Shown here piece after piece: positions 1-64,000 of a DNA stretch of 64,000 nucleotides. The notes beneath the pieces are model-generated. The model did not search any database and was not told where the DNA came from. It worked only from the letters and a program-made list of their open reading frames with translations. The position numbers were made by a program, and so were the translations under genes. Position 1 is the stretch's first letter. Each line of letters starts with the position of its first letter. This DNA comes from Actinomycetota bacterium (lineage in GTDB: Bacteria > Actinomycetota > Rubrobacteria > Rubrobacterales > Rubrobacteraceae), in NCBI GenBank assembly GCA_902810695.1, contig CADDYV010000002.1:62001-126000 (forward strand), read 5' to 3'.

Positions 1-1
1 C

Positions 2-2023
2 GCTGGCGAGCATGTTCTCCAGAGAGTTTTCGGAGATCCGGTCGGCCTGTCGGCTCTCACATATGGCAACTCATCCTGGCTAACTCCCGCCTGCGGCGCG
101 CTTTTCCTGATCCTGGGGAGCATGCTTGTATTCCGCACGCTGCTTCACCCGCAGAGGCTCTACAGGATGCAAAGCCTTTGCCTCCTCGCTGGCGTCCTCG
201 TTCCGTGGGCGGCGACTGCAGCCTGCCAGTTCGGCCTGATCGCTCCAGCCGCCAGCCTCTATCTCGAAGCCGCGATCCTTGCGTTATCGGGATTCGCACT
301 CGCGCTGGCTCTCTTCAGATACCGGCTCCTGGATCTCTCACCGGTAGCATACGACCTGCTCATCGAGAACACGTGCGACGGTATGATCGTGCTCGATATG
401 CGAAAGCGGATTCTGGATATCAACCCCTCCGCCGAACGCATCATCGGGTATGCGGCCTCTCAGGTTCTGGGTAGGAGCTTCCGGGATATTATGTCGTCCC
501 GGTTGGGTCTGGCATCCGGGAAGAGGGGGCCGACGGGTACGTTTCCGGGACGCCCCGAGAACCAGGGCCGGGACCGCAGCGAGATAAAGCTCGGTGAAGG
601 AGAAGATGCCAGGTACTATGATGTAACGCTTTCCGCGCTCTACGGTCCCGGAGGCAGGCAAACCGGCCATCTCGTTATCCTGCACGAGACCACCGAACGC
701 AGACTCGTCGTCGAGAGGCTCGACCGCATGGCGCGCTACGATCCCCTGACCGGGCTGCCCAACCGCTCGTTTTTCTACGAGAAGCTGAGCCAGGAAATAC
801 TCCGCAACCGGAACCTGCTTGCCGTGCTCTTCCTCGATCTCGATCGCTTCAAGATCATCAACGACACGCTGGGCCACGAAGTGGGTGATCTGTTGCTCAA
901 AGAAGCAGCGAGCAGGCTGAGGTCCTCGCTCAGAGAGTATGACTTCGCGGCCCGGCTCGCCGGAGATGAATTTACCGTTATCCTGCCGGAAATCTCCGAT
1001 GTCTCCGATGTGGCCCTGATCGCCGATCAGATCATAGAGAGGTTCGCGGAGCCTTTCGAGATAGCTGGACATGAGCTTCTGGTCACGGCCAGCGTCGGGG
1101 CGTGCATCTGCCCCATTCACGGCAAGGATCCCTCTACGCTCGTGAAGAACGCGGACATCGCCATGTACCAGGCCAAAGCCGCGGGCAAGAACCGCTACGC
1201 ACTCCTCGAAGAGGCGCCGCTCGGATACCACACCAGACACCTGGAGTTCGAGGTCGAGCTCGCGCGAGCCATCGAGAATGACGAACTGCGCCTCTTCTAC
1301 CAGCCGGAGATAGAAACAGATACCGGTCAGGTGATCGGGGTCGAAGCGGTGCTGCGCTGGGAACACCCTGAACGCGGGCTTCTCAACCCGAAGGATTTTC
1401 TTCCGCTCGCAGAAGAGACGGGCCTCATCTCCTACATAGAATGGTGGGTTCTGCACGAGGCCTGCCGCCAGATGCGCTTCTGGCAGGAGTGGAACCCGGC
1501 CAACTCTCCGCTAACGTTAAGCGTAAACCTCTTCTCCCGGCACCTCTCGCATCCCGACCTGATGGGAGAGATCTCCTGTATTCTCGAAGAAACCGGGCTC
1601 TTGCCCGAGAGCCTGGTTCTCGGGCTCAAGGCGGAAGCCCTCGATGAAGATGCTCCCCTGACCACCGCGACCCTCCAGGCCCTTAAAAAACTCGGCGTCG
1701 GGCTCGCCGTAGAGGGATTCGGGGCCGGGCGCACCTCGCTCGTCGGGCTGAAAAGGCTGCCGCTGGACGTGCTGAAGCTCGATGGCTCTCTCACCTCCGG
1801 CATCGAGAGGGTGGACCAGAACGCGGAGATGATCTCGGCGGTCATCTCTCTGGGACATTCCCTGGGGCTCCGGGTGGTGGCAAAAAGGGTCGAGAATGTG
1901 CAGCAACTGGTGCGCCTCCGGGATATGGGCTGCGATGCCGTCCAGGGAAAGCACTTCTCGGAGCTACTCTCCCGCCAGGAAGCCTCGGCGTTCCTCGTAT
2001 TCGGACCTTACGACCGGCTGTAG
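2..2023 (+). CDS. Membrane sensor PAS-GGDEF-EAL protein (5' partial)
   Basis: The reading frame is open from base 2, so the start lies left of the window; the first ATG at 122 is internal. The visible N-terminus is hydrophobic with several membrane spans ending near FRYRLLDLSP, as in 7TM-type sensor inputs. A PAS domain follows (about bases 350-720), then a GGDEF domain with the signature AGDEF (near 961) and an EAL domain. The GGDEF signature and substrate-site residues look usable, so diguanylate cyclase activity is plausible. The EAL domain is degenerate: the canonical DDFGTG loop reads VEGFGAG (about 1706-1726) and the AEGVE loop reads AKRVE, removing metal-binding acids. It probably does not hydrolyse c-di-GMP. 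The gene is convergent with the NlpC/P60 gene. Confidence 0.9.
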   Translation, partial: AGEHVLQRVFGDPVGLSALTYGNSSWLTPACGALFLILGSMLVFRTLLHPQRLYRMQSLCLLAGVLVPWAATAACQFGLIAPAASLYLEAAILALSGFALALALFRYRLLDLSPVAYDLLIENTCDGMIVLDMRKRILDINPSAERIIGYAASQVLGRSFRDIMSSRLGLASGKRGPTGTFPGRPENQGRDRSEIKLGEGEDARYYDVTLSALYGPGGRQTGHLVILHETTERRLVVERLDRMARYDPLTGLPNRSFFYEKLSQEILRNRNLLAVLFLDLDRFKIINDTLGHEVGDLLLKEAASRLRSSLREYDFAARLAGDEFTVILPEISDVSDVALIADQIIERFAEPFEIAGHELLVTASVGACICPIHGKDPSTLVKNADIAMYQAKAAGKNRYALLEEAPLGYHTRHLEFEVELARAIENDELRLFYQPEIETDTGQVIGVEAVLRWEHPERGLLNPKDFLPLAEETGLISYIEWWVLHEACRQMRFWQEWNPANSPLTLSVNLFSRHLSHPDLMGEISCILEETGLLPESLVLGLKAEALDEDAPLTTATLQALKKLGVGLAVEGFGAGRTSLVGLKRLPLDVLKLDGSLTSGIERVDQNAEMISAVISLGHSLGLRVVAKRVENVQQLVRLRDMGCDAVQGKHFSELLSRQEASAFLVFGPYDRL

Positions 2024-2038
2024 ATAATCCGGGAGAGG

Positions 2039-2920
2039 CTACCTGCCAGGGACGATTCGCTTGTCGCCGATAGTGTACCTGGGAGAGATGGGGTCGTAGC
2101 GTACCACGGTTCCGGGATACGGAGCATCTATCATGGTATCGCCGTCCACGGCTATACCGACGTGGGTAACCGAGTTGCCCCCGCTGTAGTTGCTGAAGTT
2201 GAGTACGCCGGGAGCGGGTGTGGAGACCGCGACACCCTTCTGGTACTGCTCGGCGGCGGTGCGCGGCAGGTTTATACCCAGGCTCCCGAAGACCCGGTAG
2301 GTGAGCCCCGAGCAATCCACCCCGTCGCGCGAGGTCCCGCCGTACCGGTACGGCACTCCCAGCCAGGTCTTCGCCTTGCGGACCACATCCCGCCCGGTAG
2401 CGCCACCCGGCCTGCGCGTGCGAGGCGCGCCCGCAACCACCTTCACAGCGTCAGCGATGATGTAACCTCTCGCGCCGGATCGGCGGGATATCTTGACCCG
2501 CCAGCGATCCCCCGATCCCATGCGGTAGGTGCCGATCCTCACCCACTGGCCGCCGTTTATTCGCTGGTCTATCCTGCTCCACACGTACCCGTTTGGGGTT
2601 CTGATCGCGATGCGGGTCCGGCTGTTGTAGCCCGCATTCGCCGGCCAGCGGGCGTATACCGTATACCGGCCCGTCGAGGGTATTCTTATCTTGAACATCG
2701 CGGGGTCTTGTCCGGCTCCAGGCCTAGCGAACCTGTAGTTCCTCCCGTAGCGGTCCGGGCTGTAAGAGCTTCTACCCCATGACGAGGAAGCCGAAAAACG
2801 TCCAGTATCGGAGTTGTCCACTACCTGCGTGTACGGGGCCGACCACGCCGCCGACGAAAACCCCAGAAACAAACCCGCAGCCACGAAGACCGCGGAAAAA
2901 ACCACCAACAACCGGCACAT
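2039..2920 (-). CDS. Secreted NlpC/P60 peptidoglycan hydrolase with golvesin-like N-terminal domain
   Basis: The start at 2920 is preferred because GGAGGGGG lies just upstream; a second ATG at 2938 is possible. The product has a signal peptide (hydrophobic MCRLLVVFSAVF stretch, cleavage near WSA). A beta-rich domain of about 130 residues opening with VVDNSDTGRF resembles golvesin/fibronectin-like carbohydrate-binding modules. The C-terminal half is NlpC/P60: the nucleophile cysteine is in DGVDCSGLTYRVFG and the histidine in VTHVGIAVDG. The expected role is cleavage of peptide bonds in the cell wall outside the membrane. The roughly 280 bp upstream hold a possible -10 (TATATT on the minus strand, near 2960) and no recognisable riboswitch. 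Confidence 0.88.
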   Translation of the reverse strand: MCRLLVVFSAVFVAAGLFLGFSSAAWSAPYTQVVDNSDTGRFSASSSWGRSSYSPDRYGRNYRFARPGAGQDPAMFKIRIPSTGRYTVYARWPANAGYNSRTRIAIRTPNGYVWSRIDQRINGGQWVRIGTYRMGSGDRWRVKISRRSGARGYIIADAVKVVAGAPRTRRPGGATGRDVVRKAKTWLGVPYRYGGTSRDGVDCSGLTYRVFGSLGINLPRTAAEQYQKGVAVSTPAPGVLNFSNYSGGNSVTHVGIAVDGDTMIDAPYPGTVVRYDPISPRYTIGDKRIVPGR

Positions 2921-3201
2921 GCGCCCCCTCCAGACCATAGCCGCGGTTTACACAATATAGGGTATTTTCGTCTCTCGACCCCCAAAACTTTAGGCACTCC
3001 GGCACATCGCCGCAGATTTTGGTTGAGGAGCGGATTCCGGGGGCACAATGTGAAAAGCAAGCTCAGCGCAACTAATTGCAAACGAAATGCGCTAAAACAC
3101 ATTCAGCCGGAGGGCCAATCGTCTGCCCCCCGGCCAAGGTTGGTGCGTAGTTACACATTATATCGAAGATTGTCCCCGTAACGCCACGGTAAAAATGTTA
3201 A

Positions 3202-3924
3202 CTATCCTAAAGAATTAAGAATTTCTTGCAAAGGCTTGCGACGGCAGGTGAAGATCGGGGTGTCGAGTTCGGTGTAGGCGCTGGCCTCGCTGCCTCTAAG
3301 CTCCATCATGAGATCCTGGAACTTCTCGGGGCTTTCGGCTTCGAAGGAGAGGATGAACTCGTAGTCATCAACGCCGAAGCAGTAGGCGGTGTTGTTTTTG
3401 ATCGGGTAGTGCTTGCGGCCTATCTTCATGTGCTCGTTCATCATCCGCTGGCGCTCTTCTCGCGGCAGGCGATACCACTCGCGGGTCTTTACGAACGGGT
3501 AGACGAAGAGGTATTCACCTTCGCCGGGGATGATGTAGCGTTTATTCTCGAAACCCGGTGTGTGCTCGCCGACGTAGATCGAACGCCGGCTGATGGCGAA
3601 GTACGAGTAGGTGACACTGAGGTACTTGCCCAGCCCCGTCTTCAGGAGCGCGCTCTGCATCCGCTCGAAGTCTTCGAGGTCGTAGGAGATCCGCCAGAGC
3701 ATAAAGTCTGCGTCTGCTCTCAGGCCCATGAGCGAGAACGAGCGCAGGAGAATCTGGCCGCGGTGCTCCTCGACCGCTTGGAGAAACTCCACCTTGCCGC
3801 GCTCGCGCTCTTCGTCCGGCAGGCGGCGCCAGACGGGGTCGAGCTTGAAGAAGACGTAGTTTATGTACTGGACGGGCAGCTTCTCCTCGGACGCCTGCTG
3901 CCACTGGGTCTCTGTTTCGGCCAT
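3202..3924 (-). CDS. hemQ: Coproheme decarboxylase (HemQ/ChdC), chlorite-dismutase superfamily
   Basis: This 240-residue protein belongs to the chlorite-dismutase fold family and matches the HemQ branch, which converts coproheme III to heme b in the coproporphyrin-dependent pathway of Gram-positive bacteria. Visible landmarks are the YLFVYPFVKTREWY segment, which carries the tyrosine region needed for decarboxylation, and the MNEHMKIGRKHYP segment with the histidine region expected near the heme. It starts at ATG with AGGAGGTAGACAA upstream. It lies 4 nt after the aldo/keto reductase gene and is almost surely co-transcribed. True chlorite dismutase is less likely in this context. Confidence 0.92.
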   Translation of the reverse strand: MAETETQWQQASEEKLPVQYINYVFFKLDPVWRRLPDEERERGKVEFLQAVEEHRGQILLRSFSLMGLRADADFMLWRISYDLEDFERMQSALLKTGLGKYLSVTYSYFAISRRSIYVGEHTPGFENKRYIIPGEGEYLFVYPFVKTREWYRLPREERQRMMNEHMKIGRKHYPIKNNTAYCFGVDDYEFILSFEAESPEKFQDLMMELRGSEASAYTELDTPIFTCRRKPLQEILNSLG

Positions 3925-3928
3925 TTGT

Positions 3929-4912
3929 CTACCTCCTGGCGGCGGGTTCGAGGCCGAAGTTGTTCTCGTAGAGTTCCGAGATGCGGGAGAGTTCTTCTTC
4001 GGTGAGATCCGGGGTATCCGGAGCTGCGGCGAACTCTTCGAGTTGCTCCTGATTGTAGATGTTGGGGAGCGTCGAGGCTACCTCTGGCGAGGCCAGGCAG
4101 AACTTCAGAGCCGCCTGGCCGAGCGTACGCTCCCGTTCCAGGAACCGGAGTTGCTCGACCTTCTTGACGCCTTCCAGCAGCCACTCCCGCGGACGGTGGC
4201 GGCGGTGGTCGTTCTCGCCGAAGGTGGTGTTCTCGTCGTAGTGGCCTTCGAGCATCCCGCTGGAGTGGGGGACGCGCACAATCAGGCTCGTGTTCGTCTG
4301 GCGGGCGGCTTCGATCAGGCCGCGCCCCGGGTCTTGCTCCAGGATGTTGTAGATCATCTGCACGACGTCGATGTCGCGCTCGCGCATCGCCCGGATGCCC
4401 TCCTCGAGCCAGCCGATCTTCGGCCCGAGGGCGACGCCGTAGGCCCGGATCTTGCCCTCCTCCTCGAACTTCTCCATCAGCTCGAAGAGCGCGTCGTTGT
4501 CTATCGCGTCGGTCTTCGGGTTGTGTAGCTGCAGGAAGTCTATGTAGTACGTGCCGAGCCTCTTCAGGCTCTGCTCCAGCGCGAAGCGCAGGAACTTCTC
4601 CGACCAGTCTTGCGGCCTCTCCTGTTGTCCACGCCTCTCGGTGTTGTTGTAGAAGTCGTATCCGACCTTGGTGGAGATGACGATCTCATCGCGCATGTGC
4701 CCGAAGGCATCCCTGAGAACCGTCTCCCCGAATCCCGAGCCGTAGGTGTCGGCGGTGTCGAAATAGTTGATGCCCTTCTCGAAAGCCTCTCTCAGAAGCC
4801 TCACGGATCTCTCTTCGTCTACCTCGCCCCACCAGCCGGTCGAGACCGTCCAGACCCCGAAGCCGACCTCGGATACTCTTACGTCTGTATCACCGAGATT
4901 GCGATACTTCAT
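3929..4912 (-). CDS. Aldo/keto reductase
   Basis: A 327-residue NADPH-dependent oxidoreductase of the AKR TIM-barrel superfamily. The N-terminus MKYRNLGDTDVRVSEVGFG and the FDTADTYGSGFGE motif (Asp and Tyr of the catalytic tetrad), STKVG (Lys) and YIDFLQLHNP (His) are all in order, so the tetrad is intact. The substrate is not predictable. The start codon follows AGGAATAACTG. It is the first gene of a two-gene operon with hemQ, 4 nt apart; a link to heme metabolism is inference from context only. Confidence 0.9.
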   Translation of the reverse strand: MKYRNLGDTDVRVSEVGFGVWTVSTGWWGEVDEERSVRLLREAFEKGINYFDTADTYGSGFGETVLRDAFGHMRDEIVISTKVGYDFYNNTERRGQQERPQDWSEKFLRFALEQSLKRLGTYYIDFLQLHNPKTDAIDNDALFELMEKFEEEGKIRAYGVALGPKIGWLEEGIRAMRERDIDVVQMIYNILEQDPGRGLIEAARQTNTSLIVRVPHSSGMLEGHYDENTTFGENDHRRHRPREWLLEGVKKVEQLRFLERERTLGQAALKFCLASPEVASTLPNIYNQEQLEEFAAAPDTPDLTEEELSRISELYENNFGLEPAARR

Positions 4913-5045
4913 CAGTTATTCCTCCATCCTGCGCTTCCGGGACGTGCGCAAAGATTTTCTACACCATTCTACCGCCCGTCTCTGTTGACTTTCTCTCATG
5001 GAGCCCTGATATCGGTCAGAACGGTTCCCGCATCCTTCTCTCGAA

Positions 5046-5051
5046 TATAAT
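5046..5051 (+). promoter_or_regulatory. -10 element of a probable leaderless transcript
   Basis: A perfect TATAAT lies 6 nt before the GTG start of the ComB-like gene. Transcription would begin at or within a base or two of the start codon, leaving no room for a ribosome binding site, and none is visible. No good -35 is present at the expected distance. Confidence 0.6.
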
Positions 5052-5057
5052 CCGCGG

Positions 5058-5837
5058 GTGAACTCTTCAGATAGTCTGGTCGTTCGCTACGCTGGCGGGG
5101 AACGCGGGGCGCGGGCTGCTGCGCGGGTTGGAGCGGCGGTTGTCGTGGTAGACGCTTTTCGGGCGAGCGCCACGATCTCGGTTCTCGTCTCGAAGGGAGC
5201 GCGGGTGGTGCCCGTGGCCTCCATCGAGGCGGCGACAGCCACCAAAGCCGATTTCCGCGCCGGAGAGCGGGGAGGCGCGAAGGTAGCTGACTTCGACTTC
5301 GGCAACTCACCGACAGAGCTGATCGAGGCAGATATCCCTCCGGGATCCACGGTTGTTCTCTCCACCACGAACGGGACGCGCATCATCCGGGCGGCTGCGG
5401 GCGCTCCCCTTATCCTCGCCGGAACTTTTATCAACGCCCGCGCCGTGGCGAGAGCACTGGTCGAAAGACCCGATCTCCACGAAGTGGTAGTAGTGGGTTG
5501 CGGCTGGCGAGGGAGCCGTGCCTCCGAAGACGAATCAGCGGCGGGAGCAATCCTGCACCATCTCACGCGAACGGGAGCAGAGCCAGACGAGCGAGCGCGG
5601 CGGGCGATCGAACGCTATCTCGGCCAGAGCAAAAAATCGCTCTACAAAAACAGCGCCGCCCGGCGTCTCAAGCGCCTCGGTTACTGGCGGGATCTCGACT
5701 TCTGCCTCTCCGAAGATACCGTGCCGGTAGTGCCGCATCTGGTAGGAGGCGCCTTCGTCGCCGGAATATGTCGGGACATACCGGGTGGCAAAATTGCTGG
5801 CCCGTCGGCCAATAGAAAAAGCACAAAATCTTCTTGA
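5058..5837 (+). CDS. 2-phosphosulfolactate phosphatase family protein (ComB-like)
   Basis: A 259-residue member of the ComB family, Mg-dependent phosphatases named for the coenzyme M precursor step. Signature segments are VVVDAFRASATI, DFDFGNSPTE, LSTTNGTR and the C-terminal GCGWRGSRASEDESAAGAI, which is close to the family's acid/base loop. Bacterial members without coenzyme M are common and their substrate is usually unknown, so the family name is safer than the reaction. The GTG start is chosen because a TATAAT sits 6 nt upstream and there is no alternative start with a Shine-Dalgarno sequence. It diverges from the AKR-hemQ operon. Confidence 0.82.
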   Translation: MNSSDSLVVRYAGGERGARAAARVGAAVVVVDAFRASATISVLVSKGARVVPVASIEAATATKADFRAGERGGAKVADFDFGNSPTELIEADIPPGSTVVLSTTNGTRIIRAAAGAPLILAGTFINARAVARALVERPDLHEVVVVGCGWRGSRASEDESAAGAILHHLTRTGAEPDERARRAIERYLGQSKKSLYKNSAARRLKRLGYWRDLDFCLSEDTVPVVPHLVGGAFVAGICRDIPGGKIAGPSANRKSTKSS

Positions 5838-5862
5838 CAACTACCGGGTGGGACCTTATTCT
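5834..5862 (+). promoter_or_regulatory. Sigma-70-type promoter
   Basis: TTGACA (5834-5839), a 17-bp spacer and TATTCT (5857-5862). It overlaps the last bases of the ComB-like gene and drives the small-protein gene at 5934. It is the best consensus promoter I found in the window. Confidence 0.75.
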
Positions 5863-5933
5863 GAAACTAGGCAAGCGAACCAGATGTTACAATCTTCGCT
5901 AATCTGCCACGGAGAGGAGGTGAAGAGAAGAAT

Positions 5934-6131
5934 ATGACCACTATCACCCACGAGAAGACACGGGAGTACACCCGTGAGGATGTGGATCGGGCCATAGACG
6001 TCATCGAGCGTCACCTTGAGAAGGAGGCCAGGACCCGTAATCTGCTGGACGAGCAGGCGATAATGCGTCCCAAGGATCTGTGCAAGCAGCAGGGGCTGGA
6101 CATGGTCGCCGAGCTGCGTGGCATGGTCTGA
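5934..6131 (+). CDS. Small conserved acidic/helical protein, unknown function (family member 1)
   Basis: A 65-residue protein with no recognised domain, predicted all-helical and soluble, with one cysteine. It has a strong promoter (5834-5862) and a GGAGAGGAGGTG ribosome site, spaced rather far (about 12 nt) from the ATG. It is clearly related to the 70-residue protein at 33377-33589. Both contain a REXVD segment, a helix ending in L-x-x-E-A-x-x-R-N-L, then I-x-P-(K/R)-D-L. A stem-loop region and an intrinsic terminator follow it. I cannot assign a function. Confidence 0.8.
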   Translation: MTTITHEKTREYTREDVDRAIDVIERHLEKEARTRNLLDEQAIMRPKDLCKQQGLDMVAELRGMV

Positions 6132-6154
6132 GAACGCTACGACACAAGCCTATG

Positions 6155-6221
6155 AAGGGGGATGCACAGTAAGGATATTCCCTTGCTTTCTCGGAAGTGT
6201 ATTGGGCTGTCCATCCCCCTT
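6155..6221 (+). ncRNA. Structured RNA candidate downstream of the small-protein gene
   Basis: AAGGGGGATG (6155-6164) is exactly complementary to CATCCCCCTT (6212-6221). The helix continues past one C/C mismatch with ACAG/CTGT. Inside are two small hairpins, AAGG-ATATTC-CCTT and CTT-TCTCGG-AAG, giving a possible three-way junction. A separate intrinsic terminator begins 14 nt later. It may be the 3' UTR of the small gene or a small RNA processed from it. Confidence 0.4.
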
Positions 6222-6234
6222 CGGATAGGCTGGA

Positions 6235-6258
6235 AAAGGGCCGGAAATCCGGCCCTTT
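6235..6258 (+). terminator. Intrinsic terminator
   Basis: AAAGGGCCGG, loop AAAT, CCGGCCCTTT, followed by TCTCTTT. It ends transcription from the small-protein gene. Confidence 0.85.
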
Positions 6259-6305
6259 CTCTTTGCTGAGATCTGGCATCAGGCAACTCTGCAACACGGA
6301 TCTCT

Positions 6306-6929
6306 TTAGGGCTTCGTGAAGTTCAGCGTGTAGGCTGGAAAGCTGCCGTAGCGCGCTACGAGCGAGAAACCGGCGGCTTCGGCTTCCCGCCGGACGGTTG
6401 CGGAGCGGTGGTAGTCGGGGTCTCCGAACGCCTCGGTTACAGAGAGGATGCCGCCGGGCTTCAGGGCTCTGTACAGCTCGCGCAGGGCGGCCCCGCGGTC
6501 GCGGACCTCGCCGAGTGCCATAGCCAGAACCTCCCGATCGAAGGCGTTCTCTTCGAGTGCCCCTTCGCCGAGGCTTGCCCGGATAATGCGGACGTTGGTC
6601 AGCCCTTCGGCATGTATCCGACGCCGGAGCTTTTCGAGCATTGCGGGCTGAACGTCGAGGGCAGTAACGCAGCCCTCCGGTCCGGTCGCCCTGGCCACAG
6701 GTATGGTCAGACGCCCTGGACCGCAACCGGCGTCGAGGATATTCATACCGGGTGCGAGGTCGAGGCGTTCGAGGAGTAGCGAAGGTCCCACGAAAGCCTC
6801 CGTAACCGGGTTCTCCAGCAAAAAGGAGAGCCGGGCAGGCAATGGTATCGGATAGCGACGCTGCCGCAGGAAGGCTGCGAGGAGAAGAGTGAGGAGCAAC
6901 ATCCACCGCGATATCCTGCCGGCCTTCAA
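6306..6929 (-). CDS. Class I SAM-dependent methyltransferase with N-terminal membrane helix
   Basis: The TTG at 6929 is preferred as start because AGGAGGG lies 7 nt upstream, giving about 207 residues. One hydrophobic helix near the N-terminus (WMLLLTLLLAAFL) should anchor it. The Rossmann fold shows the SAM loop ILDAGCGPGRLTIP (motif I), the acidic strand TALDVQ, and motif III around LKPGGILSVTE, in the style of Methyltransf_11/UbiE-like enzymes. The substrate is unknown. Its start overlaps the stop of the GNAT stump (TTGA), so it is translationally coupled at the end of the ArsR-MFS operon. Confidence 0.85.
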   Translation of the reverse strand: MKAGRISRWMLLLTLLLAAFLRQRRYPIPLPARLSFLLENPVTEAFVGPSLLLERLDLAPGMNILDAGCGPGRLTIPVARATGPEGCVTALDVQPAMLEKLRRRIHAEGLTNVRIIRASLGEGALEENAFDREVLAMALGEVRDRGAALRELYRALKPGGILSVTEAFGDPDYHRSATVRREAEAAGFSLVARYGSFPAYTLNFTKP

Positions 6930-7048
6930 GAGATTTCCCTCCTGAAGAAGAGCCGGGGCAGCATCCCGGACATACGCCTGCCGCCCCACCAGTCGTCCAC
7001 GACGCGGATGATCTCCCTGTGGTCCTCCTCGCGGATGTTCCTCGTCAT
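6926..7048 (-). pseudogene. Truncated GNAT acetyltransferase N-terminus
   Basis: A 40-codon frame starting MTRNIREEDHREIIRVVDDW and reaching GMLPRLFF looks like the first helices of a GNAT-family acetyltransferase, which normally runs to about 150-180 residues. It stops right after RREIS, before the acetyl-CoA-binding strand and pyrophosphate loop, so it cannot be a working acetyltransferase. Its TGA overlaps the TTG of the methyltransferase. It is probably a deletion remnant that now serves as a coupled leader ORF. Confidence 0.5.
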
Positions 7049-7125
7049 CACGGCCAGTGGCCTCCCGGTCGGACGTTCATAGCAAACATGGTACCGGAAC
7101 GGTTCACGAGGGTATGACCGGATTT

Positions 7126-8427
7126 TTACCTTGGGTTCTCCGCTGTTGCTGATTTGGATCCGGCGGATGCGTCTTCGCCAGCCAGATAGTGCTCCGCCCG
7201 GCCCAGCGCCGTAAAGCAGAAGGCGAAGGCGGTCAGGAAGACGAGCGCCCCGATCACACCGTATACCAGCGCCACGTTGCGCGTCGTCTCTATTGCCAGG
7301 CCGCCCAGAAAAGAGCCCGCGGGGATGGCAGACCAGGCGAGCACGGCGGAGATGCTCTGGATTCGTCCCAGCATGTGATTCGGGACGATAGCCTGCCGGA
7401 GGCTCGCGGTGTTGATGTTGAAGAAAATGCCGGCTCCGGTAGCCAGCGCCCATACCGGCACGGCGCTCGGGTAGCTGCTTATGGACGCGAAAACCATCAA
7501 CAACATCCCATCGAGCATGAGCGCGCCGAGAGCCGCCCTGCTAAAAGAGAGACGCTTGCGCAGCAGGGGTGCGGCCAGCGACAGGCAGACTATTCCCAGG
7601 GACCCCGCGGAGTAGAGAAATCCGACCTGGGAGTCATCGGCGCCGAGGCGCTCCTTCGCGAAGAGCACCAATTGAGACTGGGCGGTGGCGTAGATGAAGT
7701 TGATCAGGGCCATCATGATCGAGATGTTTCGCAGGATCGGATGTCCGAAGACGTGGCGCAGGCCACTTACGACGTCCCGGCGCAGTCCGGACATGGTCTT
7801 CTCCCTGCCGCTTTCGGCGTTGAAGCTTCTCCTGACGAGGACCAGCATCAGCGCCGAGACGACGAACGAGAGTGCGTCGAAAACCAGAACGTCTTGAACG
7901 GGCAGCACAGCCAGCAATCCCCCCGCCAGCAGAGGACCGAGAAAGAAAGCCGCCGAGTAGCTGGCCTGGATGCGACCGTTGGCTTTTATCAGGTCGTCGG
8001 TTCCCACGAGGCTCGGGATGGCGGCGAACTCCCCGGCGTCGAAGCAGATCTTGAGCACCGAGCTGATAAAACCCACCGCGTAGATCCACCACAGCGCCAG
8101 CAGATCGAAGGCAGCCAAAAGAGGGATCGAAGCTATCACCGCAGCCCTCGCCAGGTCGGTCGCGATCATCATCCGCTTGCGATCTACCCGGTCCACCCAC
8201 GCGCCGAGCACCAGCCCGAAGAGCAGGTACGGCAGGAACTCGACCGCCGTGATCAGACCCAGATTAAACGCCGAACCGGTGAGCTTGAAGACGAGGAGCG
8301 GCAGCGCGAATATGGTAAATGAACTGCCCAGGTTCGAGATGGTCTGCCCGGCCCAGAACCGCCAGAAATCCCCGCCCAGCCTCCCCGCAGACGCCGCGCC
8401 GGTAGAGGACATCCTAGTTCTCTTCAC
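7126..8427 (-). CDS. MFS efflux transporter (DHA3/EntS-like)
   Basis: About 430 residues with roughly 12 membrane spans. The N-terminal DFWRFWAGQTISNLGS and the loop 2-3 motif GAWVDRVDRKRMM are typical of the MFS drug or siderophore exporters of the DHA3 group. The start is GTG at 8427 (overlapping arsR) or ATG at 8412. The preceding ArsR-type repressor is the likely controller. The exported compound is not predictable. Confidence 0.9.
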   Translation of the reverse strand: MKRTRMSSTGAASAGRLGGDFWRFWAGQTISNLGSSFTIFALPLLVFKLTGSAFNLGLITAVEFLPYLLFGLVLGAWVDRVDRKRMMIATDLARAAVIASIPLLAAFDLLALWWIYAVGFISSVLKICFDAGEFAAIPSLVGTDDLIKANGRIQASYSAAFFLGPLLAGGLLAVLPVQDVLVFDALSFVVSALMLVLVRRSFNAESGREKTMSGLRRDVVSGLRHVFGHPILRNISIMMALINFIYATAQSQLVLFAKERLGADDSQVGFLYSAGSLGIVCLSLAAPLLRKRLSFSRAALGALMLDGMLLMVFASISSYPSAVPVWALATGAGIFFNINTASLRQAIVPNHMLGRIQSISAVLAWSAIPAGSFLGGLAIETTRNVALVYGVIGALVFLTAFAFCFTALGRAEHYLAGEDASAGSKSATAENPR

Positions 8428-8989
8428 CCGGCAACTCGGGAAGGTCGGTCAGATAGACTGCTCCCAGAAAACCGTAGACCCTTTCGCCCGGCACGCTCTC
8501 CAGATCTCTGAACTCCTCCATCAGCCCCTCGATCCGCTGCCGAAATTCCTGAGCTTTCGATGCCGGGATGCGAGCGTGCCCTATCCCGAGAAATTCAGAA
8601 AACCCGCTCTCGGGCTCAGGTTCCAGATGTTCCTCTATCGCCTGCCGAAAGAAACCGGCGATCTCCTCTTTTGGTATTTCCCTTCCCGGAGCGCCGAACT
8701 CGAACAGCCGCGCCGTCCGGCCATAGTATTTCTCGGTGATGGCGCGCACCTGCCGTGTTCGGACTACCCGGATGAGGCCGGCGCTCTCCAGCACCTTGAG
8801 GTGGTGCCCAACGCTGCCCTTGGATTGCCCCAGCGCTTCCGCGAGCTGGCTGGTGGTCGCCGCCTTCTCCGATAACAGGCTGATGATCCTGGATCTCGTC
8901 GGGTCCCCCACCGCCTTGAATTGCGCCGGGTCTGTGACTTCCAGGATGTCTTCCAGATCGTAGTCCGGCTTCTTGCGTTTCTCGCCCAT
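8414..8989 (-). CDS. ArsR-type winged-helix transcriptional regulator
   Basis: A 191-residue protein whose N-terminal half is an ArsR/HTH_20 winged helix: AVGDPTRSRIISLLSEK, then the recognition region TTSQLAEALGQSKGSVGHHL and the wing around VRTRQVRAITEKYY. The C-terminal half is an unassigned effector or dimerisation domain. No ArsR metal-binding cysteine pair is visible, so metal sensing is unlikely. It lies between a small ORF (1-nt gap) and the MFS exporter, and probably regulates this operon. Confidence 0.88.
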   Translation of the reverse strand: MGEKRKKPDYDLEDILEVTDPAQFKAVGDPTRSRIISLLSEKAATTSQLAEALGQSKGSVGHHLKVLESAGLIRVVRTRQVRAITEKYYGRTARLFEFGAPGREIPKEEIAGFFRQAIEEHLEPEPESGFSEFLGIGHARIPASKAQEFRQRIEGLMEEFRDLESVPGERVYGFLGAVYLTDLPELPGEEN

Positions 8990-8990
8990 G

Positions 8991-9182
8991 TCAAGCCCTC
9001 GGTGCCCGCTCTACCCACACCATTACGTGTAACCGCCACAGCCTGAATGCCGCCAAGCCCCGTACCAGAGAAGGCCGCTTCGCCCGCCGCGCCTCCGCCT
9101 CCATCCAGGCACGCTCCCTGATCTCCTCCTGCCTCCGCAGCACCTCCCTCACCGCCCCTTCCGGATCCAACCCAGGATACAA
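8991..9182 (-). CDS. Small basic hypothetical protein, first gene of the arsR operon
   Basis: A 63-residue, Arg/Glu-rich helical protein (PEGAVREVLRRQEEIRERAW) with a hydrophobic C-terminal third. The TTG start at 9182 has an excellent AAAGGAGG seven bases upstream. The stop lies one base before the ArsR ATG. I do not recognise a family. The translation signals and tight spacing argue that it is real. Confidence 0.6.
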   Translation of the reverse strand: MYPGLDPEGAVREVLRRQEEIRERAWMEAEARRAKRPSLVRGLAAFRLWRLHVMVWVERAPRA

Positions 9183-9294
9183 TCCCCTGCCTCCTTTGTA
9201 GTCTATATTTCCAAAACATACTGCATAACTAGTATTGTCTAATAATCCAGACCATAAATCAAGGTTGGTTCGCGGATTTTCTGGAGTTATTTCT

Positions 9295-9708
9295 CTAGCG
9301 GATTCTCTCGCCGGTAAGGATCTCTACTTCTTCGGGGGTGAGCGGCTCGCGAACTGGAGTTCCGATGGTAAAGCGGCGGATGAATCCGGCGTTTGCGGGG
9401 CGGGGACGGTAGTTTGGGAAGGTCAACAGGTAGAACTTTCCGGGGCCGCGTCTGCGGGCGGGGTGGTGTTCGATCCAGAGCAGCGGGCGAGGCAGGTTCG
9501 GCAGGCTTTCTGGGAAGCACTCTTTGATGACCTCTGCCGCGAGGCATCCCGCGTTCTCCGAGATCTCGAAATACTGTTCCCTGGGGAGGTCGCTGCACAG
9601 GATCACGGGAGAATCGCCGGGCTCGCCCATGTAGATCCGGACCCAACAGCACCCCACCCCGACTCTGTACCCCCGGCTCTGGTGGATGTAATCGTATGTG
9701 AGCGTCAT
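9295..9708 (-). CDS. Hypothetical protein (137 aa)
   Basis: A soluble protein with no motif I recognise. It begins MTLTYDYIHQSRGYRVGVGC and ends in a Pro/Arg-rich segment with TPEEVEIL. GGCAGG precedes the ATG. Charged and hydrophobic residues are distributed as in a folded protein, and no better frame exists in this stretch, although a plus-strand shadow frame overlaps it. It lies 83 nt downstream of clpP on the same strand and could be read from the same transcript. Confidence 0.55.
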   Translation of the reverse strand: MTLTYDYIHQSRGYRVGVGCCWVRIYMGEPGDSPVILCSDLPREQYFEISENAGCLAAEVIKECFPESLPNLPRPLLWIEHHPARRRGPGKFYLLTFPNYRPRPANAGFIRRFTIGTPVREPLTPEEVEILTGERIR

Positions 9709-9791
9709 ATCAGCCTGCCAGGGTTGGGCTGCGATCCCCCTTCTCCATCCAGCATCCTATCGCAGCCCCGACCGGATGGCGACCCGAGAAC

Positions 9792-10412
9792 TTACGAAGA
9801 GCCGTTTGCGGGGCGTGAGATCACACGGTCCACAACCCCATATTCGACGGCATCTTCGGCCCCCATCCAGTAGTCGCGGTCGGTGTCGCGTTCGATCTTC
9901 TCGAACGGCTGGCCCGTGTGTTCGGCGAGGATCTCGTTGACCCGCCGCTTGCTGCGCGAGAGCTCTCTGGCGTGGATCTCGATGTCCGAAACCTGCCCGC
10001 TGAGCCCGTCGCCGTGGATGGCCCCCTGATGTAACAGTATCCGCGTGTTGGGTAGCGCACTCCTCTTGCCCTTCGTCCCCGCCGCCAGCAAAAACGCTCC
10101 CGCCGAAGCCGCCAGACCTATCGCCGTCGTCGCCACATCACATTCGAGGTACTGCATCGTGTCGTACATCGCGAGCATCGCAGTGCTGCTGCCGCCCGGG
10201 GAGTTTATGTAGAGGTTTATGTCCCGCTCGGGGTCCTCAGCATCCAGGTAGATAAGCTGCGCCATGATCGCATTAGCCACCTGATCGTCCACCGGCGTCC
10301 CCAAAAAGACGATCCTATCAGCCAGAAGCCGCGAGTAAATGTCCATCGTCCGCTCCCCACGCGGACTCTGCTCCGTCACGTACGGAATAACTAGCCCAGG
10401 ACCAGAAGCCAT
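9792..10412 (-). CDS. clpP: ATP-dependent Clp protease proteolytic subunit
   Basis: A 206-residue serine protease subunit of the Clp barrel. The catalytic serine is in [14 protein letters not shown], the histidine in [10 protein letters not shown] and the aspartate in [10 protein letters not shown], so the triad is complete. INSPGGS marks the substrate-binding strand. It starts at ATG with AGGAGG upstream. It is not next to clpX or a second clpP here, so it may be an extra or specialised copy. A divergent XRE regulator shares the promoter region. Confidence 0.95.
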
Positions 10413-10448
10413 CCCGAAACCTCCTCTTGTTCGTCTCGTATACTTAGG

Positions 10449-10477
10449 AGAGTAACATTACTGTGGTGTTTTGGCAA
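10449..10477 (-). promoter_or_regulatory. clpP promoter
   Basis: On the minus strand, TTGCCA (10477-10472), a 17-bp spacer and TACTCT (10454-10449). Spacing is ideal and both hexamers are moderate matches to the housekeeping consensus. Confidence 0.5.
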
Positions 10478-10494
10478 GTTTTTTGTAGTGTTTC
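10462..10494. promoter_or_regulatory. Direct-repeat operator candidate between clpP and the XRE gene
   Basis: TGTGGTGTTT (10462-10471) and TGTAGTGTTT (10484-10493) are spaced 22 bp apart, about two helical turns. The first lies in the clpP promoter spacer next to the -35, and the second sits just before the XRE ribosome site. Confidence 0.35.
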
Positions 10495-10508
10495 GGGGAG
10501 GTAGAGAT

Positions 10509-10775
10509 ATGGATCTTCCGCACCTGCGAGACCTGCGTAGGCGGGCGGTGATGAGCCAGGAGCAGTTGGCGCAGAAGAGTGGGGTGGCGCGGGACACCAT
10601 CTCCAAGTTGGAGACGGGGCAGCGCAGGGCTTATCCGACTACGATCCGCAAGCTGGCCGAGGGGTTGAGCGTTGAGCCGCAGGTTTTGGTTGGGGGCGTC
10701 GAGTACTTCGAGTCGGAGCAAAAAGAGAAGGAATCTCCAGAGGAGTTGGAGAAGAGGAAGAGGGTCGGCTTCTAG
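10509..10775 (+). CDS. XRE-family helix-turn-helix regulator
   Basis: An 88-residue Cro/C1-type DNA-binding protein. The helix-turn-helix is clear in MSQEQLAQKSGVARDTISKL, followed by ETGQRRAYPTTIRKLAEGL. A short acidic/basic tail follows. The ATG at 10509 is chosen over the upstream GTG at 10488 because GGGGAGGT lies 6-10 nt before it. It is divergent from clpP and convergent with the next small gene. It could control itself and clpP through the repeats between them. Confidence 0.85.
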   Translation: MDLPHLRDLRRRAVMSQEQLAQKSGVARDTISKLETGQRRAYPTTIRKLAEGLSVEPQVLVGGVEYFESEQKEKESPEELEKRKRVGF

Positions 10776-10786
10776 AGAAGCCGGGG

Positions 10787-10984
10787 CTACTGCAGGAGCT
10801 TTTTCAGGCCGTCTTCCAGGTACTCTGCGGTAACGGAGTCTTCGGGGGTGTAGGCTACGGCCTCCTTGCAGAGGTGGTAGAGGGCCAGGGTTCGGGTCGG
10901 GGAGAGCCTGCGGCTCCCGGCGTGCTCCAGCACCAGCCGCATCAGCTCCAGTGCGACCTCGGCCTCGCTCTTTCTCTGCTCCAT
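10787..10984 (-). CDS. Small hypothetical protein (65 aa)
   Basis: A helical, mildly acidic protein starting MEQRKSEAEVALELMRLVLE. The ATG at 10984 has GGAGG six bases upstream, which favours it over the ATG at 11020. No family is recognised. It ends 11 bp from the convergent XRE gene. Confidence 0.6.
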   Translation of the reverse strand: MEQRKSEAEVALELMRLVLEHAGSRRLSPTRTLALYHLCKEAVAYTPEDSVTAEYLEDGLKKLLQ

Positions 10985-11117
10985 GAGGTACCTCCAGTTC
11001 CAGCCTGCATGGGCGGCCATTTTACCGGAGTCTGTTGGCGCTATGGTAAACTTTTATTCACCTTGATCTTTGCAAACGTCAGGCTTCCGGTCGTACACCA
11101 AAAAGTAGGAGACGCTC

Positions 11118-11792
11118 GTGGGAAAGCTTAGGCGAGTCTACGCCCGGTGTCCCGTATGCGACAACGTCTTCCCGACGCTCTCCGCGGGGAGCTACGTGAC
11201 AATAGGCCGCGAGCCGGATCTGTGCCCCAAGTTCCCGGGACGCGCCTCCGATGGATCGCGCCTCCTGCAGAGCGGGGTTACTATGTGCCCGGCGTGCTCC
11301 TTCGCCTCTCAGGGAGAGTTTAGCGGGCTGGATCTCACCTTCGACGAGCAGTACGATCTCAGAGAGCGCCTCGAAGACGACGGCCTTTTGCGAGTCTTCC
11401 GGGAGCATCCCCCGCCGTGGCTCGCCTTTCACGCTGCCGAAGTCTGCGGCCAAGAACTCGGCGCCGAGGCGCGGGAGCTTGGCGACTTGTGTCTGCGGGC
11501 CTCGTGGGTATGCCGCAAGGAGAAAGAACAACCCTTCGAGAGCACCTTCCAGCTCCGGGCCGTCCGCTATTTCATGCGTGCCCTCGAAGAGGGTAGCCTC
11601 TACGGTCGGGAGTTCCCCGTAACCGCCTATCTGGTCGGCGAACTGAACCGCCGCCTCGGACACCACCGCGAGGCGCTCAACTGGTACGTCAACGCCGAGC
11701 GGGCACTCAAAGAAGCGCCCGAACGCGGTCTCGCTTGGCTGGAACGCCTCATCTCGCAGCAGAGCAAGCTGGCCCGCGAGCAGGCAGCGTAA
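11118..11792 (+). CDS. DUF2225 family protein
   Basis: A 224-residue protein with the DUF2225 layout. An N-terminal CPVCDNVF pair and a second MCPACSFAS pair probably form a zinc-binding site, followed by a helical C-terminal part that looks TPR-like (AVRYFMRALEEG, LGHHREALNWYVNAERAL). The GTG start is preceded by TAGGAGA. The biological role of the family is not established. It is convergent with the LCP gene, 6 bp apart. Confidence 0.85.
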   Translation: MGKLRRVYARCPVCDNVFPTLSAGSYVTIGREPDLCPKFPGRASDGSRLLQSGVTMCPACSFASQGEFSGLDLTFDEQYDLRERLEDDGLLRVFREHPPPWLAFHAAEVCGQELGAEARELGDLCLRASWVCRKEKEQPFESTFQLRAVRYFMRALEEGSLYGREFPVTAYLVGELNRRLGHHREALNWYVNAERALKEAPERGLAWLERLISQQSKLAREQAA

Positions 11793-11798
11793 AAGCGT

Positions 11799-12647
11799 CT
11801 AATCTATCGTCTCCTCGACTACCTTCTCGCCTGCTTTTTTGTCCGGGATCCAGAACGATATCCCGTTTATGTACTGCGGGTGGCCGGGGTATAGCTCGGT
11901 CTTCCCGTCGCCGCCGTAGAGCTTGTACTGGATTGCGAACCGCGCGACCTCTATCGGGTTCATGTTGGTATCGGTGTTGTCGAGGATCGCCATCAGCACC
12001 CCCGGCAGACGGGGCAGGTTCTGCGGCGCAGTCGCCTGCGCGACAAGCTGGTTCAAGAACTGCTGCTGGCGCTGCTCGCGTCCGATGTCTCCCTGAGGGT
12101 CGTCCCTCCAGCGGACGTAGGCCAGCGCCTGTCCGCCGCTGAGCCTCTGGGTTCCGGGGTTGATCTTGTACACCTTGCCCTCTATGCCGAGGTTTATCGG
12201 TTCCTTGACGTCTATGGTTATGCCGCCGAGGGCATTCACCACGTCCTTCACTCCGGTGAATTTCACCAGGACGTAGTCGTTGACCGGGATGTTCAGGTCA
12301 TCGTGTAGCGTCTTCAGGGTCAGGTCCGGCCCGCCGTAGGTGTAGGCCGAGTTGATCTTGCCCTCCCCGTGGCCGGAGATCTTGACCAAAGAATCGCGAG
12401 GGACGGAGAGCATCCCGCCGGTCGCCCTCGCCACCACGATGGTATCCGTGCGCGCTGGTCCGTTACCGCCGCGCGTGTCGCTCCCGAGCAAGACCACCCT
12501 CTGCCCCCCGATGGGCACGAGCAGATACGCGAGCAGGATAAAAAGCAGAACAAACACTATTAGAAGCACTCGCCGCCGGGTGTAGTTCGGTCGCTTCTTG
12601 CGCCCGGCTCTGAGCCCACGTCCCACTTTATAAACCTTCATCGTCAT
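11799..12647 (-). CDS. LytR-CpsA-Psr (LCP) family glycopolymer ligase
   Basis: A 282-residue protein with a basic cytoplasmic tail, one membrane helix (VLLIVFVLLFILLAYLLV) and an extracellular LCP domain. Core motifs are LLGSDTRGG, RTDTIVVAR, LSVPRDS, GKINSAYTYGG and the QALAYVRWRDD...GDIGREQRQ segment, carrying the arginines and aspartates that bind the pyrophosphate of lipid-linked substrates. Such enzymes attach glycopolymers to peptidoglycan, which fits the surface-polysaccharide locus further right. No Shine-Dalgarno sequence is evident before the ATG pair at 12647/12641. Confidence 0.9.
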   Translation of the reverse strand: MTMKVYKVGRGLRAGRKKRPNYTRRRVLLIVFVLLFILLAYLLVPIGGQRVVLLGSDTRGGNGPARTDTIVVARATGGMLSVPRDSLVKISGHGEGKINSAYTYGGPDLTLKTLHDDLNIPVNDYVLVKFTGVKDVVNALGGITIDVKEPINLGIEGKVYKINPGTQRLSGGQALAYVRWRDDPQGDIGREQRQQQFLNQLVAQATAPQNLPRLPGVLMAILDNTDTNMNPIEVARFAIQYKLYGGDGKTELYPGHPQYINGISFWIPDKKAGEKVVEETID

Positions 12648-12729
12648 AAGAGAAATGGAAACATAGCATGTACCATATATCCACGCCTGATCGTGTCTTC
12701 TCTCCCAAAACCAGGCGTTCCGGTGCGAG

Positions 12730-12735
12730 TATACT
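12730..12735 (+). promoter_or_regulatory. -10 element of a probable leaderless transcript
   Basis: TATACT ends 7 nt before the ATG at 12743. There is no ribosome binding site in the gap, so the mRNA would begin at the start codon. Confidence 0.5.
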
Positions 12736-12742
12736 GTATTTG

Positions 12743-13570
12743 ATGCAGGAACTTAAAACAGCGTCTCTCAAGATCGAGGAGGAAAGGGTAGCCTGGGAGG
12801 GGCTAGCCTCTTCGTGCCACCCGCCGATCCGGCGCCTCGGAGCGTTTCTGCTAATCGGGTTCGCCGTTTCCATGATCGCCTCCACCACCACCGCCCTGCT
12901 CTACAATCTCTTCGGTTCGCGAATCGTAGAGGGAGAAATGGTTGCGGTTCCCTACGAGGCGTTCTACGCGACGCTGGCGCTGGGAGCGGTAGTCGCGCTC
13001 GGCGGATACTTCATCTGGCTCGTGAGGAGCCTGCGCTCCTACTCAGCTTTCTCTCAAATCCTCCGCCGGGGCGGGCGGAACCCCAGACGCCCCACTGAAA
13101 ACGGGCTGCAAGTCTACTCGGACGAGCAACTGCTGGCCCTGCGCTCGCGCTACGAGAAGACGCGCGACGAGAAGCTTCGGGCGAGGTTCGAACGGACCTT
13201 CGGTTTCCACAAGGATGACTCTTTCGACCTGGGTCCCCTGAGCGTAAGACCCGGAACTTTCGAGATGAACGCCCTGCGCGTTGACTGGGAGTCGAACCTG
13301 ATCCTGCGCGAAAGCGAGCCCATGCCGGAGATATCCTGGCGAGACGAGGGCCGGATAGGCTTTCTGCCGCGCCAGGCCGACGAGACCCGCAAGCTGATCT
13401 ACGCTCTGCACTATACCGGCGACTCGGTGCGGGAGCTCAAGCGCCGCTACGGCTACCGCGTAGATCGCTGGCACAAAACCGTCCCGGAGGGCAAGCTCTT
13501 CGATGCTCTGCACGATTACGACGAGGCCCGCTACATCCGGGCAACCCTCGATAGCAGGCGCCGTGGCTAG
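12743..13570 (+). CDS. Membrane protein of unknown function (275 aa)
   Basis: The ATG at 12743 is chosen because a TATACT box sits 7 nt upstream; an in-frame start at 12668 would place the promoter inside the gene. Two membrane helices lie near the N-terminus (FLLIGFAVSMIASTTTALLY and FYATLALGAVVALGGYFIWL), followed by a soluble basic/acidic domain of about 180 residues. The C-terminus has an ALHYTGDSVRELKRRYGYRVD segment that resembles a helix-turn-helix-like helical pair but is not convincing. No family is recognised. The PhoD-like gene begins 36 nt downstream. Confidence 0.65.
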   Translation: MQELKTASLKIEEERVAWEGLASSCHPPIRRLGAFLLIGFAVSMIASTTTALLYNLFGSRIVEGEMVAVPYEAFYATLALGAVVALGGYFIWLVRSLRSYSAFSQILRRGGRNPRRPTENGLQVYSDEQLLALRSRYEKTRDEKLRARFERTFGFHKDDSFDLGPLSVRPGTFEMNALRVDWESNLILRESEPMPEISWRDEGRIGFLPRQADETRKLIYALHYTGDSVRELKRRYGYRVDRWHKTVPEGKLFDALHDYDEARYIRATLDSRRRG

Positions 13571-13606
13571 CAGAGGCCGGGAAGCAGCCCCGGCACTTCC
13601 CCAGAT

Positions 13607-15259
13607 ATGACACCTGCTCTCGTCCTCGGTCCCCTGCTACGCTACACCGGGCAAAACGACGCGACCGTCTGGCTCGAAACGGACCGCCGGTGCGAGGCTG
13701 TGGTAGTGGAGGGCGGCGAGACCCACAGCGCGCGAACCTTCTGCGTGGGCGGCCACCACTACGCCCTCATCTACCTCACCAACCTCGAACCGGGGAGGAC
13801 TTACGAGTACGAGGTGAGGCTGGACGGTGAGCCGGTCTGGCCGGAGCCGGGCTCCGAATTTCCGCCGAGCGTAATCCGGACCATAGACCCCGAAAGAACG
13901 TTCAGGCTCGCCTTCGGCTCCTGCCGCGTCTCGGCCCCGCACGAACCGCCCTACACCCTGGAACCCGACGAGGATAAGCGCGGTCACGGCCGGGATGCTC
14001 TCTACGCTCTCGCCCTGCGGATGATTCGTGAACCGCAGGAGTCGTGGCCAGATGCCCTCTTGCTCCTCGGAGATCAGGTCTATGCAGATGAGGTCTCTCC
14101 AGGAACTCGCGAGTTTATCCACTCCAGGCGAGATCCCTCGAAGCCGCCCGGCGAGGAGGTCGCCGACTTCGAGGAGTACACCCGCCTCTACTGGGACTCC
14201 TGGAAAGACCCGACCGTGCGGTGGCTGCTCTCCACCGTGCCTTCGGCCATGATCTTCGATGACCACGACGTTCACGACGACTGGAATACCTCCGAAATCT
14301 GGGTGCATCAGATGCGAAAGAAGCCCTGGTGGGAAGAGCGCATCATAGGGGCCTTTATGTCCTACTGGATCTACCAGCACCTCGGCAACCTCTCCCCCGA
14401 AGAGTTGAAAAAGGATGAGCTGTTCGCGAAGGTTCAGCAATCGGAGGACGCGACGAGTACGATGCGGGAGTTTGCCCGCCGCGCCGACCGGGAGACCAGC
14501 GGAACCCGGTGGAGCTTTCACCGCGACTTCGGGAAGACGCGCCTGATCGTCGTGGACTCGCGAGCCGGGCGGGTGCTCGAAAACGGGCGCCGCTCCATGC
14601 TCGACGATGAGGAATGGGCCTGGATCGAGGATCAGGCGCAGGGAGATTTCGATCACCTGCTGATCGGAACCTCGCTGCCGCTTTTTCTGGCACCGGGGCT
14701 CCACCACCTTGAAGCGTGGAACGAGGCGGTCTGCGAGGGCGCGTGGGGCGGGGTGGCGGCGCGGCTGGGCGAGAGCGTCCGCCAGGCCCTCGACCTCGAG
14801 CACTGGGCGGCTTTCCACGACTCCTTCGAAGCCTTCGCGAGCCTGCTGGAATCTGTGGCAGCGGGCGAACACCCTCCGGCCTCCATCGTCATACTCTCCG
14901 GCGACGTGCATCACGGATACCTCATAAAAGTGGACTTTGGAGAGGGCAATCAGGTAAGCTCCGTCTACCAGGCAGTTGGCTCTCCTCTGCGCAACCAGCT
15001 CGGCAGGGGAGAACGCTCGGCCATGCGCGCCGGCTGGTCGAAGCCCGGCGAGCTGATCGGAAGGTCCCTCGCCCGTCTGGCCGGCGTCAGAGACCCCAGA
15101 CCAGGCTGGCGTCTGGAGCGTGATGGTCCCTGGTTCGACAACCACATCTCCACCCTCGAACTTCGCGGACGTAGGGCCAGAATAAGAGTCGAGAAGACCC
15201 GCGCGCAGGACCCCGGCGACCCGAACCTGCACCCGCTTCTCGAACGCCGTCTGGCATGA
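13607..15259 (+). CDS. PhoD-like alkaline phosphatase / metallophosphatase
   Basis: A 550-residue protein with a short N-terminal beta-sandwich (TGQNDATVWLETDRRCEAVV) followed by a PhoD-type metallophosphatase core. Metal-ligand motifs are LLGDQVYADE, MIFDDHDVHDDWN and ILSGDVHHGYL. Secreted PhoD carries a Tat signal, but none is present here, so the enzyme is probably cytoplasmic. Phosphodiesterase or phosphatase activity is likely and the substrate is unknown. Confidence 0.87.
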   Translation: MTPALVLGPLLRYTGQNDATVWLETDRRCEAVVVEGGETHSARTFCVGGHHYALIYLTNLEPGRTYEYEVRLDGEPVWPEPGSEFPPSVIRTIDPERTFRLAFGSCRVSAPHEPPYTLEPDEDKRGHGRDALYALALRMIREPQESWPDALLLLGDQVYADEVSPGTREFIHSRRDPSKPPGEEVADFEEYTRLYWDSWKDPTVRWLLSTVPSAMIFDDHDVHDDWNTSEIWVHQMRKKPWWEERIIGAFMSYWIYQHLGNLSPEELKKDELFAKVQQSEDATSTMREFARRADRETSGTRWSFHRDFGKTRLIVVDSRAGRVLENGRRSMLDDEEWAWIEDQAQGDFDHLLIGTSLPLFLAPGLHHLEAWNEAVCEGAWGGVAARLGESVRQALDLEHWAAFHDSFEAFASLLESVAAGEHPPASIVILSGDVHHGYLIKVDFGEGNQVSSVYQAVGSPLRNQLGRGERSAMRAGWSKPGELIGRSLARLAGVRDPRPGWRLERDGPWFDNHISTLELRGRRARIRVEKTRAQDPGDPNLHPLLERRLA

Positions 15260-15562
15260 TCAGCACTCGATTTCCCAGCAAAACGGGGATGAGGAATACA
15301 CCGCGCAAATTTTCACCCACCGTAACACTTTGGCAGAATGATTAACTGAAACTTAATACCAGTACCGTTGTCCCACAGCGATAAAACTGCTATCGTGAGA
15401 GTTGACCTTTCTTTATGGTGGGGAAAGGAACTGGAGGAACCGAAAGGAGTCGGGAAAGTTCCCGGCTTCTTTTTCATGTCGGGCCCCGGATTGCGAGTGG
15501 GCCGCATTCCGGTGCTAAACTCGATAGGGTGGCTTTTTGAAAGACACGAACGGAGCAGCGCA
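15260..15562. other. Intergenic leader region before fdhD
   Basis: No convincing gene. It holds a hairpin with a T-rich 3' flank (CGGGA-AAGT-TCCCG at 15451-15464, then GGCTTCTTTTTC) that could be the PhoD terminator or an attenuator before fdhD. An in-frame extension of fdhD to 15368 exists but lacks a start signal. Confidence 0.4.
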
Positions 15563-16444
15563 ATGCTAGAGGCAACTACCGGGAGCAAGGTCCGACGCGG
15601 GAACAAGGTCAAAACCCGGATACGTGTCGTAGAAGATGGCCGCGCACGGGTACGCTCCGATGTCCTGGCGACCGAGGAGCCGATGGAGATAAGGCTTGAT
15701 TCTGGAGAGTCGAAGCAAACCGTCGCCGTAACCATGCGCACCCCTGGTGCGGATTTCGAACTGGCTGCCGGATTCCTCTACGGGGAGGGGATCCTCTCCT
15801 CCGCCGAGGATGTAGAGAAGATGAGCTACTGCGTTAGCTCCGACCTCGACGCCGAGCAGCAGTACAACATCGTCAACGTGAAGCTCCGGGGCGGGCGCTC
15901 CTACGACCTCAAGTCCCTGGATCGTCACTTCTACACCACGAGCGCCTGCGGCGTCTGCGGCAAGGCGAGCCTGGAGCAGCTGGAGCTTCGCGGCTGCCCG
16001 ACGATACCGCCGGGACCGGAAATCTCCGCCGAAACTCTCTATTCCCTGCCGGACAAGCTCAACGAGGCGCAGAGCATCTTCGAGGCGACGGGCGGGCTGC
16101 ACGCCGCAGCCCTCTTCGATACCGGGGGCAGCCTGATCGAGATCAGGGAAGACGTGGGGCGGCACAACGCGCTGGACAAGCTCGTCGGGTGGGCGCTTCT
16201 GGAAGGAAAGCTGCCGCTTAGCAACCACATCATAATGGTCAGCGGACGCAGCAGCTTCGAGATCCTGCAGAAGTGCCTCATGGCCGGAGTGCCCCTCGTG
16301 TGCGCCGTCTCCGCGCCGAGCAGCCTGGCAGTGGACGTGGCCCGCAACTTCGGGATGACGCTCGTCGGCTTCCTGCGCGGAAGTCGGTTCAACGTATACT
16401 CCGGGTTCGAGCGCATCCAGCCCGGCGGAACTCCGAACCGGTAG
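15563..16444 (+). CDS. fdhD: Formate dehydrogenase accessory sulfurtransferase FdhD
   Basis: The ATG at 15563 has GGAG seven bases upstream and gives a 293-residue protein. FdhD passes sulfur from a cysteine desulfurase to the bis-MGD cofactor and is required for active formate dehydrogenase. The essential cysteine pair is in TTSACGVCGKASLEQL. Other family segments are EDVGRHNALDKLVGW and MVSGRSSFEILQKC, with the GDP-like cofactor-binding C-terminus near RNFGMTLVGFLRG. It lies 96 nt before fdhA, which fits co-expression. Confidence 0.95.
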   Translation: MLEATTGSKVRRGNKVKTRIRVVEDGRARVRSDVLATEEPMEIRLDSGESKQTVAVTMRTPGADFELAAGFLYGEGILSSAEDVEKMSYCVSSDLDAEQQYNIVNVKLRGGRSYDLKSLDRHFYTTSACGVCGKASLEQLELRGCPTIPPGPEISAETLYSLPDKLNEAQSIFEATGGLHAAALFDTGGSLIEIREDVGRHNALDKLVGWALLEGKLPLSNHIIMVSGRSSFEILQKCLMAGVPLVCAVSAPSSLAVDVARNFGMTLVGFLRGSRFNVYSGFERIQPGGTPNR

Positions 16445-16465
16445 ACGATCCGCGCCGCCAAAATA

Positions 16466-16523
16466 TATAATGAGAGTAATTATCGTAATGAAAAGTGCTT
16501 GTGCGGGGCAGGGGAACCCGCAC
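16466..16523 (+). promoter_or_regulatory. Possible fdhA promoter and leader hairpin
   Basis: TATAAT (16466-16471) could be a -10 for a separate fdhA transcript, though no good -35 is seen. GTGCGGG (16501-16507) pairs with CCCGCAC (16517-16523), placing a 7-bp hairpin 17 nt before the GTG start. Confidence 0.35.
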
Positions 16524-16540
16524 AGGTTTCATGAAAAGGG

Positions 16541-18742
16541 GTGAGTGATTTGGCTACTGCGGCCAGAGAAGAAGAGGCTTTGCTGAACGGCAGCCGGGAG
16601 GTCAACACGATCTGCGGCTTCTGCGGCGTGGGGTGCGGGCTCACGGTCAAGGTCGAGGACGGAATCATCCAGAAGGTAACGGGAGAGAAGGACAACCCCT
16701 CCAGCCACGGCGAGGCGTGCATCAAGGGCCGTGAGGGGTGGCGCCACATCTACAGCGACAAGAGGCTGACTTATCCTCTCATCCGCAAAAACGGCGAGCT
16801 GGTGCGGGCTTCGTGGGATGAGGCGCTGGATCTCGTCGCGAACCGCTTCATGCAGATAAAGAGCGAGTACGGCTCCGACGCCTTCGGGGTGTTCAGCTCC
16901 TCGCGCTCGACCAACGAGCTGAACTACCTGGCCGGGAAGTTCGCGCGCACGATCTTCGGCAACAGTAACATAGACTCGTGTAACCGTGCTTGACACGCCG
17001 CCAGCGTCACCGGTCTGGTGGCAACGTTTGGAGCGGGCGGAGCGACCACCTCTTACGAGGAGTTCGAGCACACCGACCTCATAATCTGCTGGGGTTCCAA
17101 CACCCAGGAGTGCCACCCCATCATCTACAACCACATGCGCCGGGGCATGAAAAACGGCGCGAAGATGGTCGTCGTTGACCCGAGGAAGATAGATCAGGTC
17201 CGCCGCGCGGACAAGTGGCTGCCCATAAACGTCGGCACGGACATCTACCTGGCGAACGCGATGGCGAACGTCATCATCTCCGAAGGCCTCCACAACAAGG
17301 AGTTCATCGAGCGGGCGACCGAGAACTTCGAGGCATACAGAGAGAAGGTGGCTGGCTACACTCCCGAGTACGCCGAGCAGATAACCGGCATCCCGGCCGA
17401 AGATATCCGCGAGGTGGCCCGGATGTACGCCAAATCAGATAAGGCCATCCTCAACTGGACTTTGGGCATCACCGAGCACCACAACGGGGCGGATGGGGTC
17501 TTCGCGCTCATCAACCTCGGCCTTCTGACCGGCCACGTCGGGAAGTACGGCAGCGGCCTCAACCCGCTGCGCGGGCAGAACAATGTCCAGGGCGGCGGGG
17601 ACATGGGTGCGCTGCCCAACCGCATGGTCGGCGGCTGGCAGTGGGACGACCCCGAGGCGCACCGGCTCTTCGAGGAGGTCTGGGGCGTGCCGCTGCCGGA
17701 GAAGGTCGGCAAGAACCAGGCCGAGATGCTCGATGCCATCGAGCGGGGCGAACTCCGGTGCATGTACGTCATCGGGGAGAACCCCTGCCAGTCCGACGCC
17801 GACGAGCACCGCTCCGACAGGCTCTTCGAGAGTCTGGACTTTCTGGTGGTGCAGGATCTCTTCCTCACCAAGACCGCCCGCATGGCCGACGTGGTCCTCC
17901 CGGCGGCTTCGAGCTGGTCCGAGACCGATGGCACCTTCGTCAACAGCGAGCGGCGGGTGCAGCGGGTACGCAAGGTCGTCGAGCCGCCCGGCGAGGCCCG
18001 CGATGACATCATGATCCTGCGGGACATCGCCAATCGCATGGGAGCGAACTGGAACTTCGAGACGGCGGAGGAAGTATGGGACGAGGTACGCGCGCTCGCG
18101 CCCAACTTCTCCGGCATCAGCTACGAGCGTCTGGAGAAGTACGGCGGCATCCAGTGGCCTTGCCTCGACGGGAGCTTCGAGGAGATATCGGACAACACCC
18201 CCAAGGAGCAGCTCGCCGCCGGCGCCAGGGGAGCAGAGGAGAGCGGGAGCGCGGCGCTCACCACCGATGTCGTCGAGAAGCCGCAGATAGGCACCAAGTT
18301 CCTGCACGCCCAGCTTTGGGAAAAGGAGGTCAAGAAGCGGGCTCCCTTCACCCCGGTGGACCACGAGGGTCCGGTGGAGATGCCGGATGAAGAGTACCCG
18401 TTCCAGCTCACCACCGGCAGACGGCTGGCCTTCCACAACACCGGCACGATGACCCAGAGCTACAAGAAGGTAAAGGACCCGGAGGAGTTGCTGGAGATCT
18501 GCGCCGAAGACGCCCAGGCTCTGGGCATCGAGGACGGAGAATTTGCGCGGGTAAGTTCCCGGCGCGGGACCGTCCCGCGGGTCAAGGCTCGCGTAACCGA
18601 CCGGGTGCGCCCCGGACTCGTGTTCCTGGGCTACAGCTTCGCGGATCAGGTCCCAACCAACGTCCTGACCATCAACGCCGTAGACCCGAAGTCGGGGACC
18701 GCCGAGCTAAAAGCCTGCGCGGTGAAGATAGAGAAGGCGTGA
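16541..18742 (+). CDS. fdhA: Selenocysteine-containing formate dehydrogenase catalytic subunit
   Basis: A single 733-residue protein read through UGA at 16991-16993 (Sec, residue 151). The N-terminus binds one 4Fe-4S cluster (C25, C28, C32, C60; NTICGFCGVGCG and EACIKGREGW), followed by the bis-MGD domains. The motif DSCNRA-Sec-HAASVTGL aligns with the FdhF active site, where Sec ligates Mo/W, and the next His is conserved. The frame stays open and homologous on both sides, to the C-terminal dinucleotide-binding domain ending CAVKIE. The start is GTG after GAAAAGGG. It oxidises formate to CO2 (or the reverse). No electron-transfer subunit is adjacent. Standard gene callers would report two fragments, 16541-16993 and 17018-18742. 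Confidence 0.95.
16991..17029 (+). promoter_or_regulatory. Bacterial SECIS element
   Basis: Immediately 3' of the UGA an apical hairpin CACC-GGTCT-GGTG forms (17007-17019). In E. coli fdhF the GGTCT loop recognised by SelB occupies the same codon positions relative to UGA, and a U occupies the position of the bulged U17. An alternative longer pairing of GCCGCCAG with CTGGTGGC is also possible. Confidence 0.85.
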
Positions 18743-18767
18743 TCCTAAACAACGACTGGCCGAGCGC

Positions 18768-18803
18768 TGCGGCATAGCTCCTTCGGTAAGGAGCTATGCC
18801 GCA
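18768..18803 (+). terminator. Perfect 16-bp hairpin terminator after fdhA
   Basis: TGCGGCATAGCTCCTT (18768-18783), loop CGGT, and an exact complementary arm (18788-18803). No T-tract follows, as is common for actinobacterial I-shaped terminators. Confidence 0.7.
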
Positions 18804-18953
18804 ACCGGACGGTATGATTACTGGCTGAACCGACTGCCTCGGAAGCGGGGTTCGCAGCCAGAGATCGGCCACTTCTTCGGTGTCATTGTCGAATTATGCT
18901 GCCTGTGAAAGATATAGCCTTGCAAGCAACCGAAGCAGCAGCTACTTCTGCTT

Positions 18954-19370
18954 TTATTCAGATTCAGACTTCAGAAGGTCGGCGTGACGATGAACCAGTT
19001 TCCACTCGTCGCCTTCGCGCCGAAAAATTTCGGTTACGCGCAAACTCATCGGCACGGCTTCCGGTCTCCCTTTCAGTCGAGCGGTTGCATGCTGAAAACC
19101 TACCCAATACGCGATACCGTCGCTCACTGCCATCTGAAGAATCTCAAAGTTGGTGTCGCCGCCGGACTCGAAGTATCCGGCATCGCGTTCATACCTCGAG
19201 GAGACCTGTTCTGCACCTTGCTCATAATCTCCGCTCGGATGGAAAAAGGTTGCGGGAGAGATGTGAGTTGAAATTCGATCAACCAGCCCTGCATCGCCAT
19301 TCACGTAGGCTCGCGCGGCATCCTCGCGCCGCTCCATAAACTGCTCAAAATCGCGTAATTCGTTGCTCAT
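18954..19370 (-). CDS. SnoaL/NTF2-like domain protein
   Basis: A 138-residue protein of the NTF2-like cone fold. The N-terminal helix, an ISPATFFHPSGDYEQG segment and the C-terminal strand pair SLRVTEIFRREGDEWKLVHRHADLL match stand-alone SnoaL_3/DUF4440-type proteins. Many act as isomerases or ligand carriers, and the ligand here is unknown. It is monocistronic and convergent with fdhA across the 18768-18803 hairpin. Confidence 0.8.
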   Translation of the reverse strand: MSNELRDFEQFMERREDAARAYVNGDAGLVDRISTHISPATFFHPSGDYEQGAEQVSSRYERDAGYFESGGDTNFEILQMAVSDGIAYWVGFQHATARLKGRPEAVPMSLRVTEIFRREGDEWKLVHRHADLLKSESE

Positions 19371-19480
19371 AATCTTCTCCCGTGTTCATGGTCTACATCT
19401 CAAAACCAACCAGTTTTTCTCTCCTGCTTCGCCAGGACCACGACAACTATAGTGCAGTTACACGGAGATCCCAATAAAGA

Positions 19481-19506
19481 AACCGGCGGGGAATTCCCCG
19501 CCGGTT
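19481..19506 (-). terminator. Intrinsic terminator of acs
   Basis: A perfect palindrome with arms AACCGGCGGGG and CCCCGCCGGTT around AATT. On the minus strand it is followed by TCTTTATT, which ends the acetyl-CoA synthetase transcript. Confidence 0.85.
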
Positions 19507-19536
19507 CTCCGCTTTCGCTCTGCGCTGGTTCGAGCT

Positions 19537-21489
19537 CTACGTCTGATGCTGGGCCTGTTGTTGCAGGCGCTCCACGACCTCCGGATCGGCGAGGGTCGAG
19601 GTGTCGCCCAGGTCGGATGAGCCCTCGGCCACCGCGCGGAGGATGCGGCGCATGATCTTGCCGCTCCTCGTCTTCGGCAGCGCGTCGGTGAAGACCAGGT
19701 CGTCGGGCCGGGCGATGGGTCCGATGGCCTCGCGGACGTGCTGGCGCAACTCCTGCTTGAGCTCCTCGGAGCCCTCCAGATCGCCTTCGAGGGTGAGGTA
19801 GGCGAAGATCGCCTGTCCCTTGTCCTCGTCGGCGCGGCCGACCACGGCTGCCTCAGCAACCTTTTCGTGGGAAACCAGCGCGCTCTCGACCTCCCAGGTG
19901 GAGATACGGTGGCCCGAGACGTTCATCACGTCGTCCACGCGGCCGATGATCCAGTAGTAGCCGTCCTCATCCCGCTTGGCACCATCACCGGCGAAGTAGG
20001 CATCCTCGAAGCGCGACCAGTAGGTTTCCTGGAAACGCTGGGGGTCTTTGTACAGGGTACGCAGCATCCCCGGCCAGGGAGTCTTCAGAACCAGATAACC
20101 GCCGCCTGCGCCGTGGACCTTCTGGCCTTCGTCGTTGTAGATGTCGGCCACGATGCCGGGGAAAGGTTTGGTCGCGCTGCCGGGCTTGGTCGTGGTGATG
20201 CCGGGTAGCGGTGTGATCATGATTCCGCCGGTCTCGGTCTGCCACCAGGTATCAACGATCGGGCAGCGCCCACCACCGACGAACTCGTGGTACCACACCC
20301 ACGCCCGCGGGTTGATCGGCTCGCCAACCGTTCCCAAGAGGCGCAGCGAGGAGAGGTCGTGCTTCTCCGGCCACTGCCTGCCTTCCTTCATCAACGAGCG
20401 GATGATGGTGGGAGCGGTGTAGCAGATGTTTACGCCATACTTCTCGACCACCTCCCAGTAGCGATCCGGAGCCGGATAGGCCGGGGTGCCCTCGAAGACC
20501 AGGCTCGTCGCCCCGTTGGCGAGCGGCCCGTAGACGATGTAGGAGTGCCCGGTTACCCAACCAATATCAGCTGTGCACCAGTAGACGTCATCTTCCTTGA
20601 GGTCGAAGACCCACTTGGTCGTCGCGTAGACGTGGGTCAGGTAGCCGCCGGTGGTGTGCACGATGCCCTTTGGCTTTCCGGTCGAGCCGGAGGAGTAGAG
20701 GATGTAGAGTATGTCCTCGGAGTCCATCTCCTCCGCCGGACACTCGGGGTCGGCGTCCTCCATCAGCTCGTGGTACCAGTGGTCGCGTCCCTCCTGGAAC
20801 GGCACCTCATCACCCGTGCGCCGCACGACGACTACGTTCTCGATGGATGGCGTATCCTGGAGCGCGTCGTCGGCGTTCTTCTTTAGCGGAGTTTTCTTGC
20901 CGCCACGCGGACCGGTGTCGGCGGTGATGAGGACCTTCGCCTCGCAGTCGTTGATGCGGTCGCGCAAAGATCCCGCAGAGAAACCGCCGAAAACCACCGA
21001 GTGCGGCGCCCCGATGCGCGCGCAGGCGAGCATCGCCACCGGAAGTTCCGGGATCATGGGCATGTAGATGGCCACCGGGTCGCCCTTGCCCACTCCCAGG
21101 CCCTTCAACACGTTGGCGAACTTCTCGACCTCGGCCTTCAGTTCGTTGTAGGTGATCTCCCGCGAAGTGCCGGGCTCATCACCCTCCCAGATAATGGCGC
21201 GCTTGTCGCCCCGGCCCTGCTCGATCTGATAGTCGAGGCAGTTGTAGGAGACGTTGAGCTTACCGCCCACGAACCACTCGGCGTGGGGCCGCTCCCACTT
21301 GAGGACCTGATCCCACTCCTTGAACCAGTGCAGCTCGCGGGCAAAGTCCGCCCAGAAGCTTTCAGGGTCCCGCTCGGCTCGCTCGTAGATCGAGGGGTCG
21401 TTCACGTTCGCCCTGGCCGCGAACTCCTCTGGTGGGGGGAAAGTGCGTCTCTCTTCGAGTAATGCTTCAATGGTCTGTTCTTCTGTCAC
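19537..21489 (-). CDS. acs: Acetyl-CoA synthetase (AMP-forming)
   Basis: A 650-residue acyl-adenylate-forming enzyme that converts acetate, ATP and CoA to acetyl-CoA. The P-loop-like [12 protein letters not shown], the adenylate motif [10 protein letters not shown], the hinge [16 protein letters not shown] and the C-terminal [12 protein letters not shown] with the lysine that is acetylated in this family are all present. Length is normal for Acs. Upstream on the same strand, 53 nt away, is an acetate-uptake-type transporter, so this is an acetate assimilation unit. Confidence 0.97.
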
Positions 21490-21542
21490 TTCTCTGGACC
21501 TCCTCCTCTCTTTGTAGCTTATCTACCCTTGTTTTGCGTTTC

Positions 21543-22196
21543 TTACTCGCGAGGCCCGACGGGAAGAACCGTCTTGCCCGAGACGGAGTTGATCACCCCC
21601 GCAGCCGAGGTGTACCAGGCAGCGAGTGCCGTGGCGATACCGAGGTAGCCGCCCAGCACACCGAGTCCCGAGACACCGAGGATCTCCGCGATGGTCAGGA
21701 CAACATAGGTAATGAACAGCAGCACGAACACGGTGATTAGCGCCATGTTGGTCCTGAGCGACCCGATCATCATGTAGCCGGTAAACAGTGCCCAGGCCAT
21801 GAGCGTGAACCCGAGGGCCGGTCCTTCGCCTGCTCCGGTTACGCCCAGGCTCTTTCCCTCGAAGAAGAAGAACGCCAGGGCCACCCAGAACGCTCCGTAA
21901 GAGCAGAACGCGGTGGACCCGAAGGTGTTGTTGTTGCGGAACTCCCACATCCCGGCGAGGATCTGTACCGTGCCTCCGTAGAAGAACGCCAGCGGGATGA
22001 ACGTCCCTGCCTGAGCCAGCCAACCGGCGTTGATGATCGAGAGAATGAAGGTCGTAAGGGCAAAAGCAGCAAGCCCCAGCGGTGCTGGATCTCCTACCGG
22101 CGCCGCCGGAGGGTGCTCCCTGGCCTCTCTTCCCGCCGTCTCATCCCGGACTATCCTCCGGATCTCATCCCGCAGCTCGGGATTGGTCTCAGCCAC
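21543..22196 (-). CDS. GPR1/FUN34/YaaH-family acetate transporter (copy 1)
   Basis: A 217-residue integral membrane protein with six predicted helices, in the acetate/succinate channel family (SatP). The family NPAPLGL motif reads DPAPLGLAAFALTTF, and the SINAGW-like IINAGWLAQ and FRNNNTF segments are conserved. It has a GTG start with GGGGGA upstream. It is 53 nt upstream of acs and probably co-transcribed. The roughly 40-residue acidic N-terminal tail is longer than in SatP. Confidence 0.9.
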   Translation of the reverse strand: MAETNPELRDEIRRIVRDETAGREAREHPPAAPVGDPAPLGLAAFALTTFILSIINAGWLAQAGTFIPLAFFYGGTVQILAGMWEFRNNNTFGSTAFCSYGAFWVALAFFFFEGKSLGVTGAGEGPALGFTLMAWALFTGYMMIGSLRTNMALITVFVLLFITYVVLTIAEILGVSGLGVLGGYLGIATALAAWYTSAAGVINSVSGKTVLPVGPRE

Positions 22197-22447
22197 AAAT
22201 ATCCCCCTTTCCTTAAAGCCTTCCCCAAAATCTGGCAGATAAGATTAATGTCTCGAATGACCTCCTTTCCTCAGCCAAATGGGCAGGCTAGGTAGCCGTT
22301 TCGCTTGGGCTTGCTTCCCCTAACCATGATCACTGTTTTACCACACAGCGCAACTCATATATACCGTAAAGCACATACAAATGCTACCGGGCGGTGGATC
22401 AGATATGCCGCACTGCAGGTGTTTTGATGTTGTTCTACTTCGCCTTA

Positions 22448-23110
22448 CTAGCCACCGAGGGGCTCTCCGAAAGGCAGGACCGTGCGACCGAAGGTAAAGT
22501 TGATCACGATCGCCGCCGCGAAGTACCATGCACTCGCGGCGAGAGCTATTCCGGCGTAGCCGCCCGCTACGATAAGCCACGTAACCTCTCCGGCCAGGAA
22601 CCCAACGTCCAGCAGGAGCAAGGTGATCATGAACACGGTGAATATACCGAACACCACCGAGGTGACCTTGTACGATGCGATCCACAGGTAGCCGGTTGGG
22701 ATGGTCCAGGCCAGAAGGAAGAAGCCCAGCGCCGGCCCCAGGTGTGTGGTCAGGCCGAACTTGGGTCCGAGCAGGAAAAAGAATGCCAGGGAGAGCCAGA
22801 ACCCACCACCATAGGAGCTGAAGACCACCGCTATGAAGGTGTCCCTGTCCCGAAAGCCCCACATACCAGCCAGCAACTGCACGAGTCCCCCGAAGAACAA
22901 TGCCAGCGGGAGCCACGTTGGCTGAGCCAACCATCCGGCGTTGAATATCGAGAGAACAAAAGTAGTAGTGGCAAAGCCTCCCAGCCCCAGAGCTACAGGA
23001 GTAAGGTCCGCCGCCGCCCGTGCCTCAGGAGCAGCTTCTACTGTGGCCTCTTCTTTAATGATCCGGCGTACGTCTTCTTCCCAACCCTCCCAGGCATGTC
23101 TTTCTGCCAT
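22448..23110 (-). CDS. GPR1/FUN34/YaaH-family acetate transporter (copy 2)
   Basis: The ATG at 23110 has AAGGAGGAG upstream, giving 220 residues. It is a paralogue of the neighbouring transporter: LGLGGFATTTFVLSIFNAGW, FRDRDTF and GYLWIASYKV align with copy 1. The NPAPLGL signature is altered to LTPVALGL, which may change selectivity. A separate promoter is likely because about 250 bp separate it from copy 1; that gap contains no gene. Confidence 0.88.
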   Translation of the reverse strand: MAERHAWEGWEEDVRRIIKEEATVEAAPEARAAADLTPVALGLGGFATTTFVLSIFNAGWLAQPTWLPLALFFGGLVQLLAGMWGFRDRDTFIAVVFSSYGGGFWLSLAFFFLLGPKFGLTTHLGPALGFFLLAWTIPTGYLWIASYKVTSVVFGIFTVFMITLLLLDVGFLAGEVTWLIVAGGYAGIALAASAWYFAAAIVINFTFGRTVLPFGEPLGG

Positions 23111-23134
23111 AACTCCTCCTTCCCCAAAATACAC

Positions 23135-23571
23135 TCATGGCACGGCAGAGGTTACAACCACACTCTATTAGCCTTGTATCTCTCCTTTCCTGGACCGTTC
23201 CGATAGCGCGAGTAGAGTCCCCCATTTTCTACCCTTCAACCGGTCCACCGTTCAACTTCTATACATATAGAGACTATACCGCAGGGGCACGAGTTGGCAA
23301 CAATTCGCGCAATCGTCGGTGAGGTCCGAACCCTGGTGGGTGGATGATTGTATGTGAGTCTGGCCCTGCAGCCGCTTGCAGGTTCTACAGCAAGGCCCAT
23401 GCTACGCGGCACGAGCGGGAAGGGAGAGGTGGGTATCACCGCCCGACACGCCGGGCCGCTGCACAAGATCTTTAGCGAGCTGCAGGCGATCGAAGGCTCC
23501 CGCCGTCGCGGAAGATGAGGCGACGACGAGTATGCGGATGCCCAGCGGCATCCTGGTTTTGAAGCTAGTGA
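23135..23571. other. Intergenic region without a convincing gene
   Basis: The divergence from the transporter and the OsmC 3' end leave about 440 bp. A 39-codon plus-strand ORF (23399-23518, with GITARHAGPLHKIFSELQAI) has an amphipathic helix but no ribosome site and is not assigned. It may be a gene remnant. Confidence 0.3.
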
Positions 23572-24009
23572 TTACCCCAGGCTGACATTGAGTTGGATAT
23601 CCACGTTACCCCGGAGAGCGTTGGAGACGGGGCATGCCTGCTCGGCTTGCTCGGCGGCCTGCCTGAAGCTCTCTTCGTCGAGGCCGGAGACGCGGCCGCG
23701 CACGTTCAGGGCAGAGGTCGTGACCTTGAGCTGGCTTATGTCGAAGGTAACCACGGCGCTGATTTCGAGCTGCTCAGGCTCGTTGCCGCCCTGAGAGAGA
23801 ACGTTGGAGAGGGCCATGGCGTAGCAACCGGCGTGTGCGGCGGCGATCAACTCCTCAGGACTCGTCTTCCCGTCAGGCTGCTCGGTGCGCGCGGGAAAGC
23901 TGATCTGGGCCTGCTTCAACGCCCCGCTGCTCGCCAGATCCAGGCTCCCGGAGCCCTGCGATAGATTTCCGCTCCACGTTACCTCGGCGCGACGGTCCAC
24001 AGATGCCAT
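23572..24009 (-). CDS. OsmC-family peroxiredoxin
   Basis: A 145-residue thiol peroxidase of the OsmC/Ohr family. The two redox cysteines are in AAAHAGCYAMALSNVL and QACPVSNAL. The N-terminal VTWSGNLSQGSGSL and SFPARTEQPDGKTSPEEL match OsmC more than Ohr. It should reduce organic hydroperoxides in the cytoplasm. Confidence 0.92.
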   Translation of the reverse strand: MASVDRRAEVTWSGNLSQGSGSLDLASSGALKQAQISFPARTEQPDGKTSPEELIAAAHAGCYAMALSNVLSQGGNEPEQLEISAVVTFDISQLKVTTSALNVRGRVSGLDEESFRQAAEQAEQACPVSNALRGNVDIQLNVSLG

Positions 24010-24079
24010 GCCTTCCTCCCATCTATCCGGTTTACCGAATGTCAGTTAGCATACCCGTTATTCCTGTCCGCTAATCCTA

Positions 24080-24733
24080 TTAGCGGTCCTCTACAGCTTC
24101 CTCCAGCTTGCTCCGGTAGAGCCCGACGTCCATCTTTCTAGCCCTTATGCCGTCGCTCTCGGTGATCCTGCCGGAGAACAAAAACGCCGTTTGCCTGAGA
24201 GAAGATTCGAGGTCGAAGGGATCAAGAGCAGAGGTCGCATCGCGAGGGATTATCACATCGAACCACCGCAGGGCCGCGCTCGCCGCGGTGTAGTGGACGC
24301 AGATGTTGGCAACCGTGCCGCAGATGATGAGCGTGTCCACGCCCCACAAACGCAGGAAGTGCTCCAGGTGCGTCCCGTAGAAGCCGTCGTAGCGGACCTT
24401 GCGGATAACCAGCTCGTCCTCGCGGGGCGCAAGCTCTTCCACAATATGCCAGCCCCAGGAACCTTCGCGGGCGTGCTCGCCCCAGATCCCCCACTCCGGG
24501 TCATCCTCGCCGTGGGTGTCTTGAGTAAAGACTATCTTCATTCCGCTCTCGCGGGCGAGCGTGAGCAGACGCCGTATCGCCGGGATCGTGGCCTCAGCAT
24601 CCGGGATCACAAGAGCGCCACCCTCCTTGACGAAATCGTTTTGCATGTCCACGATGACGAGTGCCGTGCGTCTCGGGTCTACCCGAATCTCTTCGTGGAC
24701 CTCGTACTCGGGAACTTCCACCGTCCGGGCCAT
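24080..24733 (-). CDS. Isochorismatase-family cysteine hydrolase (nicotinamidase-like)
   Basis: The ATG at 24733 has GAGGAG upstream, giving 217 residues. The catalytic triad of the family is complete: Asp in IVDMQNDFV, Lys in VIRKVRYDGFYG and Cys in GTVANICVHYTA. The cis-peptide GTV-A before the cysteine is also typical. Amide hydrolysis such as nicotinamidase, pyrazinamidase or ureidoacrylate amidase is likely. The pocket residues do not let me choose. Confidence 0.87.
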   Translation of the reverse strand: MARTVEVPEYEVHEEIRVDPRRTALVIVDMQNDFVKEGGALVIPDAEATIPAIRRLLTLARESGMKIVFTQDTHGEDDPEWGIWGEHAREGSWGWHIVEELAPREDELVIRKVRYDGFYGTHLEHFLRLWGVDTLIICGTVANICVHYTAASAALRWFDVIIPRDATSALDPFDLESSLRQTAFLFSGRITESDGIRARKMDVGLYRSKLEEAVEDR

Positions 24734-24825
24734 CGCAACCACTCCTCAAAAAGCCTGGAGAACTCTTCCTCCCAGAGTTTACTTGTTCTCCGCTTTCAGG
24801 AAAGGTCTACCAACGGCAGGTTGCG

Positions 24826-26928
24826 CTAGCTGTGGATCTCCGCAAGAAGTCTGGACATGGCCTCTTCGGGGAGCGGCTTGGCGATGTAGTAGCCCTGGGC
24901 TTTATCACATCCCAGCTCTTTGAGCTGCTCCAGTTGTCCGGCATTCTCCACCCCTTCGCCCACGGCTCGCATACCCAGGGCGTGCGCGAGGTCCACCATC
25001 ATCTGCAACATCGCCGCGGGCTCGACATCTCCGCTGATCTCGTCCAGGAAGGATCGGTCTATCTTCAAGTCGTCTACCGGGAAGTGCTTGAAGACGTTCA
25101 TGGACGAGTAACCGGTCCCGAAGTCGTCTATGGCGAGCCGCACTCCAGCTTGTTTGAGTTCTCGCAGAACCCCGGCTGCGTACCGCACGTCGCGCATTAC
25201 CACGCTCTCGGTAACCTCCAGTTGCAGGCATTGCGGCTCCAGTCCGGTCTCTGCGAGCGTCCGCAAGATCGTCTCGACGAGATCCGGCTGCTGAAACTGC
25301 TTCGCCGAGAGGTTGACGCTTACCACGAGCGGATGCTCCTGGGGATAGCGCACCTGCCACTCGCGCGCCTTCCGGCAGGCTTCTCTCAAGACCCACCGGC
25401 CAATGGGCACGATAAGGTCAGTCTCCTCGGCAACCGGGATGAACGATCTCGGCGAGATCAGACCATATCCGGGCCGATCCCAGCGCAGGAGCGTCTCGAA
25501 ACCGGCGATGCGACCGCTCTCCAGCAGAATCTCGGGCTGGTAGTAGAGCCTGAACTCTTCCGCCCCTACGGCACGCTGCAGATCACGCTCCAACTCCAGG
25601 CGTTCGAGAGCGAGGGCGTTCATGGCCGGGTCGAAAACCTCGTAGCGCGCCTTGCCTTCCTGCTTGGCCCTGTACATCGCCGCATCCGCATCGCGCAGCA
25701 TCTCCCCCGGTCCGTAACCGGGGGTGCTCACGCAGATCCCGATACTGGTCGAGACCGAAACCCTGTGGCCCTCGATATCGAAAGGCTCTCGCATCTCGTC
25801 TGTGATCCGCTCGGCGACCCGGATCGCCTGCCTGACGTCGGCGATGTCCTCCAGGAGGACGGTAAACTCGTCGCCGCCCAGACGGGCGATAGTATCCTCG
25901 GTTCGCAGGCATCCCTGCAGGCGGGCGGCCACCGAAACCAGTAGCTTGTCGCCCGCCTTGTGTCCCAGCGAGTCATTCACGTCTTTGAAGCCGTCCAGGT
26001 CCATAAACAGAACCGCCACATAGTCTTCGCGGCGGTCTGCGCGCGCGAGGGCCCGCTCCAGGTTCTCGTTGAACAACGCACGGTTCGGCAGTCCTGTCAG
26101 AGGGTCGTGGGTGGCCTCGTGCTCCAGGCGCTCCTGTAGTCTCTTACGCTCGGTTACGTCCTGGACCTGAGAGATGAAGTACAGCGGCTCACCCGAAGCG
26201 TCGCGTACCAGGGAGATGCTGAGCGAACCCCATACCACGTGCCCATCTCTATGGAGATAACGTTTCTCGATCTGGCAGGTCTCGGCCTCTCCGGCCAGGA
26301 GCTCGCGCAGGCAGTCCAGGGTAGCCTCCATGTCCTCCGGGTGGGTAATATCCTCAAAGGTTCGGGCGAGAAGCTCCTCTTCGGCATAGCCGAGGATCTT
26401 GCACAGAGCCTGGTTGACCTGCAGAAAGCGCCCGCCGGGAGCCGTCAGGGCCATCCCGATAGCCGCGTTCTCGAAGGCGCTCCTGAAGCGCTCCTCGGCC
26501 TCGCGCAGCTCATCCTCGGTCCGCTTGCTCTCGATGGCGTAGCGGATAGAGCGATCCAGGAGCGGCGCATCGAATTCTCCTTTGACCAGGTAATCCGAAG
26601 CCCCGGCCTCCATCGCTTCAAGGTCCACCGTCCGGTCTCCCTGGCCGGTCAGTATGACCACCGGAGTCCTATCACCGCTCTCTACGACCTCTCTTAACAG
26701 CTCGATCCCGCTGCGCGCGCCCAGGCGGTAGTCGAAGAGGTAGGCGTCGAAGGTATCCCGCCGCATGGCGTCGAGCGCCGCCTCGCAGTCAGGAGCCCAT
26801 ACCAGATCAAAGCTGGTTCCCTCGATCTCGGAGAGCAGGTCTTCGGTTATGAGATAATCGTCCTCGTCATCCTCGACGAGGAGCACCCTTAGATGATGGA
26901 CATCCATATTATTAGCCTTCGAGCCCAT
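24826..26928 (-). CDS. Response regulator with PAS-GGDEF-EAL output
   Basis: A 700-residue cytoplasmic protein. The receiver domain (about residues 13-135) has the phospho-acceptor Asp in YLFDYRLGA. A PAS domain (about 145-270) precedes a GGDEF domain with intact RLGGDEFTVLL and an EAL domain with GFETLLRW, VNLSAKQF, AIDDFGTGYSS and GEGVEN. Both c-di-GMP active sites look functional, so it can make or degrade the messenger on phosphorylation. The start may be ATG 26928 or 26907. It overlaps the preceding regulator by 17 nt in the same operon. Confidence 0.93.
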   Translation of the reverse strand: MGSKANNMDVHHLRVLLVEDDEDDYLITEDLLSEIEGTSFDLVWAPDCEAALDAMRRDTFDAYLFDYRLGARSGIELLREVVESGDRTPVVILTGQGDRTVDLEAMEAGASDYLVKGEFDAPLLDRSIRYAIESKRTEDELREAEERFRSAFENAAIGMALTAPGGRFLQVNQALCKILGYAEEELLARTFEDITHPEDMEATLDCLRELLAGEAETCQIEKRYLHRDGHVVWGSLSISLVRDASGEPLYFISQVQDVTERKRLQERLEHEATHDPLTGLPNRALFNENLERALARADRREDYVAVLFMDLDGFKDVNDSLGHKAGDKLLVSVAARLQGCLRTEDTIARLGGDEFTVLLEDIADVRQAIRVAERITDEMREPFDIEGHRVSVSTSIGICVSTPGYGPGEMLRDADAAMYRAKQEGKARYEVFDPAMNALALERLELERDLQRAVGAEEFRLYYQPEILLESGRIAGFETLLRWDRPGYGLISPRSFIPVAEETDLIVPIGRWVLREACRKAREWQVRYPQEHPLVVSVNLSAKQFQQPDLVETILRTLAETGLEPQCLQLEVTESVVMRDVRYAAGVLRELKQAGVRLAIDDFGTGYSSMNVFKHFPVDDLKIDRSFLDEISGDVEPAAMLQMMVDLAHALGMRAVGEGVENAGQLEQLKELGCDKAQGYYIAKPLPEEAMSRLLAEIHS

Positions 26929-27382
26929 CAGAAGGTAGCTCCACTATCTCGAACCAGTACTTACCCATGTTCTTCATAACCTCCACCAGCTCCTCGAAGC
27001 TCACCGGCTTGGTTATAAAAGAGTTGACGCCCAGATCGTAGGTGCGGAGTATGTCCTCCTCGGTCTTGGACGTGGTGAGCACCACCACGGGGATACGCTT
27101 GAGCCTGGGGTCGCTCTTGATTTCCTCCAGCGCCTCACGACCATCTTTTTTCGGCATGTTGAGGTCCAGGAGGATCAAGCCCGGTCGCGGCGCACAGCCA
27201 GGCTTGGCGTACTTGCCGCGCCTGTACAGGTAGTCCATAAGCTCCTCGCCATCTTCGACGAAGCGCAGGTCGTTAGCCAGGCGGTTCTCTTCGAGCGCCT
27301 CCTCAGCCAGCATCCGGTCATCCGGGTCGTCGTCCGCTATGAGAATCCTGATGGGGTTTCCTTTCCTGTCCATTCTATTCAA
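26912..27382 (-). CDS. CheY/Rcp1-like single-domain response regulator
   Basis: A 156-residue stand-alone receiver. The acidic triad is IADDDPDD, the phospho-acceptor Asp is in LILLDLNMPKKDG, the Thr is in VVLTTSK and the Lys in FITKPVSF. The long form with PDDRMLAEEAL resembles Rcp1-type partners of phytochrome-like kinases. It overlaps the kinase gene by 8 nt upstream and the GGDEF-EAL gene downstream, so it probably relays or competes for phosphate. Confidence 0.93.
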   Translation of the reverse strand: MNRMDRKGNPIRILIADDDPDDRMLAEEALEENRLANDLRFVEDGEELMDYLYRRGKYAKPGCAPRPGLILLDLNMPKKDGREALEEIKSDPRLKRIPVVVLTTSKTEEDILRTYDLGVNSFITKPVSFEELVEVMKNMGKYWFEIVELPSDGLEG

Positions 27383-29690
27383 CTTCCTCTCCCGGCTGCC
27401 TCACGGGCAGCGTGATGATAAATTTCGCTCCCTGACCCGGTGCGCTTCTGGCCTTTATGCTCCCGCCGTGACGCTCGACGATTTTCTTGCAGATCGAGAG
27501 CCCCACGCCCGTTCCTTCGTACTCGCCTCGCCCATGCAACCGCTCGAAGATCCCGAAGATGCGCTCTGTGTACTTTTCGTCGAAACCGATGCCGTTATCC
27601 TCCACCACGAGCTCGCAAGACTCCCCGTGCAGGATCTCACCGTGAACCTTCACCACCGGCGGCTCGTTCTCGCGGTGGAACTTGAGGGCGTTGGAGATCA
27701 GGTTCTGCAAGAGCTGGCGCATCTGGGTGGGGTCGGCGTTAATGGTCGGCAGGTCGCCCACCTCCACTCGCCCGCCGGTCCGCTCGATGCGCGCCTCCAG
27801 GTCGGAGAGCACCTCTCGCGCTACTTCCTGGAGATTTACCGGGACGAAGGGTTTGGCCCTGGTCGTTACCCGCGAGAAGGCGAGAAGGTCGCTGATCAGA
27901 TTCTGCATCCTCTCCGCCGCGTTCTGCATCCGCTCCAGGTAGTCGCGTGCGCGAGGGTCGAGGTCGTCTCCGCAGGTACGCTTGAGCCTGTCGCCGAAAG
28001 CCCGGATCTTGCGCAACGGCTCCTGCAGGTCGTGGGAGGCAACGTAAGCGAAGTCCTGAAGCTCGCGGTTGCTCCGCTCCAGTTCCGCGGCGAACGCCTT
28101 CAGCTTTTCCTCGGCCCGCTTGCGCTCGGTGATATCCACGAGGCTTCCCTCCAGGGCTACCATCTCGCCCCCGGCATCCCTTACAGCATGTCCGGTCATG
28201 AAAACCCAGACTACGGCCCCGTCTTTGCGCCGCATCCGGGTTTCAAACCCCGATACGGTACCCTGCTCCCGCAACCTGCGGATAAACTCTTCCCGGAGAG
28301 CGGGATCGAGCCAGAGCTGGTGGCCGAGGTCCGAGATACTACGGGTCATCTCCCGGGGAGATTCGTAGCCGAACATGCGGGCCATCGCGGGATTAGCCGT
28401 AAGCAAACGGCCCTCAGGCGTAGTCTGGAAGATTCCTTCAACAGCGTTCTCGTAGAGACTGCGATACCTGTCCTCGGCCTGCCTGAGATCGGTGATGTCG
28501 CGCATGATCTTGAGCCCGCCGACCACCGAGCCATCTTCTCCCCGCAGAACCGACGAAGAGGAGATCACGCTAATTACACCGCCATCCTTCCGTCGCAGAA
28601 GCTCCTCCGCTCCTTTGACCGGCTCGCCGGTGGACATGACTTCGCGGATGCCCGGAATCGAGCCGTCGGCCTCCGTAACGACCGAGGCGAGTTCCCGCCC
28701 CACCATCTCTCCAGCGTCGAAACCCGTGAGTCTGGCGGCAGCGGCATTGAAGTAGATTACTCTCCCGGAGAGATCAACGGTCACGAGAGGATCATCTATC
28801 CCTGTGATCAGCGAGCGCGTGCGCTCGGTTTGCAGCCGGATCTGGCCCACCATGGTGGCGAAGGCTCCCCGGACCTCCTGTATCTCCCGCAGGTTCTTTT
28901 CGTCCTCACCATCCCACTCCCAACCCGATAGAACATCATCGGAGAGGATTTCACTGGCCCTACGGTCCTTCAGCAATTGACTGGTCGAGAGGGCCCTATC
29001 CCGAAGGTTTTCGAGCGGCCTGACCAAACCCCGCCGGACAAAGATCGAGGACACTCCCACCGTCAGGAGCGCCAGGAGCCCCAGTACAACCGCGAGCACC
29101 ATCTCGTCTCTGACCGCATTCTTGGTACGCTGGCGGGCGTCGGTCCTGCTTTTTAGCGCCTGGCTTTGAAGCCTGTTCAGGACCTTCCTGGCGGAGTCCA
29201 TCTGAGATTTACCCTCGGAAACCTGGGGGTCCCCCGAGTTCACTATCTTGATGCTCCCATTGCGCCGGGCTTCTATCTGGCGCTCGAAGAGCGCGTGTAT
29301 GCCCCCGTACTTGTTTTCAAGAGATTGTGGGAGCTCTGGATCCACTACGGTCCGGCCACCTCTGGTGTTGATCTGCCGGACCTTCTCCATGTCAGCGGCG
29401 AAGCGTCTGGTGCCCGAAGTGTAGGGTTGCAGGAACTTCTTGTCGCCAGTCAGGAGGTAGCCGCGCTTGCCGGTCTCGATGTTCAGCAGGTCTATCTCCA
29501 GCCGGTCGGTGTAGGTGAGTAAGTCTCCCGCCTGCCTCTGGCGCGGCAGGTGATCCGCAGAGATCTCGTAGGAGCCGTAGAGCACGGCCCCCGCCAGCAC
29601 CAGCAGCATCGCCAGAAGCAGGGCGAAAGTCAGGTTCAGCCGGGCGTGGGCCGTGTCCAGGATCTTCTTCTCGGGGGACATCTTCTTCAA
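27375..29690 (-). CDS. Membrane histidine kinase, CHASE3-HAMP-PAS-PAS-HisKA-HATPase
   Basis: 771 residues. One membrane helix lies near residues 20-40, then a CHASE3-type extracellular helical domain (ETGKRGYLLTG is characteristic), a second helix (VLAVVLGLLALLTVGV), HAMP and two PAS domains. HisKA has its histidine in YVASHDLQEPLRK (near 545), and the ATPase domain has N-box LLQNLISNALKF, G1 VVEDNGIGFD and G2 GTGVGLSICKKIV. The start TTG at 29690 follows GAGAGG. It is the first gene of a kinase-regulator-regulator operon. The external signal is unknown. Confidence 0.93.
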   Translation of the reverse strand: MKKMSPEKKILDTAHARLNLTFALLLAMLLVLAGAVLYGSYEISADHLPRQRQAGDLLTYTDRLEIDLLNIETGKRGYLLTGDKKFLQPYTSGTRRFAADMEKVRQINTRGGRTVVDPELPQSLENKYGGIHALFERQIEARRNGSIKIVNSGDPQVSEGKSQMDSARKVLNRLQSQALKSRTDARQRTKNAVRDEMVLAVVLGLLALLTVGVSSIFVRRGLVRPLENLRDRALSTSQLLKDRRASEILSDDVLSGWEWDGEDEKNLREIQEVRGAFATMVGQIRLQTERTRSLITGIDDPLVTVDLSGRVIYFNAAAARLTGFDAGEMVGRELASVVTEADGSIPGIREVMSTGEPVKGAEELLRRKDGGVISVISSSSVLRGEDGSVVGGLKIMRDITDLRQAEDRYRSLYENAVEGIFQTTPEGRLLTANPAMARMFGYESPREMTRSISDLGHQLWLDPALREEFIRRLREQGTVSGFETRMRRKDGAVVWVFMTGHAVRDAGGEMVALEGSLVDITERKRAEEKLKAFAAELERSNRELQDFAYVASHDLQEPLRKIRAFGDRLKRTCGDDLDPRARDYLERMQNAAERMQNLISDLLAFSRVTTRAKPFVPVNLQEVAREVLSDLEARIERTGGRVEVGDLPTINADPTQMRQLLQNLISNALKFHRENEPPVVKVHGEILHGESCELVVEDNGIGFDEKYTERIFGIFERLHGRGEYEGTGVGLSICKKIVERHGGSIKARSAPGQGAKFIITLPVRQPGEEVE

Positions 29691-29801
29691 AACAACCTCT
29701 CGCGGGAGCCATTTTCAAGAGGACTCCTTTTTCGAGCCTCTTCACTCTTTTTATCGGCCAGAAGATGCGATTTGTTTAGCGTTTTCGGCTAAATTCAGGG
29801 C

Positions 29802-30677
29802 TCAACGCGCCAGAGATTCTTTCTCGCTCCTCTTCCGGCGTCGGAGTACGGGCAGAACTTCGCCCAGAACCAGCGCCGAGAGGATGAGCGCCGCGCCCAG
29901 GATCTGGACCGCGTCCAGGCGGTCCCCGGCGAGCCAGTACCCGAAGATGGCGGCGAAGACGGGCTCCATCGTGAGTATGATGGCCGCGCGGGAGGCTGGG
30001 ATGCGCTGCTGGACGAAGGTCTGCGCCCAGAAAGCTCCGGCGGAGGCTAACAGCCCGGTGACTACGAGCGCGACCCAGACCGCACGAGGCGGAAGCGAGA
30101 AACTCCCGAAAAACGGCCAGAGGATGGTGAAGAGGACAGCTATGGAGAGCATCTGGACCGAAGCCAGCCCGAGCGCATCGTGCCCGGAGGCGTAGCGGGA
30201 GAGGAGCGCGATGTGGAGCCCCAGGGCCGCCGCGCAGACCAGGGTAAGAATATCTCCCCCGTTCACCCCGTTAGGGTTGCCGCCGGTCAGGAGGACCATC
30301 CCCAGGAGGCTCAGGAAGACGGCGATGATGATCTGGCGCGAGATCCTGACCCCGAAAAGCATCCGGTCGGCCAGGGGAGCGAAGACGACGAAGAGACCGG
30401 TGATGAGCCCGGAGTTGGTCGGGGTGGTGTACAAAAGGCCGAGAGTCTGGAAGAGATAACCCATTGCCAGGACGAACCCTATCCCCGCCCCGGCGAGGAG
30501 GGTCCGGCGCGTGATGCGGGAGAGCGTGAACGGAATCATCGCAACCGCCGCGAGCGCGAAGCGCGCAGCGAGGAAAGGCAGCACGCCGTAGGCAGATATC
30601 GCATCCTGTACCACCACGAACGTCCAGCCCCAGACCGCCGTAACCCCGAGCAGGATCAGAGTGTAAAGTAACCTCAC
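29802..30677 (-). CDS. EamA/DMT-superfamily transporter
   Basis: A 291-residue membrane protein with ten predicted helices in two EamA repeats. AVWGWTFVVVQDAI in helix 1 and the closing LTMEPVFAAIFGYWLAGDRL in the second repeat are typical. It is probably an exporter of amino acids or metabolites; the substrate is unknown. The GTG start has a TAGAAT nine bases upstream and no ribosome site. A basic tail (RRRKRSEKE) ends the protein. Confidence 0.88.
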   Translation of the reverse strand: MRLLYTLILLGVTAVWGWTFVVVQDAISAYGVLPFLAARFALAAVAMIPFTLSRITRRTLLAGAGIGFVLAMGYLFQTLGLLYTTPTNSGLITGLFVVFAPLADRMLFGVRISRQIIIAVFLSLLGMVLLTGGNPNGVNGGDILTLVCAAALGLHIALLSRYASGHDALGLASVQMLSIAVLFTILWPFFGSFSLPPRAVWVALVVTGLLASAGAFWAQTFVQQRIPASRAAIILTMEPVFAAIFGYWLAGDRLDAVQILGAALILSALVLGEVLPVLRRRKRSEKESLAR

Positions 30678-30747
30678 AGCCGCGCTATTCTAAAATAGCT
30701 TCCGGTAGTCGGCGATCACCGTAAGATGAATTTCAACAAGGGGGAGC

Positions 30748-31545
30748 ATGGCAGAGAGAGCGCCTTCCGAGGAGTTGATGGCCTACGAGGATCGCGGGAC
30801 GGGTTCGGGAGACCCGGTGGTCCTGCTGCACGCCTTCCCGCTGAACGGCAGGATGTGGGAACCCCAACTCGAAGCTCTCTCCGCAACCCGGCGCATCATC
30901 GCACCGGATTATCCGGGCTTCGGGCGCTCTCCCCACGCTCCCGCCCAGCCCGATGTCGGCTACTACGCAAAGAGCGTCGGCAATCTCCTGGATCACCTGG
31001 AGCTGGAGCAGGTGGTCCTGGGCGGCATCTCGATGGGCGGGTACGTGGCCTTCGGGTGTATGAGGCTCTTCCCGGAGAGAGTGGCCGGCCTCATCCTCGC
31101 CAACACCCGCCCCGACCCGGACTCCGAGGAGCAGCGCCAGAACCGCAAGGAGATGGCCCGCCGCGTCTCGGAGGAAGGGGTGGAAGTCCTGATCGAACTC
31201 CAGATGCAGCGCCTGCTCGCCAAAGAGACCCTCGAAAACAACCAAAGCGTAGTCTCCCTGGTGCGCGAGATGATCCTGGAGAGTACCCCGGATGGTGTAG
31301 TCGCGGCTCTGGGTGCGATGCGCGAGCGCCCCGACTCGACCTCGCTGCTCCCTGAGATAAACGTCCCGGTGCTCGCCATCGGCGGCGCGGAAGACGCTCT
31401 CTCTTCGCCCGAGGTTATGGGCGAGATGGCTGCGAAGATCCCGACCTCCCGCCACGTCGTCCTCCCCGGAGCGGGCCATCTCTCGAACCTCGAATCCCCC
31501 GGCGAGTTCAACGCCGCCCTCGAAGAGTTCCTGGAGAGGATCTAG
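30748..31545 (+). CDS. Alpha/beta-fold hydrolase
   Basis: A 265-residue hydrolase. The oxyanion motif is LLHAFPLNGRMWEPQ, the nucleophile Ser in GISMGGYVAF, the Asp in IGGAEDAL and the His in PGAGHLSNLE. AGGGGGAG precedes the ATG. It is the first of three close genes (hydrolase, NmrA-like protein, metallophosphoesterase). The substrate is unknown. The general shape resembles 3-oxoadipate enol-lactonase-like hydrolases, but that is not proof. Confidence 0.9.
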   Translation: MAERAPSEELMAYEDRGTGSGDPVVLLHAFPLNGRMWEPQLEALSATRRIIAPDYPGFGRSPHAPAQPDVGYYAKSVGNLLDHLELEQVVLGGISMGGYVAFGCMRLFPERVAGLILANTRPDPDSEEQRQNRKEMARRVSEEGVEVLIELQMQRLLAKETLENNQSVVSLVREMILESTPDGVVAALGAMRERPDSTSLLPEINVPVLAIGGAEDALSSPEVMGEMAAKIPTSRHVVLPGAGHLSNLESPGEFNAALEEFLERI

Positions 31546-31547
31546 CT

Positions 31548-32426
31548 GTGGAGCGCGGCAGCAGAGTCCTGGTCGCGGGCGCGACGGGCAGGGTCGGGAG
31601 CGCGGCGGTCCGCCACCTCCTCGGAGCCGGCTACGAGGTCCGCGCCCTCGTGCGCCGGGCGGAGAAGGCCGCGAAGCTCAGGGAGCTAGGGGCGGAGGTG
31701 GTTATCGGGGATGTGACGAAGCCCGACACCTTGGGACCTGCGGTGGAGGGCTGCCGCGGCGTGTTCTCGGCGCTCGCCGCCGGGCCGGGTCGTGGAGACG
31801 CGCAGAGTGTCGAGTACAGGGGCAATGTGAACCTTCTGAGGGCGGCTGAGGCGGCCGGGGTCCGGCGCTTCGTCTACAGCTCGGCGCTGATGGCGGATCA
31901 CCCGCTCGCCAGAGAAGTAGCGGAGTTCCGGGAGAAAGCCCACTTCGAGGGGGAGCTTGCGGAGGCACGCAACGTCTCGCACGCCATTCTGCGCCCGGCG
32001 ATGTTTATGGAGACCTTGCTTATGCCGCTGCAGGGGCCTGTGGCCTTCGTGCCGGGACGCCAGAGGCTGCCGGTGTCCTGGATCTCCGCCGAAGATATAG
32101 GCCGGGCCGCCGCCCGCGCCTTCGAGCGGGATATCGAGGGCCGCCACGAGCTTGCGGGCCCCGACCGCTGCACCTGGGACGAAGCTTACGCGCGGATAGG
32201 CGAGGCCGGGCGCAGGAGGATCACGGTGCTCCACCCGCCGGTAGCCGCGATGAGCCTGCCTGGAAGGTTCGTGCCGCAGGTCGGGGATCTGGCGCGCATG
32301 TTCGCCTTCTTCGACGCCGCGGGATATGCGACGGACCCGGCTTCCCTCCGGGAAGTCTTCGGCGTAGAGGCTATCTCTTTGCGAGAGTGGGGCGAGAAGG
32401 TTTTCCGCAGCGGTACGCTCGGGTAG
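31548..32426 (+). CDS. NAD(P)-binding atypical SDR (NmrA-like)
   Basis: A 292-residue Rossmann-fold protein starting at GTG two bases after the hydrolase stop. The dinucleotide motif VLVAGATGRVGSAAV is followed by ALVRR (NADP preference) and FVYSSALMAD. The usual SDR Tyr-x-x-x-Lys is not obvious, as in NmrA-like regulators and quinone reductases. Either redox sensing or reduction is possible. Confidence 0.85.
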   Translation: MERGSRVLVAGATGRVGSAAVRHLLGAGYEVRALVRRAEKAAKLRELGAEVVIGDVTKPDTLGPAVEGCRGVFSALAAGPGRGDAQSVEYRGNVNLLRAAEAAGVRRFVYSSALMADHPLAREVAEFREKAHFEGELAEARNVSHAILRPAMFMETLLMPLQGPVAFVPGRQRLPVSWISAEDIGRAAARAFERDIEGRHELAGPDRCTWDEAYARIGEAGRRRITVLHPPVAAMSLPGRFVPQVGDLARMFAFFDAAGYATDPASLREVFGVEAISLREWGEKVFRSGTLG

Positions 32427-32437
32427 AATCATGGCCC

Positions 32438-33295
32438 GTGGCAAGGATTTTGCACGTCTCGGATCTCCACTTCGGCAGGCCCTCGGTCTCCGAGCGTCTG
32501 GACGCCTTGAAGGAAGCCATATCCAGCCTCAAACCGGACGCGGTCGCGGTCTCCGGGGATCTCACCCAGCGGTGCGCAAGTAAAGAGTTCATCCAGGCCC
32601 GCAAGTACCTGGACTCCATCGGCAAGATAGCGCCCTACATCGTCATCCCTGGCAATCACGACATCCGCTGGCTGGGAGCCGTGGTCCGCAACCTCGGGGT
32701 GGTAGGTCTGATCGGGGAGCGGGCCCACCGGCACAAGTACTCCAGATACCAGAGATACATCTCCAAAGACCTGAGCCCCACCCTGGAGGTGCCAGGCGTG
32801 GTTATCGCGGGTCTGAACACCGCCCACGGGATAACCCGCGGCTCGCTCACCAGACGCTTCCGGGATCTCGGGGTGATCGGGCACGTCCGGGATGAGGACC
32901 TCGTCAGGGTCCGCCAGGCGTTCTCGGAGGCGTCGCCGGATGCCGCCCGCGTCGTCATGATCCACCACAACATCGTGCGGGGAAAGCTCTCCGGACGCCA
33001 CGGGCTCGCCAACACCGAGGAGGCGCTGCGCTCATTCGCCGCTCTGGGTGCTGAACTCGTCCTCTGCGGCCACGACCACCAGGAGGCGATCCACACCGTT
33101 GAGACGCACGCTCCCGGGCTTGTCATCTCGACCGCCGGGACCATCTCGAACCGCCTGCGTCCCGGTCATCCTTCAAGCTTCAACCTCGTAGCGATAGACC
33201 AGCAGAACCTCCGCGTAACGACCTATAGCTGGCAGGAACCAGAAGGGTTCGTTCCAGCCGGAGAGCAGTCGTTCCCGCGCCGCGCCGCCTCCTGA
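32438..33295 (+). CDS. Calcineurin-like metallophosphoesterase
   Basis: A GTG start at 32438 gives 285 residues. The metal-binding motifs are complete: VSDLHFG, SGDLTQR, PGNHDIR, IHHNIV and CGHDHQE. This matches cyclic nucleotide phosphodiesterase-like or general phosphoesterases (Icc/CpdA style). A TAGAAT overlapping the previous stop codon lies 8 nt before the start, with no Shine-Dalgarno sequence, so it may also have its own leaderless transcript. Confidence 0.9.
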   Translation: MARILHVSDLHFGRPSVSERLDALKEAISSLKPDAVAVSGDLTQRCASKEFIQARKYLDSIGKIAPYIVIPGNHDIRWLGAVVRNLGVVGLIGERAHRHKYSRYQRYISKDLSPTLEVPGVVIAGLNTAHGITRGSLTRRFRDLGVIGHVRDEDLVRVRQAFSEASPDAARVVMIHHNIVRGKLSGRHGLANTEEALRSFAALGAELVLCGHDHQEAIHTVETHAPGLVISTAGTISNRLRPGHPSSFNLVAIDQQNLRVTTYSWQEPEGFVPAGEQSFPRRAAS

Positions 33296-33321
33296 CAAAC
33301 CTGGGTCCACCCCGCAGCGGT

Positions 33322-33327
33322 TATAAT
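33322..33327 (+). promoter_or_regulatory. -10 box before the second small-family gene
   Basis: TATAAT, 49 nt before the ATG at 33377. The -35 region is poor. Confidence 0.4.
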
Positions 33328-33376
33328 CTGGTTCTGAAGACGAGCCCGCTAGACTGGAAGGTGAGAATCAGCGATC

Positions 33377-33589
33377 ATGTGGAGCAGACTGACCCGTGGA
33401 GGCGACGGCCTCCCCCGCGAGAAGGTTGACGCCATTGTACGCCTCATAGACCAGTACCTCTCCGAAGAGGCCGTCCGGCGCAACCTCCAGTCCGACAAGC
33501 AGACCATCCACCCTCGCGATCTGCCTCCCGAAAAGCGCGAAGCCCTAATTACCGAGATCTTCGAAATCCTCAAGGACAACAAGAGGTAG
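33377..33589 (+). CDS. Small conserved helical protein, unknown function (family member 2)
   Basis: A 70-residue homologue of the protein at 5934-6131. Shared pattern: REKVDAIVRLIDQYLSEEA against REDVDRAIDVIERHLEKEA, then RRNL/TRNL, then IHPRDL/MRPKDL. It differs at the ends: a basic WSRLTRGG N-terminus and a longer charged C-terminus. Both genes have the ribosome site about a dozen bases before the ATG. Function is unknown. The cysteine of member 1 is absent, so it is not essential to the fold. Confidence 0.75.
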   Translation: MWSRLTRGGDGLPREKVDAIVRLIDQYLSEEAVRRNLQSDKQTIHPRDLPPEKREALITEIFEILKDNKR

Positions 33590-33608
33590 AGGCTCTCTTC
33601 AGAGAAAT

Positions 33609-34070
33609 CTATCGCTCCCCCAGGCGCTCCACGACGGGCTCGATGCACTGGAAGAGTAGTCTGGCACAACTCCGGTAGGCGCTCACGGTAAGGCCGTAAG
33701 GGTCCGGAATTCCATCCCTGGCCGAATCTATGCCCGCGTACTCCGGCAGGACGCGGGCGCTCTTTGCCAGAGCCCCGAAGAAGCGGCTCATCTCCTCGAT
33801 GTGCCGCGGGCTCATCGCGAGCACCAGATCGGAGCCCTCGATCATCTCCCGGCTAACCTGCCTCGCCCGGTGGTCTCCCCCCACCGGAACGCCGATCTCT
33901 CCGAGCACCCTGATAGCGTCCGGGGCCATCGGGCTACCTTCGAGCGCCATGACCCCCGCACTCTCGGCCCGGTAAGGGAGCTTTGCCTCTGCTGCCAGAG
34001 TATTGAAGATCGCTGTTGCCATCGGACTGCGACAGATGTTCGCCGTGCAGACGAAAAGAACCTTCTTCAT
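33609..34070 (-). CDS. Low-molecular-weight protein tyrosine phosphatase
   Basis: The ATG at 34070 gives 153 residues beginning with the P-loop VLFVCTANICRSPMA (C-x5-R). The catalytic aspartate is in IPDPYGLT. The family includes phosphatases that reverse bacterial tyrosine kinase action on polysaccharide export proteins. A BY-kinase lies 24 kb away in the polysaccharide locus, which makes a functional link plausible but unproven. A TATCAT sits 7 nt upstream of the start. Confidence 0.9.
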   Translation of the reverse strand: MKKVLFVCTANICRSPMATAIFNTLAAEAKLPYRAESAGVMALEGSPMAPDAIRVLGEIGVPVGGDHRARQVSREMIEGSDLVLAMSPRHIEEMSRFFGALAKSARVLPEYAGIDSARDGIPDPYGLTVSAYRSCARLLFQCIEPVVERLGER

Positions 34071-34189
34071 GACGCTGATGATACCCTGCAACACAGTAAA
34101 AGGCAGGTCCGGGAACAACATCCCAAGCATGGCAGGCGCCATCTCTGCAGATGTTCGGCGCTAACCTCTGGTTTCGCTCCGAGCGTCTT

Positions 34190-34223
34190 GAGGGCAGAGC
34201 CGCCACATGGCGGCTCTGCCCTC
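34190..34223 (-). terminator. Perfect 15-bp hairpin terminator
   Basis: GAGGGCAGAGCCGCC (34190-34204), loop ACAT, and an exact complementary arm (34209-34223). It lies between the end of secreted protein A and the phosphatase start and has no T-tract. Confidence 0.65.
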
Positions 34224-34324
34224 TGTAACCAATATTTCCGGCAACCATCTCGCCCTGCCGGATTCGTGTTTGGCCGGCTTTTCACCTCATAGATGCTGGA
34301 CTTTTCCGATTTCTGGTTGGCATC

Positions 34325-36466
34325 TCATTTGCCTAAATTCACGGTCCAGGTATTGGTGGCTGGGGTGGAATCTGCGTTACCCGCTGCGTCTATGGCCTGT
34401 ACCTTGAAGGTGTGCTGACCATCCTTCAACCCCGTGTACTTCACCGGTGAAGTGCAGGAGCTGAATGGGGCTCCATCCAGGCTGCACTTGAAGGTGGAGC
34501 CCTGCTCCGAGGCGGAGAAGGAGATGTCCGCCACTCTGCTCTTGACCGTACCGGAAGGAGCGGAGGTGATCGCCGTCTCCGGCGGCGTGGTATCTACTGT
34601 CCAGCTAACGCTCGCGGGCGTGGGATCGGTGTGACCAACGGCGTCTATCGCCCGTACCCGGAAGGTGTGCTGGCCCTCGGAGAGACTACTATAGCTCTGC
34701 GGGGAGGTGCAGGGAGTGAAAGCCGCACCATCCAGAGAACACTCGAACGTGGAGTTCTTTTCCGTAGAAGAGAAAGAGAAGGTTGCCGAGTTGCTTTTCA
34801 CCGTGCCCGAAGGACCCGAGGTAATGTTCGTGTCCGGTGGTGTGGCGTCAACCGTCCAGGCTGCGGCAGCGGGGGTGGGATCCACATTCCCCGAGGGATC
34901 TACGGCGGCCACCTTGAAGGTATGCTGACCATCTGAGAGGTTGGCGTAGTTCTGTGGCGAAGCGCAGGCGGTGAAGGGGGCTCCATCCAGAGAACACCGG
35001 AAGGTGGAGTTCACCTCTGTGGAAGAGAATGTAAAGCTTGCGGAGTTGCTGGTTACTGTGCCAGTCGGGCCGGAGTTTATCGTCGTATCCGGCGGCGTGG
35101 TATCAGCGGCAAGGCTCATGAAGTTGTGCAGGTAGTCGTGGACTCCGTTTGCGGGATCATCCGATGAAGCTAGAACCAGAAGTCCGCTTTTGCTGGTTAC
35201 GTTCTGGTCGGTGGAGGTGGGGTTGTCCGTATAGGAGTCAGCCGAGTTCCTGATAAACGGTGTCCCTTCGCCCGCCGCGAACGAGATGTTGTCCAGCGAG
35301 GTCTTCTTGTAGTAAATCGTCCGGGGCACAACCGTCCCGTCAGGCTGTGTATTTTGCAGCGGGGCTGCGGCGAAGACGTAGAGCTCGCGGTTCGTGGTGT
35401 CAATGAGCAGGATCGGGCGGGTGAAGTCGTCCTGCACCGTTCCGAAGACGTACTTGGAGAAGCTCCCATCCTGCCCCAGCACCGACACGTAGATCAGAGG
35501 CGCGTTGGGGTCCGGGTTCGCACCGTCGTTGTAGGAGGTCTTGGTTACCGCGAACACCCTGCCACTCGGGTCGGTCTCGAGAGATTTGAGGTTGATGTGG
35601 TCATCGGCACTCCTGGCACCCTGCACCGGAGCGGGGTACTGCTGCCAGCTCTGGTCTGAGGTACCGTCGGTATGCGAGGCGAAGTAGATGGCCCCGTCGT
35701 TGTGGTTGGACCACATGATCCCAACCTTTGGCGCCTGGGTCTTGAGATCGAAGGCGGTTATGGCCGAGATGTCGTCGAGGCTGAGGTTGTTGGCGCCCGC
35801 AACAGGGAGTGCATACGCCTGCCCCCAGCTAGAGTCGCTTCCCTGGGAATGGTTTACGTAGACCTCGTTGAACTGTCCGGTGGGATCGGGCTCGGTAAAG
35901 GTCGCCCACAGTTCACCGGTCGAGTCCTTGGTCAGCGTGATCGCCTCCATGGGTCCGGTCCCGATCACGGTCGGAAACCCGCTATCGAGGGTCCAGCTCT
36001 GGGTCGTCGGATTGTAGCTGTAGCGTCTGAGGTAAGCGTTGTGATCCGTCCCAGAAGAGCTGACTACCGAGTCGGCCACGTAGAGATGCGTGCCATCCCA
36101 CAGGGTGTCGGACTTGGTATTGTTGCGCTTGTCCACGACTACCCCGGTATCCGACCAGCTCTGGGTGGCTTTGTCGAAGCGGTAGATGTCGAAGTTGGTT
36201 GTGGCGGAGTTAAAGAGAATCCCCCACCAGGTGCCATCAGAGGTGTACCAGAGCTTGTCCTGCGGCTTGTTGCCGGTGGGAGAAGCGGTGCCGCTCCCGT
36301 AGGAGAAGTCCCGGTAGCCTACGTCGGTCGTATCTGCCTGCGCTTTGGGAATACTGCCTCGTAAGCCAAAACCAGCAAACATCGCCATCAACAGAACAGC
36401 AACCGACGTTAACCGGAGGAGCCGAGCGGTGCGTTCGCTGCTCGACAAGTAGCCCGATTTATTCAA
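34325..36466 (-). CDS. Secreted beta-propeller/Ig-repeat protein A
   Basis: The start TTG at 36466 is chosen to match the paralogue and follows AAAGGAG. It encodes 713 residues: a signal peptide (LLMAMFAGFGL, cleavage after PKAQA), a propeller-like domain of about 440 residues with repeated WYTSDGTWWGILF and DDFTRPILLID type strands, and three Ig-like repeats of about 83 residues. Each repeat opens with TPPDT and contains STF(R/E/K)CSLDGA, (K/N)Y or SY, L-(S/K)-(D/E)-GQHTF and ends TWTVD or similar. Paired cysteines occur once per repeat, consistent with a disulfide. It has no membrane anchor or LPxTG. Likely an extracellular surface or matrix protein. Confidence 0.85.
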   Translation of the reverse strand: MNKSGYLSSSERTARLLRLTSVAVLLMAMFAGFGLRGSIPKAQADTTDVGYRDFSYGSGTASPTGNKPQDKLWYTSDGTWWGILFNSATTNFDIYRFDKATQSWSDTGVVVDKRNNTKSDTLWDGTHLYVADSVVSSSGTDHNAYLRRYSYNPTTQSWTLDSGFPTVIGTGPMEAITLTKDSTGELWATFTEPDPTGQFNEVYVNHSQGSDSSWGQAYALPVAGANNLSLDDISAITAFDLKTQAPKVGIMWSNHNDGAIYFASHTDGTSDQSWQQYPAPVQGARSADDHINLKSLETDPSGRVFAVTKTSYNDGANPDPNAPLIYVSVLGQDGSFSKYVFGTVQDDFTRPILLIDTTNRELYVFAAAPLQNTQPDGTVVPRTIYYKKTSLDNISFAAGEGTPFIRNSADSYTDNPTSTDQNVTSKSGLLVLASSDDPANGVHDYLHNFMSLAADTTPPDTTINSGPTGTVTSNSASFTFSSTEVNSTFRCSLDGAPFTACASPQNYANLSDGQHTFKVAAVDPSGNVDPTPAAAAWTVDATPPDTNITSGPSGTVKSNSATFSFSSTEKNSTFECSLDGAAFTPCTSPQSYSSLSEGQHTFRVRAIDAVGHTDPTPASVSWTVDTTPPETAITSAPSGTVKSRVADISFSASEQGSTFKCSLDGAPFSSCTSPVKYTGLKDGQHTFKVQAIDAAGNADSTPATNTWTVNLGK

Positions 36467-36523
36467 AGCCAAAACTCCTTTCTTCAAAAGGTGAGGATCA
36501 TCCCCCAACTAGTCCACTGCAAA

Positions 36524-36703
36524 AGGAAACCGGCCACGGATTTCTAAAATCCGGTAGCCGGTTGCACCATTGGCTCTCCCTACCTCAGGTGCCCATTTTT
36601 ACGAGGCAGGAATCTTAGCTTCTACCTGATGACCAAGTTTTGCATAGTGGATGTTAGTGGAGCCCGGCTCCCGATACTATTGCCCACATGGCGTATTTCT
36701 GAT
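36524..36703 (-). ncRNA. Conserved leader RNA A with terminator (attenuator or riboswitch candidate)
   Basis: This block lies between the promoter area and the start of protein A and is repeated, nearly colinear, at 39534-39715 before protein B. Read on the minus strand it contains the hairpins GGAGC-CGG-GCTCC (36671-36659) and ACTTG-GTCAT-CAGGT (36638-36624), a long-range GCACC/GGTGC pairing (36592-36588 with 36568-36564), and the intrinsic terminator at 36562-36529. The last base pair changes in a pair-preserving way between copies. No known riboswitch consensus was recognised. Confidence 0.6.
36529..36562 (-). terminator. Terminator inside leader A
   Basis: On the minus strand ACCGGCTACCGGATTT pairs, with one bulge, to AAATCCGTGGCCGGT around TAG and is followed by TTCCTTTT. 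It lies about 63 nt before the TTG start, where it would stop transcription unless the leader refolds. Confidence 0.75.
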
Positions 36704-36742
36704 TTAAGTCAAAGCGCCGCGAATACTCCACATGGCCTAACC

Positions 36743-37018
36743 CGGATGGCGTATTTCCTGGCCGAAGTCGTTGCCTTGATAATTCCCGCTCTTGGAGCCC
36801 GGACCACTTGAGGGAGCGGTTTCTCTGATGATGCGCTCGTCCATCTTATCCCAGCGTCCGAGATTATGGGGGCGGAGCTATATGTGCTCCGCCCCTCTGA
36901 GCGACCATTCCCTCGCCCTCGCGCGATCGGGGCAGGTCCTGAAATTGTCTACCTGTGCGCCATCTCTGGCCTTCTCATATGTCTCGGTCCGATGGGTAAC
37001 ACAAGCTCGATGTCTCCT
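36743..37018 (-). other. Spacer between the two secreted-protein genes
   Basis: No gene. It contains a terminator hairpin for protein B (36869-36895) and a second copy of the ATACGCCAT element (near 36743-36753) also found inside leader A. Promoter elements for protein A must lie here or in the distal leader, but none is convincing. Confidence 0.5.
36869..36895 (-). terminator. Terminator after secreted protein B
   Basis: GGGGCGGAGC and GCTCCGCCCC form a 10-bp stem with a 7-nt loop, about 124 nt beyond the protein B stop codon. Confidence 0.65.
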
Positions 37019-39472
37019 CTACCTTCTGACCACCTTGAAGAACCACACCCTGGAAGCCTGGTTGCCAGCCTTATCCTTGACTATGACATTCACGGCCTTC
37101 TTGCCGAGAGACATCCGCTTCGACGGGATGTACCTCAAGTGGCCGTTGGCCGGGTTGTAGCTGAACTCGCGCCTGGGAACGACCTTGTGCGCCACCTTGA
37201 GGGTTATCTCTCCTTTGGAGAGTTGGGTGAGGTTGTCTTTGACCGTGGCCCTGATCAGGGGCGTCCTGTCGGCAGTTTTCACTTTGGGGAAGAGCTGGAT
37301 TATCGAGGGTTTGCGGGTGTCCACGATCCAGGCACGGGTAGCCGGGGTGGAATCCACATTACCTGCCACATCTACCGCCCGCACCTTGAAGAGATGTCTG
37401 CCCTGCTTCAAACCCGAGTAGCTCTGCGGCGAAGCGCAGGAAGTAAATATCTTCCCGTCTATACTGCACTCGAACTTAGAGCCTCTATCATTGGAGGAGA
37501 ACCGGAACGCCGCCGAGGTGTTCCTCGTAAAGCCCTTCGGTCCGAAGTTGATCTTCGTATCCGGTGCGGCAGTATCCACCGTCCAGGTCTCGGTCGCAGG
37601 AGTGGAATCCACGTTACCCGCCGCATCTATCGCTACCACCCTGAACTTATGGTTGCCGTCACTGAGGTTGGTGTAGTCCTGCGGCGAGGTACAGTCGCTG
37701 GGGGCCGCCCCATCCAGGCTGCACTTGAAGGTGGAGCCCTGCTCCGAGGCGGAGAAGGAGATGCTTGCCGAGTTGTCCCTGGTTATGCCAGATGGAGCAG
37801 AGTTTATTGTCGTCTCCGGCGGCGTGGTGTCAACAGTCCACTTGCGGCTGTCCGGGCTCGGGTCAACGCTGCCCGAGGAGTTGATCGCCTCTACCGTGAA
37901 GGTATGCTGACCATCGGAAAGGTTGGTGTAGTCCTGCGGCGAGGTACAGTCGCTGGGGGCCGCCCCGTCGAGGCCGCACTTGAATGTAGAGTTCGGCTGC
38001 GTGGATGTGAAGGTGAAGCTGGCCGAGGCGCTGTTCACCGTGCCCGAAGGTCCGGAGGCGATTGTCGTGTCCGGCGCGGGGACCGGGGCAATGTCTATAA
38101 AGTTGTGCAGGTAATCGTGAACGTTGTTGGCGGGGTCATCCGAGGACGCCTCGACGAGAAGGCCGCTGGTCGCATTCACACTCTGGTCCGTCGAAGTGGG
38201 GTTGTCCGTGTACAGGTCGGCAGAGTTCCTTATAAACGGCGTGCCGAGGTCTGGGGAACCGGGCTGCTCCTGGGGGAAGGAGATGTTGTCCAGCGAGGTT
38301 TTCTTGTAGTAGATCGCCCTGGGCACGATGGTCCCGTCGGGCTGAACATTGTTCAACGGCGCGGAAGCGAAGACGTAGAGGTCGCGGTTCTGGTCGTCTA
38401 TCATCAGGATTGGACGGGTGAAGTCGTCCTGCACCGTGCCGAAGGTGTACTGAGAGAAGCTATTATCCTGCTTGAAGACCAGAACCTTGATCAGCGGCGC
38501 GGTAGGATCGGGATTCGGCGTGTTGTTGAGAGAGGTCTTGACGACGGCGAAGACCCTTCCGCTCGCGTCAGACTGAAGCGACTTGAGGTTGATGTGGTCA
38601 TCGGGGACTTTCGGTCCCTGCTCCGCCGGATATTCCTGCCAGTTCTGGTCTGAGGTGCCGTCAGTGTGGGTGGCGAAGTACATCGCCCCATCGTTCTGAT
38701 TGGACCACATCACCCCGATCTTGGGCGCCGCCGTGCTCTGATCGAAGGAGACTATCGCCGAGATGTCGTCGGGACTGAGGTCGTTAGCGCCGGTGTCTAC
38801 CGGGAGTGCGAAGGGAGTACCCCAACTTGTATCGTCGCTACCCTGGGAGTGGTTGACGTAGACCGTGCCCACGGTGCCGTCGTTCTGGGTAAAGGTAACC
38901 CACAGCTCGCCGGTCGAGTCCTTGGTCAGCGTGATCGCCTCCATCTGCCCGCTTCCGACCACGACCGGGAAGCCGGCATCGGGAGTATACGTCCGGGTCT
39001 GCTGGTGGTAGCTGTAGCGGTAGAGGAATGCAGGCTGCCCTGCGCCCGCGGCGGAAGCTACGGCCGAGGCCACGTAGAGATGCGTCCCGTCCCACAGGGT
39101 GTCTACCTTGGCGTTGTTGCGGGCGTCTACAGGTATTCCCGTATCCGACCAGCTCTGACTCTGCTTATCGAAGCGGTAGATGTCGAATTTACCGGTGTTG
39201 CCGTTGAAGAGCACGCCCCACCAGGTTCCGTCAGGTGTGTACCACAGCTTGCTCTGGGGTTTGTTCCCGGTAGGGGAAGCCGTGAGGCCGCTTCCATTGG
39301 GCCCCGCGTAGGAGAAGTCCTGGTAGCCCACATTGGTTGTGTCCGCCTGCGCCTTGGGAATACTACCCCCCAACCCAAAGCCAGCAAACACCGCCAACAA
39401 CAGGGCAACCCAAGCTAACCGGAGCAACTGAGCAGTGTGCGCACTGCTCGATAAGCGGATCTCCTTATTCAA
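37019..39472 (-). CDS. Secreted beta-propeller/Ig-repeat protein B
   Basis: An 817-residue paralogue of protein A in tandem. It starts at TTG after AAAGGGG. The signal peptide (LLAVFAGFGL, PKAQA) and propeller domain align with protein A along their whole length. Three Ig-like repeats (about residues 490-740) again carry C-x-LDGA-type signatures (KCGLDGAAP, KCSLDGAAP, ECSIDGKIF). A fourth C-terminal domain of about 95 residues, absent from protein A, runs from KPSIIQLFPKVKT to the end (VWFFKVVRR) and resembles a bacterial Ig/cadherin-like module. Probably a cell-surface or matrix protein. Confidence 0.85.
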   Translation of the reverse strand: MNKEIRLSSSAHTAQLLRLAWVALLLAVFAGFGLGGSIPKAQADTTNVGYQDFSYAGPNGSGLTASPTGNKPQSKLWYTPDGTWWGVLFNGNTGKFDIYRFDKQSQSWSDTGIPVDARNNAKVDTLWDGTHLYVASAVASAAGAGQPAFLYRYSYHQQTRTYTPDAGFPVVVGSGQMEAITLTKDSTGELWVTFTQNDGTVGTVYVNHSQGSDDTSWGTPFALPVDTGANDLSPDDISAIVSFDQSTAAPKIGVMWSNQNDGAMYFATHTDGTSDQNWQEYPAEQGPKVPDDHINLKSLQSDASGRVFAVVKTSLNNTPNPDPTAPLIKVLVFKQDNSFSQYTFGTVQDDFTRPILMIDDQNRDLYVFASAPLNNVQPDGTIVPRAIYYKKTSLDNISFPQEQPGSPDLGTPFIRNSADLYTDNPTSTDQSVNATSGLLVEASSDDPANNVHDYLHNFIDIAPVPAPDTTIASGPSGTVNSASASFTFTSTQPNSTFKCGLDGAAPSDCTSPQDYTNLSDGQHTFTVEAINSSGSVDPSPDSRKWTVDTTPPETTINSAPSGITRDNSASISFSASEQGSTFKCSLDGAAPSDCTSPQDYTNLSDGNHKFRVVAIDAAGNVDSTPATETWTVDTAAPDTKINFGPKGFTRNTSAAFRFSSNDRGSKFECSIDGKIFTSCASPQSYSGLKQGRHLFKVRAVDVAGNVDSTPATRAWIVDTRKPSIIQLFPKVKTADRTPLIRATVKDNLTQLSKGEITLKVAHKVVPRREFSYNPANGHLRYIPSKRMSLGKKAVNVIVKDKAGNQASRVWFFKVVRR

Positions 39473-39533
39473 AGCAAAAGCCCCTTTCTTTATTAACGCC
39501 GAAGACCATCCCCCAGCCTCTGTCCACTACCAA

Positions 39534-39715
39534 AGGAAAACCGGCCACGGATTTCTAAAATCCGGTAGCCGGTTGCACCACTGGCTCTCCCTACCCCAGG
39601 TGCCCATCTTCAACAGAGCAGGGATCTTAGCCTCTACCTGATGACCAGGTTTTGCATAGTGGATGTTAGTGGAGCCCGGCTCCCAGCACTATTGCCCACA
39701 TGGCGTATTTCTGAT
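39534..39715 (-). ncRNA. Conserved leader RNA B with terminator (attenuator or riboswitch candidate)
   Basis: The second copy of the leader found at 36524-36703. On the minus strand: GGAGC-CGG-GCTCC (39683-39671), ACCTG-GTCAT-CAGGT (39650-39636), GCACC/GGTGC (39603-39599 with 39579-39575) and the terminator at 39573-39540. Loop sequences (ATGCAAAAC, GCTAAGAT, GGTAGGGAGAGCC, GGTGCAACCGGCTACC) are strictly kept while the stretch around 39610-39620 diverges, as expected for a folded RNA. Confidence 0.6.
39540..39573 (-). terminator. Terminator inside leader B
   Basis: The 34-nt hairpin is identical to that of leader A (ACCGGCTACCGGATTT with AAATCCGTGGCCGGT), followed by TTTCCTTT. It lies about 68 nt before the TTG start. 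Confidence 0.75.
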
Positions 39716-39734
39716 CAGGGCCAGGTGCTTCGAA

Positions 39735-39750
39735 TAGGCCATATGGCCTA
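39735..39750. promoter_or_regulatory. 16-bp perfect palindrome upstream of leader B
   Basis: TAGGCCATATGGCCTA. The corresponding place before leader A (36725-36740) keeps one half site (CATGGCCTA). It is a candidate protein operator. Confidence 0.4.
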
Positions 39751-39829
39751 TCCTACACGGACTACTCTTCCACTCGCCTTGGCAAGAAAGGCGCAACACA
39801 GGAAGACGTGTGGCGCCCGCCACCAGCAC

Positions 39830-41332
39830 TCAGCACGCCCCATCGCGGAGCACGACGCTCTTGACGGTGCGGGCCAGGATCACCAGATCCAGCCAGACGG
39901 ACCAGTCCCTGACGTAGTAGGCGTCCATCTTGACCCTCTCCTCGAAGGAAGAGCTGCTGCGCCCGCTAACCTGCCAGGGGCCCGTTATCCCCGGAGACAC
40001 CCTGAGGATCTCCCTTTGTGTACCCCCAATGTCGGATGATTCACGCGGCAGGTAGGGTCTTGGGCCCACCAAGCTCATCTCGCCGCGCAACACGTTCCAG
40101 AGCTGAGGCAACTCATCGAGACTGCTCTTGCGCAGAAAACGCCCTACGCGGGTGATGCGGGGGTCGTTGGTGAGCTTGTGGTATCTGGTGTATTCTTCGC
40201 GCGCCGCTGGATCCTCCGCGAGCAACTTTTGCAAAAGCACCTCGGAGTTTGGGACCATGGTTCGAAACTTCACACACTTGAAGAGCTGGTTGTCCTTGCC
40301 CATCCGCCAGTCTTTGTAGAAGATGGGTCTTCCCGACTCCAGGTACACTAACAAGGAGATCACCGCGATAAGCGGCACCGCCAGAACCGCTCCAAGCAGG
40401 GTAGCTACGAGGTCGAGGGCCCGCTTGGTTCTGAGCGCCCAGGGGTTTAGCAGGTTGTAGCGGATCTCCACCCCGAAGGTTCCCGCAAGATCCCGGGCGG
40501 TAACCGCGGAGTTGGTGATCCCACCGAGGTTGGGGATGATCATGACGTGGGAAAATTTGTCGCTGGCCCAATCAACGTATCTGGAGAGGCGCTCGCGGCG
40601 GGTATGGGGCATCGCGAAGATCGCGGTGTCAACCCCCAGAGTGCGCCCCGAGAACATCGCATCGCCGAGAGTTCCGCCGTAGGGCACGCCATCGAGCGAG
40701 CCTTTCGCCGGAGCCTGGCGGTTGTCGAAGATAGCCACGGGCCTGTAGCCCAGAGTCCACTCCCTTTCAAGAAGCTTCAAGAGCTCAACCCCGGTCTCTC
40801 CGTAGCCCAGAATCACAACCGGCTTGCCCCACAACCTAATCCTTCTCATCTGGCGCTTGATGAAGTAACGAACAAAAGGAGAGAGCACCAAAAGCCCTAT
40901 GAAGGTGGAGAAGATAACCAGCCTGGACATGTGACCAACAGTATGAGAGGCAAAGCCAAAAACCATCGTTACAGCCACAGCCATCCCCACCGCATAACTC
41001 TGGCGACGCAACTCTTCTGTCTGATCCAGGCCATACCCCGGATACAATCCCAAAAGAGCCCTGATGGCTATCCACACCACGATGATGGGCACAATGCTGC
41101 TTACGGAGATCTCAGAGAGAGGATCATGCCCCCACACCCCGTGTATCACGATCGCCGCCTCAGAGACCAAAAATCCGAGCCCAAGGTCAGAGAAGAGCAG
41201 AGGCAGAGCACTCAGACGTCGCCTGCTAGGCTTTGCTTTAGCCCGGGGAGCCAACAGGTCTCTACCATCCCTCTCATCGTCATTGAGGGCGGTGGAAGCT
41301 TTCGCTTCTAAAGACGTCTCTGCTCGCTGCAT
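39830..41332 (-). CDS. Undecaprenyl-phosphate glycosylphosphotransferase (initiating enzyme)
   Basis: A 500-residue polyprenyl glycosylphosphotransferase of the WbaP/WcaJ type. Several N-terminal membrane helices precede a Rossmann-like CoA-binding region (VVILGYGETGVELLKLLE), one more membrane helix (LVATLLGAVLAVPLIAVISL) and the catalytic domain with FYKDWRMGKDNQLFKCVKFRTM, RKSSLDELPQLWNVLRGEMSLVGPRP and VSPGITGPWQVSGRS. It transfers a sugar-1-phosphate to undecaprenyl phosphate to begin repeat-unit assembly. GGAACGGAG precedes the ATG. Its promoter region carries the TTAACGCA-N3-TTAAC element. Confidence 0.93.
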   Translation of the reverse strand: MQRAETSLEAKASTALNDDERDGRDLLAPRAKAKPSRRRLSALPLLFSDLGLGFLVSEAAIVIHGVWGHDPLSEISVSSIVPIIVVWIAIRALLGLYPGYGLDQTEELRRQSYAVGMAVAVTMVFGFASHTVGHMSRLVIFSTFIGLLVLSPFVRYFIKRQMRRIRLWGKPVVILGYGETGVELLKLLEREWTLGYRPVAIFDNRQAPAKGSLDGVPYGGTLGDAMFSGRTLGVDTAIFAMPHTRRERLSRYVDWASDKFSHVMIIPNLGGITNSAVTARDLAGTFGVEIRYNLLNPWALRTKRALDLVATLLGAVLAVPLIAVISLLVYLESGRPIFYKDWRMGKDNQLFKCVKFRTMVPNSEVLLQKLLAEDPAAREEYTRYHKLTNDPRITRVGRFLRKSSLDELPQLWNVLRGEMSLVGPRPYLPRESSDIGGTQREILRVSPGITGPWQVSGRSSSSFEERVKMDAYYVRDWSVWLDLVILARTVKSVVLRDGAC

Positions 41333-41361
41333 GCGTGACCACTCCGTTCCGGCACAATCTC

Positions 41362-41377
41362 GTTAAATCTGCGTTAA
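41362..41377 (-). promoter_or_regulatory. TTAACGCA-N3-TTAAC operator candidate (copy 1)
   Basis: On the minus strand TTAACGCAGATTTAAC, 30-45 nt before the glycosylphosphotransferase start. The same pattern occurs at 53511-53526. Confidence 0.45.
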
Positions 41378-41640
41378 CAGTCCCCATACTTATCGAGTCA
41401 GCGTAGCTAGGCAAGGGGTTTTCGGGCTTGATGAATGCAGAGAGCACCTAAAGCATCTTTTTGCATAACCCGGTGTTAGCCAGTGATACGCACTAAGGTG
41501 TTGTTCCACCCAAAATAAAATTTTGGAGATCGGATACGTCCAACGCTAAATTTTTCTCCGCCAGGCTTTTCAGCGACCGAGCAACAACATGGCGACACGA
41601 TGGAGAAACCGGGAATGTTAGCCGCGCACAACTCCTTGAA

Positions 41641-41984
41641 ATGAGCGGTCTCCTTGCGGCCACTGGTATACCGGGAACTCTTTTTGCGGAAAAGTACTGC
41701 TTACGCGCAGGGTGGTTACCCAACGCCTTCATCCACGAGACCATGAGCGAGCTCAACGATTGGATCGCCTGGCTCGGACCTCACCCGGGTTCGTGGGCGG
41801 GATCGGCATACCATCAAATCCGGGCAAGGCCCGCGGCCAGTTCTACCCGAACGAGCGGAAGTGGAGACAGCTCAGGGCGTACTGGTACAAGAAGGCTGAT
41901 GCCGCCACCCTCTGGGTAACCGCCCCGAGAAGTTTCCGGTCAGAAGTTCGACGAGGGCGGAAGGGTCAGGTCCTTGCCTGGTAG
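41641..41984 (+). pseudogene. Possible frameshifted gene remnant
   Basis: Two plus-strand frames seem to join near 41790. NAFIHETMSELNDWIAWLG in one frame is followed by GFVGGIGIPSNPGKARGQF and KWRQLRAYWYKKADAATLW in the other, which together read like a natural protein. No start or ribosome site is evident. I do not recognise the family. The rest of the 857-bp gap (41333-42189) holds promoters and a terminator but no gene I can support. Confidence 0.3.
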
Positions 41985-42166
41985 CCGAAAACCCACAATC
42001 GCAAGGAGGTTCTTTAAAGTTATCTGGAAGGGATCCCTGACCCCGCACTCAAGCCGGGACACAGGCCGGAGCGGTGAAGATAGCCTTTCCACGACGGATG
42101 CGGACCATAATGAGGGGGCTGTGAGCCTACCGACCGCGTATCTCTGCTCCAACCCAAAGTTCTATA

Positions 42167-42182
42167 CGGGGGCATACCCCCG
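42167..42182 (-). terminator. Short hairpin after the rhamnosyltransferase-like gene
   Basis: CGGGGG, loop CATA, CCCCCG, just beyond the stop codon at 42190. The stem is short and has no clear T-tract. Confidence 0.4.
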
Positions 42183-42189
42183 ATGGGGC

Positions 42190-43338
42190 TTACTGGTGTC
42201 CAGCTACCGCCGGCGGGGAATAATCTGCCGGTTTACCTCCCGCCAAACGCATGTAGCTATCGGCCACAGCATCCCAATCGTAGTGCGATCTCACTCGATC
42301 CTTCATGTTCGCCGATCGGTTGGGGTAATTCAGAACCTCGCGAAGCGACTCCGCCATGTTATCCAGGGTAAAGTAGTACCCCGTGTTCCCGAGGACCTCT
42401 CTGCTGAACGGCACGTCAATAGCAATCACCCTCGCGCAGTTCGACATGGCCTCAAGCAGCCCGGGATTAGTGCCGCCAACAGAGTTCCCGTGGACGTAGC
42501 AGAAGCAGTTCCTCCACAGCACGGTCTTGACCTCGAGGTCAGACTCATAGTCAGGAACTACAATACCGTCTTTGCCCGACATCGCTTTTACCTGACGCCC
42601 GTAGGGGGTGTCCTTATAGCCGAGCAGTAATAGCTTGAACCCTTCTTTCGCCAGGCCAGCCTCTCTAAACGCCTTCGCCGTGTCGAGTACATAGTTTTCC
42701 GGCTCGAAGCGCGTGACCTGCAAGAAGTAACGTCCGGCAGTCAGCCCGTAGCGATCAAGCACAGCCGCTTCCTTCTCGCTGGATATATCCAGAACATCAG
42801 GTATGCCGTAAGGGATGAACTGGGTGTCTTTGAAAAAGACCTTCCTGTAGTAAGTCTGGATCGCCTTTGCGTCGGAGATCAAAGTCTTGCACATGCGGGA
42901 GACCAGGAAAGAGGAGAGAAATGCATAGGCCTTGAATGGCCACCGCCACTTCCCTCTGCGCCATTCCAGACCGTCGGTATTGATGGACATGGGCAGACCC
43001 GCCAGGAGCGTCATGATGATCCCCGGGAGGTTGGCGTTGTTGAACCAGAAGACGTAATCGTACTCTTCGCGATGGCGCAACAGGTGCCACCCGGTCTGGA
43101 ATGCGGAGACGAACGTATCCAACTCGGACCGGGAGCTGCCGCTCACATAGACCAGCCTGCGTCCCTCGTGGTACTTCGGCTTCTCGCCCGGGTAGGAGGA
43201 CTTCCGGCAGTAGACCACGCAGGTATAGCCCCGTTTCACGAATCGCCGGCTGACCTCGTTCACCGTGGTCTCGTAACCGCCGTAGTTTGGCGGTACGCCC
43301 CGCGTGCCGCAGAAAGCTATGACTCTATCGCTGTTAAT
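42190..43338 (-). CDS. GT4-type glycosyltransferase with DUF1972 N-terminus (probable ATT start)
   Basis: The first ordinary start is GTG at 43263, but the reading frame continues upstream with the conserved N-terminus IAFCGTRGVPPNYGGYETT, the glycine-rich loop typical of DUF1972/rhamnosyltransferase-like enzymes. In that frame a TGA lies six codons above, and the only plausible initiator is ATT at 43338, preceded by GGCAGGAAAGG. The resulting 382-residue enzyme has the GT-B fold with FIPYGIPDV, LQVTRFEPEN and the C-terminal E-x7-E region (HGNSVGGTNPGLLEAMSN). It adds a sugar, possibly rhamnose, to the polysaccharide repeat. Confidence 0.82.
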   Translation of the reverse strand: MNSDRVIAFCGTRGVPPNYGGYETTVNEVSRRFVKRGYTCVVYCRKSSYPGEKPKYHEGRRLVYVSGSSRSELDTFVSAFQTGWHLLRHREEYDYVFWFNNANLPGIIMTLLAGLPMSINTDGLEWRRGKWRWPFKAYAFLSSFLVSRMCKTLISDAKAIQTYYRKVFFKDTQFIPYGIPDVLDISSEKEAAVLDRYGLTAGRYFLQVTRFEPENYVLDTAKAFREAGLAKEGFKLLLLGYKDTPYGRQVKAMSGKDGIVVPDYESDLEVKTVLWRNCFCYVHGNSVGGTNPGLLEAMSNCARVIAIDVPFSREVLGNTGYYFTLDNMAESLREVLNYPNRSANMKDRVRSHYDWDAVADSYMRLAGGKPADYSPPAVAGHQ

Positions 43339-43405
43339 GACCTTTCCTGCCTTTCATAGTTTCAACGTTAACTCTAGTCTGTTATCAGAGCTCGCTCTTG
43401 TGCCT

Positions 43406-44041
43406 CTACTCAGCATAAACGAAGTTCTCTGATCTCTCATCCTGCTCCCAGGCGGAGACGGACAAACCGTTCCTATCTTTGTCCGTAATCAACCGTGTGC
43501 TCGACGCGATGTCCTGGAAGATATCCCTCAAATTCTGGTCGCACAGGGACCAGTCAATGTCCTCCGCCAGAGGGGATATTCCAGCTTCGCATCCGGGACT
43601 GTACTCGCCGGAACAGAAGTATTCTATCGAGGTGTCCTCCAGGAACATATTCCCATGCGCGAAGCCCGGAGGAACCCAGATCCACTCGTTGAAGTCAGCG
43701 CTCACGCCGGAGGGCATGTCGTAGGCGATGGCTTTGCCGAAGCTGGGAGAACCTTTCCTTATGTCCAGGATAAGATCCACCATGTGTCCATGTAGGGTTC
43801 TTACCAGCTTCCCCATGTATGGATTCCATTGAAAGTGGAGCCCTCTTACGGTTCCGGTTCGCGAAAAACTCTCGTTGGCCTGGACGAACTCAACTCCCTC
43901 CATAAAAGAGGTGAGGGAGTTGGTTTGAAAGTCACTCTTCCTGAAATGCTCCGTAAAGTAGCCGCGCTGATCGCAAAAACGGGCGAACTTTATGACTTTG
44001 ATCTCCGGTATCGCCAGTTGATTTACGTCCAGTATCTTCAT
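43406..44041 (-). CDS. rfbC: dTDP-4-dehydrorhamnose 3,5-epimerase (RmlC-like)
   Basis: A 211-residue cupin enzyme. Core segments are FARFCDQRGYFTEHF, QANESFSRTGTVRGLHFQ (catalytic His), LVRTLHGHMVDLILDIRKGSPSFGK and IWVPPGFAHGN. The next segment, EYFCSGEYSPGCEAG, corresponds to the usual Y-K-x-x-x-Y-x-P-x-x-E region but is altered. It acts in dTDP-L-rhamnose (or related 6-deoxysugar) synthesis. It is paired with rfbD, 44 nt downstream of that gene. Confidence 0.92.
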   Translation of the reverse strand: MKILDVNQLAIPEIKVIKFARFCDQRGYFTEHFRKSDFQTNSLTSFMEGVEFVQANESFSRTGTVRGLHFQWNPYMGKLVRTLHGHMVDLILDIRKGSPSFGKAIAYDMPSGVSADFNEWIWVPPGFAHGNMFLEDTSIEYFCSGEYSPGCEAGISPLAEDIDWSLCDQNLRDIFQDIASSTRLITDKDRNGLSVSAWEQDERSENFVYAE

Positions 44042-44085
44042 CGTTTACCCTTCGCTATCTTCACTACCACGGGCAGCGGGTTATT

Positions 44086-44946
44086 TCAGACTATCCCTTT
44101 CGCCGAGAGGTAAGCGCCTAGAGCCTCTTTCCACGGACGCAACGGGCTCAAACCTACCTCCTCGAGGCGAGCGGTAGTCATTGCCGAGTAAGACGGGCGG
44201 CGGGCGCGCCGCTGGGTCTGGTCCGTCTGAATCGGCTCCATCTTCACCTCAACCCCCGCCAGATCGAATACCCCTTTGGCGAACTCGAACCACGAGCACT
44301 CGCCGGCGTTGGTAAGGTGGAACAGGCCGGTTGCCTCCTTTTCGACCAGTTCTTTTGTTTTCCGGGCCAGGTCTGCCGTAAACGTCGGCGATAACGCCTG
44401 GTCGGTCACCACGCGGACGAACCCGTCGGTTCGTGCCTTGTTGATCATAAGCTCCGGGAACGTCCAGCCCTTGCGGCTGGTCGCCGTGCCGTACAGACCA
44501 GCAGAGCGCACCACGATATGCCGCTCGTTAGCCTGCATCACGAGTTGCTCACCGGCTGCTTTTGAGATGCCATATATGTTGATAGGTTGAGGAGCATCGC
44601 TCTCCTTATACGGATGACTCCGCTCCCGATCCTGGCCTCCGAAAACATAATCTGTCGAGAAGAACACCACGCCAGCTCCGACGGCGGCGGCTGCCCGGGC
44701 GACATTGAGCGCCCCCAATGCATTGGACGCGAACGCCAACGCCGGGTTGATCTCGCAGTCGTCCACTCGATGAAAAGCAGCCGTGTTCAACACCCAATCC
44801 GGCTCTAGCGAGTAGATCCTCGACGCGACGCCAACTCCATCCGTTACGTCCAGATCCTGGTGGCTAAACCCGACCGCCTCCTCGCCGAAGGCCCGCATGA
44901 GATCCTGGCCAAGCTGGCCCGTCGAGCCGATGACCGCGACTTTCAA
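44086..44946 (-). CDS. rfbD: dTDP-4-dehydrorhamnose reductase (RmlD-like)
   Basis: A TTG start at 44946 gives 286 residues beginning with the NADPH motif VAVIGSTGQLGQDLMRAF. The SDR catalytic pair Tyr/Lys is in NIYGISKAAGEQLV, and FFSTDYVFGG holds the Thr. It makes the final reduction to dTDP-L-rhamnose. The start overlaps the stop of the upstream epimerase (TTGA), so the two are coupled. A longer frame upstream is only an overlap with the epimerase gene. Confidence 0.92.
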   Translation of the reverse strand: MKVAVIGSTGQLGQDLMRAFGEEAVGFSHQDLDVTDGVGVASRIYSLEPDWVLNTAAFHRVDDCEINPALAFASNALGALNVARAAAAVGAGVVFFSTDYVFGGQDRERSHPYKESDAPQPINIYGISKAAGEQLVMQANERHIVVRSAGLYGTATSRKGWTFPELMINKARTDGFVRVVTDQALSPTFTADLARKTKELVEKEATGLFHLTNAGECSWFEFAKGVFDLAGVEVKMEPIQTDQTQRRARRPSYSAMTTARLEEVGLSPLRPWKEALGAYLSAKGIV

Positions 44947-45992
44947 GCGACCATTTCCTTTGCCATCATCGCCTTCAGCCACCGGATATTGAAGTAGCGC
45001 AGGTCGTTCCCCGGATCCTCCCCAAAGTCGCCTCGCTCCAGGGCGTCCCAAATCTCCAGGACCGCCTGGGCCACACCCCGCTCCGCTCGGAATCCAAGCG
45101 CTTTGGTGATCTTGCTGCCGTCCACGTAGTAGCTTCGCAGGTTATCTTCTCCGCTACGGTCGCGCTTTACGATCACCTCGACCCCGCGGTGCTGCTCGAG
45201 TATCTCCGCTATCCAGTGCGCGAGTTCCAGGACGCGATAATTCTTGTGCACGAGGTTAAAGATTTCTGAGCGGACCTTCTCCGTTGGCATCCACAGCAGG
45301 TGGAGGTAGGCATCCACGGCGTCGCGGATGTGCAGGAGCGGACGCCAGGCCTCGCCACTGCCGTGGACCGTGAGCCGGCGCTTACTCCAGGCGTGCAAGA
45401 CGAAAACATTGACCACGAGGTCGAACCGCATCCGAGGCGCAAGGCCAAAGATGGTGCCCTGACGCAAGAGCGTCGGGGAAAAGAGCGGATACCGCTCCGC
45501 TACCTGGAGCACTTCGATCTCTGCCAGCCGTTTGGTCTTGCTGTAGTTGGCCGTCGGCGCAACCGGTAGTTCCTCGGTCATCTGCATGACGTTGACGTCC
45601 CCGGCTATGGAAGGACTGTAGTAGACCGAGCAGGTGGAGGCCAGCAGGAAGCGGATCTTGCGCCCTTCCAGCTCCGTCCTCTCACCGGCGGCCTGGGCCA
45701 GTCGCCTCGTAGCCAGCACGTTGCTCTGGCTGTTGAGATCCGGCGCAAAGTCGGCCGTCGGGTCGTTGGAGAGCCCAGCCAGGTGCACTATGCTGCTTAC
45801 ACCATCCAGCAAACCCGCCGTGTCACAATGGCGGAGATCGGCCTCGATCACCTCCAGCCTCTCGTGGGGCTCGAAGGAGCTCTCAAACCACTGCGTGTCC
45901 ACCACACGCACCATTTCGCCCAGAGCCAGTAGCTCCCGGACCAGCACGCTGCCGATGTACCCTGTGCCTCCTGTTACCAGAATCACTGCCAT
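44943..45992 (-). CDS. NAD-dependent epimerase/dehydratase
   Basis: The ATG at 45992 has AGGAGG 5 nt upstream; 349 residues. The extended SDR motif VTGGTGYIGSVLVREL, the acidic strand IEADLRHCD and IVHLAGLSNDP are followed by LASTCSVYY and the catalytic Tyr-x-x-x-Lys in NYSKTK. The product is probably an NDP-sugar epimerase or dehydratase. It could supply the dTDP-4-keto sugar, but it is not a clear RmlB, since the expected RmlB signature is not evident. Confidence 0.88.
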   Translation of the reverse strand: MAVILVTGGTGYIGSVLVRELLALGEMVRVVDTQWFESSFEPHERLEVIEADLRHCDTAGLLDGVSSIVHLAGLSNDPTADFAPDLNSQSNVLATRRLAQAAGERTELEGRKIRFLLASTCSVYYSPSIAGDVNVMQMTEELPVAPTANYSKTKRLAEIEVLQVAERYPLFSPTLLRQGTIFGLAPRMRFDLVVNVFVLHAWSKRRLTVHGSGEAWRPLLHIRDAVDAYLHLLWMPTEKVRSEIFNLVHKNYRVLELAHWIAEILEQHRGVEVIVKRDRSGEDNLRSYYVDGSKITKALGFRAERGVAQAVLEIWDALERGDFGEDPGNDLRYFNIRWLKAMMAKEMVA

Positions 45993-46626
45993 ATCATCCT
46001 CCTGGATTACTTCTCTCACCAATAATTGGAATTTCCGGCCACTCGTCTCTAGTTTTGTAGGAGAGTTACCGGTCGAATGGTGTCCTCTCTTGGACCCCAG
46101 ATTGCCTGCACCGTCCGCCACGCATCAGCCGGGTTATGCCTGGAACTCCACATCCCACTTCAGCAGCAGCACTTATAGTCGCGTATCCGCCATAACCTTT
46201 GATCGGGTGAGTGCCTTCTTGCTTACAATAGATAGAAGAACTTTGCGCCACCTTTCTTCTTCACGTTCTTACCTTGTTTGAATGGATTATCGGGATCTGG
46301 TAAATCGAATGCGTCGGTCAGGTGACCTATTTTGCTATGGCCGATTGGCTTATTTATCTGCGAGTTATGAAGAAGCCTCTCCGCAGCCCCCACAGCGGCG
46401 ATCATCGAAAAGACGTTTGCCATAAAACTCGGTTGGGCGGGATAGATATACTCTTTCGTCAAAGACGCCTCAGTCCCCACCCCATCCCGAAGGTTTGTCT
46501 CCGCCTTAGATCACCGAAAACCGGAAAGACCGGGCTGTTGGCGTCGCGCGAACATGGTTGGCTAGCTGGACCACATTGCATTGATAACAGAGGCCCGTCA
46601 TTCGCCGTCGTCGCTGGAGCCGAGCC
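45993..46626. other. Gene-free region in the polysaccharide locus
   Basis: About 630 bp with no supported gene. Short frames on both strands lack start signals and sensible composition, and the base composition is more AT-rich around 46200-46400. It probably contains the promoter of the epimerase-rfbD-rfbC unit, but I cannot place hexamers with confidence. Confidence 0.4.
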
Positions 46627-48072
46627 CTACCTCTGGCCAAACCTGAGAGCTTTACGGCCTTTGAGTTTTAGATTTCGGGCCGTGCGCGCAGCGAGGTGAT
46701 CTAGGATGATCTTCTCGGCATCGGCCACGACCTCGGGAATTGGTTTTGAGGCATCTACCACGTACCCGTTGGGCAAGCTTTGCACAATCTCCAGGTAGGC
46801 TTCTCGCTGCCGGGCTGTCTCCCCGAGCGGAACTTCTTGTTTGCGGGCGTGGAGAACTTCAGCCGGGGCATCGAGAAGGATAACCAGGTCAGGGCGGGGG
46901 TAAAGCCGGCCGACCAACCGGGCCAGCCACATCGGACCCCCGTAGCGGTGGCGCCTGGGATCTACCAGCAGATCGTGGTAGTAGCGATCGAAGAGCACCA
47001 GCGTGAAACGGCGCAAACTCGGGTAGACCTCCGTCAGGTACCCGAGAAAAATGAAATCCGACCACCAGATCCCAAGCTTGAGCAAAGAGAGCGCCAGTCC
47101 CCGGGAGGGGTTGGAGTGCGGGTCGCGCTTGAGCGGCACAGCGTGGGGATTGGCCTCAGCGGCGCTCTTGAGCAGTCGGCGTTGCTGGCGACGCGAGCGG
47201 ACCTGCTTTGTCCAGCGTAGGGGTGACGCCAAAGCTCGCCCGTGGTACCACTTCGTCGACCAGAAGGCCGGGGCAAGGTCCTGTTCCACCCTGGTCACTA
47301 CTGTGCTCTTGCCGGCGCCGTCCACGCCCAGGAAAGCCACCAGGAGCCCCGGAGGCCGGAGCGTGCGCTTGACCCGCTTCCGAAAGTCGTCTAGCCGGTT
47401 TAGCAACACCTTCAGCCTCTGGTCATGGCCCACCTTGCGCATCATAGCCTGGCACAGATACTCGATTCGGCCCCTCACTGCCTCCCAGTCTCCGCTCCGT
47501 GCCGCTTCTGCGACGAGTTCGGCTTCAGCTTCCGGCAGAAGCTGGGACAGATGCCGCTTGCACCCTTCCGGGTCCTCGCCGTACAACTCGCTCAACCGCT
47601 CGCCTTGAGTCTCTTCTATAGAGCCTTTCACCACCCTCTTGACCAGGTAGGCAGCGAACTCGATATCGGGAGAGGGCACCTCGAAAAACTTGAACGGCTG
47701 GCGGCTCTCCAGAAGCTCCTCACCCCTGAAAAATACCCTGCCATTGATGCGGTAATCACCGTCGAGGACGTGGAGCCGGACAAAGACGGGCTTGCCGTCC
47801 CGCCACCGGCACAGGACATACCAGAACGCGGCAGTATGCTCGGTTTGGGTCGCCTGCACCACCTCGGCAGCCCCACTGTCGAACAGAACACGAGGTATCT
47901 GTGCCGCCTCGGCGGAGATGGCGTCCACGTCCGATCTGATGTGCTCCGGGTAATCGTTATACCCGTGCAACACGCACAGCTTATGGTTCGCTCCTTGCAA
48001 GGCGATGAGGGCATCCCGGAGCAGTTCGCCCTTGTGTACGTCTTCCACCAACTGTTTCTCCCGACTACTCAA
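46627..48072 (-). CDS. Nucleotidyltransferase-like/thymidylate-kinase-like fusion protein
   Basis: 481 residues. The N-terminal part has a nucleotidyltransferase-like region (LCVLHGYNDYPEHIRSDVDA, with the paired acids SDVD), then a helical middle domain. The C-terminal half is a P-loop kinase with Walker A FLGVDGAGKSTVV, VLFDRYYHDLLVDP, and LIDRR-like lid LLDAPAEVLHARKQE, as in thymidylate kinase. It is too long and too different to be a normal Tmk. Similar fusions occur in polysaccharide loci, and a role in modifying or phosphorylating a sugar or glycerol unit is a guess. The TTG start has no obvious ribosome site. Confidence 0.7.
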   Translation of the reverse strand: MSSREKQLVEDVHKGELLRDALIALQGANHKLCVLHGYNDYPEHIRSDVDAISAEAAQIPRVLFDSGAAEVVQATQTEHTAAFWYVLCRWRDGKPVFVRLHVLDGDYRINGRVFFRGEELLESRQPFKFFEVPSPDIEFAAYLVKRVVKGSIEETQGERLSELYGEDPEGCKRHLSQLLPEAEAELVAEAARSGDWEAVRGRIEYLCQAMMRKVGHDQRLKVLLNRLDDFRKRVKRTLRPPGLLVAFLGVDGAGKSTVVTRVEQDLAPAFWSTKWYHGRALASPLRWTKQVRSRRQQRRLLKSAAEANPHAVPLKRDPHSNPSRGLALSLLKLGIWWSDFIFLGYLTEVYPSLRRFTLVLFDRYYHDLLVDPRRHRYGGPMWLARLVGRLYPRPDLVILLDAPAEVLHARKQEVPLGETARQREAYLEIVQSLPNGYVVDASKPIPEVVADAEKIILDHLAARTARNLKLKGRKALRFGQR

Positions 48073-48168
48073 CTGCTTTGTCCATATCCCTGACCCCGAT
48101 CGCTTCTCCTACTCTCCGCGATCGCGCAACGGGCGCTACCCTGTTCGGGTTATCCTGCATTCTCATGT

Positions 48169-49341
48169 CTACCACTCCTTCGTAACCGACCGGTAAGCTT
48201 CCGCCGTCATCTGGCCGATGGTGTTCCAGTCGTGGTGCTCCTGCATGTACGAGAAGGCCCTGGCTCCGACCTGGCGTGACTTCTCCGGGTTCGAGGTTGC
48301 CTCGATGAGCTTGTCGGCCAGAACTTCGGCGTCACCGTCGGAGAACACGTACCCATTCTCACCGTCGGACACCACCTCGGTCATGCCTTCGATGTCGGAG
48401 ACCACCACCGGTTTACCGTAGCTCATCGCCATCAGGAGAACTCCGCTCTGGTAGATCCTCCGGTAGGGCAACACGATCACATCCGCCGCTGCGTAGTAAT
48501 ACGCTACCTCGGAGTCCGGGATAAAGCGAGTATGAAAGGTACAGTAGCTGGCTATCCCCAGCGCCTCAACCTGACTCTGATAGCGTTGGAAGTCGTCTTT
48601 CCACACCCTGCCAGCGACGAGGAGCACGGTATTCGGGTGCTCTTGAATAAGCCTCGGCATGGCCGCAAGAAGGATGTCCAACCCCTTTACTCTCTTGATA
48701 TGACCGAAGAACAGAAGAACCTGAGCCTCGTTTGGCAACCCAACCCGAGCCCTCGCCTCTGCGTGCGCCGGTACTTTCCCGATAAAGGGCAGGTAGTTTC
48801 CATGAGGAATCACAGCGATCTTGGCTTCAGGTATGCCGAGCGCCTTCCTCAACTCTCCTTCGCTTACCCTGCTCTGCGCGATGACCTTATCCGAGAGCCG
48901 GTAAGCTGTCTTGAGCATCCAGGGAACCGAGAGGCGCTCCACGAAGGATTGCACGTCGTGGGCGGTTACAACCACCCTCAATCCCAACAGCCTGGCCAGC
49001 AGCACGTTAAAAAGCTCCAGTGGACCGACGTGGAAGAAATGGAAGTGCGCGATCCGCGCCCGGCTCAACTTCGCGCCCAGCAGCGCCCGGATGCTGCCCC
49101 GAAGGTAGCGAAGCCCTCGCAGCCAGGCGGGATCTTCTCCGTAAATCCGCCGGTAAGGGAGTCGCGTCTCGTAGAGAGCTACGTCCCTATGGCGCGTCTC
49201 GTCGCAGGTATACAGCGTAACCTTCGTGCCGGCCCTGGACAGCCCTTCGCAGAGACCGAAATCATAATAGTCCATGCCGCCGTGACCGCCCACGGGTTCG
49301 ACCATCGCCACCCGCAGATCGCCGGACTTGCGCCTCGGCAA
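48169..49341 (-). CDS. GT4-family glycosyltransferase
   Basis: The TTG at 49341 lies 2 nt after the upstream sulfotransferase stop; a start nearer to RVAMVEPVGGHGGMDYY is also possible. About 390 residues with GT-B architecture: donor-domain KVTLYTC, ARIAHFHFFHVG, then IPHGNYLPF, the phosphate-binding LLFFGHIKRVKGLDIL and the E-x7-E region VLPYRRIYQSGVLLMAMSYGKPVV. It transfers a nucleotide-activated sugar to the lipid-linked repeat unit on the cytoplasmic face. Confidence 0.88.
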   Translation of the reverse strand: MPRRKSGDLRVAMVEPVGGHGGMDYYDFGLCEGLSRAGTKVTLYTCDETRHRDVALYETRLPYRRIYGEDPAWLRGLRYLRGSIRALLGAKLSRARIAHFHFFHVGPLELFNVLLARLLGLRVVVTAHDVQSFVERLSVPWMLKTAYRLSDKVIAQSRVSEGELRKALGIPEAKIAVIPHGNYLPFIGKVPAHAEARARVGLPNEAQVLLFFGHIKRVKGLDILLAAMPRLIQEHPNTVLLVAGRVWKDDFQRYQSQVEALGIASYCTFHTRFIPDSEVAYYYAAADVIVLPYRRIYQSGVLLMAMSYGKPVVVSDIEGMTEVVSDGENGYVFSDGDAEVLADKLIEATSNPEKSRQVGARAFSYMQEHHDWNTIGQMTAEAYRSVTKEW

Positions 49342-49342
49342 T

Positions 49343-50341
49343 TCAGTAACCCAGGGCTTCCATGGTCTCGGCAAAAGGCGCGCGGAGGGCCGGGGAGAGC
49401 TCGAGGGGCTTGTGTTTCGGAGAAGGAGGAGCCAACCTCTGCTCGGCAAACGCCAAGAACGTCTTGTCGTAAGGAAGCTCGCAGAATTCCAGCAGTCTGG
49501 ACAGTTCTCCCCGAGGATTACTAAGAAGCGCCTCATAACGTAACAGGTGCACGCAATCCGGGTAACGCTCCATCTGGCGCAGGCCTTCCCGCATGGTAAC
49601 GATCCACTCCACCGCGGCCATATCGCTATTGCGGTTCAGGCTCTTGACCTCATCGAAGATGCCAGCAAGAGCCTCCTCTTCCGGCACCAACTGCTCCAGC
49701 ATGAGCTTCCACTTGCGATTGTTGGTCCCCCACCAGTTATGCGTTCCACCGTCAGGCTTCTGGATCCCCTTTTGTTCCGCAAACACATCAATGGAGCGGC
49801 AGGTGTCCCAGCCGTTACGGACCAGGAATATAAAGCGCGCGTCGGGGAAAATCGCCCGCACGAACGGGATACGGAAGATGAGCTCCGGGTATTTGTCCAC
49901 CACCCTCTTGCTCCCCACCGCCCGCAGGTATGCTCCAAACAAACGCTGCGCTCGGCGACGCACCTCTTCCGTTGCGTCGCTTTCGTCAAGGGAGTAACGG
50001 GCCGGCACCCTCGAGTAGCTGCCGGGGATGTCTTCGTGGGGGTACACGGCGTGCCACAGTGCTTTCGGCTCGTTCAGATATCCCACGTCGCGGTGCATGG
50101 ACATCAGCACCCCAAGTATCGTCGAGCCGCTCCGGCCCATCCCGATGATGAAGATGGGTTTCTCCACCTTTTTGAGTTGGGGTAGCCGCATGTCAAGCGC
50201 GAAGTTGGTGAAGACCAGCGGGTTGATCCATTTGCCCCGGGTCGCAGGGGGACGGCCCTCGAACAGGGCGTAGCTGATCAAACGCGGCACAACTTTGGTG
50301 GGTCGCGTCTTGACGTAAATGGGGTCTAATCCAGCGATCAT
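49343..50341 (-). CDS. Sulfotransferase 3 of the polysaccharide locus
   Basis: The ATG at 50341 overlaps the previous stop (ATGA), 332 residues. The PAPS 5'-phosphosulfate loop is IIGMGRSGSTILG, and the 3'-phosphate-binding segment is FIFLVRNGWDTCRSIDV. The rest is typical of the Sulfotransfer_1/3 clan, with no membrane anchor. Three sulfotransferase genes run in series, so the glycan is probably sulfated at several positions. The acceptor is unknown. Confidence 0.88.
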   Translation of the reverse strand: MIAGLDPIYVKTRPTKVVPRLISYALFEGRPPATRGKWINPLVFTNFALDMRLPQLKKVEKPIFIIGMGRSGSTILGVLMSMHRDVGYLNEPKALWHAVYPHEDIPGSYSRVPARYSLDESDATEEVRRRAQRLFGAYLRAVGSKRVVDKYPELIFRIPFVRAIFPDARFIFLVRNGWDTCRSIDVFAEQKGIQKPDGGTHNWWGTNNRKWKLMLEQLVPEEEALAGIFDEVKSLNRNSDMAAVEWIVTMREGLRQMERYPDCVHLLRYEALLSNPRGELSRLLEFCELPYDKTFLAFAEQRLAPPSPKHKPLELSPALRAPFAETMEALGY

Positions 50342-51408
50342 GACAAACGTCTCCTTATCGTGTCCTTGATGTTTCGCATTCTTCTGAGGTTGAGAAGCAG
50401 CGCCAGTGCCAGCTTCGCCGGAAGTGTCCCGACGCTCCAGAGTAGCCGCAAGGGGTTTGGGGTGATCTCTGCCGGAACATATCCGTGCTGCTTCATCAAA
50501 ACGCCCGTGATCCTCTGACACAGGAAAATCTCCGTCGGACTCAATCCTCCTCTCTGCCAGCTTGAGGCTCTATCCTGGTTTATTCCTCTCCGCTCGGGCC
50601 TGTCCAGACCGCTGGAGGAGCCGATCTGCGGAACGTCGAGCATGCTCTTGTCGAAAGATATGCCAGCGAACTCGCAGAGCCTGCCGACCTCGCCCTCCGG
50701 GTCCGCGAGCAAATCCTCAAACCGCAGAGAATAGACCCGATCATCATCCGAAAAACTGTCCGCCGCTCGAACGGCAGAGTTCCAGAGCCTGCTGATGGTA
50801 ACCGGATGGTAGTTGGCCCAGGAGCGGAAAGACTCCCTGAGAGGTATCCCTCTGGCTCCCAAAAACCGCCTCTTCCACTTCTTCTTCTGCGACAGGAGGA
50901 CATCCCGTGGATCCCGCACCATATTGACCACCCGCGCCTCGGGGTAGAGCTGGAGTATCTCCCCGATGTAGAAGACGTTGCGCGGGGTCTGGTCGCAGGG
51001 TATCGCCTTGCCAGTACCTGCCGCCTTGTAAAAGAGAAATGCTTCGAATATTCTTGCCGGAGTCATTGTCTCTGGCTTTACGGAAGCAACAAGCTCCGCG
51101 GCCTCCTCGTAAAAACGCTCCGGTGCACCCTGGTTGAGGTATCCCTCTCTCTGGATGCACAGCAGGCGGGCGGCCAGTCTCTCGGCCTCGGCCCTGGAGA
51201 GGCGGCGCTCCCCATCCGCCGGAGACCACAGCTGCTCGAAGAAATGAAGCTCGCGGAAAGTGAAGATAGAGGGGTGGCTGCCCAGTATACGGCCCGCCAT
51301 GGTGGTGCCGCTGCGGCTGTTGCCGACGACGAAAACGAGAGTCCTCGTAGCCCCCGGTTCATTTGGAGCCAATCTTTCGGGTTGCTGGGACATGCTTTCT
51401 TGCATCAC
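50338..51408 (-). CDS. Sulfotransferase 2 of the polysaccharide locus
   Basis: A 356-residue PAPS-dependent enzyme. The 5'-PSB loop is VVGNSRSGTTMAGRIL and the 3' motif is VVNMVRDPRDVLLSQKKKW, both canonical. A conserved SLRFEDLLADPEGEVGRLCEF segment follows, as in the Sulfotransfer_3 family. It is coupled to the next gene through an ATGA overlap. Confidence 0.9.
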   Translation of the reverse strand: MMQESMSQQPERLAPNEPGATRTLVFVVGNSRSGTTMAGRILGSHPSIFTFRELHFFEQLWSPADGERRLSRAEAERLAARLLCIQREGYLNQGAPERFYEEAAELVASVKPETMTPARIFEAFLFYKAAGTGKAIPCDQTPRNVFYIGEILQLYPEARVVNMVRDPRDVLLSQKKKWKRRFLGARGIPLRESFRSWANYHPVTISRLWNSAVRAADSFSDDDRVYSLRFEDLLADPEGEVGRLCEFAGISFDKSMLDVPQIGSSSGLDRPERRGINQDRASSWQRGGLSPTEIFLCQRITGVLMKQHGYVPAEITPNPLRLLWSVGTLPAKLALALLLNLRRMRNIKDTIRRRLS

Positions 51409-51411
51409 CGA

Positions 51412-52329
51412 TTACCTTACTTCTGCCGTTTGCAGCCAGTGTGAGAGGTCGCGGCCGAGCAGGTCCTGGAGGTTCAGGATGTCTGGCCGGTACAGTTCCA
51501 TCAGAAACCTTCTAGCCTCCTCGTCCATCTTCGGCTTGGAGTCTTCCTTGAAGAGCAGAGACTGCCTTATCCGCGCTCTTAGCTGATGGTTGGGAATCAT
51601 CTTCGCCCTCAAGGCGCTGGCCCTTCGGGATCTGAAGACCTGGGAACCGAAGATGCTCTTCGCGAGCCGGTTCTTGGGAACCGAATAGATATTGTACTGC
51701 ACGTCCGTCTGGATAGAGCTCGCGTATCGCGGGTCTATCTCCAGAAACTCCATCAGCGACTCCATGAGGCCTACGGGGTCCCGCCTGAGATCCTCGTAGA
51801 GATAGACCTTGATCTGCGCTGCGTCGAATACCTTGAGGTAACGCTGCAACTGCTCGGCGTAGTAGCCCAGGTCTATGTAGAGATCCGTGACGCTCCAGAC
51901 TTTGGACTCCGCCCGGTAGTCTCGCTCCAACGCCTCCATAAAACTAAGGTCTTGCTTGTCCGCCCGGACGTCCATCATGTAGTGAGAATACGCCCGCTCG
52001 ACCGGATGGCGCAAAATGGCGATTATCCTGGCCTGCGGCACCGCTTCCTTGATGCGGTAGGGAGCCTCCTTATCCCAGAGGTAGGACGTGCTGGCCTCTC
52101 CGGCTGCGGGCTCTCCGTTACGCTTCTCGAAGAGCTTGAGATATTCCTCCTCCGAGGTAACAGGGTGCGAGCCCTGTCCCGGGTGTATCTGCACCCTGGA
52201 GAACCAGTGCGGCTCCTTGGTGGCGGGCATGTACACGTCTGGGTGCTGGTCCAGGTAATGATAAAGGGAAGTCGTCCCGGACTTCGCCGCCCCGACTATG
52301 AAGAAATTGGGTAATAGTGTTGAAGTCAC
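51412..52329 (-). CDS. Sulfotransferase 1 of the polysaccharide locus
   Basis: A 305-residue enzyme with FFIVGAAKSGTTSLYHYL as the PAPS-binding loop and IIAILRHPVERAYSHYMM as the 3' motif, closest to the heparan N-/O-sulfotransferase-like (Sulfotransfer_1) type. VKVYLYEDLRRDP-like region and FLEIDP are conserved. It is the first of the three sulfotransferases, separated from the next by 3 nt. Confidence 0.92.
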   Translation of the reverse strand: MTSTLLPNFFIVGAAKSGTTSLYHYLDQHPDVYMPATKEPHWFSRVQIHPGQGSHPVTSEEEYLKLFEKRNGEPAAGEASTSYLWDKEAPYRIKEAVPQARIIAILRHPVERAYSHYMMDVRADKQDLSFMEALERDYRAESKVWSVTDLYIDLGYYAEQLQRYLKVFDAAQIKVYLYEDLRRDPVGLMESLMEFLEIDPRYASSIQTDVQYNIYSVPKNRLAKSIFGSQVFRSRRASALRAKMIPNHQLRARIRQSLLFKEDSKPKMDEEARRFLMELYRPDILNLQDLLGRDLSHWLQTAEVR

Positions 52330-52393
52330 CTAATCTCCTGGTCTCGATGAGGCCGTTCCCGAGCGCCTCACGGTTTCTACGTGGACAGAAAGC

Positions 52394-53455
52394 TCACTTC
52401 TCGATAACGCTGTCCGGCTGTAGCTGGAGCATGGCAACCGCTACCTCCCTGGGGATCACATAGACATTGGTAACCCGCTCCACCCCGGAGAGTACCAGCT
52501 CCCCTACCGGCTTCCTGCTCTCCATCGAGATGGCCTGCACCATGTTCGGGGGCTGCTCGACGCCCGGATTGAGGATCAGGTAGCGCCGCCGGAACCGGGA
52601 GATGCCCATGTAGAACATCCCGAGCTCATCCGAGAAGTCCGCCCCTCTTACCCATCCTACGGAGGTGATCGTATCCTTCAGGTTCCACTCCGGGTCGTAG
52701 ATGCTGATTCTGGACCTGCCGCTATCGCACACCCAGTAATGTCCCCGCACCTTTCGCATTGTGTGTGGGCCTTTCAGCCCCAGAGAGATGACCTCGCCCG
52801 TGGTCAGGTTGATGATGCCGCCGTTTCCCTGGCGTCCCATCAGCCTCCGGGCCGCCCGCCGGATTAGCTGCGAGTTGCCCAGAGCGTAGTGGACCAGCAC
52901 GTAAAGGTTTTCGTCGAAACCCTCGAACACCTGGTTGCAGTGGAACCTCTCCGATTCGGTCCGCACATCCCCCGCCAACTGCCGGTCGCCGTCCTCATCT
53001 TCGACCATGCGAGAGGTGATCTTGGGTGTGGAACCGTAGGCTGAGAGGTTCACGCGCTCGACCACCCGCTCCTGCTTAATGTCGAATGCCACCACCTCAT
53101 CCCGCCCGGTGCTGGCGAGCCACAGGGTGTCCCCGATCATGGAGATCTCGTGCAGGTCTTGCAGGTCCGGTATCCCGAAATTCGTCACACTACGCTCGGC
53201 CACATCAACCTTCATAAGCTCGGTCTCGGTGGCAACGTATAGAAGCGTGGGCCGCTCAGGATGGCGGGCAACCGATATCACACCCCACTCTCCCCAGGAG
53301 TCGAAGAAGGGTGCCAGGTGAATATCGCCGTCCATGATTATCTGTACGGGTCTCACCTCCGAGCGATCGAGCTTCCGTTCTTGCTCGAAAGCATGGAGCG
53401 AACCCAGGATCAGCAAAGCCTGATCTGTTCCTATCAACGACTTCCAGTCAGACAC
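52394..53455 (-). CDS. Beta-propeller-like protein (DUF4915/TIGR03032-type)
   Basis: 353 residues, without a signal peptide, with repeated short strands such as LLYVATETELMKVDV, DTLWLASTGRDEVVAFD, GHYWVCDSGRSRISIYD and RRYLILNPGV, as in a propeller with six or so blades. It resembles uncharacterised propeller proteins that travel with sulfotransferases. A role in binding or checking the sulfated glycan is inference. No ribosome site is strong. The promoter has a TATAGT -10 with the TTAACGCA element just downstream. Confidence 0.6.
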   Translation of the reverse strand: MSDWKSLIGTDQALLILGSLHAFEQERKLDRSEVRPVQIIMDGDIHLAPFFDSWGEWGVISVARHPERPTLLYVATETELMKVDVAERSVTNFGIPDLQDLHEISMIGDTLWLASTGRDEVVAFDIKQERVVERVNLSAYGSTPKITSRMVEDEDGDRQLAGDVRTESERFHCNQVFEGFDENLYVLVHYALGNSQLIRRAARRLMGRQGNGGIINLTTGEVISLGLKGPHTMRKVRGHYWVCDSGRSRISIYDPEWNLKDTITSVGWVRGADFSDELGMFYMGISRFRRRYLILNPGVEQPPNMVQAISMESRKPVGELVLSGVERVTNVYVIPREVAVAMLQLQPDSVIEK

Positions 53456-53510
53456 AAAAACCCTCTCTTGCTTCTACGTTCTCTGGTTTTTAAAGAACAT
53501 GATTTTGGTT

Positions 53511-53534
53511 GTTAACATTGCGTTAAACACTATA
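53511..53534 (-). promoter_or_regulatory. TTAACGCA-N3-TTAAC operator candidate (copy 2) and -10 box
   Basis: On the minus strand TATAGT (53534-53529) is followed at once by TTAACGCAATGTTAAC (53526-53511). The element sits where transcription starts, a good place for a repressor, and matches that at 41362-41377. Confidence 0.45.
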
Positions 53535-53701
53535 CCCGGCGCGGGAAACTGAAAGCAATGGCTTTTCGCGAGTAACGCACACTAACCCAACTAAAGTGTT
53601 AGCCGAAGATCGGCCGATAGTGCTGTTCAGGTATCACGGCAGTTACCGCGAGCATGGCAGGCGATGCATCTCCACCCTGCAACTGCGATTTGCGCTCCCG
53701 T

Positions 53702-55288
53702 TCAGACGCCCGAGGACGGTCGGGCGCGCCGGTGGAGAACGCGCCGGACCGGAGCTATCAAGGACGCGATAAGCTGCCGGTCGCTGGCGTCGAGACCCAT
53801 GAGAAGCAGGAGCAAAACGAACACCACCAGAAAGAGTCCCGTAAGGACCAGCAGGGCCAGGACTCCCGATGAGAGGAAAGGAACCGTCATCTGGAGCAGC
53901 AGGACCACGGCTGTCGCAAGAACCCCTGCTACAGCAGGCTTGGCGTACCGCCCGTCGTAGGGCCAGAACCCGAGCTTCTTCCGAACAGCCAGCAGCATGG
54001 CCGCGTTTCCAATGACGATCGCCGATCCTGTAGCTACCGCCGCACCCAGAGCGCCGAACGTTGGGGTCAGCGCAAAGCTCGTGATCACACCGAGTATGGC
54101 CGAGCCGACCGTGGACATCATCAGGATCTTCTGGTGGCGGGTCATCGCCAGCATACGCTGCGTGGGCCCCACCGAGGAGTTGAACAGCTGGGCCGCGGAT
54201 ATGACTACCAGCACCGTCCAGCCGGAGACGAACTTCGGACCCAGCACCGCCAGTATGTCTCTACCCAGCGCCGCCGATATCAGAAAGATCACCAGTCCCC
54301 CGGTGAAGACCCATCTGGAGACGTCCTGGTAGAGGCTGTTCAGCTCTTTGAGCAACCCCTTCCTGTAGAGGCTGGCGATTATCGGGGAGAATATGCCGTT
54401 GAACGCGAAGAGCACCAGCGCCGAGAGCATGGCCGTGCGAGAAGCGGCGTTATAGATACCCACCTCGCTCGCGCTGCCGAAAATACCCAGCACCATGACC
54501 GCCGTCCAGGTATTCGTGCGCTGCGTAAAGTTGGAGAAAGTCAGCGGCCACGAGTGGTTGAACAGCTTACGCATCTCGTACTTGGCCGGGTTGGATCCGT
54601 CCAGCAACTTGGGGAATATGCGCTTCAGGTAATACAGGGCCAGCAGGGCGCCGACCAGCATAGAGATGATGTAGGCGGTAACGGCCCCCAGGATATGCGC
54701 GCCCATGAAGTAGAAAACCAGGATCAGCGCGAAGTTCACCAGGGGCTGCAGAATCTGCTGGACGTAGGTCAGGTATCTCACGGTTTGAAACCCCACCGAG
54801 GCGTATAGGGCCATGTTCATGAGGGTCAGGAGGGGTAGAGAGAGCGAGAAAACCCTGAAGACCATCCCCAGAGCTGGTTTGTGATAGATCACGTTGGCAA
54901 GAAACCCAGCCCCGAAGAATATACACGCCGTTATCAGCAGGCTCAGCACCAATGGCACGCCGAGCGCCATTATCACGATTCCGCGCATCCGCGCGGTGTC
55001 TTTCTCGGTGCGGTAGTACGCCACATAGCGCACCACACCGTTGTCCATCCCGCACTGGGAGAGGATGTTGGTCATCTGGATCAGCGTGATCCCCAGAGCG
55101 TAGAGGCCGAGTTGCGCCGGCCCGTACATCCAGGCCAGCGCGATCTGGGTGGCGTAGTTTAATATGCGCCCCCCGCCTTGCCCGGCGAAGCTTAACCCGG
55201 CTCCCCGGGCCAACCGGCCTACATACGTGCCATACTGTTCCTCTTCGGGAGTCGAATCAAGGTGAGTATCCTTGCTGCTGGTAACCAT
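53702..55288 (-). CDS. Wzx-type polysaccharide flippase
   Basis: A 528-residue membrane protein with about 14 helices in the MATE/MVF/polysaccharide (MOP) superfamily. The N-terminal LARGAGLSFAGQGGGRILNY and DNGVVRYVAYYRTEKD are typical. It flips lipid-linked repeat units across the membrane. The C-terminus is basic and cytoplasmic. The leader shares a TAACTCTAGACT motif with the glycosyltransferase gene at 43338. Confidence 0.9.
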   Translation of the reverse strand: MVTSSKDTHLDSTPEEEQYGTYVGRLARGAGLSFAGQGGGRILNYATQIALAWMYGPAQLGLYALGITLIQMTNILSQCGMDNGVVRYVAYYRTEKDTARMRGIVIMALGVPLVLSLLITACIFFGAGFLANVIYHKPALGMVFRVFSLSLPLLTLMNMALYASVGFQTVRYLTYVQQILQPLVNFALILVFYFMGAHILGAVTAYIISMLVGALLALYYLKRIFPKLLDGSNPAKYEMRKLFNHSWPLTFSNFTQRTNTWTAVMVLGIFGSASEVGIYNAASRTAMLSALVLFAFNGIFSPIIASLYRKGLLKELNSLYQDVSRWVFTGGLVIFLISAALGRDILAVLGPKFVSGWTVLVVISAAQLFNSSVGPTQRMLAMTRHQKILMMSTVGSAILGVITSFALTPTFGALGAAVATGSAIVIGNAAMLLAVRKKLGFWPYDGRYAKPAVAGVLATAVVLLLQMTVPFLSSGVLALLVLTGLFLVVFVLLLLLMGLDASDRQLIASLIAPVRRVLHRRARPSSGV

Positions 55289-55402
55289 GAGACGGAGAAT
55301 ATTCCCTTTCTAGTCCCTGTTCAACGGAATAAGTGCTAACTCTAGACTCAAAAAAGTGTCGTTTAGATCAGAGAAGTGGCGGCAAGAAAGACGACAAACA
55401 TC

Positions 55403-56824
55403 TCATCCAGAGCTATTCCGGAGAGAAAATCTCAGAAGAACGGCTCCCGCTCCCTTCAGGCGGGGAGAGCTTATAGGCTCGGGTTTCACCTTTTCGCCAT
55501 GCGCCGCCTTCATGCTCTTCATCCTCAGCGTAGATCCGTTGGTGGCATACAGGTGACTGTGCAGCACTTTTCCACCGAGTAACTTGGGTGATAACTTGCC
55601 CGTCCGAATCTCTACATTACTTGTTCCTCTAGCCGCACTCCAGGCCACCACCCGCAGCTCTTTGCGGGTGCGGAAGGCCATGTATTCGATCCCCCTGGCT
55701 GAGGCCGGGCCGGGGATGTATTTCGCCCCGCCGCTTTTGGCCTCGTCAACCATCTGGAAGGCGAAGTACGGTACGCGCCGCGAAAGACCTCCTCCAAGGC
55801 CGTCGCGATAGCGGCTCGGCCCTAACAGTTCATAGCCCTGGCCGGTGAGCACGTGGTAGCAAGCAAGGTTGACCCCGGCTTCCAGCATGGCCTTCATCAT
55901 CCGAAGATCAAAGAGCGCGTGCCACAGGGTATTGAACTTGGGGGAGTTGGGCGGTTTTCCCAGGTTCCACTCCGTAACCCAGAGCTGCTTGCCAGGAAAC
56001 TGCTTCTTTAGGCCTTCGATCACCGTCGTCAGGTTGGACGGCCCCTCCTCGTAAACCTTCTGGAACCCTACCTCTTGTGGCCGCGGGTAGTAGTGCAGGA
56101 TGGTGGCGTCAAAGCCCGAGGTGTCGGAGCCAGCCAGTGCCCTGTTCCAGGAGTGAAACTCGCCGTGGGGATCGCTGCCACCCAACACCCCCACCGGCGC
56201 TACCACGAGCCCCGCCGGACCCTTGTAGCCACCCGCGCGCAGCGCCTCAAGAGCCCTTTGTGCCCTTCTAAGGTATCCTGCTGGACCGCCTATGGTGTTT
56301 ATGAGATCCGGGAGGTAGTACTCGTTGCCCATCTCCACCCAGCGAACGGGGGCGTTCGTGGCCTTCCAGTGGTGGGCGAGTCTCTTGAGGCTTGCTGGAG
56401 AATCCGTGATGTTGATGACGTAGGAGACCGATGCGCCCGCGCTTCTGGCACGCCCCATGAAGTCGTCAATCGGCACCCGGGTGCTCTGCCTCGCGTCCTC
56501 ACGGCTTACGTTCCCGCCGGGGCGGATGTTTCCCGTTACCCAATCGTAGCCGCTTGCCCGCGTGCCGCCAGGGAAGCGCAGGGCAGGGATTTCCGCCGCT
56601 TTCACGGCGTTCCAGACCCCGGCGTTGTCGAGCTTTTCGGGTGCGCTGAAGAAGTTGGTATTTACCCCCGTGACCGGAGGCGCGCTGGCGCTTCTCACCC
56701 CCGAGGCATTCACCGTTATTACTGCTCGACCGGGCGCACGACCCGAAGAGCAGGCGACGCTCCCGATACCCAACAAGCAGAAGATGAGGAATTCGCCCCT
56801 GGTTCTCAGAACCCCGGACTTCAA
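55403..56824 (-). CDS. Lipoprotein glycoside hydrolase (clan GH-A)
   Basis: 473 residues with a lipobox (SVACSSG near residue 25), so it is tethered outside the membrane. The TIM-barrel catalytic pair is visible: acid/base Glu in WVEMGNEYYLP and nucleophile Glu in LWVTEWNLGKP. The barrel runs from about residue 60 to 370 and a beta-domain follows. This looks like GH39/GH79-type enzymes, but the family is not certain. It may trim the exopolysaccharide. Its start overlaps the polymerase stop (ATGA). Confidence 0.8.
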   Translation of the reverse strand: MKSGVLRTRGEFLIFCLLGIGSVACSSGRAPGRAVITVNASGVRSASAPPVTGVNTNFFSAPEKLDNAGVWNAVKAAEIPALRFPGGTRASGYDWVTGNIRPGGNVSREDARQSTRVPIDDFMGRARSAGASVSYVINITDSPASLKRLAHHWKATNAPVRWVEMGNEYYLPDLINTIGGPAGYLRRAQRALEALRAGGYKGPAGLVVAPVGVLGGSDPHGEFHSWNRALAGSDTSGFDATILHYYPRPQEVGFQKVYEEGPSNLTTVIEGLKKQFPGKQLWVTEWNLGKPPNSPKFNTLWHALFDLRMMKAMLEAGVNLACYHVLTGQGYELLGPSRYRDGLGGGLSRRVPYFAFQMVDEAKSGGAKYIPGPASARGIEYMAFRTRKELRVVAWSAARGTSNVEIRTGKLSPKLLGGKVLHSHLYATNGSTLRMKSMKAAHGEKVKPEPISSPRLKGAGAVLLRFSLRNSSG

Positions 56825-58131
56825 TGACGTTCCTCTCCCACCGCTGCACCGACAACCGGCTGTGGAGATCTGGGGGGAGCCTTAGCTGCGGCAAGCTTGC
56901 TACGCCAGGTTGACAAGCCGTGTTTGTGAGACATCAACAGCCCCCAGGCGAACGCCGCAATGGGCAACCCGTCACCGTAGACGAACTTCGCCTGCACCGG
57001 GGAAGCGATGATGATGAGCGAACTAACCATAAAAAGGGTCCACAGGAAGGTACGCTCTTCCACGTTCACTCGAGTGGAACTGGCCCACAAGATCCTGAGC
57101 AGATTCACAAAAAGCCAGGCGCTGAAGAACAGGTACAAAATGGCCCCTACCAACCCGTACTGAAAGGCGACGCCCAGTAGCCCTACGTCCGAAGGGAAAA
57201 AGTGCGCCCCAAACAACTCCTGGAAAGATACCGCGCGAACACTGTCGTTTCCGAACCCGAACAGCGGATGTTGCGAGAAAGCCTGCCAGGCTTTAAGGCT
57301 GGTTTCGATCCTCGCCGTATACGACGGATCGTGGCCGAACGTATGAACGAACATCTCGCCCGCCTGAGGCAGCGAAATCCAGAGGATCACAACGTATAGC
57401 GGCAATAGGATGACCAGCAGCTTGGCCCGCACAGGTCGTGCCAGAAACACCATGTACAAAACCAGAGCTATAATGGCTGCCGCCAGCAGCGTCCTGGGAA
57501 CGGTGATAGCCAGCAGAACGACAGACAGCACCGTTATCGTCAACCGAAACCCCGCCCAGAACAGGTTTCTTGAGCTGAAGATTCCCCTCGCGAAGTAGAA
57601 AGCCGAGAACAGGCTGGTCATGTCCAGACGCCGGATCAGGTAGGCTTGCTCGTAAACCGTGTTCAACCTCAACGTTCCGAAGCTCCCGGAGAGGAGCAGA
57701 GAGTGCGGGGAGGCGATATCCGAGCCAACGCGGGCCATCAAGGTCAGGAATACGGCTGAGACAAACACGCGGCGGAAATCCACCAGCCTCCACCCCCGCG
57801 CGTAGAGCATGTAGACGATAGGGCCGATCAGTACATACAGGTAGTACCGCTGGGCCAGGATGCTGAACATCAGGGGGCTGTGCTCTCTCGCGCTGAAAAT
57901 GTAGGCGTAGAACACTATGAAGACCACCAGCAAAAATGCCGGCAGGAAGACGTACAACACCCACCTGGAGTTGATCTTCGTAGACATGGCGAGCCCCGAG
58001 TAAAGCAGCAGGGTGCAGACCTCTCCCAGATCGGTGATATGCAGTCCCGGGGAGGTACTCAGAAAGCCAAGGGCGGCCATGATGACAAAAGCAAGGAGCA
58101 GCTGAGCTGCAACCGGCTTCCGGAGAGGCAT
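56821..58131 (-). CDS. Wzy-type O-antigen/EPS polymerase
   Basis: A 436-residue protein of about 10-12 helices with a large periplasmic loop, ending in a hydrophilic tail. The loop contains RIETSLKAWQAFSQHPLFGFG and FPSDVGLLGVAFQYGLVGAILYL, the Wzy_C-like features of repeat-unit polymerases. It joins lipid-linked repeats on the outer face of the membrane. It is 5 nt downstream of the kinase gene. Confidence 0.85.
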   Translation of the reverse strand: MPLRKPVAAQLLLAFVIMAALGFLSTSPGLHITDLGEVCTLLLYSGLAMSTKINSRWVLYVFLPAFLLVVFIVFYAYIFSAREHSPLMFSILAQRYYLYVLIGPIVYMLYARGWRLVDFRRVFVSAVFLTLMARVGSDIASPHSLLLSGSFGTLRLNTVYEQAYLIRRLDMTSLFSAFYFARGIFSSRNLFWAGFRLTITVLSVVLLAITVPRTLLAAAIIALVLYMVFLARPVRAKLLVILLPLYVVILWISLPQAGEMFVHTFGHDPSYTARIETSLKAWQAFSQHPLFGFGNDSVRAVSFQELFGAHFFPSDVGLLGVAFQYGLVGAILYLFFSAWLFVNLLRILWASSTRVNVEERTFLWTLFMVSSLIIIASPVQAKFVYGDGLPIAAFAWGLLMSHKHGLSTWRSKLAAAKAPPRSPQPVVGAAVGEERH

Positions 58132-58136
58132 TAGTG

Positions 58137-58865
58137 CTATACCCTGGAGTTGTATCTGTACCCGGAGTAGTAGCGGGACTTGGAAAACCGGGCATTGTTT
58201 ACCACGGTGCCAAGCATGTTAGCCCCGACGGTCTGCAGGCTGCGCACGGCCTGCCGAAGCTCTCCCTTGCGGGTCTTCTGCGCGTCCAGAACGAGCAAGA
58301 CCCCATCCGCCTGTGTAGCGAGTGTGGCTGCGTCGGAGACGAGCTCTACCGGAGCGGTGTCCAGAAGCACGTAGTCAAACTCCCGGCGTACCTGAGCAAG
58401 GAAAGTGGCGAAACGCTTCGAACTCAGAAGTTCTGCAGGATTGGGTGGGATAGGGCCTACGGTTAGAATCTGCAGGTTATGTAGCGGCCCATCCTGCAAG
58501 ACTTCCTGCAGGCTACACTCTCCTACCAGGACGTTTACCAAGCCCCGGAAGTTCCTGAGACCGAAGATTTTGTGCAAAACCGGCTTGCGCAGGTCGCAGT
58601 CTACGATCAGGGTTCTCTTCTCCGCCTGCGCCAGCACCACGCCCAGGTTGGCGCAGGTGGTGCTCTTGCCCTCCGTGGGTCCTGAGCTTGTCAGCGCGAT
58701 CAGCTTCGGCGGTTCATCCACCAGCGCGTAGATGAGGTTGGTGCGCAACGTCCGGTAAGCCTCCGAAGTCCCACCCAGGGGCTCTGTGATGGTTACCAGC
58801 CGCGCAGAGAGGTCCTCGCTCGCAAGGTCTTTTCTTGCCCTGCGTCTCAGTCCGGAACGAATCAT
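58137..58865 (-). CDS. BY-kinase (CpsD/CapB-type) tyrosine autokinase
   Basis: 242 residues. The Walker A loop is TSSGPTEGKSTTCANLG, the A' motif LIVDCDLRKPVLHK and Walker B DYVLLDTAPV. The C-terminal tyrosine cluster (SRYYSGYRYNS) is the autophosphorylation site. It partners with the co-polymerase encoded 2 nt upstream and controls chain length and export. The tyrosine phosphatase at 33609-34070 could reverse it. Confidence 0.93.
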   Translation of the reverse strand: MIRSGLRRRARKDLASEDLSARLVTITEPLGGTSEAYRTLRTNLIYALVDEPPKLIALTSSGPTEGKSTTCANLGVVLAQAEKRTLIVDCDLRKPVLHKIFGLRNFRGLVNVLVGECSLQEVLQDGPLHNLQILTVGPIPPNPAELLSSKRFATFLAQVRREFDYVLLDTAPVELVSDAATLATQADGVLLVLDAQKTRKGELRQAVRSLQTVGANMLGTVVNNARFSKSRYYSGYRYNSRV

Positions 58866-58867
58866 CT

Positions 58868-59683
58868 TTAAGCCCTGCCTTTTTTGATCTTCTTCGAAGA
58901 GTTGAATTCAGGAATTATGCCGAAGGTCGGCAGCTTGGAAAGCTGCTCAACATCCTCTGGAGAGCGCCAGCTATCATCCAGATACTCCAGCAGGAAAGCC
59001 AGAAGCACCCCGATTATCGCTCCCAGGGCGAAAGCCAGGACCCCATTGCGCAGCGGCTTTGGACTAACAGGGGTTGTTGGCAACGCAGCCTTATCCCAGA
59101 CCGTGGCGGTTATGCCGCTGGCGCTCGTGCTCACCTCGGAAACCCTGCTAGACAATACATTGCCGAGAGCATTGGCTATTTGCTGAGCCTTCCTGGGGTC
59201 TTTACTCTTGTAATTGATCTCGATGAACTGAGTATTGGGGACTTCCTGGGCGCTAACGTTTTTGAGGAAGCCATCTGTTGTCATCGAGAGGTGCTGGTTC
59301 TTTATGACCTCCTCGGCTACCGAGCGGGTGGTTGCAGCCTGGGTCACGGTCGCGGTCATAGCCTGAAGGCCCTGAACGTCGCCCCCGAGGCTACCGTAGG
59401 ACTGCTTGCCGACCGTAGGCTTCTGGCCGATCAAGATATCTACTGAGGACTGATACTTGGGGGTCTGAAAATGCAGGCTGTATGCCACAACCGCCCCAGC
59501 AGCGAGGATCGCGACCAACGCAATCACCCACAAACGCCGCCTCAGTACCCCCAGAAGCTCGGCGAAAGAGAGAACATAATCGTCGCCGCGAGCTTGCTTG
59601 GCGAAGAGGCTTGAATCTGGGGAGAGACCCGTCATCGCGTAGTAATCCTTGTCATCAGTTTTTCGATTTACATCATACAACAC
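58868..59683 (-). CDS. Polysaccharide co-polymerase (Wzz/CapA-type)
   Basis: 271 residues with two membrane helices, near residues 50-70 (LWVIALVAILAAGAVVAYSL) and 220-245 (VLAFALGAIIGVLLAFLLEYL), around an extracellular loop with a Wzz fold (YQSSVDILIGQ). The proline-rich motif (PTTPVSPKPLRNGVLAF) precedes the second helix, and the cytoplasmic tail contacts the BY-kinase. The alternative start ATG 59635 is possible. First gene of the leftward polysaccharide operon. Confidence 0.92.
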   Translation of the reverse strand: MLYDVNRKTDDKDYYAMTGLSPDSSLFAKQARGDDYVLSFAELLGVLRRRLWVIALVAILAAGAVVAYSLHFQTPKYQSSVDILIGQKPTVGKQSYGSLGGDVQGLQAMTATVTQAATTRSVAEEVIKNQHLSMTTDGFLKNVSAQEVPNTQFIEINYKSKDPRKAQQIANALGNVLSSRVSEVSTSASGITATVWDKAALPTTPVSPKPLRNGVLAFALGAIIGVLLAFLLEYLDDSWRSPEDVEQLSKLPTFGIIPEFNSSKKIKKGRA

Positions 59684-59772
59684 GTGAGCCGTCCATTTGT
59701 CTACCTTATAGTTGAGAGCACATGGCCTGTGAACTGCGAGTATAGACCCTGGCCAACGGGGATTCTATGACT

Positions 59773-59801
59773 ATAAAGTGTAGTTGTGGGTAGCACTTTA
59801 T
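59773..59801. promoter_or_regulatory. Inverted repeat upstream of the co-polymerase operon
   Basis: ATAAAGTG (59773-59780) and CACTTTAT (59794-59801) are exact complements around 13 nt, in the divergent promoter region between the leftward operon and the rightward ligase gene. It carries the AAGTG/CACTT half-site also seen at 61851-61908. Confidence 0.4.
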
Positions 59802-59912
59802 GACGTTTACGACAATTGTAGGCCGCAAGTACGCCTCAGAGAGCGACTTTAACAAGTTGCATGTGGCTATAATGCAGGGCATCCACCAAATCCCGAAGAC
59901 CAAGAAGGCAGC

Positions 59913-61826
59913 ATGACCCTGATCAAGAAACTATCTAATGCGCGACTGGCTCCGACTGTTGCGATGATTTCCATCGTCCTGCTCGCCTCGTGGATGGCGA
60001 GTTCAAACGGAGGGTACTTCACCACGGCGTGGGCTCCCGTGGCTCTCATACTCGGCGTGCTGTTCTTCGCGGCTTCGTTCTTCGGCCTGCTCGGTGGAGC
60101 ACGCTCCCGATGGAGCACCGCGGCGATCGCCCTCTTTGCCGCCTATGTTGTCTGGACGCTCCTCTCGCTGCTCTGGTCTCCAAACAAGGGGGCCGCCTGG
60201 GAGGGCGCGGGGCTGGCGATTCTATATCTGCTCGTCTTCTGGGTAACGGTGATCTTCGTTGGCCTGGGTGCTTCGAGGCGTTGGATCTTCGCTGCTTCGG
60301 TCATCGGTCCCGCCGTGGTCGCGGCGCTCACCCTGGCGAAGCTGGTACCCCACCTCGGAAAGTTGTTCGAAAAGGGCCGTCTGATGGGAACCGTCGGATA
60401 CTACAACGGCGAGGCGGCTTTCCTGCTGATTCCCTTTTGGGCAGCGATCTACCTGGCCGGGTCCAGAAGCGTTAACCCGATCCTCCGCGGGGCCGCGCTC
60501 GCGGGGAGCGTCCTTTGCCTCTCCGTTGCGGTTCTGAGCCAGTCGCGCGGGGCCATGATCGCGATGGCCATCTCCATCCCGGTATTCTTTATTTTCTCCG
60601 GCCAGCGGTTGCGCGGCTTTATCGCCCTGATCCCCGTGGTCGCCGCCATGTTCATCACCTTTCCGGAACTCAACGCAGTCTACGTCGCCTTCCTGAAGGA
60701 CGGCAACCCGGCGTCAACGCTCGGCGGGATTATCCCCGCGGTCTGGTTGAGCGCCGCCGGAGCCGGACTCTACGGGCTCCTGTGGGGCCTCGTGGACAGA
60801 ACGTTAGCTCCCCCGGTCAGCGTCGTCCGCGCGGTCGGCGGGCTCGTACTGGCGGGCGGAATCGTCGCTCTCGGGCTCGGCGCGCTTGCCTTCCACGAGC
60901 GCGTGGGAAACCCCGTTAGCTGGAGTGAGCAGAAGTGGGAGGCGTTCAAATTCAATGACACCGCCGGTCAGGAGCAAAGCCGCTACCTGAGCGCCTCGGG
61001 ACACGGGAGATACACGCTCTGGAAGGTCGCCCGGAAAGACTTTGTCTCGCATCCGCTGCTCGGCGTCGGCACACAGAACTACGAGGCAACCTACTACCGG
61101 CTGCGCGATCGCACGGCGGGCAACGTGCTCCAACCCCATTCCCTGCCGCTCGAAGTCCTGGCCGAACAGGGTATCGTCGGCGGTCTCCTGTTCTTCGGGT
61201 TTCTGTCCGTGTGTCTGGCCGGTGGTCTCTGGAAGAGGTTCGGCAAACTCGACCCCGAGGAAAAGGCGCAGTTAGGCGTGGCGCTCGCTGCCGTTTCCTA
61301 CTGGTTCATACACTCCAGCGACGAGTGGTTCTGGCAGCTACCGGCGATTACAATGCCCGCGATAGTCTACCTGGCTACACTCGTAGCCCCCTGGGAACCC
61401 GTAGAATTCTTCCCTTCGCGGTGGCCCCGGCGCGTGGCCGGGGTCCTGATCGCCCTCTCCGTCATAGCCATTATCACCCCTCTGTATGCAGCCGGGCGTT
61501 ATCTCCATATGAGCGAGACGGTCAAAAACCCGTGGATGGGTTTGGAGTACGTGGAGCGGGCGCAGAGGCTGGATCCCGTGGACCCGCAACTGCCCGAGCG
61601 GGAGGCGATCCTCACGCTCAAGATCGGCGATACGCCCCGCGCCGAGGCGGCCTTTCGTCGGGAGGCGCACCTCAACCCCGACCTTTACGCGCCCTACCAG
61701 CTTCTGGGCTCGCTCTACCAACACGAAGGGAAACCTGGCAAGGCTCGCGTGCTCTACCGCAAAGCCCTCTCCCTCAACCCGCTCGACCGGGATCTCAGAA
61801 AGCGCCTGGACCGGCTCGAACAGTGA
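59913..61826 (+). CDS. O-antigen ligase/polymerase-like protein with C-terminal TPR
   Basis: A 637-residue membrane protein with about 12 helices, then a soluble C-terminal TPR region of about 100 residues (GLEYVERAQRLDPVDPQLPER, DTPRAEAAFRREAHLNPDL, GKARVLYRKALSLNPLDRDL). The Wzy_C/O-antigen ligase signature VGTQNYEATYYRLRD is followed by PHSLPLEVLAEQGIVGG. It may ligate or polymerise a surface glycan, and the TPR may dock partners. AAGGCAG precedes the ATG. It diverges from the co-polymerase operon. Confidence 0.87.
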   Translation: MTLIKKLSNARLAPTVAMISIVLLASWMASSNGGYFTTAWAPVALILGVLFFAASFFGLLGGARSRWSTAAIALFAAYVVWTLLSLLWSPNKGAAWEGAGLAILYLLVFWVTVIFVGLGASRRWIFAASVIGPAVVAALTLAKLVPHLGKLFEKGRLMGTVGYYNGEAAFLLIPFWAAIYLAGSRSVNPILRGAALAGSVLCLSVAVLSQSRGAMIAMAISIPVFFIFSGQRLRGFIALIPVVAAMFITFPELNAVYVAFLKDGNPASTLGGIIPAVWLSAAGAGLYGLLWGLVDRTLAPPVSVVRAVGGLVLAGGIVALGLGALAFHERVGNPVSWSEQKWEAFKFNDTAGQEQSRYLSASGHGRYTLWKVARKDFVSHPLLGVGTQNYEATYYRLRDRTAGNVLQPHSLPLEVLAEQGIVGGLLFFGFLSVCLAGGLWKRFGKLDPEEKAQLGVALAAVSYWFIHSSDEWFWQLPAITMPAIVYLATLVAPWEPVEFFPSRWPRRVAGVLIALSVIAIITPLYAAGRYLHMSETVKNPWMGLEYVERAQRLDPVDPQLPEREAILTLKIGDTPRAEAAFRREAHLNPDLYAPYQLLGSLYQHEGKPGKARVLYRKALSLNPLDRDLRKRLDRLEQ

Positions 61827-61850
61827 ATCTCTGAAGCCGGGCACGATTTA

Positions 61851-61908
61851 ACACTTTAGTGTACGCATCAGAGTATGCATAACCGTCTACTTTAGTCCAC
61901 TTCAAGTG
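61851..61908. promoter_or_regulatory. AAGTG/CACTT palindromes before the LPxTG gene
   Basis: ACACTTTAGTGT (61851-61862) and CACTTCAAGTG (61898-61908) are two palindromes that repeat the half-site found at 59773-59801. Confidence 0.35.
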
Positions 61909-61968
61909 TAGTAATGCTCAAATTCTCTTCTGATTCGCCGCTCCATAGCGCATAATCCTGACATCCGC

Positions 61969-62005
61969 GGATACTATGCAGGCCCGCGGACGCCATATAG
62001 TATCC
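61969..62005 (+). promoter_or_regulatory. Inverted repeat at the LPxTG gene leader
   Basis: GGATACTAT (61969-61977) and ATAGTATCC (61997-62005) pair exactly over 9 bp, 9 nt before the AAGGAG ribosome site. It could be an operator or an mRNA hairpin that controls translation. Confidence 0.45.
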
Positions 62006-62025
62006 AGCGCGACAAGGAGTCAATA

Positions 62026-62343
62026 TTGAGTAACTTCGTTCCAGCATCCACAGTCAAACAACTGCTCCTGGCACTGGCCTTCGCCATGCTGGTGGCGATC
62101 AGCCTGGCAACCGCCGCGCACGCGCAAACGTCTTTTGGGAAGCAGTACGATTCGCCAACATCCTCCGGTGAGACCGCCATCCACCACTCAGGGAATTCGG
62201 CCATTCGGGCTTCCTCAGACGCCTCCGGCGGCGACGCGATATCGGTTCTCCCTTCGACGGGCGGTATGCAACTCTCGCTGGTCGCCGGTATGCTCGGGCT
62301 AAGTGCTATAGGGTTGATCGCAGTTCGGCGCAGCAGACGTTAG
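62026..62343 (+). CDS. Small LPxTG cell-wall-anchored protein
   Basis: A 105-residue protein with a TTG start after AAGGAG. Its signal peptide (LLLALAFAMLVAISLATAAHA) and mature part of only about 45 residues, rich in Ser, Gly and Asp, end in the sortase motif LPSTGG. A hydrophobic helix and the positively charged RRSRR tail follow. This is the textbook architecture of a sortase substrate. The mature part is too short for an enzyme and could be a spacer or bound glycan carrier. Confidence 0.85.
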   Translation: MSNFVPASTVKQLLLALAFAMLVAISLATAAHAQTSFGKQYDSPTSSGETAIHHSGNSAIRASSDASGGDAISVLPSTGGMQLSLVAGMLGLSAIGLIAVRRSRR

Positions 62344-62374
62344 CCCGTACACCGGCTCGAATGCACCTGCATTT

Positions 62375-62398
62375 GGAAGCTGCTGGACGGCGGCTTCC
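62375..62398 (+). terminator. Terminator after the LPxTG gene
   Basis: GGAAGC (62375-62380) and GCTTCC (62393-62398) pair around a 12-nt loop, followed by CTTTCGGGTTTT. Confidence 0.5.
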
Positions 62399-62534
62399 CT
62401 TTCGGGTTTTACGCGCCGCAGAAAAGGAGACCTTCGTGCACCACTTCTTGTCGGATACAGTCGCAAAGACGAGGATGCGCCACCTTTTGCGCGAAATTCC
62501 AGCGGTGTGTAATATTACAGACGAAATCTGACCG

Positions 62535-63182
62535 ATGCCAGACAAGAAACAAGAAGTATCAAAAATTTCCAAACTCAGCCCTCAGTCCCTGGGCAGGGTC
62601 TGGATCGTGTGTGACTATCCGATTCTGGCGCTAGCTCTGCAGGAGATTTTAAAACCAGAAGCTCAAGTCTACGAAGGCAGGGACATACCGGCTGGAACGT
62701 CTCTGTCATGCGTAGTGTTTTGCCCGAATGGGGTAGAAGATGTGGCAAAAGAGGTGCGGCGCATCCACACCCTCTCATCCGGAGCGCCCGTTGTGATCTT
62801 CGGTTTGAGAGTTGACCTGAGCCTCGCCCGGGCCGGGTTGCAGGCCGGAGCAAGGGGCTTCATACATGCAGGCATGCAACCCGCGCAGATCATACGCGCC
62901 CTCTCGCTCGCCACGCGCGGCCAGGTAGTGGTGCCCAGGGAGCTGCTCAAGGATCTGGTCGTCGGCGAGGAAGAAGCGGATTTGAGCGCCTTAACCCCGC
63001 GCCAGCAGCAGATATTGAGACTGGTTGCCGAAGGGCTGACCAACTCCCAGATAGCAGAGCGCCTCTACCTCTCGGAGTTCACCATAAAGCAGCACTTGCG
63101 CTCCGCCTACAAGGCGCTCAAGGTCAAAAACCGCACCGAGGCGGCCAGGTTGATCCGCCAGAGCAGCCTGAATCTTATCTAG
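62535..63182 (+). CDS. LuxR-family regulator with degenerate receiver domain
   Basis: 215 residues. The N-terminal half has the receiver fold but lacks the phospho-acceptor: the usual DVVLLD strand reads CVVFCPNG, and the acidic pair is reduced to VCDYPIL. The fold otherwise ends normally (GARGFIHAGMQPAQIIRAL). The C-terminal LuxR helix-turn-helix is intact (LTPRQQQILRLVAEGLTNSQ, ERLYLSEFTIKQHL). It probably binds DNA without aspartate phosphorylation. It lies at the end of the polysaccharide locus and could regulate it. Confidence 0.85.
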   Translation: MPDKKQEVSKISKLSPQSLGRVWIVCDYPILALALQEILKPEAQVYEGRDIPAGTSLSCVVFCPNGVEDVAKEVRRIHTLSSGAPVVIFGLRVDLSLARAGLQAGARGFIHAGMQPAQIIRALSLATRGQVVVPRELLKDLVVGEEEADLSALTPRQQQILRLVAEGLTNSQIAERLYLSEFTIKQHLRSAYKALKVKNRTEAARLIRQSSLNLI

Positions 63183-64000
63183 TCCGGCGGCGTAGCAGCC
63201 AGATCATAACCACCAGCACTCCAGCTCCTATAGCCACGGGTGCAACCCGCTTGAGGATGGCTTCCCGGCTCGCTGCACCGAGGTCCAGCGGTTCTGGCTC
63301 TGGCCGTTCGCGGCGCGGGGCTTCCGCCCGGGCCTGCGGTCGCTCTCCCGCCTCAGCACCCGACGGGCCTGCTCCGGAGACAACCGCTCCCTCGACCGAC
63401 CCCCCGGCCGCACTACCAGCCCCGACCATGGGGTCGCTGCTTACGACGTTGCCCAGGGTTCCACCGGTCGTGCCCATCGGGGCCTCCGGCTGCTCCGAGG
63501 CTGTCCTTGGAGCCGCGCCGTCGGGAGACTCTTCCGCCTGCGTGGACTCCTGAGAGACCTCCCCGCCACCCGCTATCTCCCTCTCCAGACACTCGGCGAA
63601 CTGGTCGAAGATCTTGGTGGCAACGTCCTGGGCGACGCCTCGCCCAAACTGCGCCGCCCTCCCGGTAAGGCGCATGTCGGTCTCGACGTTCACGCGGGTC
63701 GCCTCTCCCTCGCTCGTCAGCGTGGAGACTATGGTCGCAGAAGCCGTGCCCTGGCCGCGGGCGTCGCGACCTGTGGCCTTGAGGACGGCCCTGTGGTTCG
63801 ACTCGTCGGTTTCCTCGTAGGCGACTGTACCCCTGTAGTTGGCTGTGATCGGGCCGATCTTCACCTTCATCGTGCCCTTGTAGCTGCCGTCCTCCTGCTG
63901 CTCCTGCACGGAAGCTCCAGGCAGGCAGGGCGTGATTCTCTCCAGGTCGAGCATGACATCCCATGCCCTCTCGATCGGCGCGCTAACGGTGAATTCGTTT
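63175..64000 (-). CDS. CoxG-family SRPBCC protein (5' partial)
   Basis: The frame runs off the right edge. The segment FTVSAPIERAWDVMLDLERI is in frame upstream of the ATG at 63954, so that ATG is internal. The SRPBCC/CoxG domain (about 150 residues) holds ITPCLPGASV and GTMKVKIGPITANYRGTV, typical of carbon monoxide dehydrogenase subunit G, which recruits CoxDEF or the holoenzyme to the membrane. A Pro/Glu-rich linker and a C-terminal membrane helix (VAIGAGVLVVMIWLLRRR) follow. It overlaps the stop of the LuxR gene by 8 bp, convergently. Confidence 0.85.
   Translation of the reverse strand, partial: NEFTVSAPIERAWDVMLDLERITPCLPGASVQEQQEDGSYKGTMKVKIGPITANYRGTVAYEETDESNHRAVLKATGRDARGQGTASATIVSTLTSEGEATRVNVETDMRLTGRAAQFGRGVAQDVATKIFDQFAECLEREIAGGGEVSQESTQAEESPDGAAPRTASEQPEAPMGTTGGTLGNVVSSDPMVGAGSAAGGSVEGAVVSGAGPSGAEAGERPQARAEAPRRERPEPEPLDLGAASREAILKRVAPVAIGAGVLVVMIWLLRRRTR

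Follow-up and report, generated by a model that had tools for sequence, protein, structure and literature searches.

In a 64,000-nt stretch of Rubrobacteraceae DNA (the window), two colinear leader blocks (36524–36703 and 39534–39715) lie on the minus strand, like the genes they precede. An initial annotation, made from this stretch, described them as a possible new riboswitch or attenuator. The locus raises the question of which RNA class the leaders belong to, and how they would control the proteins encoded downstream. Their component features are listed in Table 1.

Table 1. Features of the leaders, the downstream genes, and c-di-GMP signaling (positions in the window unless a contig is given)
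Feature	Position	Strand	Basis
Aptamer of copy B (c-di-GMP-II riboswitch), 5′ of the 817-aa gene	39558–39644	−	RF01786, 68.8 bits, model 1–84/84, E 2.5e-13 for the window
Aptamer of copy A (c-di-GMP-II riboswitch), 5′ of the 713-aa gene	36547–36632	−	RF01786, 62.1 bits, model 1–84/84, E 1.9e-11 for the window
Intrinsic terminator hairpin, copy B	39540–39573	−	Sequence; about −23 kcal/mol including flank; 9/9 outer pairs and T tract
Intrinsic terminator hairpin, copy A, same as that of copy B	36529–36562	−	Sequence; folds
U-rich tract TTTCCTTT, 3′ of terminator B	39532–39539	−	Sequence
U-rich tract TTCCTTTT, 3′ of terminator A	36521–36528	−	Sequence
Conserved stretch 5′ of aptamer A	36633–36720	−	84% identical to copy B
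Corresponding upstream stretch, copy B	39645–39747	−	Motif AAATACGCCATGTGGG and CCATATGG palindrome
Repeated motif AAATACGCCATNTGGG, partly palindromic (CCATATGG)	36683–36698, 36741–36756, 39695–39710, 39732–39747		Just upstream of both leaders
Gene B, 817-aa protein	37019–39472	−	ORF; Pfam PF19077 (Big_13)
Gene A, 713-aa paralogue of gene B	34325–36466	−	ORF; BLASTP; Big_13
GGDEF domain in 700-aa ORF 24826–26928	25648–26115	−	PF00990, 174 bits
GGDEF domain in ORF 2–2023	731–1195	+	PF00990, 175 bits
c-di-GMP-I riboswitches, host genome (G000)	C33:33165–33244, C21:38385–38461, C22:51042–51118, C15:28186–28260		

Identification of the leaders as class II c-di-GMP riboswitches

The whole window was scanned against all 4227 Rfam families. 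Only two matches reached the threshold, both to RF01786 (c-di-GMP-II; curated gathering cut-off, 53.5 bits), each covering the full model on the minus strand; lower-scoring overlapping matches from the clan of RF01786 were left out of the match tables. No c-di-GMP-I, c-di-AMP, SAM, cobalamin, or other Rfam riboswitch reached the threshold in the window, and, apart from the lower-scoring clan matches, no further Rfam family reached an E value of 1 in the region 36400–39900. Segments UGGGCACC and GGUGCAACCG are found in both copies, with the required core GGUGCAACCG and GGGCAC in place, and their complementary GCACC and GGUGC presumably form the class II pseudoknot. Copy A has AAU instead of AGU at a conserved consensus position and scores below copy B.

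The initial annotation had found no resemblance to c-di-GMP riboswitches, and this statement does not hold. The Rfam search that it had named as a possible refutation of a new riboswitch returned full-length, above-cut-off matches to a known class, and the proposal is thereby refuted. A structured leader with a terminator is also what a new class or a protein-dependent attenuator would look like, but in view of these matches the probability of either is close to nil. Both leaders are ordinary members of the known class II c-di-GMP riboswitch, with c-di-GMP as the predicted ligand.

The aptamers might instead bind a related dinucleotide, as has been proposed for two variant Rfam families, c-di-GMP-II-GAG and c-di-GMP-II-GCG (named in PMC12452182). 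These variants belong to the same clan, whose lower-scoring matches overlap the leaders, and the deviation in copy A would also fit. However, the canonical family is the best model for both copies, the core is intact, and the genome encodes many GGDEF proteins; we consider a change of ligand very unlikely.

Downstream genes and conservation of the leaders

The riboswitch and terminator elements stand ahead of secreted-protein genes, as the initial annotation had it. The protein of gene B has an N-terminal signal-peptide-like segment and C-terminal Ig-like (Big_13) repeats, and GAAAGGGG is located ahead of its TTG start codon. Gene A starts at the TTG of 36466–36464, preceded by AAAGGAG, within a longer ORF that begins further upstream (to 36508). 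The two proteins share 66% identity (479/726 by BLASTP), and no sorting motif was seen in these Ig-repeat proteins. The genes adjoin a polysaccharide cluster consisting of a sugar transferase, dTDP-rhamnose enzymes, a glycosyltransferase, and a low-molecular-weight phosphatase. Based on the Big_13 repeats and this cluster, the secreted protein probably belongs to the cell surface or matrix and is made alongside the neighboring exopolysaccharide genes. No class II riboswitch was located near ten distantly related proteins of other phyla, indicating that the pairing of gene and riboswitch is local; a link between the riboswitch and this protein family across phyla was thus rejected (0/10).

The near-colinearity described earlier for the two blocks was borne out. 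The copies are 84.1% identical over the 88 nt on the 5′ side of the aptamer; the value is 88.5% for the aptamer itself and 91.3% for the remaining part of the terminator. By comparison, the spacer that separates the terminator from the start codon has 71.0% identity, and the initial 1.2 kb of the coding sequence 71.5%. The leaders are therefore conserved beyond the background of the duplication. DNA further upstream shows 47.6% identity between the copies. The two leaders probably arose with the tandem gene duplication and were then kept by selection. Because they precede tandem paralogues, one or both could instead be decayed leftovers of the duplication that regulate nothing, and some riboswitches of Clostridioides difficile are indeed non-functional (PMC6366702). 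The excess identity of the aptamer and terminator over the spacer and coding DNA argues against such decay, as do the scores of both copies above the cut-off, and we regard it as improbable.

The conserved stretch upstream of aptamer A presumably contains the promoter and the 5′ end of the transcript; no match to the sigma-70 consensus was found near the leaders, including this stretch. The repeated motif AAATACGCCATNTGGG is a possible protein-binding site and shows no genome-wide enrichment. In a genome-wide search with the upstream motif AATANGCCATRTGGSC, four of the six best sites precede the two leaders. As a genome-wide operator, this motif was rejected because its 11 sites showed no enrichment over the 14 of the reversed control. 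Both copies contain the ACYTG/CAGGT stem noted previously. This stem, however, shares sequence with the 5′ strand of P1, and its single change, from C-G to U-G, is one-sided. Among 32 related leaders, upstream hairpins of this type were no better than those obtained with swapped upstream sequences, and a general anti-P1 hairpin was therefore rejected.

Terminator overlap and proposed switching mechanism

The terminator hairpin ACCGGCTACCGGATTTTAGAAATCCGTGGCCGGT (34 nt) has the same letters at both sites, and its end lies 62 and 67 nt from the TTG start codon in the two copies, in agreement with the identical terminator and the spacing of about 65 nt reported at the outset. The terminator ACCGGCUACCGGAUUUUAGAAAUCCGUGGCCGGU begins within the aptamer and is followed by the U-rich tract. 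Its 5′ arm consists of the aptamer core ACCGG and the 3′ strand of P1, CUACC, which pairs with GGUAG in the aptamer. Both 5′ leaders thus carry an expression platform tied to the aptamer through its 3′ strand. Since the terminator and the aptamer use the same strand, the ligand-bound fold and termination should be mutually exclusive; a transcriptional ON switch is predicted from this. When P1 was enforced in a ligand-free model without the pseudoknot, the full terminator was lost and the fold became 9.5–11 kcal/mol less stable. The modeled preference for the terminator fold is as expected of a switch that defaults to OFF.

Here, we propose the switching mechanism of the two leaders based on this overlap. 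At low c-di-GMP, ACCGGCUACCGGAUUU would pair with AAAUCCGUGGCCGGU in the nascent RNA to form the intrinsic terminator, and transcription would end approximately 65 nt before the start codon. At high c-di-GMP, the aptamer would fold, and P1 (GGUAG/CUACC) and the conserved core would sequester the 5′ arm of the terminator. With this arm held, the terminator would not form and the secreted Ig-repeat protein would be made. Each leader is, with high probability, a class II c-di-GMP riboswitch that acts as a transcriptional ON switch for a secreted adhesin-like protein.

The direction and level of control deserve separate consideration. The direction can vary by species and is not transferable from one to another, needing a test in each context (PMC6366702), and riboswitches of Actinomycetota are reported to favor translational control (PMC12452182). 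The leaders might accordingly be OFF switches or translational switches that do not act via the overlapping terminator. On the other hand, the two copies and most relatives have a terminator that shares the 3′ strand of the aptamer. In the leaders it lies about 65 nt ahead of the start codon, and there was no sign of an anti-antiterminator. Control of this other kind is unlikely.

Class II riboswitches in related genomes

Of 39 genomes from the bacterial class of the host, 21 contain class II matches and 28 contain class I matches. Class II matches were also found in 117 of 396 genomes sampled from the phylum Actinomycetota, an indication that c-di-GMP riboswitches are common in some of its lineages. 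For 33 leaders from the host's class, the best nine-pair outer stem formed with the 3′ strand of the aptamer was scored, with a T tract required. At least eight of the nine outer pairs were found in 23 leaders (1.7 expected from shuffled downstream DNA) and all nine in 18 (0.1 expected), so the terminator design recurs among the relatives. The pairings of P1 and of the terminator were each above all 2000 partner shuffles, a control that ignores relatedness. Because the terminator arms in the partner shuffle were preselected for pairing, the shuffle of downstream DNA is the fairer control.

The class II targets in relatives include LytR-CpsA-Psr proteins, AAA-ATPases of the type also found behind such a match in the host genome, subtilases and glucose/sorbosone dehydrogenases (two genomes each), a family 2 glycosyltransferase, a prealbumin-like (SpaA) protein, and other proteins with signal-peptide-like starts. 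Across genera, several target types recur downstream of class II aptamers: LytR-CpsA-Psr with HTH_25 (leaders L004 and L041), the AAA-ATPase regulator (L006 and L035), subtilase (L022 and L036), and glucose/sorbosone dehydrogenase (L023 and L031). In leader L037 (G006:C458), the aptamer precedes the gene for a membrane protein of the MASE9 type. At the end of the contig, its frame continues into what seems to be the beginning of an HD-GYP domain; feedback on c-di-GMP turnover is possible there.

A cultured relative, Rubrobacter tropicus (G024), has a class II match. Two genomes of the host's family (G020 and G021) have 11 class II and 11–18 class I matches. Some of these are divergent pairs, for example G021:C72:4210 (minus) and 4525 (plus). 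Close same-strand class II pairs occur in other families of the phylum (G040:C22:94108 and 94369; G079:C201:10204 and 10322) and are possibly tandem riboswitches.

c-di-GMP signaling in the host genome

The assembly containing the window (3.59 Mb; Rubrobacteraceae, Actinomycetota) has six RF01786 matches, two above the cut-off and four weaker, and four c-di-GMP-I (RF01051) matches elsewhere (58–80 bits; cut-off, 35). Plasmid contigs of two genomes of this family are identical over 12 kb to plasmids of Rubrobacter indicoceani and Rubrobacter tropicus, which places the host in Rubrobacteraceae; a plasmid search with the sugar transferase yielded distant hits only, with the best one in Deinococcus. 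The other class II matches are followed by genes for a PAS histidine kinase and a LytR-CpsA-Psr protein, as well as for an antibiotic-biosynthesis-monooxygenase-like protein and an AAA-ATPase resembling a MalT/LuxR-type regulator. The genome encodes 15 GGDEF domains, and the two inside the window are a possible source of the ligand.

Rubrobacteraceae and much of the phylum may run a large, little-described RNA-based c-di-GMP regulon, with six class II and four class I matches in this genome and up to 11 and 18 in relatives. Such a regulon, with the terminator placed on the 3′ strand of the aptamer, would control secreted proteins, cell-wall polymer attachment, and regulators; the chances for and against it seem to us about even. 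In the open-access literature, as far as it was covered (incompletely), no paper joining c-di-GMP riboswitches with Rubrobacter was found. The leaders add no riboswitch class: the class is known, its members in Rubrobacteraceae are new, and the sole news is the number of such switches in the lineage. As a hypothesis for Rubrobacteraceae, c-di-GMP would turn on, through RNA, secreted Ig-repeat proteins encoded next to exopolysaccharide genes.

Comparison with known c-di-GMP riboswitches

The two leaders resemble RF01786 in the whole aptamer, the conserved core, and the place upstream of a gene with a terminator, whereas their outer P1 has mismatches and their host belongs to Rubrobacteraceae. 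The c-di-GMP-I riboswitches (RF01051) in the same genome sense the same ligand, but have an unrelated RNA fold that the two leaders do not match. In C. difficile, class II riboswitches are ON switches that work by controlling termination, and their targets are surface adhesins and pili (PMC11477304; PMC6366702). Cdi-2-4 before pilA1 and the CD2831 and CD3246 riboswitches of this species share with the present leaders the class II aptamer and surface-protein targets, and the relief of termination proposed for them (PMC6366702; PMC11477304) is predicted here. The targets differ in that the Ig-repeat proteins are unrelated and have no visible sorting motif. The control hypothesized for Rubrobacteraceae would follow the same logic as that of the adhesins in C. 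difficile.
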